Assembly (NCBI GenBank): GCA_944362695.1
Contig: CALVTQ010000061.1
Coordinates: 1 to 37,198, forward strand
Reading direction: 5' to 3'
Source: an uncultured Clostridia bacterium
Lineage (GTDB): Bacteria; Bacillota; Clostridia; Christensenellales; Aristaeellaceae
Length of the DNA stretch: 37,198 bases
Shown here: positions 1-37,198 of the stretch, piece after piece
Numbering within the stretch: the first letter of the stretch is position 1
Layout of the letters: every line of letters begins with the position of its first letter
Position numbers and translations under genes: made by a program
The notes under the pieces: model-generated
What the model was told of the DNA's origin: nothing
What the model saw: only the letters and a program-made list of their open reading frames with translations
The model's database searches: none

Positions 1-46
1 GTTTTACTGCCTGTACTTTGTATTCATGGTCATATTTACGTGCCAC
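1..46 (-). CDS. IS3-like transposase, first 15 codons only (partial)
   Basis: Reading the minus strand from a GTG at 46-44, the codons give MARKYDHEYKVQAVK before the window ends. This resembles the N-terminus of IS3-family OrfA proteins, whose helix-turn-helix region typically begins with a basic R-K-Y/F-x-x-E-F/Y-K-x-x-A-V-K pattern. An AGGAGG ribosome site (60-55) lies eight bases before the GTG and a good promoter lies further upstream, so the reading frame is well supported as a gene start. The rest of the element is outside the window. The identification rests on only 15 residues. Confidence 0.6.
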   Translation of the reverse strand, partial: MARKYDHEYKVQAVK

Positions 47-75
47 TTTGAATGCCTCCTTATTCTCTTGGTTTT

Positions 76-105
76 ATTATGAAATCCTTGAGAATAAGCT
101 GTCAA
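76..105 (-). promoter_or_regulatory. Promoter of the transposase gene
   Basis: On the minus strand a perfect TTGACA (105-100) is followed after 18 bases by CATAAT (81-76), or after 17 by TCATAA. It points at the transposase start at 46. Confidence 0.6.
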
Positions 106-116
106 CTTTTTTTATA
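88..116 (+). promoter_or_regulatory. Possible promoter for the P-loop ATPase gene
   Basis: TTGAGA (88-93), a 17-base spacer and TTTATA (111-116) face the gene starting at 204 and overlap the oppositely directed transposase promoter. Both boxes are imperfect, so this is a candidate only. Confidence 0.35.
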
Positions 117-203
117 CCACACCAGAACATGCCGCCGCAAAAGGCATGCATGGCGGCCAAGGCGCATATCCATCGGCGACGAGCATGAAGGGGGAGAGCG
201 CGA

Positions 204-1283
204 TTGACGAGGACGAGGACGCGGTTTCCGGGCGCGATGGGGCCGGAGGGGTTCATCAATCTGTTTGACCAGCTTTTGCCGAAGGGGATGATCCGGCGCA
301 CGGTGATCCTCAAGGGCGGGCCGGGCGTGGGCAAATCGACGTTCATGCGCAGGGTGCATGCGGCGGTGTGCGCGGGCGGGGAGGCGAGCATGCTGTATCC
401 GTGTTCGGGCGACCCGGACAGCCTCGACGCGGTGGCCGTGCCGCATGCGGGGCTGGTGATCATGGACGGCACAGCGCCGCACGTCGTCGACCCGAAGATT
501 CCCGGCGCGCGGGACGGCATTGTGAACCTCGGCGCATGCCTTGACGAGCGGGCGATGCGCGGGCAGGCGGGGCGGATCGCGGCGTGCATGGAGGACAACG
601 CGGCGTGTACGCGGCGGGCGAGGGCGAGCCTGGCGGCGGCGTGGGCGCTGGAAAAGGAAAACCACGCGATTGCGGCGTCGGCGACGGACGAGGGCAGGGC
701 GGCGCGGATGACAAGGGCGCTGATCCGCGCGGTGATGGAGGGCGAGGCGGAGGCAGAGCGCGCGCCGTCGGTGCGCCGGACGATCACGGACGCCGTGACG
801 ATGAAGGGCGAGATGTGCCTGCTCGCGGAGGGCGATTGCGGGCGCGTGATTCGGATTGCGCGGCATTGGGCGCAGGATGTGACGCCGGTGCTGCGGGCGC
901 TGGAGGCGGCGTGTCTGGCGGCGGGGTATGGCGTGGAGGAGCATCTGAATCCCGCGTGTCCGGGGGAGCTGCTGCATGTGACGATTCCTGTGCTCGATAC
1001 GCTGGTGACGTCGGGCGAGGGGCTGGCGTCGGAGATGACGTTCGACTTTGCGGCGTGCCTGCCGGGGAGCGCGCTGCTCCGGCACGATTGCGCGCTGGAG
1101 CAGGGGCGCGCGGGCGTGCAGCTGCACAGGCATCGGGCGAGCGCGGCGCTGACGCAGGCCAAGCAGATTCACGATGAGATCGAGACGTTCTATACGCCGC
1201 ATATGGATTTTCAGCATTGGGAGCGGATTTTGGAGCATACGCTTGGGGAGGTTGAACGGGATATGCAGGAGAAGCAGCGGTAG
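204..1283 (+). CDS. P-loop ATPase of the PRK06851 type, second P-loop degenerate
   Basis: A 359-residue cytoplasmic nucleotide-binding protein. A Walker A motif GGPGVGKS lies at residues 38-45, followed by the family-like stretch around DGTAPHVVDPKIPG (88-101), which I recognise from the PRK06851 family of conserved clostridial ATPases of unknown role. Members usually carry two P-loop halves. Here the second half begins near residue 200, but the expected GxPGxGKS reads AEGDCGRVI (208-216), so lysine and serine are lost and only the first site should bind ATP. The TTG start is chosen because AGGGGGA precedes it at good spacing and the R-x-F-P-G-x beginning matches the family; an ATG at residue 12 is the alternative. 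The gene is followed directly by repeat copy A, which supplies its terminator. Confidence 0.75.
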   Translation: MTRTRTRFPGAMGPEGFINLFDQLLPKGMIRRTVILKGGPGVGKSTFMRRVHAAVCAGGEASMLYPCSGDPDSLDAVAVPHAGLVIMDGTAPHVVDPKIPGARDGIVNLGACLDERAMRGQAGRIAACMEDNAACTRRARASLAAAWALEKENHAIAASATDEGRAARMTRALIRAVMEGEAEAERAPSVRRTITDAVTMKGEMCLLAEGDCGRVIRIARHWAQDVTPVLRALEAACLAAGYGVEEHLNPACPGELLHVTIPVLDTLVTSGEGLASEMTFDFAACLPGSALLRHDCALEQGRAGVQLHRHRASAALTQAKQIHDEIETFYTPHMDFQHWERILEHTLGEVERDMQEKQR

Positions 1284-1752
1284 AGGCGCGAAGCGAAGAA
1301 GGGTCAAGGGCAAAGCCCTTGCAGGGTCAAGGGACAGCGTCCCTTGCGGGGTCTGGGGCTGCACCAGCGTAACCCCCAAAAATGGCGAAGCCATTTAAAA
1401 AGTAGTCAGGGAGCGAAGCGTGACCTGACGCCGAGCTTGCACCAAGCAACATCAATGCGATAACCCATCGCCCAGCTTTTCGTGAGCCGGGCGCTTTTCT
1501 TTTTCGCTTTTTACTTACGCACCCCCGCCGCCCCGCCAACCACCCAAGCTCCGCCAAGCCCGGCCAAGTCCCGCTCACCCGTCACCCCCGCCCGACCAAG
1601 CCGCACATGGGGCCCGGCACAAAGGCCCCAACGCCCAAAAAGCTGCGCCGGGCTAAAATAAAAAAGCATCGGGAGACGCCTTCGGCGGCTCCGTGACCGG
1701 CTCCGCCAAGCCCACCCAACCAACGCCGAACACAGCCCGTAACCCCAAAAAA
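1284..1752. repeat. Long intergenic element, copy A (inverted partner of 3688-4248)
   Basis: This 470-base stretch begins at the stop codon of the ATPase gene and is the imperfect reverse complement of 3688-4248. Shared blocks include the stretch next to the stop (gcgcgaagcgaagaagggtc), the agtcagggagcgaagcg block, the caccaagcaacatcaa block, a hairpin terminator, a GTAAGTAAAAAGCG block and the ttttttattttagcccgg block. Near the stop it has two short hairpins (1306-1320 and 1328-1346) built on AAGGGC/GCCCTT and AAGGGAC/GTCCCTT arms. No gene is credible inside it. It could be a dispersed intergenic repeat that tends to sit 3' of genes, or the arm of a cassette around marR-MATE. Confidence 0.8.
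1470..1504 (+). terminator. Terminator of the ATPase gene, inside copy A
   Basis: GCCCAGCT and AGCCGGGC arms (1470-1493, one mismatch) are followed by a T-rich tract to 1504. The equivalent hairpin exists in copy B in the opposite orientation. Confidence 0.65.
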
Positions 1753-1798
1753 TCAACCGGTTCCCAACGAGCATCATCACGCCCGCCGGGAACCGGTT
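1747..1798 (-). terminator. Terminator of the marR-MATE operon
   Basis: On the minus strand an 11-base perfect stem, AACCGGTTCCC with GGGAACCGGTT (1798-1788 and 1765-1755), is followed by GA and six Ts (1752-1747). It lies 15 bases after the MATE stop codon. Confidence 0.9.
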
Positions 1799-1813
1799 TC
1801 CTGTATGCACAAA

Positions 1814-3163
1814 TTATCGCTCGACAAACGGCAGCTTATACCCGTACCGCCCGCGCCGCAGCACGACGAACGTGACCGTCACGACCACCGCCATGATCTC
1901 CGCGACCACAATCGACAGCCACACGCCCGTCAGCCCGAACATCAGCGGCATGAGCAGCACCGCGAGCACCTGAAACACCAGCGTGCGCAGGAACGAGATC
2001 AGCGCCGAGGTTAGGCCGTCGCCCAGCGCCGTGAAGAACGACGAGCCGAATATCGCAAGTCCCGAGAACAGGAAGCAGAACGAGAAGATGGCAAACGCCT
2101 TCGCCGTCATGTCAAGCAGCTCCGCGTCGTAGCCCACGAACAGCCGGGACAGCGGCTGACCCGCCAGCTCGCCCGCGAGGAACATCGCCACGGAGAAGCC
2201 CAGCAGCAGCCGCACCGAGCGCGAGAGCAGGTTCGTCAGCTCGTCGCGGTTCGCCGCGCCGTAGTGGAACGAGATCACCGGCGCGACGCCGACCGAATAG
2301 CCGATGAAGATCGCCTGGAAGATCATCGAGACGTACATCAGCACGCCGTAGGCCGCGACGCCGTTCTCGCCCGCGTAGCGCATGAGCTGCATGTTGTAGA
2401 GCATGCCCAGCAGGCTGAAGGCGATGTTGCTCATCAGCTCCGAGCAGCCGTTGGTGCACGTGCGCACCAGCGCGCGCCCGTTAAACTTGAAGCGCGTCAG
2501 GCGCAGCAGGCTCGTGTTCCTGCGCAGGAAGTAGACGATGGGCGCGAGGCCGCCGATCATCTGCGACATCGACGTCGCCAGCGCCGCGCCCGCGAGGCCC
2601 CAATCGAAGACCGCCACGAACAGCCAGTCGCCGGCCATGTTCGCCACGCCCGCCGCGACCGTCACCAGCAGGCCGAGCTTGGGCTTCTCCGCCGTGATGA
2701 ACAGGCACTGGAACAGGAATTGCAGCGCGTAGAACGGGTTCGCGCACAGGATGATGCGCCCGTAGAGCAGGCAGTCGGCCATCATCGCCTCGCTGGCGCC
2801 CATCAGCCGAACGAGCGGCTCGAGGAAGGCGATGCCGATGACGGACAGCGACGCCGAGAGCACAAACGTGCTCGCGACGACCAGCGAGAACGTGCGGTTC
2901 GCCTGCTCGCGCTTGCCCTCGCCAAGCAGCAGGCCGATGAGCGCCGAGCCGCCCGTGCCGAACATGAAGCCCGTGCAGCCGAGGATCATGAGCAGCGGCA
3001 TGATGAAATTGACCGCGGCAAACGGCATCTTGCCCACGTAGTTGGACACAAAGAAGCCGTCTACGATGCCGTAGAGCGACGTAAAGATGTTCATCGCGAT
3101 GGACGGCAGCGTGAAGCGCAGCAGCCGCCCGTAATTGAAGTGATCGGAAAGCTGGATTCTCAT
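1814..3163 (-). CDS. MATE family multidrug efflux transporter
   Basis: A 449-residue polytopic inner-membrane protein of the MATE/MatE type, expected to export drugs or metabolites using a cation gradient. The N-terminal half shows the family pattern (PSIAMNIFTSLYGIVDGFFVSNYVG near residue 16, cut here for length) and about twelve hydrophobic segments follow. The start at 3163 is fixed by an AGGAGG five bases upstream; longer readings in frame run back over marR and are not credible. Its ATG overlaps the marR stop as ATGA, so the two are translationally coupled. It ends before a strong terminator. The cassette is bounded by inverted repeat copies A and B. The substrate cannot be read from sequence. 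Confidence 0.9.
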   Translation of the reverse strand: MRIQLSDHFNYGRLLRFTLPSIAMNIFTSLYGIVDGFFVSNYVGKMPFAAVNFIMPLLMILGCTGFMFGTGGSALIGLLLGEGKREQANRTFSLVVASTFVLSASLSVIGIAFLEPLVRLMGASEAMMADCLLYGRIILCANPFYALQFLFQCLFITAEKPKLGLLVTVAAGVANMAGDWLFVAVFDWGLAGAALATSMSQMIGGLAPIVYFLRRNTSLLRLTRFKFNGRALVRTCTNGCSELMSNIAFSLLGMLYNMQLMRYAGENGVAAYGVLMYVSMIFQAIFIGYSVGVAPVISFHYGAANRDELTNLLSRSVRLLLGFSVAMFLAGELAGQPLSRLFVGYDAELLDMTAKAFAIFSFCFLFSGLAIFGSSFFTALGDGLTSALISFLRTLVFQVLAVLLMPLMFGLTGVWLSIVVAEIMAVVVTVTFVVLRRGRYGYKLPFVER

Positions 3164-3600
3164 ACGTCCTCCTCGAAAAGGGGTTTGGTGAACGCGGCCA
3201 AATCGCGCAGATAGCGCTCGGACAGCGCATAATACTGCTGCAAATCCTCCTTTGGCCAGCTGTCGAGCATGGCGTTTTCCATCGCAAACACGCGCCGGGC
3301 GGTGCGCTCCACGAGTTGCTGGCCCGCGTCGGTGAGGTGTACGTCCTTGCCGCGCGCGCCGGAGGCCGTCAGATACAGCACGCCCTCCTGCTCGAATTTG
3401 CGGATGGCGGAGTTGACTGTCTGCTTGCTCAGTCCGCACAGGCGGCGCAGCGTCGCCAGCGGGCACGGCGCTTCGTAAATCATCAGCGTGTAGAGGATGC
3501 GGAACGCGCTGTCGGACAGGCCCAAACGCATGGCGATGTCGTGATACAGGGCGTCGGTCTCGCCGTATATGAGGCTGATGCGCCGGAGAATATCTTTCAT
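3160..3600 (-). CDS. MarR family transcriptional regulator
   Basis: A 146-residue winged-helix regulator starting MKDILRRISL. The core runs from the segment SDSAFRILYTL through GLSKQTVNSAIRKFEQEGVL (recognition helix, about residues 57-76) to the wing and the LTDAGQQL segment, all typical of MarR. The start is set by AAGGAG six bases upstream; an in-frame upstream ATG would read through the promoter and is rejected. It is the first gene of a two-gene operon with the MATE exporter, and its promoter is overlaid by a large palindrome. Autorepression relieved by a ligand that the exporter removes is the likely logic (inference from family behaviour). Confidence 0.9.
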   Translation of the reverse strand: MKDILRRISLIYGETDALYHDIAMRLGLSDSAFRILYTLMIYEAPCPLATLRRLCGLSKQTVNSAIRKFEQEGVLYLTASGARGKDVHLTDAGQQLVERTARRVFAMENAMLDSWPKEDLQQYYALSERYLRDLAAFTKPLFEEDV

Positions 3601-3615
3601 GGGATGCTCCTTATC

Positions 3616-3669
3616 GTCCGAAATCGTACATGCAAGGGGGATTGTAGTACGATTTCGGACGGATGTCAA
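3616..3669 (-). promoter_or_regulatory. marR promoter with overlapping palindromic operator
   Basis: On the minus strand TTGACA (3669-3664), a 17-base spacer and TACAAT (3646-3641) make a near-consensus promoter. A perfect 14-base inverted repeat, GTCCGAAATCGTAC (3616-3629) and GTACGATTTCGGAC (3647-3660), is placed so that one arm fills the spacer between the two boxes and the other covers the likely transcription start. This is the geometry expected for an autorepressing MarR operator. Confidence 0.85.
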
Positions 3670-3687
3670 GCCGAAAGGCGGAAAATA

Positions 3688-4248
3688 TTTGGGGGATACG
3701 GGGATTTGCATGGCGTGGCTTGGTCGGGCTTGGCGGTGCCGGTCACGGAGCCCCTTCGGGTCTCCCGGTACTTTTTTATTTTAGCCCGGTGCGGCCCTTT
3801 GGGACGGCGATGCTTTTGTGCCGGGCCCCATGTGCGGCTTGGGTGGGCGGGGGTGACGGGGGGTTACGGCGTGAGCGGGGCTTGGTCGGGTTTGGCGAGG
3901 CTTAGGGGGTTGGCGGGACGGCTGGGATGTGTAAGTAAAAAGCGCAAAAGAAAAATGCCCGGCTCTTTGACGAACTGGGCGATAGTTGATCTGTTTGATG
4001 TTGCTTGGTGCAGCGTCGGCGTCAGGTAACGCTTCGCTCCCTGACTATTTTTTAGATGGCTGCGCCATTTGGGGTTATGGGGGTTACGCTGGGGCCAGCC
4101 CCAGACCCCGGCAGGGACATTGTCCGGGGAACCTTATAGTCGCGCCCTTCGGTCGCTCGTTAAGGTTCCCGACGCTCCGCCCGCCTGTTTCCGCCACTGG
4201 CGGCGGCGGGCTCCGGTCCCCTTGACCCTTCTTCGCTTCGCGCCTTAA
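3688..4248. repeat. Long intergenic element, copy B (inverted partner of 1284-1752)
   Basis: This stretch fills the space between the marR promoter and the stop codon of the MBL-fold gene. Read on the minus strand it begins right after that stop with the same sequence that follows the ATPase stop in copy A. It differs by scattered substitutions and by about 70 extra bases near the gene end containing a hairpin with GGAACCTTA/TAAGGTTCC arms (4128-4169). The motif ggggttatgggggttacg (4071-4088) recurs in similar form near 17440-17460. Apparent small open frames within it are not conserved between the copies and are not called. Confidence 0.8.
3946..3980 (-). terminator. Terminator of the MBL-fold gene, inside copy B
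   Basis: On the minus strand GCCC-AG and CT/CCGGGC arms (3980-3957, imperfect) are followed by a T-rich run (3955-3946). It is the counterpart of the hairpin at 1470-1504 in copy A. Confidence 0.55.
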
Positions 4249-4251
4249 GCG

Positions 4252-5346
4252 TTACACTTCGTACACCGGCTGTGTCGGCGCATAATCGGACCGATAGGCG
4301 ATGATCTTCCCGAAGTCATTCTGCGCGGCGATCCTGAGCATATCGGCCTGCGTGCAATGCACGCCGTAGCGCATGAGCTTCGCCTTCCCGGAGTGCAGCA
4401 GCGACGCCGCGACGGTGTTGGGCTCCACCGTGCCGGTCATCAGAATCCGCGCGCCGTACTTGAGCAGCCATGTCGCCACCGTTCGGCCGTACTCGGTCTC
4501 CAGCTGCGAGTCCGACAGGAAATACACGCCCAGCGCGACGAAGTCCTCCGGCATCGGCCGCACGAAGCAGTCCGACAGCATATCCAGCGCACGATGCTGC
4601 ACCCACAGCGACGACGCGTCCAGATGGTTCAGCTCCGACAGGAAATGCGCATCGCCGAAGATGTCCGCCTCCGGCAGCCGCTCGGAGATGTACGTCAGCA
4701 GGCCCTGACCGCGGCCATAGCGCGGCACAGGCAGCAGCACCGGCCTGCCATCGTGAAGCGCATCGCGAATCGCGCGGATGATCAACGCGATCTGCTCCTC
4801 CCTCGAGTTGGAGCTGGTCATCGTGCCGTAATCGCAGTCCATGACCGCCAGATCCGCATGCAGGCCGATGATCGGGTCGGCCACATGCACGCGCGGGCTG
4901 TCGTAATAGTCGCCCGTGAACAGCAGCGTCCGCCCGTCCTCCTGCATCGAGAACCACGCCGAGCCGGAGCAATGCCCGCTGCGGCCCCACGCTATCGTCA
5001 GCCCGCCCGGCAGCTCCACCGGCGCATACGGCAGGCTCAGCCCCTCGAGCACGATCGGCTCGTCGATGGGGAACGTGAGCTGTCTGGCGGTCTCCGTCGT
5101 CACCACGACGCGGCCCATGAAGCCGTTCGCCAGCAGATACGGCAGCGCGCCGGACTGATTTTCATGCGAATGTGTCAGGAAGAGATAGCGCGCCGAGCGG
5201 ATCTGCTCGCTGGTCAGATGGGGACGCTCGTCGCCGGGATAGCAGCGCTGAAACCCGCAATCCACGATGAAGGGCGCGTGCGCGCTCTCCACGTAGTAAC
5301 AATGCCTCTGCTGAGAACATGGGTTGCCGGTCAGATACAGCTTCAT
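4252..5346 (-). CDS. Metallo-beta-lactamase-fold protein with altered metal motif
   Basis: A 364-residue cytoplasmic protein with the overall plan of the MBL/beta-CASP RNA-processing nucleases: an early IVDCGFQ strand, a motif-2 position at residues 59-66, GHCSGSA at 124-130, TGDYYDSP at 144-151 and a late segment with GVHCTQADM. The usual HxHxDH metal-binding signature reads HSHENQSG (59-66), so the Asp and second His are replaced by Asn and Gln, removing ligands of one metal site. It may therefore be a one-metal enzyme, have a changed reaction, or be non-catalytic. The start at 5346 follows GAGGAGG at six bases. It has its own promoter and stands alone, with copy B downstream. Confidence 0.7.
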   Translation of the reverse strand: MKLYLTGNPCSQQRHCYYVESAHAPFIVDCGFQRCYPGDERPHLTSEQIRSARYLFLTHSHENQSGALPYLLANGFMGRVVVTTETARQLTFPIDEPIVLEGLSLPYAPVELPGGLTIAWGRSGHCSGSAWFSMQEDGRTLLFTGDYYDSPRVHVADPIIGLHADLAVMDCDYGTMTSSNSREEQIALIIRAIRDALHDGRPVLLPVPRYGRGQGLLTYISERLPEADIFGDAHFLSELNHLDASSLWVQHRALDMLSDCFVRPMPEDFVALGVYFLSDSQLETEYGRTVATWLLKYGARILMTGTVEPNTVAASLLHSGKAKLMRYGVHCTQADMLRIAAQNDFGKIIAYRSDYAPTQPVYEV

Positions 5347-5406
5347 ATGCAGCCTCCTCGCGCTAAAAAATCCCGACACATCAAGAAATCGAAACGGTTA
5401 ACATAT

Positions 5407-5435
5407 AGTATAGTACAAATCCGGCGGTGCGTAAA
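5407..5435 (-). promoter_or_regulatory. Promoter of the MBL-fold gene
   Basis: On the minus strand TTTACG (5435-5430), 17 bases, then TATACT (5412-5407). The intergenic stretch 5347-5627 otherwise holds only the divergent promoter of the next gene. Confidence 0.6.
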
Positions 5436-5511
5436 CCCAAAATATCCCGAATGGTCGGGTTTTGTGGAAATGCGCAAGCGCGCGGCGCGTATTTTTAGTG
5501 AAAATCGGGCG

Positions 5512-5540
5512 TTGTGCAAAGACAAAGTTTGGCGTAAAAT
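5512..5540 (+). promoter_or_regulatory. Promoter of the secreted SH3 protein gene
   Basis: TTGTGC (5512-5517), 17 bases, TAAAAT (5535-5540). It gives an 80-base leader to the start codon at 5628. Confidence 0.5.
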
Positions 5541-5627
5541 TTTATGAAAAAGCGGGAAGAAATGCGCCGGCTCATTCGTCTTGTAGTCAGCAGGAAAATA
5601 ATTCCTCGCGATAAAGGGGAGAGGCAC

Positions 5628-6134
5628 ATGACGGGCAGGAAAATGATGCTGGCGGCGCTGTTGGCCGCGATGATGACGGCATCGGCGGGGGCGATGGCCG
5701 AATACGCCGTGGTATACAACGGCAGCGACCCGGAGAGCAAGCTGAACCTGCGCAGCGAGCCGAACACCTCCGCGCCGGTCGTCGGCCAATTCTACACCGG
5801 CACGCAGGTCGAGATCGTCTCCGACGCGGGCGACGGCTGGTCGCTCGTCACCCTCGGCAAGAGCGCCGTGGTCGGCGGCTACATGATGACGCAGTATCTG
5901 CGCACGGGCGAGGCTGCGGAAGCGGTGATCGACTGCGCGCAGCAGTGCGAGGTCGTCTCGCCCTACGGTACGCAGAGCGTCGTTCTGCGCAGCCGGGAGG
6001 CGGACTCCTACGACGCGGTGGCGATGCTGCCTGTCGGCATGATCGTGCGCGCCATCGGCACCACCGAGAACGAATATTACTTCGTCGAGGCCGGCGAGGA
6101 GGTCGGCTGTCTGGAGGCGGCGGAGCTTCGATGA
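5628..6134 (+). CDS. Secreted protein with two SH3b-like domains
   Basis: A 168-residue exported protein. A signal peptide (residues 1-24, cleavage after GAMA) precedes an SH3b domain (about 26-92, with the telltale LNLRSEPNTSAPVVGQ and GDGWSLV) and a second, more divergent one (about 108-166, VVLRSREADSYDAVAMLPVG). Such domains bind cell-wall peptides or polysaccharides; no catalytic domain is attached, so a wall-binding or accessory role is inferred. The ATG at 5628 is preferred over an in-frame ATG at 5544 because GGGGAGAGG precedes it and the signal peptide then begins properly. It is a single gene between its own promoter and terminator. Confidence 0.8.
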   Translation: MTGRKMMLAALLAAMMTASAGAMAEYAVVYNGSDPESKLNLRSEPNTSAPVVGQFYTGTQVEIVSDAGDGWSLVTLGKSAVVGGYMMTQYLRTGEAAEAVIDCAQQCEVVSPYGTQSVVLRSREADSYDAVAMLPVGMIVRAIGTTENEYYFVEAGEEVGCLEAAELR

Positions 6135-6147
6135 CGATTCGCCATAC

Positions 6148-6203
6148 AAAAAAACCGGCCATGCCTGGCTGAACATTCCGGGCATGGCCGTTATTTTATT
6201 TTT
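6148..6203. terminator. Bidirectional terminator between SH3 gene and ArsR-like gene
   Basis: Stem CGGCCATGCC / GGCATGGCCG (6156-6165 and 6181-6190) is followed on the plus strand by TTATTTTATTTTT. A run of seven As before the stem (6148-6154) gives a U-tract on the minus strand, so it may also end transcripts from the regulator gene, which stops at 6357. Confidence 0.85.
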
Positions 6204-6356
6204 CGCGTGCGTCAAAACCGGCAGAGCGCGCCGCAGCGGGAAAGCGCCTTGCCGGAGGAGAGAGCGTTTCGCGTCATTCGGCGCATGCGGGAATAAGCCG
6301 CCGCGATGCGCCGGGGCGTGATGCCGCATATGGCGATGGGCGCAGCGGGCCGCGCA

Positions 6357-7304
6357 TCACTGGGCGTAGCCCACGCGCATGACGATGCCCTGCGCATAGT
6401 CGCCGAACTTCTCGCCGAACAGGTTGATGCCGCCGACGTGATCAGCCTCGGGCGAGACACCCACGCGCAGGCTGATGAAGTCATGCTCGGTCAGCGACAG
6501 GTCGCGCAGGCAGACATCGGAGATCGGCTCGCCGTCGAGCGTGCTGCCGTTGGCGTCCACGCGCCATGTCTTGAGCAGGCCGAATTGCGAGGACGTGTCG
6601 CTCCACCACGAGGGGTTGAGCCGGCCTCGCCGCCCGCCGTAGTCGCCGGGGCTTTCCCACGTGCCGACCATCGTGCCATTGACGGACAGGAAGATGTCGC
6701 TCTTGAAATCGCTGCGGTACATCGGTGCGTTGGAGGACATCTCCATCGAGAATTCGATCCACTCGACCTGTGCGGGCACGATCTCGCACAGCGAGAAGCG
6801 ATACTCGAGGCTGCCGGAGTGGAACCAGAGCATCTGCGCGCCGAAGCGGTCGGGATGATAGAACGTGCGCGGGGTGTTGCTCTCGCCGACCCATGCGTGC
6901 TCGCTGACGATGCCGCATTCGGGGCTGATATCCTCGGCGGAGGAATAGCTGCCGATGGGCAGACGGACGGTCAGCGCGCTCACGCCGTCCTCCATATCGG
7001 GCGTCAGGCGCATGGAGACCGAGTCGATGCGCTGGGAACAGAGCTTCATCGCGCCGCGGATGCCCGGCTGGATCTCGGTGGTGATCAGTCCGGCTTCCTC
7101 GAGCTGGCGGACGTTGAGCGCCGCCGTGGACACGGGAAGCGACAGCGCCTCCGCGAGCTCGTTGACGTTCATCGACCGTGAGCACAGCAGCGCGATCATC
7201 TTCACGCGCATCGGGGAGGAGAGCGCCTTGGCCACGGGACACAGACGCTCGATTTCATTCATGGAGAGGCTGATGTGTTTGGAATCGTCTGGCTGAATCG
7301 ACAT
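6357..7304 (-). CDS. ArsR-like one-component regulator with large C-terminal domain
   Basis: A 315-residue protein. Residues about 15-95 form a winged helix of the ArsR type (ERLCPVAKALSSPMRVKMIA then NELAEALSLPVSTAALNV and RQLEEAGLI). The remaining ~220 residues are a separate beta-rich domain with repeated W-E/D and aromatic residues (VEWIEFSMEMSS, FLSVNGTMVGTWESPGDYGG) that I do not recognise; a sugar- or ligand-sensing role is only a guess. Classical ArsR proteins are ~100 residues and metal-sensing, and the cysteine pattern for metal binding is absent. The start at 7304 follows AAGGGGG. It is monocistronic with a strong promoter, and paired direct repeats in its leader may be its own operator. 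Confidence 0.7.
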   Translation of the reverse strand: MSIQPDDSKHISLSMNEIERLCPVAKALSSPMRVKMIALLCSRSMNVNELAEALSLPVSTAALNVRQLEEAGLITTEIQPGIRGAMKLCSQRIDSVSMRLTPDMEDGVSALTVRLPIGSYSSAEDISPECGIVSEHAWVGESNTPRTFYHPDRFGAQMLWFHSGSLEYRFSLCEIVPAQVEWIEFSMEMSSNAPMYRSDFKSDIFLSVNGTMVGTWESPGDYGGRRGRLNPSWWSDTSSQFGLLKTWRVDANGSTLDGEPISDVCLRDLSLTEHDFISLRVGVSPEADHVGGINLFGEKFGDYAQGIVMRVGYAQ

Positions 7305-7350
7305 GCGTGCAGCCCCCTTCTTCCGCCTGCCGCAAGGGAAGGACAGATGT

Positions 7351-7369
7351 AATACGCAAAAATACGCAA
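7351..7369. repeat. Two direct repeats in the ArsR-like gene leader, possible operator
   Basis: AATACGCAA occurs at 7351-7359 and again at 7361-7369, exactly one helical turn apart, and a related TTCGCATAA follows at 7370-7378. They lie just downstream of the expected transcription start, a plausible position for autorepression. Confidence 0.4.
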
Positions 7370-7393
7370 TTCGCATAAGTGTACGTTCTACCT

Positions 7394-7422
7394 ATTATAG
7401 AACAAATAAGGAAAAATTTCAA
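7394..7422 (-). promoter_or_regulatory. Promoter of the ArsR-like regulator gene
   Basis: On the minus strand TTGAAA (7422-7417), 17 bases and a perfect TATAAT (7399-7394). Confidence 0.8.
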
Positions 7423-7466
7423 GCTGGAATATTGTGTATTTTTTCAAAAGATTTGGAATTTGGACG

Positions 7467-7502
7467 AAAAAAAGCACCGTCCCAGTGTGGATGGGACGGC
7501 GC
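7467..7502 (-). terminator. Terminator of the aminotransferase gene
   Basis: On the minus strand GCGCCGTCCCA / TGGGACGGTGC arms (7502-7474) are followed by seven Ts (7473-7467), 15 bases after the stop codon. Confidence 0.9.
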
Positions 7503-7516
7503 AGATGTGTGAAAAG

Positions 7517-8701
7517 TCAATATTCGGCATGCATCATGCGGCGGAAAGCCTCCAGAGAACGCTGCACCTTTTGTGTATTAATACAGTAAGCGATTCTGAA
7601 ATATCCACCGACGCCGAACGTATCGGACGGCACGAGCACCAGATCATACTTGAGCGCCTTGCGGCAGAAGGCGACGGCGTCGGCCTCCGGAGCCTTGGGG
7701 AACATATAGAACGTGCCGCCGGGGCGCACGATGTCAAAGCCGAGGCTCGTGAGCTCGTCGCAGAGGATGTTCATGTTCGTCTCATAGACGGACAGGTCGG
7801 CGGTCAAATCGCACGTGTCGGCGACGGCGAGCTGGATGACGGAGCTGGGGCAGTTATGGCCGATGCCGCGCGAAATCTGTCCGGCCATGTTGACCAGCAT
7901 GTCGCTCACGCCGCAGGCCGGGTTGACCGCGAGATAGCCGATGCGCTCGCCGGGCAGCGACAGGCTCTTGGAGAAGGAATAGCACGAGAGCGTGCGCGGA
8001 TAGAACCTGCTGGCGTAGGGGGCGGTCTTGCCGTCGAAGACGATCTCGCGGTACGGCTCGTCGGAGATCAGCCAGATCTCGTGGCCGAACTGCTCCTCCT
8101 TCTCGGTCAGGATCGCGGCGAGGCGGGTGAGCGTCTGCTCGGAATAGACCGCGCCGGAGGGATTGTTCGGCGTGTTGATGAGCACGGCATGCACGCTGGG
8201 CGTCAGCATATCGACGAAGGCGTCGAAGTTGATCTGGAAGTCCGCGGTGTTGGCGGGGACGACCTTGAGCCGCGCGCCGGTGAGGTCGACATACGGGTGG
8301 TACTCCGGGAAGAACGGCGCGAACGTGAGGATCTCGTCGCCGGGGCCGGTCACAAGCCGGAATGCATGGGCGAGCGCGCCCGCCGCGCCGCTGGCCATGA
8401 AGATGTCCTTGCCCGCGTAATTCATGCCGAAGCGCCGGTTGAGTGACGCGGCGATCTTCTCCTTGACGGAGGGGATGCCCAGGCTGGGCGAATAGCCGTG
8501 CACCTCCATGCTGCTCATGGTGTTCAGCAGCTCGATGACCTTATCATTGAACGCCTGCGGCACGGGCACGGACGGATTGCCGAGGCTGTAATCGAACACA
8601 TTGTCGTAGCCGATCTCCTTGCCGCGCGCGGTGGCGAACTCGCTGAGCTCGCGGATGACGGACTTGCCGCCGAGCATGGCCTTGTACGTTTCGGATATCA
8701 T
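7517..8701 (-). CDS. Class I/II PLP-dependent aminotransferase
   Basis: A 394-residue cytoplasmic fold-type I aminotransferase. Visible landmarks are SGAAGALAHAF (phosphate-side loop, 104-114), NTPNNPSG (176-183), SDEPYREI (213-220, Asp to the pyridine nitrogen, Tyr to the phenolate) and SFSKSLSLPGERIGY (242-256) with the PLP-binding Lys at 245. These place it in the aspartate/aromatic aminotransferase superfamily; the substrate cannot be fixed, and many clostridial relatives are annotated only as pyridoxal phosphate-dependent aminotransferase. The ATG at 8701 follows AGGAGG by eight bases; upstream in-frame codons run through the promoter. It is a single-gene unit with a clear promoter and terminator. 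Confidence 0.88.
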   Translation of the reverse strand: MISETYKAMLGGKSVIRELSEFATARGKEIGYDNVFDYSLGNPSVPVPQAFNDKVIELLNTMSSMEVHGYSPSLGIPSVKEKIAASLNRRFGMNYAGKDIFMASGAAGALAHAFRLVTGPGDEILTFAPFFPEYHPYVDLTGARLKVVPANTADFQINFDAFVDMLTPSVHAVLINTPNNPSGAVYSEQTLTRLAAILTEKEEQFGHEIWLISDEPYREIVFDGKTAPYASRFYPRTLSCYSFSKSLSLPGERIGYLAVNPACGVSDMLVNMAGQISRGIGHNCPSSVIQLAVADTCDLTADLSVYETNMNILCDELTSLGFDIVRPGGTFYMFPKAPEADAVAFCRKALKYDLVLVPSDTFGVGGYFRIAYCINTQKVQRSLEAFRRMMHAEY

Positions 8702-8738
8702 GGGCGATGCCTCCTGTCGTGGTTGCTGTTTGATCCAT

Positions 8739-8767
8739 ATTATACGCTTGATTTCAGCGCGTGTAAA
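8739..8767 (-). promoter_or_regulatory. Promoter of the aminotransferase gene
   Basis: On the minus strand TTTACA (8767-8762), 17 bases, TATAAT (8744-8739). Confidence 0.8.
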
Positions 8768-8867
8768 GGTCGCGGTTTTGGCTGGCTTGATCCTGCGGAT
8801 GCAGCAAAAGCGCGGGGCTTGTCTTTTCTGCTGCGGCGTTTCGGCAAGCGATACCGTTGAATGTCCG

Positions 8868-8930
8868 CCCCTTTTTGTCACCCCTGCGTCAATCCTTCGG
8901 AGTGACACCTCCCCAAGGGGAGGGCAGGGC
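8868..8930. repeat. Palindromic stretch in the gap between uvrA and the aminotransferase
   Basis: The 304-base gap 8702-9005 holds the aminotransferase promoter and, near the uvrA end, a perfect 16-base palindrome CCTCCCCAAGGGGAGG (8908-8923), preceded by a GTCAC (8878-8882) and GTGAC (8902-8906) pair. It has no U-run on either strand, so it is not a standard terminator. It may be a short dispersed palindrome; no gene is seen here. Confidence 0.4.
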
Positions 8931-9005
8931 TGCGGGCGGTGAATGCGTTTGGGTACCGGTAAGCTTTCGGCGCTTCGTCATCCTGCTTTGTGTGGCTTTA
9001 CACGA

Positions 9006-11849
9006 TTATTTCTCCCGCCTGCTCTTTTCGAGAACCGGCTTGAGGAACTGCCCCGTATAGCTGCCCTCGTGCGCGGCGATTTCCTCCGGCGTGCCTTCGC
9101 ACACGAGCGTGCCGCCCTCGTCGCCGCCCTCCGGACCGAGGTCGATCACATAATCGCACGCCTTGATGACATCGAGGTTGTGCTCGATGATCAGCACGGT
9201 GTTGCCGCCCTCGGAAAGCCTGCGCAGCACGCCGACAAGCCGCTCGCAGTCGGCCATGTGCAGGCCGGTCGTCGGCTCGTCGAGCACGTAGAACGTCTTG
9301 CCGGTCGACGTGCGGGATAGCTCGGTCGCGAGCTTGACGCGCTGGGCCTCGCCGCCGGACAATGTGGTGGACGGCTGGCCGAGCTTGATGTAGCCCAGGC
9401 CCACGTCGGCGAGCGTTTGGAGCTTGCGGCTGATGCGCGGGTACGCCTCGAAGAAGCGCAGCGCCTCCTCGACGGTCATATCCAGCACATCGGCGATCGT
9501 CTTGCCCTTGTAGGTGACCTCGATCGTCTCGCGGTTGTAGCGCTTGCCCTTGCAGACCTCGCAGGGAACGTAGATGTCGGCGAGGAAGTGCATTTCGATG
9601 CGCAGGATGCCGTCGCCGGAGCACGCCTCGCAGCGGCCTCCGCGCACGTTGAACGAGAAGCGGTTCTCGCGGTAGCCGCGTGCCTTGGCCTCGGGCGTGG
9701 CGGCGAAGACCTTGCGGATCATGTCGAACAAACCGGTGTAGGTCGCCGGGTTGCTGCGCGGCGTCCTGCCGATGGGCGACTGGTCGATGGCGATGACCTT
9801 GTCCAGCTGCTCGATGCCGTCGATGCCGTCGCAGTCGCCGGGGCGGGTGCGCGCGCGGTTGAGGTCGCGCTGGAGCGTCTTGTAGATGATCTCGTTGACC
9901 AGAGACGACTTGCCGCTGCCGGACACGCCGGTGACGGTCGTCATGATGCCCAGCGGGACGCGCACGTCGATATTCTTGAGGTTGTGTGCACGCGCGCCGC
10001 GCACGGTGATGAAGCCGGTGGGCTTCTTGCGCTCTTTGGGAAGCGGGATGCCGCGCCTGCCGCTCAGATACGCACCGGTGATCGAGCGGGGGCAGGCCAT
10101 GATCTCCTCGGCCGTGCCCTGAGCGATCAGCTCGCCGCCGTGCTCGCCCGCGCCGGGGCCGATATCCACGATCTGATCCGCCGCGCGCATGGTGTCCTCG
10201 TCGTGCTCGACGACGATCAGCGTGTTGCCCAGATCGCGCAGGCGGCAGAGCGTGTGGATGAGGCGCGCGTTGTCGCGCTGGTGCAATCCGATGGACGGCT
10301 CGTCGAGGATGTAGAGCACGCCGACGAGGCCGGAGCCGATCTGCGTGGCGAGCCGGATGCGCTGCGCCTCGCCGCCGGAGAGCGTGCCGGACGCGCGCGA
10401 GAGGTTGAGATACGTGAGGCCGACGTCGGCCAGAAAGCGCAGGCGCGCGTCGATTTCCTTGAGGATCGGCGCGGCGATCATGGTGTCCTTCTCGCCGAAC
10501 GTGAGGCTGGCGAAGAACTGCCTTGCGTCGCGGACGGACAGGTCGCTGACCTCGGCGATGGACTTGCCGCCGACGGTGACGGCGAGGATTTCCGGGCGCA
10601 GGCGCTTGCCCTGACAGTCGGGGCAGGGCGTCTGGCTCATCAGCGATTCGTAATACGCCTTGGTTGATTCGCTCTGGGTCTCGGCGGCGCGGCGCTCGGT
10701 CGTGGGGATAACGCCCTCAAACGGCGCGCTGAACGTGTGGCTGTCGCCGTTGGGCCGGGTGTATTTGATCTGAAGCGGGTCGCCGTTTGTGCCGTAGAGG
10801 ATGACATCCTGCGCCTCCTTGTTCAGCTCGCACAGCGGAGTGTCCAGCGAGAAGCCGTATTTCTCGGCCAGCGCGTCGAAGAACATGCCGGCCTGCGTCC
10901 CCGGCTCGATGTTCGACCAGCCCATGACGTTGAACGGGTTCTCGCGCAGGCTCTTGTTCCAGTCGGGGATGATGAGGTCGGGGTCGATCTTCATCTGCAC
11001 GCCGAGGCCCGCGCACGTGGGACACGCGCCGAACGGGCTGTTGAACGAGAACGAGCGCGGTGCGAGCTCTTCGATGCTGATGCCGCAGTCGGGGCAGGCG
11101 AGGTTCTGCGAAAAGAGAATCTCGTTTTCGCCCGGGCCGATGTCGGCGATGGCGATGCCGCCGGAGAGCGCGAGCGCGGTTTCCAGCGAATCGTTGAGGC
11201 GGGCGCGGATGTCCTCGCGCAGGATCAGGCGGTCGACGACGACCTCGATGGTGTGCTTCTTCTGCTTGGCAAGGGCGGGAACGTCGCTCGCGTCGTAGAT
11301 CTGGCCGTCCACGCGCACGCGGACAAAGCCCTGCTTGACGATATTCTGCAAGATCTTGACGTGCTCGCCCTTTTTGCCGCGCACGAGCGGCGCGAGCAGC
11401 TGCATGCGCGTGCGCTCCGGCATGCCAAGCAGCTGATCGACCATCTGATCGACGGTCTGCTTGGTGATCTCGCGGCCGCACTTGGGGCAGTGCGGGACGC
11501 CGACGCGCGCAAAGAGCAGGCGCAGATAGTCGTGAATCTCAGTCACGGTGCCGACGGTGGAGCGCGGGTTCTTGCTCGTCGTCTTCTGGTCGATGGAAAT
11601 GGCGGGGGACAGGCCGTCGATCACGTCCACGTCGGGCTTCTCCATCTGCCCCAGAAACTGGCGGGCATAGCTGGAGAGCGACTCGACATAGCGGCGCTGG
11701 CCCTCGGCGTAGAGCGTGTCAAACGCGAGCGAGGACTTGCCGCAGCCGGACAGACCGGTGAAGACGATGAGCTTGTTGCGCGGGAGCGTCAGGTCGAAGT
11801 TTTTGAGGTTGTTCTGGCGGACGCCGCGGATGACGATATTTTCCTGCAT
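9006..11849 (-). CDS. uvrA: UvrA, excinuclease ABC subunit A
   Basis: A 947-residue damage-recognition ATPase of nucleotide excision repair, full length for the family. Two ABC ATPase halves are present: Walker [10 protein letters not shown] near residues 32-40 and GVSGSGKSS in the second half, each with its LSGGEAQR signature and a DEPSIGLH or DEPTTGLH Walker B. Zinc-binding cysteine pairs are seen at CPKCG, CPDCG/CPTCAG and [17 protein letters not shown]. It forms the UvrA2-UvrB2 complex with the product of the gene just upstream. AAGGAGAA precedes the ATG. Only 15 bases separate it from uvrB, so it should be co-transcribed and share the SOS control. Confidence 0.98.
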
Positions 11850-11864
11850 GGGATTCTCCTTGCG

Positions 11865-13922
11865 TTATGCCTTGAGATACTTGTTGTTTCGGCGCTGGCG
11901 GCGCTTGCGCTGGGGCGTGGTGATGGTTTCGGTCTCCTCGGGCGTCTTGCCCTGGAGCGCGAAGAGCTGGTCGCGCAGCTTGGCGGCGAGCTCGAAATCG
12001 AGGTTTGCGGCGGCCTGCAGCATCTTTTCCTCTGTGGACAAAATGAGCAGGTGCAGCTCGTCCTCGGTGAGTTCCTTTTTCTTTTTTTCGGCGCGGGTTT
12101 TCGTGCCTTCGGTGGGCGCTTTGCCGATCTCAAGCAGGTCGCGCACGGACTTCATGACCGTCTTGGGGACGATGCCGTGCGCCTCGTTGAACGCCTTCTG
12201 CATGCTGCGGCGGCGCTCGGTCTCGTCGATGGTGCGCTGCATGCTGTCGGTCACGATGTCGCCGTACATGATGACGCGGCCCTCGGCGTTGCGCGCGGCG
12301 CGGCCCACGGTCTGGATCATGCTGACCTCGCTGCGCAGGAAGCCCTCCTTGTCCGCGTCGAGGATCGCAACCAGCGCGACCTCCGGCAGATCGAGGCCTT
12401 CGCGCAGCAGGTTGATGCCCACCAGCACGTCAAATTCGCCCAGACGCAGGTCGCGGATGATCTCCTGCCGCTCCATGGTCTGCACGTCGGAATGAAGATA
12501 GCGCACGCGCACGTGCATTTCGGTCAGGTATGTGGTCAGGCTCTCGGCCATCTTCTTGGTCAGCGTCGTGACCAGCGTGCGGAAGCCCGCCTGTGTGGTC
12601 TTGGTGATCTCGGCGTAGAGGTCGTCGACCTGCCCCGTCGCCGGGCGGACCTCGATGATCGGGTCGAGCAGGCCGGTCGGACGGATGATCTGCTCGACGA
12701 CCTGACCGGCGCGCTCCATCTCATAGGCAGCGGGCGTGGCGCTCACGCAGATGAGCTGGCCGATGCGGTCCTCGAACTCGTTGAACTTTAATGGACGGTT
12801 GTCAAACGCGCTGGGCAGGCGGAAGCCGTAGTTGACCAGCGCCTCCTTGCGGGCGCGGTCGCCGTTGTACATCGCGCGGATCTGCGGAAGCGTCACGTGG
12901 CTCTCGTCGACGAAGACGATGTAGTCGTCTGGGAAGTAGTCAAGCAGCGTATACGGCGCGTCGCCGGGCTTTCTGCCGTCGAAGTAGCGCGAGTAGTTTT
13001 CGATGCCGGTGCAGTAGCCCAGCTCGCGCAGCATCTCGATGTCGTAATTGGTGCGCTGGCTCAGGCGCTGCGCCTCGAGCAGGCTGCCTTCCTCCTTGAA
13101 TTCCTTCACGCGGGCGTCGAGGTCGTCCTCGATGCTGCGGATGGCGCGGTCGATGGCCTCGCGCGGGGTGGCGTAATGCGTCGCGGGGTAGATGGCGATG
13201 TGGGCCAGCTCCATGATCGTGTGGCCGGAGACGACGTCCACCGACGTGATGCGGTCGATCTCGTCGCCGAAGAACTCCACGCGGATGGCGCTCTTTTCGT
13301 ACCCGGCGGGGAAGATCTCGACGACGTCGCCGCGCACGCGGAATGTGCCGCGGTCGAACTCGAAATCGTTGCGCTCGTACTGGATTTCGACGAGCTGGCG
13401 CAGCAGGGCGTCGCGCTCGATGTTCATGCCGGGGCGAAGGGAGATCATCATGCCCTCGTACTCCGACGGGTCACCCATCGAGTAGATGCACGAAACCGAC
13501 GCGACGACGATGACGTCCCGCCGCTCGCGCAGGGCCGCCGTGGCGCTGTGGCGCAGGCGCTCGATCTCCTCGTTGACGGAGGAGTCCTTCTCGATGTAGG
13601 TGTCGGTCGAGGCGATGTAGGCCTCGGGCTGGTAGTAATCATAATAGGAAACGAAATACTCGACGGCGCTGTCCGGGAAGAACTCGCGGAACTCGCTGCA
13701 AAGCTGCGCGGCGAGCGTCTTGTTGTGCGCGATGACGAGCGTCGGGCGCTGCACCTTCTGGATGACGGAGGCCATGGTGTATGTCTTGCCCGAGCCGGTG
13801 ACGCCCAGCAGCACCTGACAGGACAGGCCGTCGGCGACGCCCTGCGCGAGCGCCTCGATGGCCTGCGGCTGGTCGCCCTGCGGCTTAAACGGGGATTTGA
13901 GAACGAAACGGCCCTGCTCCAT
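11865..13922 (-). CDS. uvrB: UvrB, excinuclease ABC subunit B
   Basis: A 685-residue helicase-like subunit that verifies damage and recruits UvrC. Seen are Walker A GVTGSGKT (40-47), the beta-hairpin region [12 protein letters not shown] (92-103), the DESH box, helicase motifs ending QTVGRAARN, and a C-terminal UVR motif ([16 protein letters not shown]) that contacts UvrC. The start at 13922 follows AGGAGG by five bases; an in-frame ATG 90 bases upstream lies in the promoter and LexA site. It is the first gene of uvrB-uvrA. The tail is lysine/arginine rich, after the UVR motif. Confidence 0.98.
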
Positions 13923-13970
13923 GCTGACCTCCTGACGGTTTTTTAAGAAGTATGTTCCTCTGATTCGCCC

Positions 13971-14006
13971 ATTATAGCATGGATTGAAAATGGGAACAAG
14001 CGTTCC
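13971..14006 (-). promoter_or_regulatory. uvrB promoter with LexA (SOS) box
   Basis: On the minus strand TTGTTC (13999-13994), 17 bases, TATAAT (13976-13971). A palindrome GGAAC-N4-GTTCC (14006-13993) contains GAAC-N4-GTTC, the LexA/DinR core of Bacillus and clostridia, and overlaps the -35 box. Binding there would block transcription until DNA damage. A weaker half-match, GAACATACTTC, lies downstream near 13946-13957. Confidence 0.85.
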
Positions 14007-14012
14007 ATACAA

Positions 14013-14344
14013 ATCTGAGCGAAATTGGACGCGGGCGGCGCGTAAAAGCGGCGTAAAGATCAGGAAAGGTCAGAAAAAATTCCTGAAACGCATCTTGCAG
14101 AAAAAACGCATAAAAGGGCCAAAAATGAACAACGCGCGTCCCGATTATGCAGTTTTTGATCGCAAAAATATTTTCTGAGTGATGCTCTGCAATGCCATGA
14201 AAGCGGTCAATTATTAAGAAAAATTCAAAAAAAGCGTGCAGAAATAAGGCAAAGATGATATAATAAGGCTACCAAGAGACGACGCCGACAAGGGGCGCCC
14301 ACAATTCAATCTCAACTTCCTGACTGATTTAAGGAGGACTTCAT
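14013..14344 (+). promoter_or_regulatory. AT-rich gap with extended -10 promoter for the small membrane peptide
   Basis: This 330-base AT-rich gap contains no credible gene. An extended -10 promoter, TGA-TATAAT (TATAAT at 14259-14264), lies 80 bases before the next start codon; a -35 box at the right place is weak. The leader holds a good AAGGAGG at 14331-14337. Confidence 0.6.
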
Positions 14345-14512
14345 ATGACCGCCATCGCCGTTTTCGCCGCACTGATTATCGCGAACATCGCCTACTCCAT
14401 TTACGACACCCGCCGCATCGAGGATGCGCGCCAGATGGATGATTTCATCCGCGTCGAGTACAAGAAGACCTACGCCGTGCGCACCAAGAACGCCGCGGAG
14501 AGCTGGTATTGA
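14345..14512 (+). CDS. Small single-helix membrane protein, 55 residues
   Basis: The reading frame starts at ATG 14345, seven bases after AAGGAGG, and ends at TGA 14510-14512. The product begins MTAIAVFAALIIANIAYSIY, one hydrophobic segment with an uncharged start, followed by a charged cytoplasmic tail (DTRRIEDARQMDDF) ending AESWY. It has its own promoter and a strong terminator, which makes it very likely to be a real transcription unit. I do not recognise the family. The shape (short helix plus a charged, helical tail) resembles small regulatory membrane peptides, but no function can be assigned. Confidence 0.8.
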   Translation: MTAIAVFAALIIANIAYSIYDTRRIEDARQMDDFIRVEYKKTYAVRTKNAAESWY

Positions 14513-14547
14513 TCACCGCAGGATGAACACCTGACATGAACGCAAGG

Positions 14548-14577
14548 GAGGACGGCCAGGCGCCGTTCTCTTTTTTT
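14548..14577 (+). terminator. Terminator of the 55-residue peptide gene
   Basis: GAGGACGGC / GCCGTTCTC arms (14548-14556, 14562-14570) pair over nine positions with one G-U, followed by seven Ts. Confidence 0.9.
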
Positions 14578-14671
14578 GCGCCCGGACGGCCCTATATATA
14601 AAAAGGAAGGAACTCCCGCTGACCGCCGTAAAAAAGATGGCGCAAAGCGAAATCTTGTCAAGGAAAAATGC

Positions 14672-14700
14672 TTGACAGCCGTGCGGCGTTGGGGTATAAT
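14672..14700 (+). promoter_or_regulatory. Consensus promoter of the ylxM-ffh operon
   Basis: Perfect TTGACA (14672-14677), 17-base spacer, perfect TATAAT (14695-14700), 40 bases before the ylxM start. Confidence 0.92.
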
Positions 14701-14740
14701 AAGCAGGCTGTCAAGTGTTTACGCTTTACGGAGGCATCCT

Positions 14741-15080
14741 GTGGAGGATCGTGTTCAAATCGGCTGGCTGTTCGATTTCTACGGCCCGCTGCTCACCAAG
14801 CGGCAGAGGGAGCTGCTCTCGCTGTACTGCGAGGAGGACTTCTCGCTCTCGGAAATCGCCGCGCGCGAGGGCATATCGCGTCAGGGCGTGCACGACGCCG
14901 TGCACAGGGGCATCCGCCAGCTTGAGGGATACGAGGCGCAGCTCGGGCTGCTCGCCAGATACCGCAGGCTGACGCAGGGCCTTGGCGAAGGGCTTGACGC
15001 GCTCCGGGACGCGACCGGAGAACAGGCGCAGCGGGCGAGAGCGATTCTCGAGCGGCTGCTTTCGGAGGAGGAAGAGTGCG

Positions 15081-15091
<11 letters not shown>
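14741..15091 (+). CDS. ylxM: YlxM, helix-turn-helix partner of the SRP pathway
   Basis: A 116-residue protein of the YlxM/p13 family. The core VQIGWLFDFYGPLLTKRQR then LLSLYCEEDFSLSEIAAR and SRQGVHDAVHRG matches the sigma-region-4-like helix-turn-helix of the family. YlxM is known to bind the SRP RNA/Ffh complex and stimulate its GTPase in streptococci. The GTG start at 14741 follows GGAGG by six bases and gives the family's usual length; upstream in-frame codons cross the promoter. Its last 11 bases overlap the ffh start, as is typical, implying coupled translation. Confidence 0.92.
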
Positions 15092-16415
<1,324 letters not shown>

Positions 16416-16488
16416 TCACGACACCGGCAATCCAAGAGATTGAGGTTATATATTCTATTTATAGAGGATATTTAAGGAGGAACCCAAA

Positions 16489-16731
16489 ATGGTCAAGATT
16501 CGTCTCAAGAGGATGGGCATGAAGAAGAAGCCGTTCTACCGCGTGGTTGTCGCCGACGAGCGCGCCTGCCGTGACGGCCGTTTTGTCGACGAGATCGGCT
16601 ACTACAACCCGGTCAGCAAGCCCGTCGAGCTGAAGATCGACGCCGAGAAGGCCCAGCAGTGGATCAAGAACGGCGCGCAGCCGACCGATACCGTCCGCGC
16701 GCTGCTCAAGAAGTCCGGCGCGATCGCCTGA
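16489..16731 (+). CDS. rpsP: Ribosomal protein bS16
   Basis: An 80-residue 30S subunit protein. The opening [20 protein letters not shown] followed by [11 protein letters not shown] and EIGYYNPV is diagnostic for S16. AAGGAGG lies eight bases before the ATG. It sits in the conserved ffh-rpsP-khpA order, with khpA 34 bases downstream. Confidence 0.98.
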
Positions 16732-16765
16732 TGATGGGCACCCGCCCGGAAAGCTGAGGGCTAAA

Positions 16766-16993
16766 ATGGAAGAACTGGTTCGCTATATCGCCTCGACGCT
16801 CGTGGATCACCCGGAGCAGGTGCAGGTTCGCACCGTCGATGGGCCCGAATCCGTCATCATTGAGCTGAGCGTCGGCCCGGACGACATGGGCAAGGTCATC
16901 GGCAAGCAGGGCCGCATCGCCAAGTCCATCCGTGCCGTGGTCAAGGCAGCGACCGCCCGCAACGAGAAGCCCGTCTTTGTGGAGATTCTGTAA
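16766..16993 (+). CDS. khpA: KhpA, KH-domain RNA-binding protein
   Basis: A 75-residue single KH domain protein (YlqC/KhpA family). The GxxG RNA-binding loop is IGKQGR (residues 45-50), preceded by VGPDDMGKV and followed by AKSIRAVVKAA. In streptococci KhpA pairs with KhpB (Jag/EloR) to control cell elongation and division through RNA binding. It lies after rpsP as in most Firmicutes and is followed by a terminator, so here the operon stops before rimM. Confidence 0.95.
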   Translation: MEELVRYIASTLVDHPEQVQVRTVDGPESVIIELSVGPDDMGKVIGKQGRIAKSIRAVVKAATARNEKPVFVEIL

Positions 16994-17064
16994 ATCGAAA
17001 CGAGGATCAAAAGCGCGATCACCGCGCAGGGACGCACGGCGGGTCGGTACAACACAAACAGGAC

Positions 17065-17095
17065 GCCGCGCATGATTGCTTGCGCGGCTTCTTTT
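17065..17095 (+). terminator. Terminator after khpA
   Basis: Eight-base stem GCCGCGCA / TGCGCGGC (17065-17072, 17081-17088), eight-base loop, then TTCTTTT. Confidence 0.88.
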
Positions 17096-17098
17096 GAT

Positions 17099-17540
17099 GA
17101 TGCTCACCCTGCGGACAAACGAACAGTCTGGCGGATCCTTTTAAGGATGCTCACCCTGCACGAAATTGAATCATCTGGCGGCTTCTTTTCCGCCTCAGCT
17201 GCGTCTCCTTCCGGTCGTCGTAGCCCAGCTACGCCTCCCTCCCTCCGACTTCGCTGAGACGAAAAATAATCTCGCCATCTTGATCCAATTTCGCTTGTGT
17301 GAGCATCTCCGGCGTTGCTCTCTCCGGTCAACGTAGCTCTGCTACGCCTCCCTCCGTTCGACTTAGCCGGAACGAAAAATGATCTCGCCAGCCTCGTCCG
17401 TTTGACCTTGTGTGAGCATCTGGCTCACTCGTGGCTCTGCATTTTGGGGTTACGGGGGTTACGGAAGAAGCTGTTCGGGTTTGAGCGGGCATCCGGCTCA
17501 CCCATGGCGCTGCATTTTGGCGCGGCGGGATTGCGGGGAA
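17099..17540. repeat. Repeat island between khpA and rimM
   Basis: No gene is credible in this 580-base gap (16994-17574). It holds three nested repeat sets. Two 47-base units begin with GATGCTCACCCTGC at 17099 and 17146. Two 99-base units (17210-17308 and 17323-17421, period 113) share most bases, including ctacgcctccctcc and acgaaaaat, and end in GTGAGCATC, the reverse complement of the first set's start; 17146-17173 is thus an inverted match to 17280-17307. A third pair carries ggctca...tgcatttt (about 17422-17457 and 17494-17520), with a ggggttacgggggttacg block also found in the element at 4071-4088. Confidence 0.75.
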
Positions 17541-17559
17541 AGGGATTACAAAGTATATA
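17531..17559 (+). promoter_or_regulatory. Promoter of rimM
   Basis: TTGCGG (17531-17536), 17 bases, TATATA (17554-17559), 15 bases before the start codon, giving a very short leader. It fits the need for a separate promoter after the khpA terminator. Confidence 0.55.
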
Positions 17560-17574
17560 AAAAAAGAGGAAACT

Positions 17575-18123
17575 ATGGCAAGCGAATATTTGGAGATCGG
17601 CGAGATCGTCAAGCCGCAGGGCATACGCGGCGAGGTCAAGCTCAAGGCGGCGACAAGCGACATGAGCCGCTACGCGAGGCTGGAGACGGTCTACTTTTTG
17701 AAGAAGGGGCAGTACGTCCCGCGCAAGGTGAAGAAGGGCCGCGCCTACGACGGCTTTGCGTTCCTTCAGCTCGAGGGCATAGACGACCGCAACGCCGCCG
17801 AGCTGATGCGCGGCAAGGTGGTCTACGTCGACCGGGCGCACGCCATCGAGCTTGGCGAGGACGAGAACTTCGTCTGCGACCTCGAGGGCCTGACGGCCGT
17901 GGACACGAAGGGCAACGAGATCGGCACGCTGCGCGAGGTGCTCACGCCAAACGCAGTCTGCGACGTGTACGCCTTTGACACGCCGCGCGGGGAGATGATG
18001 ATCCCGGCGCTCAAGCGCGTCGTGGTGCGCGTGGACGTGGATGCGGGGAAGATCGTGCTCGATGAAAACGTGCTGCCGGAGGTCGCCGTCTGGGAGGACG
18101 AGCCGGCGGAGCGCGACGAGTGA
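17575..18123 (+). CDS. rimM: RimM, 16S rRNA processing / 30S maturation factor
   Basis: A 182-residue factor that binds ribosomal protein S19 and helps assemble the 30S head. The N-terminal RimM barrel opens EYLEIGEIVKPQGIRGEVK, and the C-terminal PRC-barrel includes VYDVYAFDTPRGE-like sequence (NAVCDVYAFDT) and the terminal IPALKRVVVRVDVDAGKIVL. AAGAGGAAACT precedes the ATG. In most relatives rimM is followed at once by trmD and rplS. Here the next gene is an unrelated secreted protein 157 bases downstream, and a repeat island separates it from khpA. Confidence 0.95.
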   Translation: MASEYLEIGEIVKPQGIRGEVKLKAATSDMSRYARLETVYFLKKGQYVPRKVKKGRAYDGFAFLQLEGIDDRNAAELMRGKVVYVDRAHAIELGEDENFVCDLEGLTAVDTKGNEIGTLREVLTPNAVCDVYAFDTPRGEMMIPALKRVVVRVDVDAGKIVLDENVLPEVAVWEDEPAERDE

Positions 18124-18280
18124 CGCGCGGCGGCCACACAAGCATGCCCAAAATAGACATATTTTTCGTTCGCGTTTTATTTGAACTCTCCAAATCGAAG
18201 GGGAACTTTCAGATTGAGGAAGAAAACCGGGGCGAATTACGTCGTATAGATATGCGGGGAAACCGCAGCATGGAGGACAC

Positions 18281-19564
18281 ATGAAACGAATTGCCATAGC
18301 GCTGCTGGCGGCGGTGCTGCTGATGAGTGCGGCCATGGCGGAGCAGGTGCTCCCATCGAATACGTGCTTTTCGCCGGGACTGGTGAGAATGAGCGAGATC
18401 ATGGCGCAGGGCGCGGGCGTGACGGCGACGGCGGAATTCACGGCGGACGACGTGCTCTACATCAAGGACCTCTCGATCTTCGAGGACATGCTCGACGGGG
18501 CGGTGTTCACCTACGCGGGCAAGCCGGGCTTCGACAGCCTGACGATCGTGCGCGAGGGCGAAAAGCTCTGCGACCTGGCGCTGTATGACGACGCGGAGAA
18601 CGGCGTGGCCGTGATGCGCGTCAACGGAGAGACGATGGCGCTGGACAGCTCGATCTTCGAGAGCGAGGCCATGCTTGGCTTTATGCAGGCGGAGGAATTC
18701 CTGAACGGGACGCCGATTTTGGAGCGCGTGCCGCTTGAGGCCATCGCCGAATGGATCGAGTGGTTCGGCGCGGGCGACGAGCTCGTGCCGGGCTACATGC
18801 TCAACGAGCCGTTTGCCGTGGAGCGCACGATGAGCGACGACGGCGAGCGCCTGACGCGCATCGACATCGACGCCACGATGACCGACGCGCAGGGCGAGAC
18901 ATGGACGGTGTCGGGCTATCTGCGCCAGCCCGCGGGCACGCAGCCCAAGGACACATTCAAGATCAAGGTCCGCCGCGACGACAAGAACTACGTCGAGATC
19001 GAATACAGCGCGCAGCGCAAGAACGAGATCGCCCGCAGGGACAGGCAAGGCCGCACGACCGTGCGCAGCCAGATCGTCGCGGAGGCCAAGGTGGGCGGCG
19101 TCGGCATATCGGCCAAGCTGATCGTCAACGCCGTGAACAACTGGATCACGGACGGCGAGGGCGGGCCGCTCGAGGAGACGATCACGCTGAACACGACGAT
19201 CGGCTTCACGGACAGGCGGCGCGACGCGGTCAAGGCGTTCAAGAACGACCTCGCCGTCAAGATGCGCCACGAGATCGAGCTCAGCTCCCTGCCGGGCATC
19301 GAGGAGATCAGCCTGACCGACGAGGCGAGCATCGAGGCGACCGTCAGCTCGGCGGGGCTGCTCGGCGGCACGATGAACATGAGCGTCACGGCCGGAACGG
19401 GCCTGCTTGAAAGCGTGGACGTCACGCCGCCGCAGACGGACGGGCAGGATCTCACGGCGCAGGACGTCGAGGATGCGCTGGGCGGCGCGGTGCGCGATAT
19501 GAGCGCGGCCTACCACGCGCAGCAGGCGGGCAATGAGGAATACATCGAGAAGATTACGCCGTGA
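18281..19564 (+). CDS. Secreted protein of unknown function, 427 residues
   Basis: A signal peptide (residues 1-20, cleavage after AMA) is followed by ~400 residues without membrane segments. The protein is rich in alternating beta-strand-like stretches (FKIKVRRDDKNYVEIEYSAQ, SIEATVSSAGLLGGTMNMSV) and ends in an acidic, Ala-rich tail. I do not recognise a family. The next gene encodes a longer secreted protein of similar style, with comparable blocks near the start describing strand-turn repeats, so the two may be distant paralogues in one operon (55-base gap). GGAGG lies four bases before the ATG. A possible weak promoter lies in 18154-18182 (TAGACA, then TTATTT after 17 bases). Confidence 0.75.
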   Translation: MKRIAIALLAAVLLMSAAMAEQVLPSNTCFSPGLVRMSEIMAQGAGVTATAEFTADDVLYIKDLSIFEDMLDGAVFTYAGKPGFDSLTIVREGEKLCDLALYDDAENGVAVMRVNGETMALDSSIFESEAMLGFMQAEEFLNGTPILERVPLEAIAEWIEWFGAGDELVPGYMLNEPFAVERTMSDDGERLTRIDIDATMTDAQGETWTVSGYLRQPAGTQPKDTFKIKVRRDDKNYVEIEYSAQRKNEIARRDRQGRTTVRSQIVAEAKVGGVGISAKLIVNAVNNWITDGEGGPLEETITLNTTIGFTDRRRDAVKAFKNDLAVKMRHEIELSSLPGIEEISLTDEASIEATVSSAGLLGGTMNMSVTAGTGLLESVDVTPPQTDGQDLTAQDVEDALGGAVRDMSAAYHAQQAGNEEYIEKITP

Positions 19565-19619
19565 GGCGCATATGATTGAGCGGGCCGCGCGCCCGAACGA
19601 ACCAACAGGAGGATTACGC

Positions 19620-21305
19620 ATGAGCCTGAAAACACGCATACTTGCGCTGGCCACGAGCGCGGCGCTGATGCTCTCCCCGGGCGCTTCCCTCGCGGAGGCG
19701 GCGGGCTATTACGCGGGCGAGCTGACGCCCACGGTGATCGCGGACAGCTACACGGGCGGCCAGCAGATCAACGCGAGCATGACGTTCGCCCTGCAGACCG
19801 GCAACATCACGGACGAGCAGGTGCTCGCGGCGCAGAGCCTTCTTTCCAAGTGCCGCCTCGACCTGTCGTTCTACGACGACTTCGGCACGGGCCGCGTGCG
19901 CGCCAACATGACGCTCAGCGACGTGCCGCTGCTCACGGCGGACGCGATGATTTTCGCCGACGGCAGTGTGCAGATGATGACGAACCTGACGGGCAAGTAT
20001 GTCCTGACGCTGCCGGCGGGCACGTTCGTGGACGGCATGCTCGATCTGAGCGCGCTGGAGAGCGAGGGCGGCTATTACGACATGGAGAGCCCGGAATTCG
20101 CGGCGCTGCCCCCGACCGAGCGGCTTCAGATCGCCGTGGACAACATGGGCACGCTGCTGCTTTCGCACCTGCTGGGCTGGGTCTCCGGCGTGCAGATGCT
20201 CTCCGGCGGCCGCCTGTATCAGTTTGACGACACATACATCGAGGCGACCGAGACGCGCGACGGCGTCGCCCAGCGCATGATCGGCAAGGTCAGCGCGGGC
20301 GAGTTCTGCGAGCTGCTCTGGAACGTCGTGACGACGGTCGACGACACGCAGGGCCAGCTGCAGCAGGCCATCGCCGACACGCTCGCCGGGATGGGCGTCA
20401 CGCGCGTGCAGGTGCGCGATGCGGTCGACGCGATGTTCACCAATGAGCAGATCAACCCGGCGGAGGACTGGGTGCAGTCGACGTGGGCCGTCAAGCAGGG
20501 CGACCCGAACGCGCTGTGCATCTACGACGACGTGTCCTACTTCTTCAAGAAGCTCTCCAAGTGCGTGGACAACATGTGGCAGAACGCCACGGACGAGTAC
20601 CTCGACCTGATCGTCAGCTACGACGACTTCGGCGGCACGGTGGGCCTCGACGCGCGCCTGCCGGTGTTCACGACGGTTCTGCCCTACGAGGGCGACTTCA
20701 CCTACTCGCTCAAGACGGACGAGAACTGGCAGCAGCGCCACACCGCGCACGGCGAATTGCAGATTCTCGACGACAACCACATTATCGGCGACCTGACGAT
20801 GGTCAAGGGCCAGGATGTGGACGGCGTCAACGAGAGCAGCATGAACGGCACGCTCGGCGTGGTCAACACCGTGAGCGGCGAGAATCTGGGCTTCGGCGTC
20901 AGCGGCGTGCTCACCAGCACGCTGGACACCGCCGGCATGGGCGAGACGATCACCGGCAGCGCGGAAATCAGCGCGCAGGCCACCGGAATGAGCCAGCCCG
21001 TCATCAACGCGAACGTGAACGCCAAGACCGTGACCGACGGCGTGAATTTCACCATCGAGGGCGCGGCGAGCCTGAGCGTGATGCAGGAGCTGGGCATCGT
21101 GGCGAACGTGACGGTGCAAAGCGGCGAATACGACGAGGAGCCGTTCGCGGGCGGCCCGGCCATCGACCTGACGCAGTTTCAGCTTGACGGCGCTTCCGGC
21201 GATGCGCTGGTCAGCGAGGTCACCGGCCAGGCGGCGAAGATCGGCGCGAGCTTCCTTCTCCATCCCGGCGTGATTGCGGATGTGACCAGGCTGCTGGGCA
21301 ACTAA
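19620..21305 (+). CDS. Large secreted protein of unknown function, 561 residues
   Basis: A signal peptide covers about residues 1-26 (MSLKTRILALATSAAL then LSPGASLAEA). The mature part is soluble and beta-rich with repeated low-complexity T/G/N strands in the last 200 residues (for example ISAQATGMSQPVINANVN), resembling a beta-sandwich or beta-helix, but no named domain is recognised. No cell-wall sorting motif, SLH domain or lipobox is seen. The start at 19620 follows AGGAGG by seven bases; earlier in-frame codons overlap the preceding gene. It appears to form an operon with the upstream secreted protein and the downstream HD-domain gene. Confidence 0.75.
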   Translation: MSLKTRILALATSAALMLSPGASLAEAAGYYAGELTPTVIADSYTGGQQINASMTFALQTGNITDEQVLAAQSLLSKCRLDLSFYDDFGTGRVRANMTLSDVPLLTADAMIFADGSVQMMTNLTGKYVLTLPAGTFVDGMLDLSALESEGGYYDMESPEFAALPPTERLQIAVDNMGTLLLSHLLGWVSGVQMLSGGRLYQFDDTYIEATETRDGVAQRMIGKVSAGEFCELLWNVVTTVDDTQGQLQQAIADTLAGMGVTRVQVRDAVDAMFTNEQINPAEDWVQSTWAVKQGDPNALCIYDDVSYFFKKLSKCVDNMWQNATDEYLDLIVSYDDFGGTVGLDARLPVFTTVLPYEGDFTYSLKTDENWQQRHTAHGELQILDDNHIIGDLTMVKGQDVDGVNESSMNGTLGVVNTVSGENLGFGVSGVLTSTLDTAGMGETITGSAEISAQATGMSQPVINANVNAKTVTDGVNFTIEGAASLSVMQELGIVANVTVQSGEYDEEPFAGGPAIDLTQFQLDGASGDALVSEVTGQAAKIGASFLLHPGVIADVTRLLGN

Positions 21306-21339
21306 GGCGCAGACGACCGACCCGAGGGGAGGGATTCCG

Positions 21340-21852
21340 TTGGCGAGACAGCATACGGACCAGGACGAGCTGATCCGCACGATGTGCGAGCTGGGCAGCG
21401 ACGTTCTGGCGAATCAAAAGATGCAGTCCCTGAGAAATTACAGGCAGCACGGCGACGTGTCGCGCTACGAGCACAGCCTGTCGGTGTGCTATTGGGCGCT
21501 GGTGATTGCGCGGGCGATGCGCGTTCGCGTGGACGAGCGCAGCATGGTGCGCGGCGCGCTGCTGCACGATTTCTTCATGTACGAATGGAACGACCCGAAT
21601 GCCAGGCGGCCCCTGCACGGCTTCACGCACGCAGGGGAGGCGCTCAAAAACGCGAGCGAGGTGTTTGAGCTCAACGCCATCGAGCGCGACGTCATCAAAA
21701 AGCACATGTTCCCGATGAACATCACGCCTCCGCGATACCGCGAGACCGTCTTCGTGACGCTGGCGGACAAGTGGAGCGCGACGCTGGAGGTCATCCGCAC
21801 GGCGCGCCAGAGGCGAATCGTGCGCATGTGCCGCATGGTCGGCCTGATGTGA
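21340..21852 (+). CDS. HD-domain phosphohydrolase
   Basis: A 170-residue cytoplasmic protein with an HD metal-dependent phosphohydrolase core: His45 (RYEHSLSV), His76-Asp77 (LLHDFFMYEW), His93 or His97 (HGFTH), His122 (KKHMFP) and Asp143 (LADKWS). These proteins cleave phosphate esters of nucleotides or related compounds; the substrate cannot be read. The TTG start at 21340 follows GAGGGGAGGG and gives the family's usual N-terminus. It lies 34 bases after the secreted protein gene, suggesting co-transcription rather than shared function. Confidence 0.85.
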   Translation: MARQHTDQDELIRTMCELGSDVLANQKMQSLRNYRQHGDVSRYEHSLSVCYWALVIARAMRVRVDERSMVRGALLHDFFMYEWNDPNARRPLHGFTHAGEALKNASEVFELNAIERDVIKKHMFPMNITPPRYRETVFVTLADKWSATLEVIRTARQRRIVRMCRMVGLM

Positions 21853-21904
21853 CGCATAACGGACGCGGCGGGCGGCTATACTATCCCCGGATTGGAGGGA
21901 TGGC

Positions 21905-22042
21905 ATGGTGCTGATCGTCGCGGGGGTGGCACTGGCGGCGCTGGTGATGGTCATCACGATCGCGCTGTGCAGGGCGGCTGCCGATGCGGACAGACAGGCG
22001 GAGAAACAGCTGCGCGAATTCGCGCACGAGGGATACGAATGA
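21905..22042 (+). CDS. Small single-helix membrane protein, 45 residues
   Basis: ATG 21905 follows GGAGGG and the frame ends at TGA 22040-22042. The product is a hydrophobic helix (MVLIVAGVALAALVMVITIA) followed by a short charged tail (DADRQAEKQLREFAHEGYE). A TATACT at 21877-21882 could be its -10 box, although no good -35 box is seen, and a strong terminator follows four bases after the stop. I do not recognise the family. It has the same design as the 55-residue protein at 14345 but no clear sequence likeness. Confidence 0.65.
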   Translation: MVLIVAGVALAALVMVITIALCRAAADADRQAEKQLREFAHEGYE

Positions 22043-22046
22043 GCAA

Positions 22047-22086
22047 GCGCCCGTGGGCCACGAAAGGCTCGCGGGCGTTTCTTTTT
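22047..22086 (+). terminator. Terminator after the 45-residue peptide gene
   Basis: A 13-pair stem (22047-22059 with 22066-22078, three G-U pairs) with a six-base loop, followed by TTCTTTTT. Confidence 0.9.
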
Positions 22087-22106
22087 ATTATAATAGGAAG
22101 AAAATC

Positions 22107-22135
22107 TTGCGGCGGAGCGGGGACTGTGATACGAT
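22107..22135 (+). promoter_or_regulatory. Promoter of the GH5 cellulase gene
   Basis: TTGCGG (22107-22112), 17 bases, TACGAT (22130-22135). Transcription would start near 22142, which argues for the ATG at 22162 as the translation start. Confidence 0.55.
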
Positions 22136-22161
22136 AGAGAAAAATGAACGGGGGAACCGGG

Positions 22162-23628
22162 ATGAGGAGATTGATGGGTATGATGCTGCTGGCGGCAATG
22201 GCGCTGCTCGGCGCGGCGTGCGCATGGGCGCAGGAGGCGTGGCTCGCGGGCGACGCGGACGGCATCGTCACGCGCGGGGAATACATCGACTGCGCGGCGC
22301 GGATGCTGGGCATGGCGGGCGAGAGCGAGACGCAGAGCGCCGAGGCGCTGCGCGACGGGCTGAATTGCTGGGCGATCTGGCGGTTTGATGCGCTGGACGC
22401 CGCGATGACGCGCGAGGAGTGTGCGGCGGTGACGATGCTCGCGCTGCTGCCCGACGCGGGGCAGGGCGACTGGAACGCGACCGTCGCGCGCATAGGCGAT
22501 TTTGACGCGATCACGGGCGAGTATCAATACCTCGTGGAGCGCGCGTATGCCAACGGCGTGATGGGCGGCATGGACGACGGGTGCTTCCATCCCGGGGAGA
22601 ACCTGACGCGCGGGCAGGCGAACGCCGTGCTCGATGCGTGCGCGGCGCTGCTCGGCGGGCAGGCCATTGCGCAGGAAGGCGCGAAGGCCGACGCGCAGGA
22701 CACCGCGAATGTTCAGAGCGCGCGGCGGGGCGGCGTTAGCGAAAACGGCTGGCTCCAGGTCATCGGCACGCAGCTTTGCAACGAGGCGGGCGAGCCGGTC
22801 GTGCTGCGCGGCATGTCCTCGCACGGCATGCAGTGGTTCGGCGAGTTCGCCAACCGTGAGGCCATCGCCTACACGGCGGACTGCGGCGCGAACGTGTTCC
22901 GCGTGGCGATGTACATCGGCGAGGGCGGCTATCTGAGCGATAAGGAGAAGATCAAGGCGCGCGTGTTTGACGCGGTCGACGCGGCCATCGCGGAGGACAT
23001 CTACGTCATCCTCGACTGGCACATCCTCGGCGGGGACACGGCCGACCCGATGCATGACGCGGACGAGGCCGCCGCGTTCTTTGCGGAGGCCGCGCAGCGA
23101 TACAGGGACACGCCGAACGTGATCTTCGAGCTTTGCAACGAGCCCAACGGAAACATCACGTGGGCGAAGAACGTCAAGCCCTACGCCGAGCGCATCGGCG
23201 GCGTCATCCGCGAAATCGCGCCGAGGCACGTCATGATCGTCGGCACGACCACGTGGAGCCAGGATGTCGACATCGCGGCGGCGGATATGCTCGATTTTGA
23301 CAACGTGATGTACGCCTGCCATTTCTACGCCGGGACGCACGGACAGTGGCTGCGCGACAAGATCGACCGGGCGAACGCGATGGGCGCGGCGGTCTTCGTG
23401 AGCGAATGGGGCGCGAGCGACGCAAGCGGCAACGGCGGCCCCTTCCCCGAGCAGACGCGCGAGTGGCTTGGCTACATGGAGGAGAAGAACCTGAGCTGGT
23501 GCAACTGGTCGCTGTGCGACAAGGCCGAGACGTCGGCGGCGCTTGAGCCCGGCGCGGCGAAGAACGGCGGATGGGGCGAGGACGAGCTGACGGTCTCCGG
23601 CGAGATCGTGTTCGGCGCGTTCCGCTGA
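22162..23628 (+). CDS. Secreted GH5 endoglucanase with N-terminal SLH-like region
   Basis: A 488-residue exported enzyme that should cleave beta-1,4-glucan. After a signal peptide (about residues 1-23) come two SLH-like stretches (about 25-50 and 117-165, the second with AYANGVMGGMDDGCFHPGEN and LTRGQANAVLD), then a GH5 catalytic barrel from about 195. The acid/base Glu is in CNEPNG (about Glu327) and the nucleophile Glu in SEWGASD (about Glu415); DWHILGGD and ACHFYAGTHG are typical of subfamily 2. SLH domains anchor proteins to wall polysaccharide, but fewer than the usual three are recognisable. The ATG at 22162 is chosen because GGGGGAA precedes it; the ATG at 22144 lies almost at the predicted transcript start. 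Confidence 0.87.
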   Translation: MRRLMGMMLLAAMALLGAACAWAQEAWLAGDADGIVTRGEYIDCAARMLGMAGESETQSAEALRDGLNCWAIWRFDALDAAMTREECAAVTMLALLPDAGQGDWNATVARIGDFDAITGEYQYLVERAYANGVMGGMDDGCFHPGENLTRGQANAVLDACAALLGGQAIAQEGAKADAQDTANVQSARRGGVSENGWLQVIGTQLCNEAGEPVVLRGMSSHGMQWFGEFANREAIAYTADCGANVFRVAMYIGEGGYLSDKEKIKARVFDAVDAAIAEDIYVILDWHILGGDTADPMHDADEAAAFFAEAAQRYRDTPNVIFELCNEPNGNITWAKNVKPYAERIGGVIREIAPRHVMIVGTTTWSQDVDIAAADMLDFDNVMYACHFYAGTHGQWLRDKIDRANAMGAAVFVSEWGASDASGNGGPFPEQTREWLGYMEEKNLSWCNWSLCDKAETSAALEPGAAKNGGWGEDELTVSGEIVFGAFR

Positions 23629-23642
23629 GAAGAAAAAGCATG

Positions 23643-23672
23643 ACCCGGATGCATGGACGCGTCCGGGTTTTT
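23643..23672 (+). terminator. Terminator of the GH5 gene
   Basis: ACCCGGA / TCCGGGT arms (23643-23649, 23662-23668) followed by five Ts. Confidence 0.8.
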
Positions 23673-24158
23673 GCGCGTTTTGCGGGCGGGGGAATGTCGG
23701 TTTTGTCCATAATGACAAATGGATGGGAAATGAACGTCAAAAAAATGCCGCACAGACGGCAAAAAGGTCAGACGACGGACGAAAATGACAAGAAATAGAC
23801 AAATTGGCACAAAAGATGCATTTTTGCGGCACGATTTGATATGCAAAGATACATAATAAGTGCAATATAAAGCGCCGATCATGGGCAAGTCATCAATTGT
23901 TAGGCGAAAAATCGAACATATATATTGTAAAAACAGTCAGCAGTCGGAGCTAGAATTTTAACAAATTGAATATAAAATGGCTGTAATGTCGGGATTGTAC
24001 ATAAGAAAATACAGTTTGTCTATGTACTTGCAGGGTGGGGAGATGTAAAATAGATTCAGATATGATTCGTCCATGTGCCCATGCGGCCCGGGACGAACCG
24101 CTTGAAATGCGAAGGACCTGTCGGAGTTGTTCTTTCAGCATTCCCCGGAGGATATGAA
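23673..24158 (+). promoter_or_regulatory. AT-rich regulatory gap before the sugar-transport operon
   Basis: No gene is seen in this 486-base AT-rich stretch. An inverted repeat GTACATA / TATGTAC (23997-24003 and 24021-24027, 17-base spacer) lies just upstream of a possible -10 box TAAAAT (24046-24051) and is the best candidate for a regulator site, perhaps for the AraC protein encoded at 33675. In the resulting leader, TTCGTCC / GGACGAA (24066-24072, 24091-24097) can form a hairpin. A convincing -35 box is not visible, which would fit activator dependence. Confidence 0.4.
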
Positions 24159-24764
24159 ATGAAAAAGCAGATCTCCTTCCGGCAGTACCGCGCGATGGAT
24201 ATTTTCATGTTTACGGCCCTTCTGTGTGTGTGCGAGACGCTCATCACGCTGGGGGCCACCCGCTGGTTCACGGGCGAGCCGTACACGCTCTCGGTGACGC
24301 CGGCGGTGACGGCCATCGTCATGGTGCGCTGGGGCGGCTTTGCCGCAATTCCCGCAGTTCTTGGGGCATTCGTGTTCTGTCTGGTTTCGGGGGCGACGCT
24401 CTCCCAATTCGCCATCTACTGCATCGGCAGCCTGGCCGCGCTGGTCCTTGTGCCCGCAATCCGGCGGATGGGATGGAAGAAGCTCCACGAAAACGCGCTC
24501 CTTCTGCTGTTCTACGGCCTGCTGACGGCGCTGCTGATGCAGACCGGCAGGGCGGTGCTGGCGCTTTTGATGGGCAACAGCCCGGCCATCTGCGCGGGCT
24601 TCATCATGACGGACACGCTGACGGAGGTCTTTACGATGCTCATCGTATGGATCGTGCGGCGGCTGGACGGCGTGCTGGAGGAGCAAAGACACTACCTCAA
24701 GCGTATTGCGGACGAAATGGAAAAAGAACGTAAGGCGGCTCAGAGCGTCGGCTCCGAGCAATGA
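24159..24764 (+). CDS. S-component-like integral membrane protein
   Basis: A 201-residue polytopic membrane protein with about five or six helices and a cytoplasmic, charged C-terminus (LEEQRHYLKRIADEMEKERK). The layout (MKKQISFRQYRAMDIFMFTA start, AVTAIVMVRWGGFAAIPAVLGAFVF-type helix pair, cut here for length) resembles ECF-transporter substrate-binding S components, but no ECF ATPase or T component is encoded nearby. It leads the transporter operon, with lplB-like permease 22 bases downstream. GGAGG precedes the ATG at 24159. It may bind a vitamin or sugar or act as an accessory of the ABC importer; this is inference. Confidence 0.65.
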   Translation: MKKQISFRQYRAMDIFMFTALLCVCETLITLGATRWFTGEPYTLSVTPAVTAIVMVRWGGFAAIPAVLGAFVFCLVSGATLSQFAIYCIGSLAALVLVPAIRRMGWKKLHENALLLLFYGLLTALLMQTGRAVLALLMGNSPAICAGFIMTDTLTEVFTMLIVWIVRRLDGVLEEQRHYLKRIADEMEKERKAAQSVGSEQ

Positions 24765-24786
24765 TCAAGCAAGGGGGTTATGGGCA

Positions 24787-25833
24787 ATGGCAGCGAAAGC
24801 AGCGGATTTTCTTGTTTATGACAAGGCAGCCGGTGTTTACCGTGAGAACCCGGAACAGTTGGTACGTGACGACGTGGAGAAGCACACGTGGAAACACATA
24901 GGCCTCACCATCATCAAGGACTGGCGTCTTTATCTGATGCTGGTGCCGATGCTGGTCGTGTTCCTGCTGTGGCGCTATCTGCCGATGTACGAGCTGCTGG
25001 GCTGCTTCAAGGTGCCCGACGAGGTTCTGCCGGTCGCCGATCAGTACTTCTCCGGCTTCTCGTATTTCAAGAGCCTGCTGGTGGGCACGGACGCGCCGGA
25101 CTTCTGGCGCGCGCTGCGCAACACCTTCCTGCTGAGCTTCTACGGCCTGTGCTTCGGCTTCCCGATGCCCATCATCCTGGCGCTGTTCTTCAATGAGATC
25201 CGCTCCAACATCGTGCGCAGCACCTGCCAGGTTCTGACCTACCTGCCCAAGTTCATGTCCACGGTCGTCATGACGTCGCTGGTCACGATGCTTGTCAAGC
25301 AGGGCGCCATCACCAGCGGCTACGGCATCATCAGCCAGGCGCTCGAAGCGCTGGGCATCATCAGCGCCGAGACCGCCAAGGCCGGTCTGCTCAACAACCC
25401 GGACTTCTTCCGCGCGATCTATCAGATCTCCGGCATCTGGGAGGGCGCGGGTTACGACTCCATCGTCTACTTCGCGGCGATCATCGCGATTTCCCCGACC
25501 AGCTACGAGGCCGCTCAGATCGACGGCGCGGGCAAGATGGCCCAGATGCGCTACGTCGTCATCCCGGGCATCCTCTCCACGGTCGTCATCATGCTCATCA
25601 CCCGTATCGGCGCGCTGCTGAATATCGGTTATGAAAAGGTCCTGCTCCTGTACAACCCGAACACCTACGTCACGGCGGACGTGGTCTCCACATTCGCCCA
25701 GCGCAAGGGCATCGAGGGCGGACAGAAGGGTCTGGCCTCCGCGGCGGAAATGATGAACAACGTCATCTCCATGCTGCTGGTCATCAGCGCAAACACCATC
25801 GCCCGCAAGGCGTCCGACACGTCGCTGTATTAA
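24787..25833 (+). CDS. Sugar ABC transporter permease, LplB type
   Basis: A 348-residue inner-membrane permease of the carbohydrate uptake CUT1 group. The first helix is at about 46-66, directly followed by RYLPMYELLGCFK, the LplB hallmark. The EAA loop that docks the ATPase is YEAAQIDGAGKMAQMRYVVI (240-259). The N-terminal ~40 residues are an extra hydrophilic extension. The start at 24787 follows AAGGGGG at nine bases. The second permease begins 15 bases downstream. No ATPase is adjacent; the UgpC-type ATPase five genes on is the probable motor. Confidence 0.92.
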   Translation: MAAKAADFLVYDKAAGVYRENPEQLVRDDVEKHTWKHIGLTIIKDWRLYLMLVPMLVVFLLWRYLPMYELLGCFKVPDEVLPVADQYFSGFSYFKSLLVGTDAPDFWRALRNTFLLSFYGLCFGFPMPIILALFFNEIRSNIVRSTCQVLTYLPKFMSTVVMTSLVTMLVKQGAITSGYGIISQALEALGIISAETAKAGLLNNPDFFRAIYQISGIWEGAGYDSIVYFAAIIAISPTSYEAAQIDGAGKMAQMRYVVIPGILSTVVIMLITRIGALLNIGYEKVLLLYNPNTYVTADVVSTFAQRKGIEGGQKGLASAAEMMNNVISMLLVISANTIARKASDTSLY

Positions 25834-25848
25834 GGAGGGAGAAGTCAA

Positions 25849-26739
25849 ATGAAAAGAAAGCTTGAGACCTCCGAGCAGATATTCAAGATCATCAGCTACA
25901 CGCTGCTGTGCATCTTCTCGCTGGCGTGCCTGTATCCGTTCGTCTACGCCGTGTCGGCGTCGATCTCCGGCGCGGATGCGGTCGACTACAACCGCGTCGT
26001 GCTCTTCCCCAAGGATGTCCAGTTCGAGGCCTTCGCCCGCATGTTCAACGACAACATGTTCTGGAACTCCTATTCCAACACGCTGTTCCTGACGTTCTAC
26101 GGCACGATCTGGGCGCTGCTGGTCGCCATTCTGGGCGCCTACGCGCTCTCGAAAAAGCGCCTGCTGTTCCGCCGTTTCTTCAACTTCTTCCTGGTGTTCA
26201 CGATGCTGTTCTCTGCGGGCCTCGTTCCGCAGTACCTGAACTACCTGGCCACCAAGGACGTCTTCAACTCCATCGGCATCACGGACGACAAATGGCTGGT
26301 CGTCATCGCGATGGGCATGGCGGCGATGAACATCATCCTGCTGCGCAACGCCTTTGAGGGCGTGCCCAGCGAGATCGAGGAGGCCGCCATCGTCGACGGC
26401 GCGACCGAGTTCCAGGTGCTGAGCAAGGTCTACATCCCGATGTGCAAATCCACGATCGCGACGGTCACGCTGTTCTTCGCGATCTCCCGCTGGAACGGCT
26501 ACTTCTGGGCGCGCCAGATGATCTCCAACAGCAACGAGCATCCGCTGCAGGTCTTCATCCGTCTGCGCCTTGAGGAGTTCACCGACCCGGAGATGATGGC
26601 CGGCTGGAACGAGGTTTACTCCGCCGACTCCGTCATCTACGCGCTGATCGTCTGCTCCATCGTGCCGATCCTCATCATCTATCCGTTCATCCAGAAATAC
26701 TTCGCCAAGGGCGTCAACGCGGGCGGCGTCAAGGAGTAA
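25849..26739 (+). CDS. Sugar ABC transporter permease, YtcP/LplC type
   Basis: A 296-residue partner permease. It has six hydrophobic segments, the characteristic SLACLYPFVYAVSASIS start, and an EAA loop EIEEAAIVDGATEFQVLSKV (175-194) preceded by the NAFEGVPSE stretch. The C-terminus KYFAKGVNAGGVKE is the conserved tail of this group (AKGVMIGAVKG-like). It forms the heterodimeric channel with the LplB-type protein. A full AAGGAGGGAG site precedes the ATG. Confidence 0.95.
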   Translation: MKRKLETSEQIFKIISYTLLCIFSLACLYPFVYAVSASISGADAVDYNRVVLFPKDVQFEAFARMFNDNMFWNSYSNTLFLTFYGTIWALLVAILGAYALSKKRLLFRRFFNFFLVFTMLFSAGLVPQYLNYLATKDVFNSIGITDDKWLVVIAMGMAAMNIILLRNAFEGVPSEIEEAAIVDGATEFQVLSKVYIPMCKSTIATVTLFFAISRWNGYFWARQMISNSNEHPLQVFIRLRLEEFTDPEMMAGWNEVYSADSVIYALIVCSIVPILIIYPFIQKYFAKGVNAGGVKE

Positions 26740-26797
26740 TCCTTCGCCCGGACGATTCCGTGAAACGGCGATACGAAAGACGAGCACCGAAAGATTT

Positions 26798-26878
26798 CCT
26801 ATTCCCATAGGCAGGTTTGGTGTTTACCGGAATTGAGTCCGGTCGACATAACGTCTCATGCACCGGAGCATTCCGGTG
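26798..26878 (+). promoter_or_regulatory. Three tandem hairpins before the solute-binding protein gene
   Basis: CCTAT-tccc-ATAGG (26798-26811), ACCGGA-N6-TCCGGT (26826-26843) and CACCGGA-gcat-TCCGGTG (26861-26878) follow one another in the 162-base gap. The last two reuse the same stem. None has a U-run, so they more likely set mRNA stability or processing, raising solute-binding protein output over that of the permeases. Confidence 0.55.
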
Positions 26879-26901
26879 ACAAATAAAAGGAGGAGATTCA
26901 C

Positions 26902-28980
26902 ATGAAGCGTATTCTCGCGATGCTGATGGCCGTGGCCATGATGATGACCATGTTCGTCAGCACGGCTTCCGCCGAGGCGGCGGAGCTGACGTACGCCGAG
27001 GGCACCGTGCTGCGCATGGCCACCGGCTACAACAACAAGAAGACGGGTCTGTTCTTCGATGCCGACGTCGCCGGTGAGGGCATCACGCTGGCCGACGGCA
27101 AGACCTATATGACCGGCGACCTGAAGCCCACCTGGGTTGAGGTCGAGAACAAGCTCGGCGTCAAGTTCGAGAACCAGTACCAGGGCAACAGCGCCTCCAA
27201 GGAGTTCGACTTCTGGAAGGACCGCCTGGCCGAGGTTGACATGATCAGCGGCACGGCTGCGAAGCTGACCGAGTACGGCGAGGCCGGCTCCATCGTCAAC
27301 ATCGCTGAGTACCTCGATCAGATGCCCAACTTCAAGGCCTACCTCGAGGCCAACCCGATCGTCCGCCTGTCCATCACCGGCAACACCGACACGGGCGCGA
27401 TCTACTTCTCCCCGTACTTCGACGGTGTCAACGACATCGAGCGTATGCCGCTGATGCGCGTTGACTGGGTGCAGAAGCTGCTGGACGGCGAGGGTGAGTT
27501 CACCGCCGAGGCCTCCAACAAGCTGGCTGCTCCGGTTTACACCCCCTACATGCCGACCTCCGGCAAGGTTGAGGTCGACGTCGTGACCCTCGACGGCACC
27601 GCCACCGAGAAGGTCACCAAGGACTACGACGCCGCGGGCAACATCGTTGAGGCGATGAACAACGCCGGCGAGCTCGACGGTGTGGCCGCGGTCAACATGC
27701 TGCGCACCTACATCGACACCGCTTACAACGGCTACTACGGCACCACCCGCTCCAACCTGTTCTGCGGCCAGAACGCTGCTTGGGATGTGGACGAGCTCGT
27801 CGCGCTGCTGCGCTGCGTCGTCGCCAACCCGCAGACCCTGAACGGCACCGACAACGTCGAGGGCCTGTTCTCCCGTGAGGACAACAACAACCAGCGCCGC
27901 GTCGACATGTTCCGCTTCGCGGGCGTGCTCTTCGGCGTGCGCGGCCTCGAGTCCCGTCAGGATTACCTGTACGTCGGCGCTGACGGCTATCTCTACGATG
28001 CCCGCCAGAACGACGATGCCTACATGGCGATGGCCAAGATGAACGAGATGGTTCAGGAAGGCCTGATCTCCCAGTCCTTCGTCGATGGCTCTGAGGAGTC
28101 CACCGCGACCATGCTGGAGAACGATCTCGGCTTCATGCACTACGACTACAACCAGACCCAGACCGTTTACAACGAGACCAAGCTCCAGGACGGCGAGAAG
28201 TACATGGCCGTGATGGTGCCGGTCGCCCGCTGGTATGACGGCACCAACGAGGATGGCGTGTACATGCGCTTTACCGAGAGCTGGCGCTCCGTCAAGACCG
28301 ACGGTTGGGGCATCTCCGTCGCCGGCGTCGAGGGCAACCCCGACAAGCTGAACGCCGCGCTGAAGCTGATCGACTACGCCTTCAGCCCGGAGGGCCAGAT
28401 CCTCATGAGCTATGGCCCGGATGCGTTCATCAAGACCAACGATGACGGCTCCTATGTGACCTTCAACTTCAACGGCATCGAGATGCCGGTGATCGCCGAC
28501 GCCACCTACGCTGAGCTGTGGGAGAAGGCTTCCGGCAACTACACCAACTACGCCCGTCAGTACCTGGGCTCCACGCTGAGCTTCGCCAAGAGCCAGGCGT
28601 TCGAGTATCAGTGCACGCACGAGGTCGGCAAGGAAGGCGCGGGCTACATCTCCAAGGCCATCGCGCTGGGCACCATCAAGCATCCGGAGCTGGCCGTGAC
28701 CGAGAATCCGTGGTACACCTCCGTCCCGACCGTTCTGCCGAACACCAAGACCGAGAACGAGACCCTGAAGAGCTACAGCTCCCTGACCGAGATGTTCAGC
28801 TCCTCTAAGGACGGCGCGAACAAGTTCGTCGACATCATCGTCAACGGCTTCGCGCAGGAGGGCTTCTTCTCCGCCGAGGAAGCGATCGAGACCGTGGCCG
28901 GCACCAACTCCGGCGCCGACTACCTGTTCCTCAAGCAGGAAGCCTACGATCGCCTGATCGAGTACTACAACGCGCTGTAA
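26902..28980 (+). CDS. Extracellular solute-binding protein of the sugar importer
   Basis: A 692-residue secreted binding protein, longer than the usual 430-560 of this class. The signal peptide (MKRILAMLMAVAMMMTMFVS to TASA, about 24 residues) lacks the lipobox cysteine that normally anchors Gram-positive binding proteins. The mature part shows the two-lobe pattern of type 1/LplA-like proteins: a strand near ENKLGVKFENQYQG, the hinge region around MEARVDWVQ-like MPLMRVDWVQKLLDGEG, and SWRSVKTDGWGISV with NAALKLIDYAFSPEGQ, typical of oligosaccharide binders. It follows the permeases in the same operon. Its codons are enriched for T- and G-ending forms compared with neighbours, in line with high expression. 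Confidence 0.88.
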   Translation: MKRILAMLMAVAMMMTMFVSTASAEAAELTYAEGTVLRMATGYNNKKTGLFFDADVAGEGITLADGKTYMTGDLKPTWVEVENKLGVKFENQYQGNSASKEFDFWKDRLAEVDMISGTAAKLTEYGEAGSIVNIAEYLDQMPNFKAYLEANPIVRLSITGNTDTGAIYFSPYFDGVNDIERMPLMRVDWVQKLLDGEGEFTAEASNKLAAPVYTPYMPTSGKVEVDVVTLDGTATEKVTKDYDAAGNIVEAMNNAGELDGVAAVNMLRTYIDTAYNGYYGTTRSNLFCGQNAAWDVDELVALLRCVVANPQTLNGTDNVEGLFSREDNNNQRRVDMFRFAGVLFGVRGLESRQDYLYVGADGYLYDARQNDDAYMAMAKMNEMVQEGLISQSFVDGSEESTATMLENDLGFMHYDYNQTQTVYNETKLQDGEKYMAVMVPVARWYDGTNEDGVYMRFTESWRSVKTDGWGISVAGVEGNPDKLNAALKLIDYAFSPEGQILMSYGPDAFIKTNDDGSYVTFNFNGIEMPVIADATYAELWEKASGNYTNYARQYLGSTLSFAKSQAFEYQCTHEVGKEGAGYISKAIALGTIKHPELAVTENPWYTSVPTVLPNTKTENETLKSYSSLTEMFSSSKDGANKFVDIIVNGFAQEGFFSAEEAIETVAGTNSGADYLFLKQEAYDRLIEYYNAL

Positions 28981-28992
28981 TCGACAGCATTA

Positions 28993-29063
28993 GGGAAACC
29001 ACCCCGTGGCGGAGCTTCGGCTCCGTCATGGGTTCCCGTCAGCCCCTCGCACGGAGAGGCTGA
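28993..29063 (+). promoter_or_regulatory. Two hairpins after the solute-binding protein gene
   Basis: A long stem capped by a C(TTCG)G tetraloop spans 28993-29037 (GGCGGAGC / GCTCCGTC core) and a second stem TCAGCC-CTC / GAG-GGCTGA spans 29039-29063. There is no U-run, and genes in the same direction continue. They look like 3' stabilisers or partial terminators that set the binding protein above downstream genes. Confidence 0.6.
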
Positions 29064-29128
29064 TCGGAGCCCATGTGAAATTCCGCGCCAGCTGGTAACG
29101 CCGGATCGCGCCGAAACAGGAGGTTATT

Positions 29129-29725
29129 ATGTACAAAAAACAGTTGACCCTGCAGAAGATCCTTTGCTTCGCAGCTCTGGCGGCCTGCGGAATTTTGTTC
29201 CTGTATTCTCTGGGCCTGTCCACCGACCTTTACGACGGTCTGTTCTATGCGCTGCCCGAGGAGGCCAAGCTGGAGACGGCGAAGGTCAACGTGCCGGGCG
29301 CGGAGGTCTACTACCAGATTCAGCCGTTCAACCGCGAGCTGCTGGGCAGCTCCATCGCGCTGATCCTGCTGGCTTGCGTGCTGTTCCTGACGAACACGCA
29401 CAGCCGCAGGCGCTACTACATCGGCAACGCGATTTCGACATTCGGCTTCGCGGCGGCCGGCGTGGGCGTGAGCGTGTGGGCGCATAACCAGATCGAGTTC
29501 TACAAGGCGAAGTTCCTTCAGATCGACTTCGAGACATACGCCAAGTATGCCCAGAGGCGCCGCAAGGTCTACATCGACTCGACATTCTGGTTCGACGTAC
29601 ACACCGTCGTGATCGCGATTCTTTTGATCGTCTGCGCGGCGCTGGTGATCAACTTCTTCTTTAAGCTCTACCTGATGAACGCCGAGAAGAAACTCGTGAA
29701 CGAAGGAAAGGGAGTGAAGGCATAA
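29129..29725 (+). CDS. Uncharacterised four-helix membrane protein (transport locus 1)
   Basis: A 198-residue protein with four predicted helices (about 10-28, 72-90, 98-116, 158-178). Long extracytoplasmic loops lie between helices 1-2 (YDGLFYALPEEAKLETAKVN region) and 3-4 (FYKAKFLQIDFETYAKYAQR region). The C-terminal tail is basic. No family is recognised. It overlaps the next gene by one base (TAATG) and begins 148 bases after the binding protein. AGGAGG precedes the ATG. Similar topology to the proteins at 29725 and 31332 suggests a common origin and a joint complex (inference). Confidence 0.8.
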   Translation: MYKKQLTLQKILCFAALAACGILFLYSLGLSTDLYDGLFYALPEEAKLETAKVNVPGAEVYYQIQPFNRELLGSSIALILLACVLFLTNTHSRRRYYIGNAISTFGFAAAGVGVSVWAHNQIEFYKAKFLQIDFETYAKYAQRRRKVYIDSTFWFDVHTVVIAILLIVCAALVINFFFKLYLMNAEKKLVNEGKGVKA

Positions 29726-30231
29726 TGACCCAGAACCTGAACGACGCGAAAACCATTGCGCTGGATCGTATGCGCTATACGAAGAACACCTTCTCCTCCC
29801 GCATGTGCTATCTGGCGATCCTCTTTGACGTCTTCTACTTCGTGAGCATCTACGAGTCCGACGTGGGCAACTGGTATTATCAGTGGCTGATCGGCGTGTC
29901 CATCGTCTACAACCTCGTGTTCATGCTGATCTCGTTCCTCGCATCCGAGGGCGTGAAGAACTACAAGGCCGGTTACGGATATCTGCAGTTCGGCCTGGGC
30001 ATCGGCCAGCTCGTGCGCATCTTCATCCTGCCGAACCTCGCGCACGCCGCCATGACCAAGCAGGTCATCGACAAGAAGCAGGTTGAAGTGCCGGTCATGC
30101 AGGACGGACAGTATTTCCTCGTCATCGCGCTGCTGATTGCGTCCGCAGTGTGCTGCTTTGCAGCGGGCGTTGTCGCCGTGAAACGCAGCCGCACGCTGGC
30201 TGCCTACAATGCCTCTCTTGAGAAGGCGTAA
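29725..30231 (+). CDS. Uncharacterised four-helix membrane protein (transport locus 2)
   Basis: A 168-residue protein with four predicted helices (about 27-45, 52-72, 84-104, 129-152) and a cytoplasmic start rich in charged residues. The loop between helices 3 and 4 carries KQVIDKKQVEVPVMQDGQYF. I do not recognise a family. The start overlaps the stop of the preceding gene, and the ATPase gene follows after 12 bases, so it is tightly embedded in the operon. Confidence 0.8.
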   Translation: MTQNLNDAKTIALDRMRYTKNTFSSRMCYLAILFDVFYFVSIYESDVGNWYYQWLIGVSIVYNLVFMLISFLASEGVKNYKAGYGYLQFGLGIGQLVRIFILPNLAHAAMTKQVIDKKQVEVPVMQDGQYFLVIALLIASAVCCFAAGVVAVKRSRTLAAYNASLEKA

Positions 30232-30243
30232 AGGAGACGCACT

Positions 30244-31317
30244 ATGGCAAACATCAGCTTACAGCATCTGGATAAGATCTACGACAACAACGTACAGGCC
30301 GTCTACGATTTCAATCTGGACGTGAAGGACGGCGAGTTCATCGTTCTGGTCGGCCCGTCGGGCTGCGGCAAGTCCACCACCCTGCGCATGGTCGCGGGTC
30401 TGGAGGATATCTCCAAGGGCAAGCTGCTGCTGGACGGCAAGGACATCACCACCGCGCCCGCCAAGGACCGCGACATGGCGATGGTCTTCCAGAACTACGC
30501 CCTCTACGGCCACATGACCATCTATGAGAACATGGCCTTCTCCCTGACGCTGCGCAAGGAGGACCCGAACGTCATCCACAAGAAGGTGCTCGCGGCGGCG
30601 GAGATCCTGGGCCTGACCGATCAGCTCAACAAGAAGCCCAAGCAGCTCTCCGGCGGCCAGCGTCAGCGCGTGGCCATGGGCCGCGCCATCGTGCGCAGCC
30701 CGAAGATCTTCCTGTTCGACGAGCCGCTTTCCAACCTCGACGCCAAGCTGCGCGGCGCGACCCGCCGCGAGATCCTGCTGCTGCATAAGCGCATGAACGC
30801 GACCATGCTCTACGTCACGCACGACCAGACCGAGGCGCTGACGCTGGCGGACCGCATCGTGTGCATGTCCATGGGCCATGTGCAGCAGGTCGGCACGCCG
30901 CTGGAGCTCTACGACACCCCGGCGAACCTGTTCGTCGCGAGCTTTATCGGCCTGCCGCCGATGAACTTCTTTGACGTGACGGTCGGCGATGGCGAGCTCA
31001 AGGGCAAGTACTTCACCTACAAGCTCAGCGACGCGCAGAAGGCGCTGCTGGGCAGCTACAAGGGCAAGGACATCGTGCTCGGCGTCCGCCCGGAGGACAT
31101 CGCGACCGGCGGCGACATCAAGGTCGATGTGTTCTCCAACGAGAATCTGGGCATGAGCACGCTGGTGCATGGCAGCCTCTGCGGCGCCAAGACCGCGGAC
31201 GCGCAGATCACCTGCAAGCTGCGCGGCTGGTGCGATTACAGGCAGGGCGACGGCGTGGCCGTGCAGTTCAAGAAGGTCCACTTCTTTGACAAGGAAACGA
31301 CCAACGCCATTCGCTGA
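30244..31317 (+). CDS. UgpC/MsmX-type sugar ABC transporter ATPase (first copy)
   Basis: A 357-residue ABC ATPase of the CUT1 importers. Walker A GPSGCGKS (37-44), Q-loop FQNYALYGH (82-90, where Pro is usual before His but Gly is present), signature LSGGQ (135-139), Walker B LFDEP (158-162) and the H-loop THDQTEAL are all intact, so it should hydrolyse ATP. The C-terminal TOBE-like regulatory domain carries VLGVRPEDI. It probably drives the LplB/YtcP permease pair. A second such ATPase lies at 34572. Confidence 0.94.
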   Translation: MANISLQHLDKIYDNNVQAVYDFNLDVKDGEFIVLVGPSGCGKSTTLRMVAGLEDISKGKLLLDGKDITTAPAKDRDMAMVFQNYALYGHMTIYENMAFSLTLRKEDPNVIHKKVLAAAEILGLTDQLNKKPKQLSGGQRQRVAMGRAIVRSPKIFLFDEPLSNLDAKLRGATRREILLLHKRMNATMLYVTHDQTEALTLADRIVCMSMGHVQQVGTPLELYDTPANLFVASFIGLPPMNFFDVTVGDGELKGKYFTYKLSDAQKALLGSYKGKDIVLGVRPEDIATGGDIKVDVFSNENLGMSTLVHGSLCGAKTADAQITCKLRGWCDYRQGDGVAVQFKKVHFFDKETTNAIR

Positions 31318-31331
31318 AAGGAGTGTTGACC

Positions 31332-31901
31332 ATGGCCAATCAGGGCAAAAAGCAGCGCGGCGGCCTGAAGGAGTTCATCCGCAAGACGATCGTCTCCCTC
31401 AAGCGCAAGCCGCAGACCATCCCCATGCTGGTGCTGGCGGTGGCGTTCCTCTACTATTCGCTGAACCTGACGAACATCTCCGACACGACGGCCAAGCTGC
31501 AGCTCCCGGGCATGGGCCTGAGCGGCTTCTGCACGATGCTGTTCTCGATTCTGGGCTTCGTGTCCTTCCTCAACGCCTATCCGCACCGCAAGAAGACGAA
31601 CATCCCGATGCTCGTGATCATGTTCATCATGCTGGGCATCCTGATCTTCTGCGACACGTACTATGTGAGCTGCATCAACACGGCTGTGACCCGCGAGGTC
31701 AACCCGATCGTCATCGACGAGAGCATGGCCTACATCAACGAGGCCAAGAGCATGCTCGGCGTGCATCGCGTGATCGTCGTGCTCGGCGCCGTGCTCACGC
31801 TGCTGGTGCCGGTGCTGCGCAAGGCGCTGCGCAAGATCGATACGTCCCTGCCGGTTGAGGAGACGGGCAACATGGACGCCATCATCCTGAGCGAGGAATA
31901 A
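31332..31901 (+). CDS. Uncharacterised four-helix membrane protein (transport locus 3)
   Basis: A 189-residue protein with four predicted helices (about 29-46, 60-78, 89-108, 144-162). It starts with a basic cytoplasmic segment (MANQGKKQRGGLKEFIRK). The loop between helices 3 and 4 (SCINTAVTREVNPIVIDESM) mirrors the layout of the proteins at 29129 and 29725. No family is recognised. The ATG at 31332 is chosen because AAAGGAG lies eight bases upstream; a GTG nine bases earlier overlaps that site. It sits 14 bases after the ATPase. Confidence 0.78.
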   Translation: MANQGKKQRGGLKEFIRKTIVSLKRKPQTIPMLVLAVAFLYYSLNLTNISDTTAKLQLPGMGLSGFCTMLFSILGFVSFLNAYPHRKKTNIPMLVIMFIMLGILIFCDTYYVSCINTAVTREVNPIVIDESMAYINEAKSMLGVHRVIVVLGAVLTLLVPVLRKALRKIDTSLPVEETGNMDAIILSEE

Positions 31902-31905
31902 TCCC

Positions 31906-32529
31906 TTGAAGAAAGACAAGCCGGATCAGCCGGAGAAGAAGCAGGCTTCCTATTATAAGCTGCACACCGAAGCGGTGGAGGATCTGGTCACGGCCGACAG
32001 CGAGAATACACCGCGGTATTCGCGCGAGGAGCTGGAAAAATACCGCTCCGGCAAGCTCGAGATCCGCTTCCCCGAATGGCTGAAGGTCATCTTCATCAAG
32101 TTCTGGTTCTACGGCGCGGTATGCTTCTTCGTGTTCATGGGACTGGGCATGCTCGTGCCGAACCAGATCGACATGCTGTTCATCGCGGCCATCATCATGG
32201 GCATGGTGACCGACCTGCTCATCAACCATTTCCTGCGCTTCGTGGAGAAGCTCCCCGGCGGCAGCGCGCGCTACATGATGGTGACGCGGCGCGGCGCGGT
32301 GGGCTTCGGCATGAACCTGATGTATGGATTTGTGCTGATCTTTCTGGTGGTCACGGTATACAATGCGATCAACTCGGCGATCTTCGCGATCACGGGCGGC
32401 GACCCGAACACGCGGCTGCTGAGCGTGGAGCCGATCTTCTTCGGCATATTCACCACGGCGGCAGACATGCTCTGCGTGACCATCCGCAACACGATCAGAC
32501 AGATCGTCACCGACGCCATGCGCAAGTGA
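31906..32529 (+). CDS. Uncharacterised membrane protein with cytoplasmic N-terminus (transport locus 4)
   Basis: A 207-residue protein. About 60 hydrophilic N-terminal residues (including RYSREELEKYRSGKLEIRFP) precede four hydrophobic segments near 62-82, 85-105, 134-157 and 172-190. The TTG start at 31906 lies four bases after the previous stop, with GAGGAA inside that gene's end as ribosome site. No known domain is seen. It completes a block of four unknown membrane proteins around the ATPase, followed 28 bases later by GH105. Confidence 0.75.
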   Translation: MKKDKPDQPEKKQASYYKLHTEAVEDLVTADSENTPRYSREELEKYRSGKLEIRFPEWLKVIFIKFWFYGAVCFFVFMGLGMLVPNQIDMLFIAAIIMGMVTDLLINHFLRFVEKLPGGSARYMMVTRRGAVGFGMNLMYGFVLIFLVVTVYNAINSAIFAITGGDPNTRLLSVEPIFFGIFTTAADMLCVTIRNTIRQIVTDAMRK

Positions 32530-32557
32530 ACCGGCGAAAGCCGCAGCGAGGAATGCA

Positions 32558-33688
32558 ATGTATAAGAAAATCGACAGCTACGTGCTGCATCTGATCGAGC
32601 AGTCTTCCCCTGAGAAGACCGCGTGGAACATCGAGCGCGTGCGCCAGGGCAAGCCGGCGTCGTGGAATTACATCGACGGCTGCATGCTCACGGCGCTTCT
32701 GGAAATGGCGCGCATCACGGGCGACAACCGCTATTCCGATTTCGTCGAGCACTTTGTCGACAGCTTCATCGGCGAGGACGGTTCCATCCGCACCTGGGAG
32801 GCCGACAAGCAGACGCTCGATGACATCAATGAGGGCCGCGTGCTCTTCCCGCTGTATGAAATGACGGGCAAGGAGAAGTACCGCAAGGCTGCCGAAAAGC
32901 TGCATGCGGCGCTCGAGACCCAGCCCCGCACGTTCGAGGGCAGCTGGTGGCACAAGGCGATTTACCCCAATCAGGTCTGGCTGGACGGCATCTACATGGC
33001 GCAGGTCTTCTCCGCGCTGTATGAGAAGCACTTCGGCCAGGGCGACTATTCCGACGTGATCGGACAGCTTCGCATCGTCCGTTCGCATATGTTTGACGAA
33101 AACAAGCGCCTGTACATCCACGGCTACGACGCGAGCCGCACCGCCTTCTGGGCCGACAAGGAAACCGGCCTGTCAAAGAGCTTCTGGCTGCGTGCGATGG
33201 GCTGGTTCGCCATCGCGCTGGTTGATCTGGCCGAGATCCTGCCGCAGGGCAGCGAGCAGGCCGAGGTCGCCGCGCTGCTTGCCGAGATGCTGGAAGGCGT
33301 CGCGCAGTATGCCGATGATGAGACGGGTATGTACTGGCAGGTCGTCGACCAGGGCGGCCGCGAGGGCAACTATCTGGAGACCAGCGGATCGAGCATGATG
33401 GCCTACGCCATGCTCAAGGCCGCGCGGCTCGGGATTCTGCCGCAAGAATATGCCGCCAAAGGCCAGAAGACCTTCGACGGCATCGTGAGCAAATATCTGA
33501 AATTCCATGACGAGGGCATCGACCTGGGCGGCATCTGTCTTGTCGCCGGACTGGGCCCGGAGAACAACCGCCGCAGGGACGGCACGTACGAATACTACAT
33601 TTCCGAGCCCGTCGTGAGCAACGACGCCAAGGGCGTGGCGCCGATGGTGCTGGCCTACACGGAGATTCGCCGCATCAGTCAAGCGTGA
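32558..33688 (+). CDS. GH105 unsaturated rhamnogalacturonyl hydrolase (YteR/YesR type)
   Basis: A 376-residue cytoplasmic (alpha/alpha)6-barrel glycosidase without signal peptide. It removes the unsaturated galacturonic acid that pectate or rhamnogalacturonan lyases leave at the end of oligosaccharides. The motif YPNQVWLDGIYMAQ (136-149) puts the catalytic Asp at 143, the same number as in Bacillus YteR, and NYIDGCML and WLRAMGWF are typical. GAGGAATGCA precedes the ATG. Its position at the end of the importer operon indicates that the imported substrate is a pectin-type unsaturated disaccharide or oligosaccharide. Its end overlaps the convergent regulator gene by 14 bases. Confidence 0.93.
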   Translation: MYKKIDSYVLHLIEQSSPEKTAWNIERVRQGKPASWNYIDGCMLTALLEMARITGDNRYSDFVEHFVDSFIGEDGSIRTWEADKQTLDDINEGRVLFPLYEMTGKEKYRKAAEKLHAALETQPRTFEGSWWHKAIYPNQVWLDGIYMAQVFSALYEKHFGQGDYSDVIGQLRIVRSHMFDENKRLYIHGYDASRTAFWADKETGLSKSFWLRAMGWFAIALVDLAEILPQGSEQAEVAALLAEMLEGVAQYADDETGMYWQVVDQGGREGNYLETSGSSMMAYAMLKAARLGILPQEYAAKGQKTFDGIVSKYLKFHDEGIDLGGICLVAGLGPENNRRRDGTYEYYISEPVVSNDAKGVAPMVLAYTEIRRISQA

Positions 33689-34463
33689 TCTTATGGCTGT
33701 CGGAGTCGGATGTCTCCGGCAGCAGCGTCGCCTTCTGGCGGCTGTACTCGCCGGGTGAGACGTCGTATCGCTTCTTGAACAGGCGCGAGAAATACAACGG
33801 ATCACGGAAGCCGCATATGTGCGCAATCTTGGCGATGCCGCCTTCGGCACTGCCGGACGCGAGCATGTCGGCGGCGACCTGAAGCCGGAGATTGGTCAGA
33901 TACTTGTGGGGTGTCGTGCAGACCTCCTGCCGGAACATGCGGCAGAGATAGTCGTAGCTGTACGGCATGGAGGAGAGGAACGCGTCCAGCTCGAAATTGG
34001 GATTGGCGTAGTTCAGCATGATGCTCTGCTCGATCTCCTCGACGATGCGGTTGCGCGGATGAGAGGTTCGGCTCAGGCTGATATGGCGGACGATGAGGTT
34101 GCCGTAAGATGAAAGCAGGGCCGCCCGTATCTCGGGATCGCCGCGGAAGATGTAATGCGCATCGGCGAAAAGATGGCGAAGCGACTGATTCGCATCGTCG
34201 CGCATGAGGGCCGGCTTTCGCAGGGACAGCGTGGCGTTGTCGATGTTCAGATGGATATTGGTGAAGCCGCCGCTGCTCTTGTTCTCGTGCGGGGTATCCG
34301 GCGGGATGACGACGACGTCCCCCTCGGCATAGGGCAGCTCGAAGTCCTCGAATATGAAGCGGCCCGACTCGCCCGTGCAGTAGACCAGCTCCCAGTTCTT
34401 GTGCTTGTGCCGGCTGACGTTATAGGCCAGAAGGTGCCTGCCGGCGAAGATAATATCGTTCAT
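33675..34463 (-). CDS. AraC family transcriptional regulator of the pectin locus
   Basis: A 262-residue one-component regulator. The N-terminal cupin-like sensor (HKHKNWELVYC and YAEGDVVVIPPDTPHE, about 18-61) should bind a sugar. The C-terminal two helix-turn-helix motifs are visible in LDAFLSSMPYSYDYLCRMFR and IAKIAHICGFRDPLYFSRLF, ending in the AraC signature YDVSPGEYSRQ. It faces the GH105 gene and is divergent to the second ATPase gene, so it may regulate both neighbouring units. The start codon at 34463 has a weak TTGAGGTGA ribosome site. Confidence 0.92.
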   Translation of the reverse strand: MNDIIFAGRHLLAYNVSRHKHKNWELVYCTGESGRFIFEDFELPYAEGDVVVIPPDTPHENKSSGGFTNIHLNIDNATLSLRKPALMRDDANQSLRHLFADAHYIFRGDPEIRAALLSSYGNLIVRHISLSRTSHPRNRIVEEIEQSIMLNYANPNFELDAFLSSMPYSYDYLCRMFRQEVCTTPHKYLTNLRLQVAADMLASGSAEGGIAKIAHICGFRDPLYFSRLFKKRYDVSPGEYSRQKATLLPETSDSDSHKITLD

Positions 34464-34493
34464 GCTGTCACCTCAAGGTTTTTCCTGTTCAAT

Positions 34494-34522
34494 ATTGTAC
34501 CAAAATAAGTCGTTTTTGTCTA
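34494..34522 (-). promoter_or_regulatory. Promoter of the AraC-type regulator
   Basis: On the minus strand TAGACA (34522-34517), 17 bases, TACAAT (34499-34494). In the 108-base gap to the divergent ATPase gene no equally clear plus-strand promoter is seen. Confidence 0.6.
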
Positions 34523-34571
34523 TCCCACGGCAGCAATTGCCGAAAATCGGCCAGTAAAGGAGCAAAGCGCT

Positions 34572-35648
34572 ATGGCATACCTTACGCTGAAAAACATCAA
34601 CAAGATCTACCCCAATGGCTTCCACGCCGTGCATGACTTCAATCTGGAAGCTGAGCGGGGCGAGTTCATCGTGTTTGTCGGGCCTTCCGGCTGCGGCAAA
34701 TCCACCACGCTGCGTATGATCGCGGGTCTGGAGGATATCAGCAAGGGCGAGTTCCTCATCGACGGGCAGCTGGCCAACCAGTGGGGCCCGCGCGAGCGCG
34801 AGATCGCGATGGTGTTCCAGAGCTATGCGCTTTATCCGAACATGACGGTGTATGACAACCTCGCTTTCGGCCTGAACCTTCAGGGCGTGGACGAGGACAT
34901 CATCGAGGAGCGCGTGCAGAAGACCGCCAAGATCCTCGGCCTGACCGATTATCTGGACCGCATGCCGCGCGCGCTTTCTGGCGGTCAGCGCCAGCGCGTC
35001 GCCGTCGGCCGCTCGATCATCCGCAAGGTCGGCATCTTCCTGATGGACGAGCCGCTCTCCAATCTCGACGCCAAGCAGCGCGTCACCATGCGCTCGGAGA
35101 TCACGCAGATCCACCGCGAGACCGGCGCGACGACCATCTACGTCACGCATGACCAGACCGAGGCCATGACCATGGCGGACCGCATCGTCGTCATGAAGAA
35201 CGGCTATATCCAGCAGATCGGCACGCCCAAGGAGGTCTACTTCAACCCGGTGAACGTGTTCGTCGCGGGCTTCATCGGCGAGCCGCCCATGAACTTCATC
35301 CGCCGCACGGTCAAGAACGGATGCATCACCATCGGCAAGGGCACGTTTGATCTGTCCGCCAAGCTCGGCAAGGACACCGCCAAGTACGAGGGCAAGGAGA
35401 TCGTGTTCGGCTTCCGTCCCGAGGGCGTCGTGCTCGGCAAGCAGGAGAACAGCTACGTGACGGGCGGCATGGTGGAGCTCACCGAGATGCTCGGCGACAA
35501 CGCCAATGTCTACATCGACATCGACGGCAGCAAGTCCATTCTCAAGGTGACGCCGTTCGAGATCCCGAAGATGGACACCGAGGTCACCTTCTCCATCCCG
35601 GTGGAGAACGCGTATCTGTTCGACGGCGAGACCGAAATGGTCATCTGA
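34572..35648 (+). CDS. UgpC/MsmX-type sugar ABC transporter ATPase (second copy)
   Basis: A 358-residue ABC ATPase with intact Walker A GPSGCGKS (37-44), Q-loop FQSYALYPN, signature LSGGQRQRV, Walker B LMDEPLSNLDAK and H-loop THDQTEAM, plus a C-terminal regulatory domain (GFRPEGVVLGKQEN). Such MsmX-like ATPases are often shared by several importers. It is monocistronic or joined to the MATE gene, and is not next to any permease. It may energise the LplB/YtcP pair in parallel with the copy at 30244, or serve other uptake systems elsewhere. Confidence 0.94.
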   Translation: MAYLTLKNINKIYPNGFHAVHDFNLEAERGEFIVFVGPSGCGKSTTLRMIAGLEDISKGEFLIDGQLANQWGPREREIAMVFQSYALYPNMTVYDNLAFGLNLQGVDEDIIEERVQKTAKILGLTDYLDRMPRALSGGQRQRVAVGRSIIRKVGIFLMDEPLSNLDAKQRVTMRSEITQIHRETGATTIYVTHDQTEAMTMADRIVVMKNGYIQQIGTPKEVYFNPVNVFVAGFIGEPPMNFIRRTVKNGCITIGKGTFDLSAKLGKDTAKYEGKEIVFGFRPEGVVLGKQENSYVTGGMVELTEMLGDNANVYIDIDGSKSILKVTPFEIPKMDTEVTFSIPVENAYLFDGETEMVI

Positions 35649-35668
35649 TCCATTCCAATTGCATATCC

Positions 35669-35702
35669 TGCGCATTCCTCCGCATTGGGAATGCGCATTT
35701 TT
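35669..35702 (+). terminator. Terminator between the second ATPase and the second MATE gene
   Basis: Nine-base perfect stem TGCGCATTC / GAATGCGCA (35669-35677, 35689-35697) followed by five Ts, ending just before the ribosome site of the next gene. It may act as a leaky terminator or attenuator. Confidence 0.85.
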
Positions 35703-35714
35703 CGGAGGAAAACA

Positions 35715-37157
35715 ATGGCTGGTTTTTCTAAGAAAGACGAGAAATTCAGGGAATACGCGCTGACGGCGTCGCCGATGAAGGTGCTGCTGGTGGTCGCATT
35801 CCCGCTGGCGCTGTATCAGGCGCTGGAGGCGTTCTTCAAGATCCTCGATGCGATGATGGCGTCGCATATCGGATCGAGCGAGGTGTCGGCGGTCGCATGC
35901 CTGAGCCAGATCACGCTGATGATCAACGCGCTGGGCACAGGCCTGGCCGTCGGCGGCAGCATCAAGATTTCCGAGGCCTATGGGCAGGGTGACAGCGAGC
36001 TCGTGCGCCGCAGGGTCAGCACGATCTACGCGATGGCCGTGCTCGTCGCGGGCGTGATCGCGCTGACGCTCGTGCCGTTTGCCGAGCCGTTCCTGCGCCT
36101 GCTGCGCACGCCGGAGGATTTGATCAAAACGGGCGCGGGCTATTTCCGCGTGGAGATCCTGTCGCTGGTCGTCGGCTTTTTCAACACGGTGTTCATCGCC
36201 ATCGAGCGCAGCCGGGGCCACTCGCGCCGCATCCTGATGCTCAACATGGGCGTCATCGCGGTCAAGCTGAGCCTGACGGCGTTCTTCGTGTACGTCGTGC
36301 GCGGCGGGCTGATCCTCATCGCGGTCGCGACGCTGATCGGCCAGCTGCTCGTGCTCGTCTATGCGACGTTCACGATGCGCAGGGACGACGGCGCGTTCCG
36401 CTTCACGCCGGGCATGGTGAGCCTGACGCGGCAGACGGTCGGCCCGATGCTGAACCTCGCCTATCCCGTGTCGGCGGAGAAGATGCTGTTTGCGGCGGGC
36501 AAGGTCATCGTCAACGCCATGAGCGGCATGTACGGCGCGCTGACGGTCGGCGCGCTGGGCATATCCAACAACATCGGCGGCCTCACGACGCAATGGCATC
36601 TGGGCTTCACGGACGGCGCGGCGCCGCTCATCAGCCAGAACCGCGGCGCGGGCAAGTACAAGCGCACGCTGCAGGTGTATTTCTCGCTCGTCGCGGTCGA
36701 CGTGATCATCGGCATGATCGGCCTTGGCATCGTGTCCGTCGCGCTGCCGGCCATCGCGGACGTGTTCGCACATTCGCAGAGCCATTACGACGCGGCGTTC
36801 CGCGATATGATCGTCAGCATCCACCGATGGGAGATGCTGGGCTACATCACGCTGGGCATCAATTCGGCGACGATGGCGCTGCTGATCGGCTACGGCTACA
36901 CGAAGCGGACGATGATCCTGAACGTTGTGCGCGTGTTCGCGTATCGCGTGCCGGTGCTCTGGGCGTTCCAGCGCTTCACGAGCCTCGGCGTGGAGGCGGT
37001 CGGCATGACGATGATGGTCTCCAATGTCATGACGGGCGTCACGGCCATCGGCATGGCAATCCCGGTCGTCAAAATAATGAGGTGTGATAGCGATAGCGGC
37101 AAAAAGCTAATAAAATCAATGGTTTTGCGGACAGCGGATAGACAGGGAATGTGTTAA
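35715..37157 (+). CDS. MATE family efflux transporter (second copy)
   Basis: A 480-residue polytopic membrane protein of the MATE group. The start MAGFSKKDEKFREYALTASP leads into PMKVLLVVAFPLALYQALEA and DAMMASHIGSSEVSAVAC, with about twelve helices in two halves. It is only distantly similar to the marR-linked copy at 1814. GGAGGAAAACA precedes the ATG; a codon at 35685 is rejected as it lies in the terminator stem. No own promoter is visible in the 66-base gap. The last ~25 residues (after VVKIMRCD) are unusual and encoded in AT-rich DNA, so the natural C-terminus may have been altered. Confidence 0.9.
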   Translation: MAGFSKKDEKFREYALTASPMKVLLVVAFPLALYQALEAFFKILDAMMASHIGSSEVSAVACLSQITLMINALGTGLAVGGSIKISEAYGQGDSELVRRRVSTIYAMAVLVAGVIALTLVPFAEPFLRLLRTPEDLIKTGAGYFRVEILSLVVGFFNTVFIAIERSRGHSRRILMLNMGVIAVKLSLTAFFVYVVRGGLILIAVATLIGQLLVLVYATFTMRRDDGAFRFTPGMVSLTRQTVGPMLNLAYPVSAEKMLFAAGKVIVNAMSGMYGALTVGALGISNNIGGLTTQWHLGFTDGAAPLISQNRGAGKYKRTLQVYFSLVAVDVIIGMIGLGIVSVALPAIADVFAHSQSHYDAAFRDMIVSIHRWEMLGYITLGINSATMALLIGYGYTKRTMILNVVRVFAYRVPVLWAFQRFTSLGVEAVGMTMMVSNVMTGVTAIGMAIPVVKIMRCDSDSGKKLIKSMVLRTADRQGMC

Positions 37158-37198
37158 AAACTGAATACGCACACAAACGGCGTTACCTTAACCCCTTT
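37073..37198. other. AT-rich composition break at the right edge
   Basis: From about 37073 the sequence turns AT-rich after a long GC-rich gene, covers the last codons of the MATE gene and continues past its stop. Such a break can mark the end of a mobile element or a recombination junction; no inverted repeat end can be shown inside the window. Confidence 0.3.

What the first reader, a model, noticed from the sequence alone, without database searches (positions are those of the whole stretch)
24159..33688. Pectin importer operon carrying four unknown membrane proteins
A standard CUT1 importer needs binding protein, two permeases and an ATPase. This locus adds four proteins with four helices each, three sharing topology and a long loop between helices 3 and 4, all tightly packed around the ATPase gene, plus an S-component-like protein at the front. 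They may form a new accessory complex such as a scaffold, regulator or docking site for a shared ATPase. This is the strongest candidate in the window for an undescribed system.
Basis: inference. Interest (0 to 1): 0.75.

Follow-up and report, generated by a model that had tools for sequence, protein, structure and literature searches.

The report
Nine-gene pectin-fragment importer with extra subunits
Some gut Clostridia carry a sugar importer, probably for pectin fragments, whose ordinary parts are encoded in one fixed gene block together with five extra, previously unclassified membrane proteins that may be additional subunits of the importer.

Summary
Window 24159-32529 encodes S, LplB, YtcP, SBP, memA, memB, ATPase, memC, memD, followed by a GH88-family hydrolase. 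memA-D are four-helix membrane proteins without a Pfam or NCBIfam match at cut-off; they are not homologous to each other. Of 121 distinct loci, 86 hold all nine genes, 33 are cut by a contig end, one fuses memA with memB, one is a divergent cassette. Searching the home family from the binding protein instead gives nearly the same genomes. A second cassette type beside heparinase-like genes keeps the architecture with very diverged A, B and D. The binding protein is related to AlgQ1/AlgQ2 and Smon0123, whose transporters have only four membrane/ATPase subunits. The first gene folds like an ECF S-component. Best reading: a type I importer of uronate oligosaccharides with obligate auxiliary membrane subunits. 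Functional coupling is strongly supported; physical assembly and mechanism are inferred. Spread is narrow. New variant of a known kind.

The parts
24159..24764 (+). S: multi-helix membrane protein with ECF S-component fold (201 aa)
   Evidence: AF2 pLDDT 94.9; Foldseek best PDB matches ThiT 4tkr (prob 1.00, E 8e-3, TM 0.57-0.63) and S-component 5edl (prob 1.00, E 0.06, TM 0.49-0.50); no Pfam family; first gene of the block wherever it was found
24787..25833 (+). LplB-type permease (BPD_transp_1)
   Evidence: PF00528 E 2.4e-07; the name LplB is by likeness, recalled
25849..26739 (+). YtcP-type permease (BPD_transp_1)
   Evidence: PF00528 E 1.6e-14; the name YtcP is by likeness, recalled
26902..28980 (+). 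SBP: 692-aa AlgQ-related solute-binding protein, signal peptide without lipobox
   Evidence: profile A8 versus PDB: AlgQ1 1y3n E 3.5e-27, Smon0123 5gub E 2.6e-19; the window protein alone finds nothing; N-terminus
29129..29725 (+). memA: tetraspan protein, 198 aa
   Evidence: 4 helices; AF2 pLDDT 90.6, all helical; no significant PDB fold match; no family
29725..30231 (+). memB: tetraspan protein, 168 aa; overlaps the memA stop by one base
   Evidence: 4 helices; no family; in one frame with memA in L060
30244..31317 (+). UgpC/MalK-type ATPase inside the block
   Evidence: NF008653 434.1 bits (cut-off 432); PF00005 and OB_MalK
31332..31901 (+). memC: tetraspan protein, 189 aa
   Evidence: 4 helices; no family
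31906..32529 (+). memD: tetraspan protein with 60-residue inner N-terminus, 207 aa, TTG start
   Evidence: 4 helices; no family
32558..33688 (+). GH88-family hydrolase (GH105/YteR-like by recall), probably for unsaturated uronyl oligosaccharides
   Evidence: PF07470 E 4.9e-83; a homologue in 39 of 48 loci
33675..34463 (-). AraC-type regulator, possible local regulator
   Evidence: HTH_18 E 1.7e-17, AraC_binding; homologue in 25 of 48 loci
34572..35648 (+). second MalK-type ATPase, associated in the home family
   Evidence: PF00005, OB_MalK; near the block in many home-family loci; not seen near it in L189-L194

Best explanation
The block encodes one multi-subunit ABC importer for uronate-containing (pectic) oligosaccharides. 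The core is a normal type I (CUT1) importer: AlgQ-related binding protein, LplB/YtcP permeases, and its own UgpC-type ATPase, probably a dimer. Around it sit five auxiliary membrane subunits: an S-component-fold protein and four unrelated tetraspan proteins, memA-D. The most likely arrangement is that the tetraspan proteins pack against LplB/YtcP. In A, B and C the best conserved loop is the short inner one between helices 2 and 3, so they probably touch the ATPase or the coupling side of the permeases, stabilising or gating the transporter for bulky, charged substrates; the S-like protein adds a membrane-embedded element to the pectin version. Imported unsaturated oligosaccharides are then cleaved by the neighbouring hydrolase and enter uronate metabolism. 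Shown here: gene content, order, co-occurrence, topology, S fold prediction, SBP kinship, pectin context. Inferred: physical complex, contact sites, gating role, exact substrate.
For: All nine genes in 86 of 121 distinct loci; the other 35 are 33 cut by a contig end, one memA-memB fusion, one divergent cassette. Same order in families f10, f14, f18 and f35; in f14 the membrane proteins are down to 22-33% identity with the window's (L093; memA of L189-L194 24-32%). In 150 home-family genomes memD is found in 42 (40 strong) and SBP in 37; 35 have both. The five with memD alone lie on broken contigs (G019, G153, G185, G188) or on a tiny contig not read (G189); of the two with SBP alone, G032 is cut by its contig end and G078 carries the second cassette type. 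Type II cassettes keep A, B, ATPase, a C-place protein and D; A, B and D match their own counterparts at 97.6-98.8% and no other. One locus joins memA and memB in one frame. Three ordinary CUT1-type operons seen in home-family loci show no such proteins (one of them, in L047, is cut by the end of the stretch). Pectin or uronate enzymes around it: GH28, GH88, KduI, UxaC, pectinesterase. SBP kin Smon0123 binds unsaturated GAG disaccharides and AlgQ2 alginate (passages of PMC5430744 and PMC5717064).
Against: No physical interaction was tested. The related alginate and Smon importers consist of two permeases and two ATPases plus SBP (PMC5717064, PMC5430744, passages), and B. subtilis pectin importers are described as SBP and two permeases each with a shared ATPase (PMC5730181, passages), so the extras are not needed for the transport chemistry as such. 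Most loci were found through memB, memC or memD, which biases the synteny count; the SBP search corrects this only in the home family and a class sample. The type II C protein matches memC at only 5.4% probability: same place, homology not shown. Type II lacks S, so S is not part of a universal set. Foldseek E-values for S are weak (8e-3, none under 0.001) despite probability 1.00. memB, C and D were not modelled. In memD the inner 2-3 loop is not the best conserved one.
Confidence: 0.6

Rival explanations
1. memA-D and S are assembly, stability or retention factors that act on the importer but are not stable subunits of it.
For: Same genetic coupling; faster evolution than the core: median identity to the window 43-55% for S and A-D against 74-85% for SBP, permeases and ATPase (38-46 loci per gene).
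Against: The ATPase gene lies between B and C in a fixed order, and five different proteins are kept together; memA-memB fusion. None of this excludes the rival.
Confidence: 0.2
2. S plus some of memA-D form a second, ECF-like transporter or sensor that shares the block's ATPase and only lives in the same operon.
For: S has an ECF S-component fold by prediction.
Against: No EcfT or paired EcfA genes among the ten block proteins; the ATPase is a UgpC/MalK type with OB_MalK domain; type II cassettes keep A, B and D without S. ECF modules elsewhere in the genome were not searched.
Confidence: 0.08
3. The four tetraspan proteins mainly tether the binding protein, which in the home family mostly has no lipid anchor.
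For: A lipobox-like pattern in the first 60 residues is found in 6 of 39 home-family SBPs and not in the window's; no Omp85 in 100 of 100 home-family genomes, so an outer membrane is unlikely; A, B, C have sizeable outer loops.
Against: 15 of 15 cassette SBPs of the other families have a lipobox and the four-protein set is still there (in L218 with a C protein of unproven kinship); three ordinary home-family operons have first-gene products without lipobox and no such proteins (only one of the three matches a Pfam SBP family); in A, B and C outer loops are less conserved than the inner 2-3 loop.
Confidence: 0.08
4. Hitch-hiking genes of a conserved operon with no functional link to transport.
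For: None beyond the lack of a direct test.
Against: Order kept across several families at low identity and across two cassette types.
Confidence: 0.04

Closest known systems
AlgM1-AlgM2/AlgS-AlgS with AlgQ2 (Sphingomonas alginate importer)
   Same: Two permeases, an ATPase, and an SBP of the same family (AlgQ1 E 3.5e-27, AlgQ2 E 9.8e-26); polyuronate substrate class.
   Different: Described as four subunits plus SBP, with a solved complex (PMC5717064, passages); no S-fold or tetraspan subunits. SBP here is 692 aa (849-1002 in family f14) against 490-516 for the solved AlgQ chains.
Smon0120-0121-0122 with Smon0123 (Streptobacillus GAG importer)
   Same: SBP kinship (5gub E 2.6e-19), uronate disaccharides, operon with own ATPase (PMC5430744, passages).
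   Different: The reconstituted tetramer is enough for SBP-stimulated ATPase activity; no extra membrane subunits.
B. subtilis YtcQP-YteP and YesOPQ with MsmX
   Same: Same permease type by name, rhamnogalacturonan/polygalacturonan uptake (PMC5730181, passages).
   Different: ATPase shared; no S-fold or tetraspan partners in the passages read. YesL (DUF624), a membrane protein of that locus, is recalled; DUF624 is not among the families listed.
ECF transporters (ThiT, 5edl S-components)
   Same: Predicted fold of the S protein.
   Different: No EcfT or EcfA pair in the block; the partner core is type I with a binding protein.
Mce importers with accessory membrane proteins; TARP-type auxiliary subunits of channels (analogy, recalled)
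   Same: Transporter or channel with dedicated small membrane partners.
   Different: No homology; the memA model gives only non-significant matches to tetraspan folds (CD81 E 0.35, TARP gamma-2 E 0.84).

Membership tests
Type I (CUT1) ABC importer | Two BPD_transp_1 permeases | tested here: met
   PF00528 in both
Type I (CUT1) ABC importer | MalK/UgpC-type ATPase with regulatory OB domain | tested here: met
   NF008653 over cut-off; PF17912
Type I (CUT1) ABC importer | Cognate solute-binding protein | tested here: met
   AlgQ1/AlgQ2/Smon0123 profile match; no Pfam SBP family
Type I (CUT1) ABC importer | No further membrane subunits in the transporter | tested here: inconclusive
   Five further membrane genes in the block; presence in the complex untested
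ECF transporter | S-component fold | tested here: met
   Prediction plus Foldseek, probability 1.00, E 8e-3, for S only
ECF transporter | EcfT and two EcfA-type ATPases as partners in the operon | tested here: not met
   None among the ten block proteins
DUF624/YesL (recalled as a membrane protein linked to this transporter class) | Match to the Pfam family | tested here: not met
   Not among families listed for S, memA-D and relatives (one search shows 25 of 29)
Claudin/TARP-type tetraspan fold (memA) | Beta-sheet in outer loop 1 (recalled) and fold match | tested here: not met
   memA model all helical; no PDB match with E under 0.001
Uronate (pectin) oligosaccharide importer | Uptake of such substrate | not testable with these tools
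   Context only: GH88, GH28, KduI, UxaC, pectinesterase

The most novel reading that the evidence does not exclude
A new architecture of ABC importer: a type I core permanently clad by a second membrane module made of four unrelated tetraspan subunits and, in the pectin version, an ECF S-component-fold subunit, used in at least two substrate versions for acidic polysaccharide fragments. It would, to my knowledge, be the first importer to combine a type I core with an S-component fold, and would define five new membrane protein families with one job.
Probability: 0.4. Interest if true: 0.85.

Novelty: new variant of a known kind. Interest (0 to 1): 0.7.

Why it matters
Type I importers are known as five-part machines: binding protein, two permeases, two ATPases. 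In what I could read, a clade of gut Clostridia never encodes this one importer without four or five extra membrane proteins. If these are real subunits, such importers can acquire auxiliary subunits as ion channels do, an S-component fold is re-used outside ECF transport, and five unclassified protein families of little-cultured herbivore-gut bacteria get a testable role.

Tried and rejected
Homology among memA-D (duplication of one ancestor): rejected, hhalign probability under 3% in all ten pairs with S included. Known Pfam/NCBIfam identity: only weak matches that differ from member to member. Claudin/TARP likeness of memA: not supported. memA-D as compensation for the missing lipid anchor: weakened. 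Loss of the lipoprotein pathway as the reason for the missing anchor: rejected, Lgt in 58 of 60 and LspA in 50 of 60 home-family genomes (controls 9 and 10 of 14, Bacillus subtilis not among the Lgt controls that rang). A diderm envelope as the reason: no support, Omp85 in 0 of 100 with 7 of 14 controls positive. Homologues elsewhere: marginal matches only (G031; G077, G150 and a second G105 match; G296 and G048:C9; G1080; G1246). The regions of G031, G077, G296, G048:C9 and G1080 were scanned and showed no block (near G1080 a plain permease pair); G150, the second G105 match, G1246 and G189's tiny contig were not read. Wider searches: memC profile 1 of 398 genomes of the phylum sample (the window's own); SBP profile 2 of 236 of the class sample at E 1e-15 (few candidates scored per genome); no wide spread found. 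Literature: ten searches listed no paper on such accessory proteins as far as titles and abstract starts show; only passages of three papers were read, and the library holds open-licence papers only, so this is not proof of absence. Promoter and terminator scans: 6 found against 3.6 expected and 14 against 8.4; nothing used.
Full report
What is there. The window is contig C61 of a 2.93 Mb draft genome. Its operon runs S, LplB, YtcP, SBP, memA, memB, ATPase, memC, memD, hydrolase on the + strand at 24159-33688, with gaps of -1 to 28 bases except 162 and 148 bases on the two sides of the SBP gene. Pfam and NCBIfam recognise the two permeases, the ATPase (UgpC subfamily, just over the cut-off) and a GH88-family hydrolase; S, memA-D and the SBP reach no cut-off. 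The names LplB, YtcP and GH105/YteR are recalled likenesses. Downstream lie an AraC-type regulator on the other strand and a second MalK-type ATPase.

The five membrane proteins. Averaged over 98-101 relatives, memA, B, C and D each have four helices with both ends inside; the outer loop between helices 3 and 4 is 42, 31, 38 and 26 residues (a single-sequence scan saw only 3, 2, 4 and 3 helices). In A, B and C the inner loop between helices 2 and 3 is the best conserved loop (0.82, 0.76, 0.76 mean share of the commonest residue, against 0.45-0.73 for the outer loops of these three); in D it is not (0.58 against 0.61 for an outer loop). They are four separate families. AlphaFold2 gives memA as an all-helical bundle with pLDDT 90.6 and no significant PDB match. 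S is predicted with pLDDT 94.9; its three best PDB matches are ECF S-components, ThiT twice and 5edl, with Foldseek probability 1.00, E 0.008 to 0.06 and TM-scores 0.49-0.63; the folate S-component 5jsz_C appears at rank 19 with E 2.5. Sequence profiles find no solved relative for A, B and D and only weak unrelated ones for S and C. memB, C and D were not folded, since two predictions were allowed.

Gene neighbourhood. memB was found in 14 of 60 relatives (13 strong, own genome included), memD in 42 of 150 home-family genomes (40 strong), memC in 13 of 248 of the order (12 strong) and 1 of 398 of the phylum sample, the window's own, memD in 5 of 371 of the class sample (4 strong) and in 7 of 150 of the family of one of these (6 strong). 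A scan of named genomes with memB found 365 encoding stretches and kept the best 80; their titles name Clostridia or clostridial families except one Solobacterium, and many name goat, sheep, deer or buffalo gut. Reading the DNA around these gave 144 loci, 107 with all nine genes. After merging repeats, 86 of 121 distinct loci have all nine; 33 run off a contig end at the missing genes; L060 has memA and memB in one open frame; L218 is a divergent cassette.

The other direction. The SBP profile finds 37 of 150 home-family genomes, by their handles the same sample as. Thirty-five of these are among the 40 with a strong memD match. G032 has SBP but its contig ends within memC. G019, G153, G185 and G188 have memD on contigs broken before or within the SBP gene, and G189 on a tiny contig not read. 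G078 has an SBP of 541 bits, and its locus turned out to be a second cassette type.

Second cassette type. L218 (genome G1214, family f35, which also has the first type in L217) and L226 (G078, home family) hold LplB, YtcP, SBP, a memA relative, a memB relative, an ATPase, a protein in the memC place with four (L226) or three (L218) predicted helices, and a memD relative, in that order. Beside them are genes with DUF4962 and Hepar_II_III_C domains in both, and an Alginate_lyase match in L218. Profile comparison ties A, B and D to their own counterparts at 97.9, 97.6 and 98.8% and to nothing else; C only at 5.4%. S was not found there. So A, B and D, and probably C, go with this importer clade through a change of neighbourhood and presumably of substrate, while S goes with the pectin version.

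Substrate. Around the block in different families lie GH28 (L093, L065), KduI (L193, L217), UxaC (L093, L193), a short-chain dehydrogenase (L193; KduD is inferred) and pectinesterase (L065). The SBP profile matches AlgQ1/AlgQ2 and Smon0123 in PDB. Together these point to unsaturated galacturonate or rhamnogalacturonan oligosaccharides. The exact ligand is inference.

Known systems. In the passages I read, the alginate importer is AlgM1-AlgM2/AlgS-AlgS with AlgQ2 and the Smon importer is Smon0121-0122/0120-0120 with Smon0123 (PMC5717064 and PMC5430744), and the B. subtilis pectin importers have an SBP and two permeases each, energised by the shared MsmX (PMC5730181). None of my ten searches listed a paper on tetraspan or S-fold partners of such importers (listings).

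How it probably works. Constant company, fixed order with the ATPase gene between memB and memC, retention in two cassette types and the one memA-memB fusion make functional coupling with the importer very likely (my estimate 0.9). That they are physical subunits is the best single explanation (0.6). The conserved inner loops of A, B and C suggest contact with the inner side of the permeases or with the ATPase; this is inference. The core evolves slowly (median identity to the window 74-85%) and the extra proteins faster (43-55%), as expected for peripheral rather than catalytic parts; this fits the rival that they are assembly factors just as well.

Limits. The relatives are drafts, most of them MAGs; the genomes from the genome search are unnamed, so home family and order are known only by code. 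The spread is narrow: families f1, f10, f14, f18, f35 and a fragment in f42 (L201: ATPase, memC, memD on a 3 kb contig).

Noticed in passing
window 26902-26980 and SBPs of L046-L092; L047 15545-17176, L068 1264-2622, L071 2981-4195: In the home family the cassette SBPs mostly lack a lipobox (pattern in the first 60 residues in 6 of 39), while 15 of 15 in other families have one. Three first-gene products of ordinary operons also lack it (one is a Pfam SBP). Lgt (58 of 60) and LspA (50 of 60) are present and Omp85 absent (0 of 100). How the home family holds its binding proteins is open.
   Followed up: partly
L218 2810-9963 and L226 1746-8839: Divergent second-type cassette beside heparinase-like genes, without an S gene.
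   Followed up: partly
L060 11574-12635 (-): memA and memB in one open frame of 354 codons: natural fusion or a sequence error in a draft genome.
   Followed up: partly
window 28978-29128: The gap between SBP and memA folds into very stable RNA hairpins (-70.2 kcal/mol, z -4.2), perhaps protecting the SBP message or lowering expression of the genes behind it.
   Followed up: no
L093, L189-L192 SBP genes: In family f14 the cassette SBP reaches 849-1002 aa against 692 in the window.
   Followed up: no
L071 12868-14860 (-): SBP gene split into two frames in this draft genome; described only.
   Followed up: no
window 34572-35648: Second MalK-type ATPase gene close to the block in many home-family loci, a candidate for a shared ATPase of the ordinary importers.
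   Followed up: no
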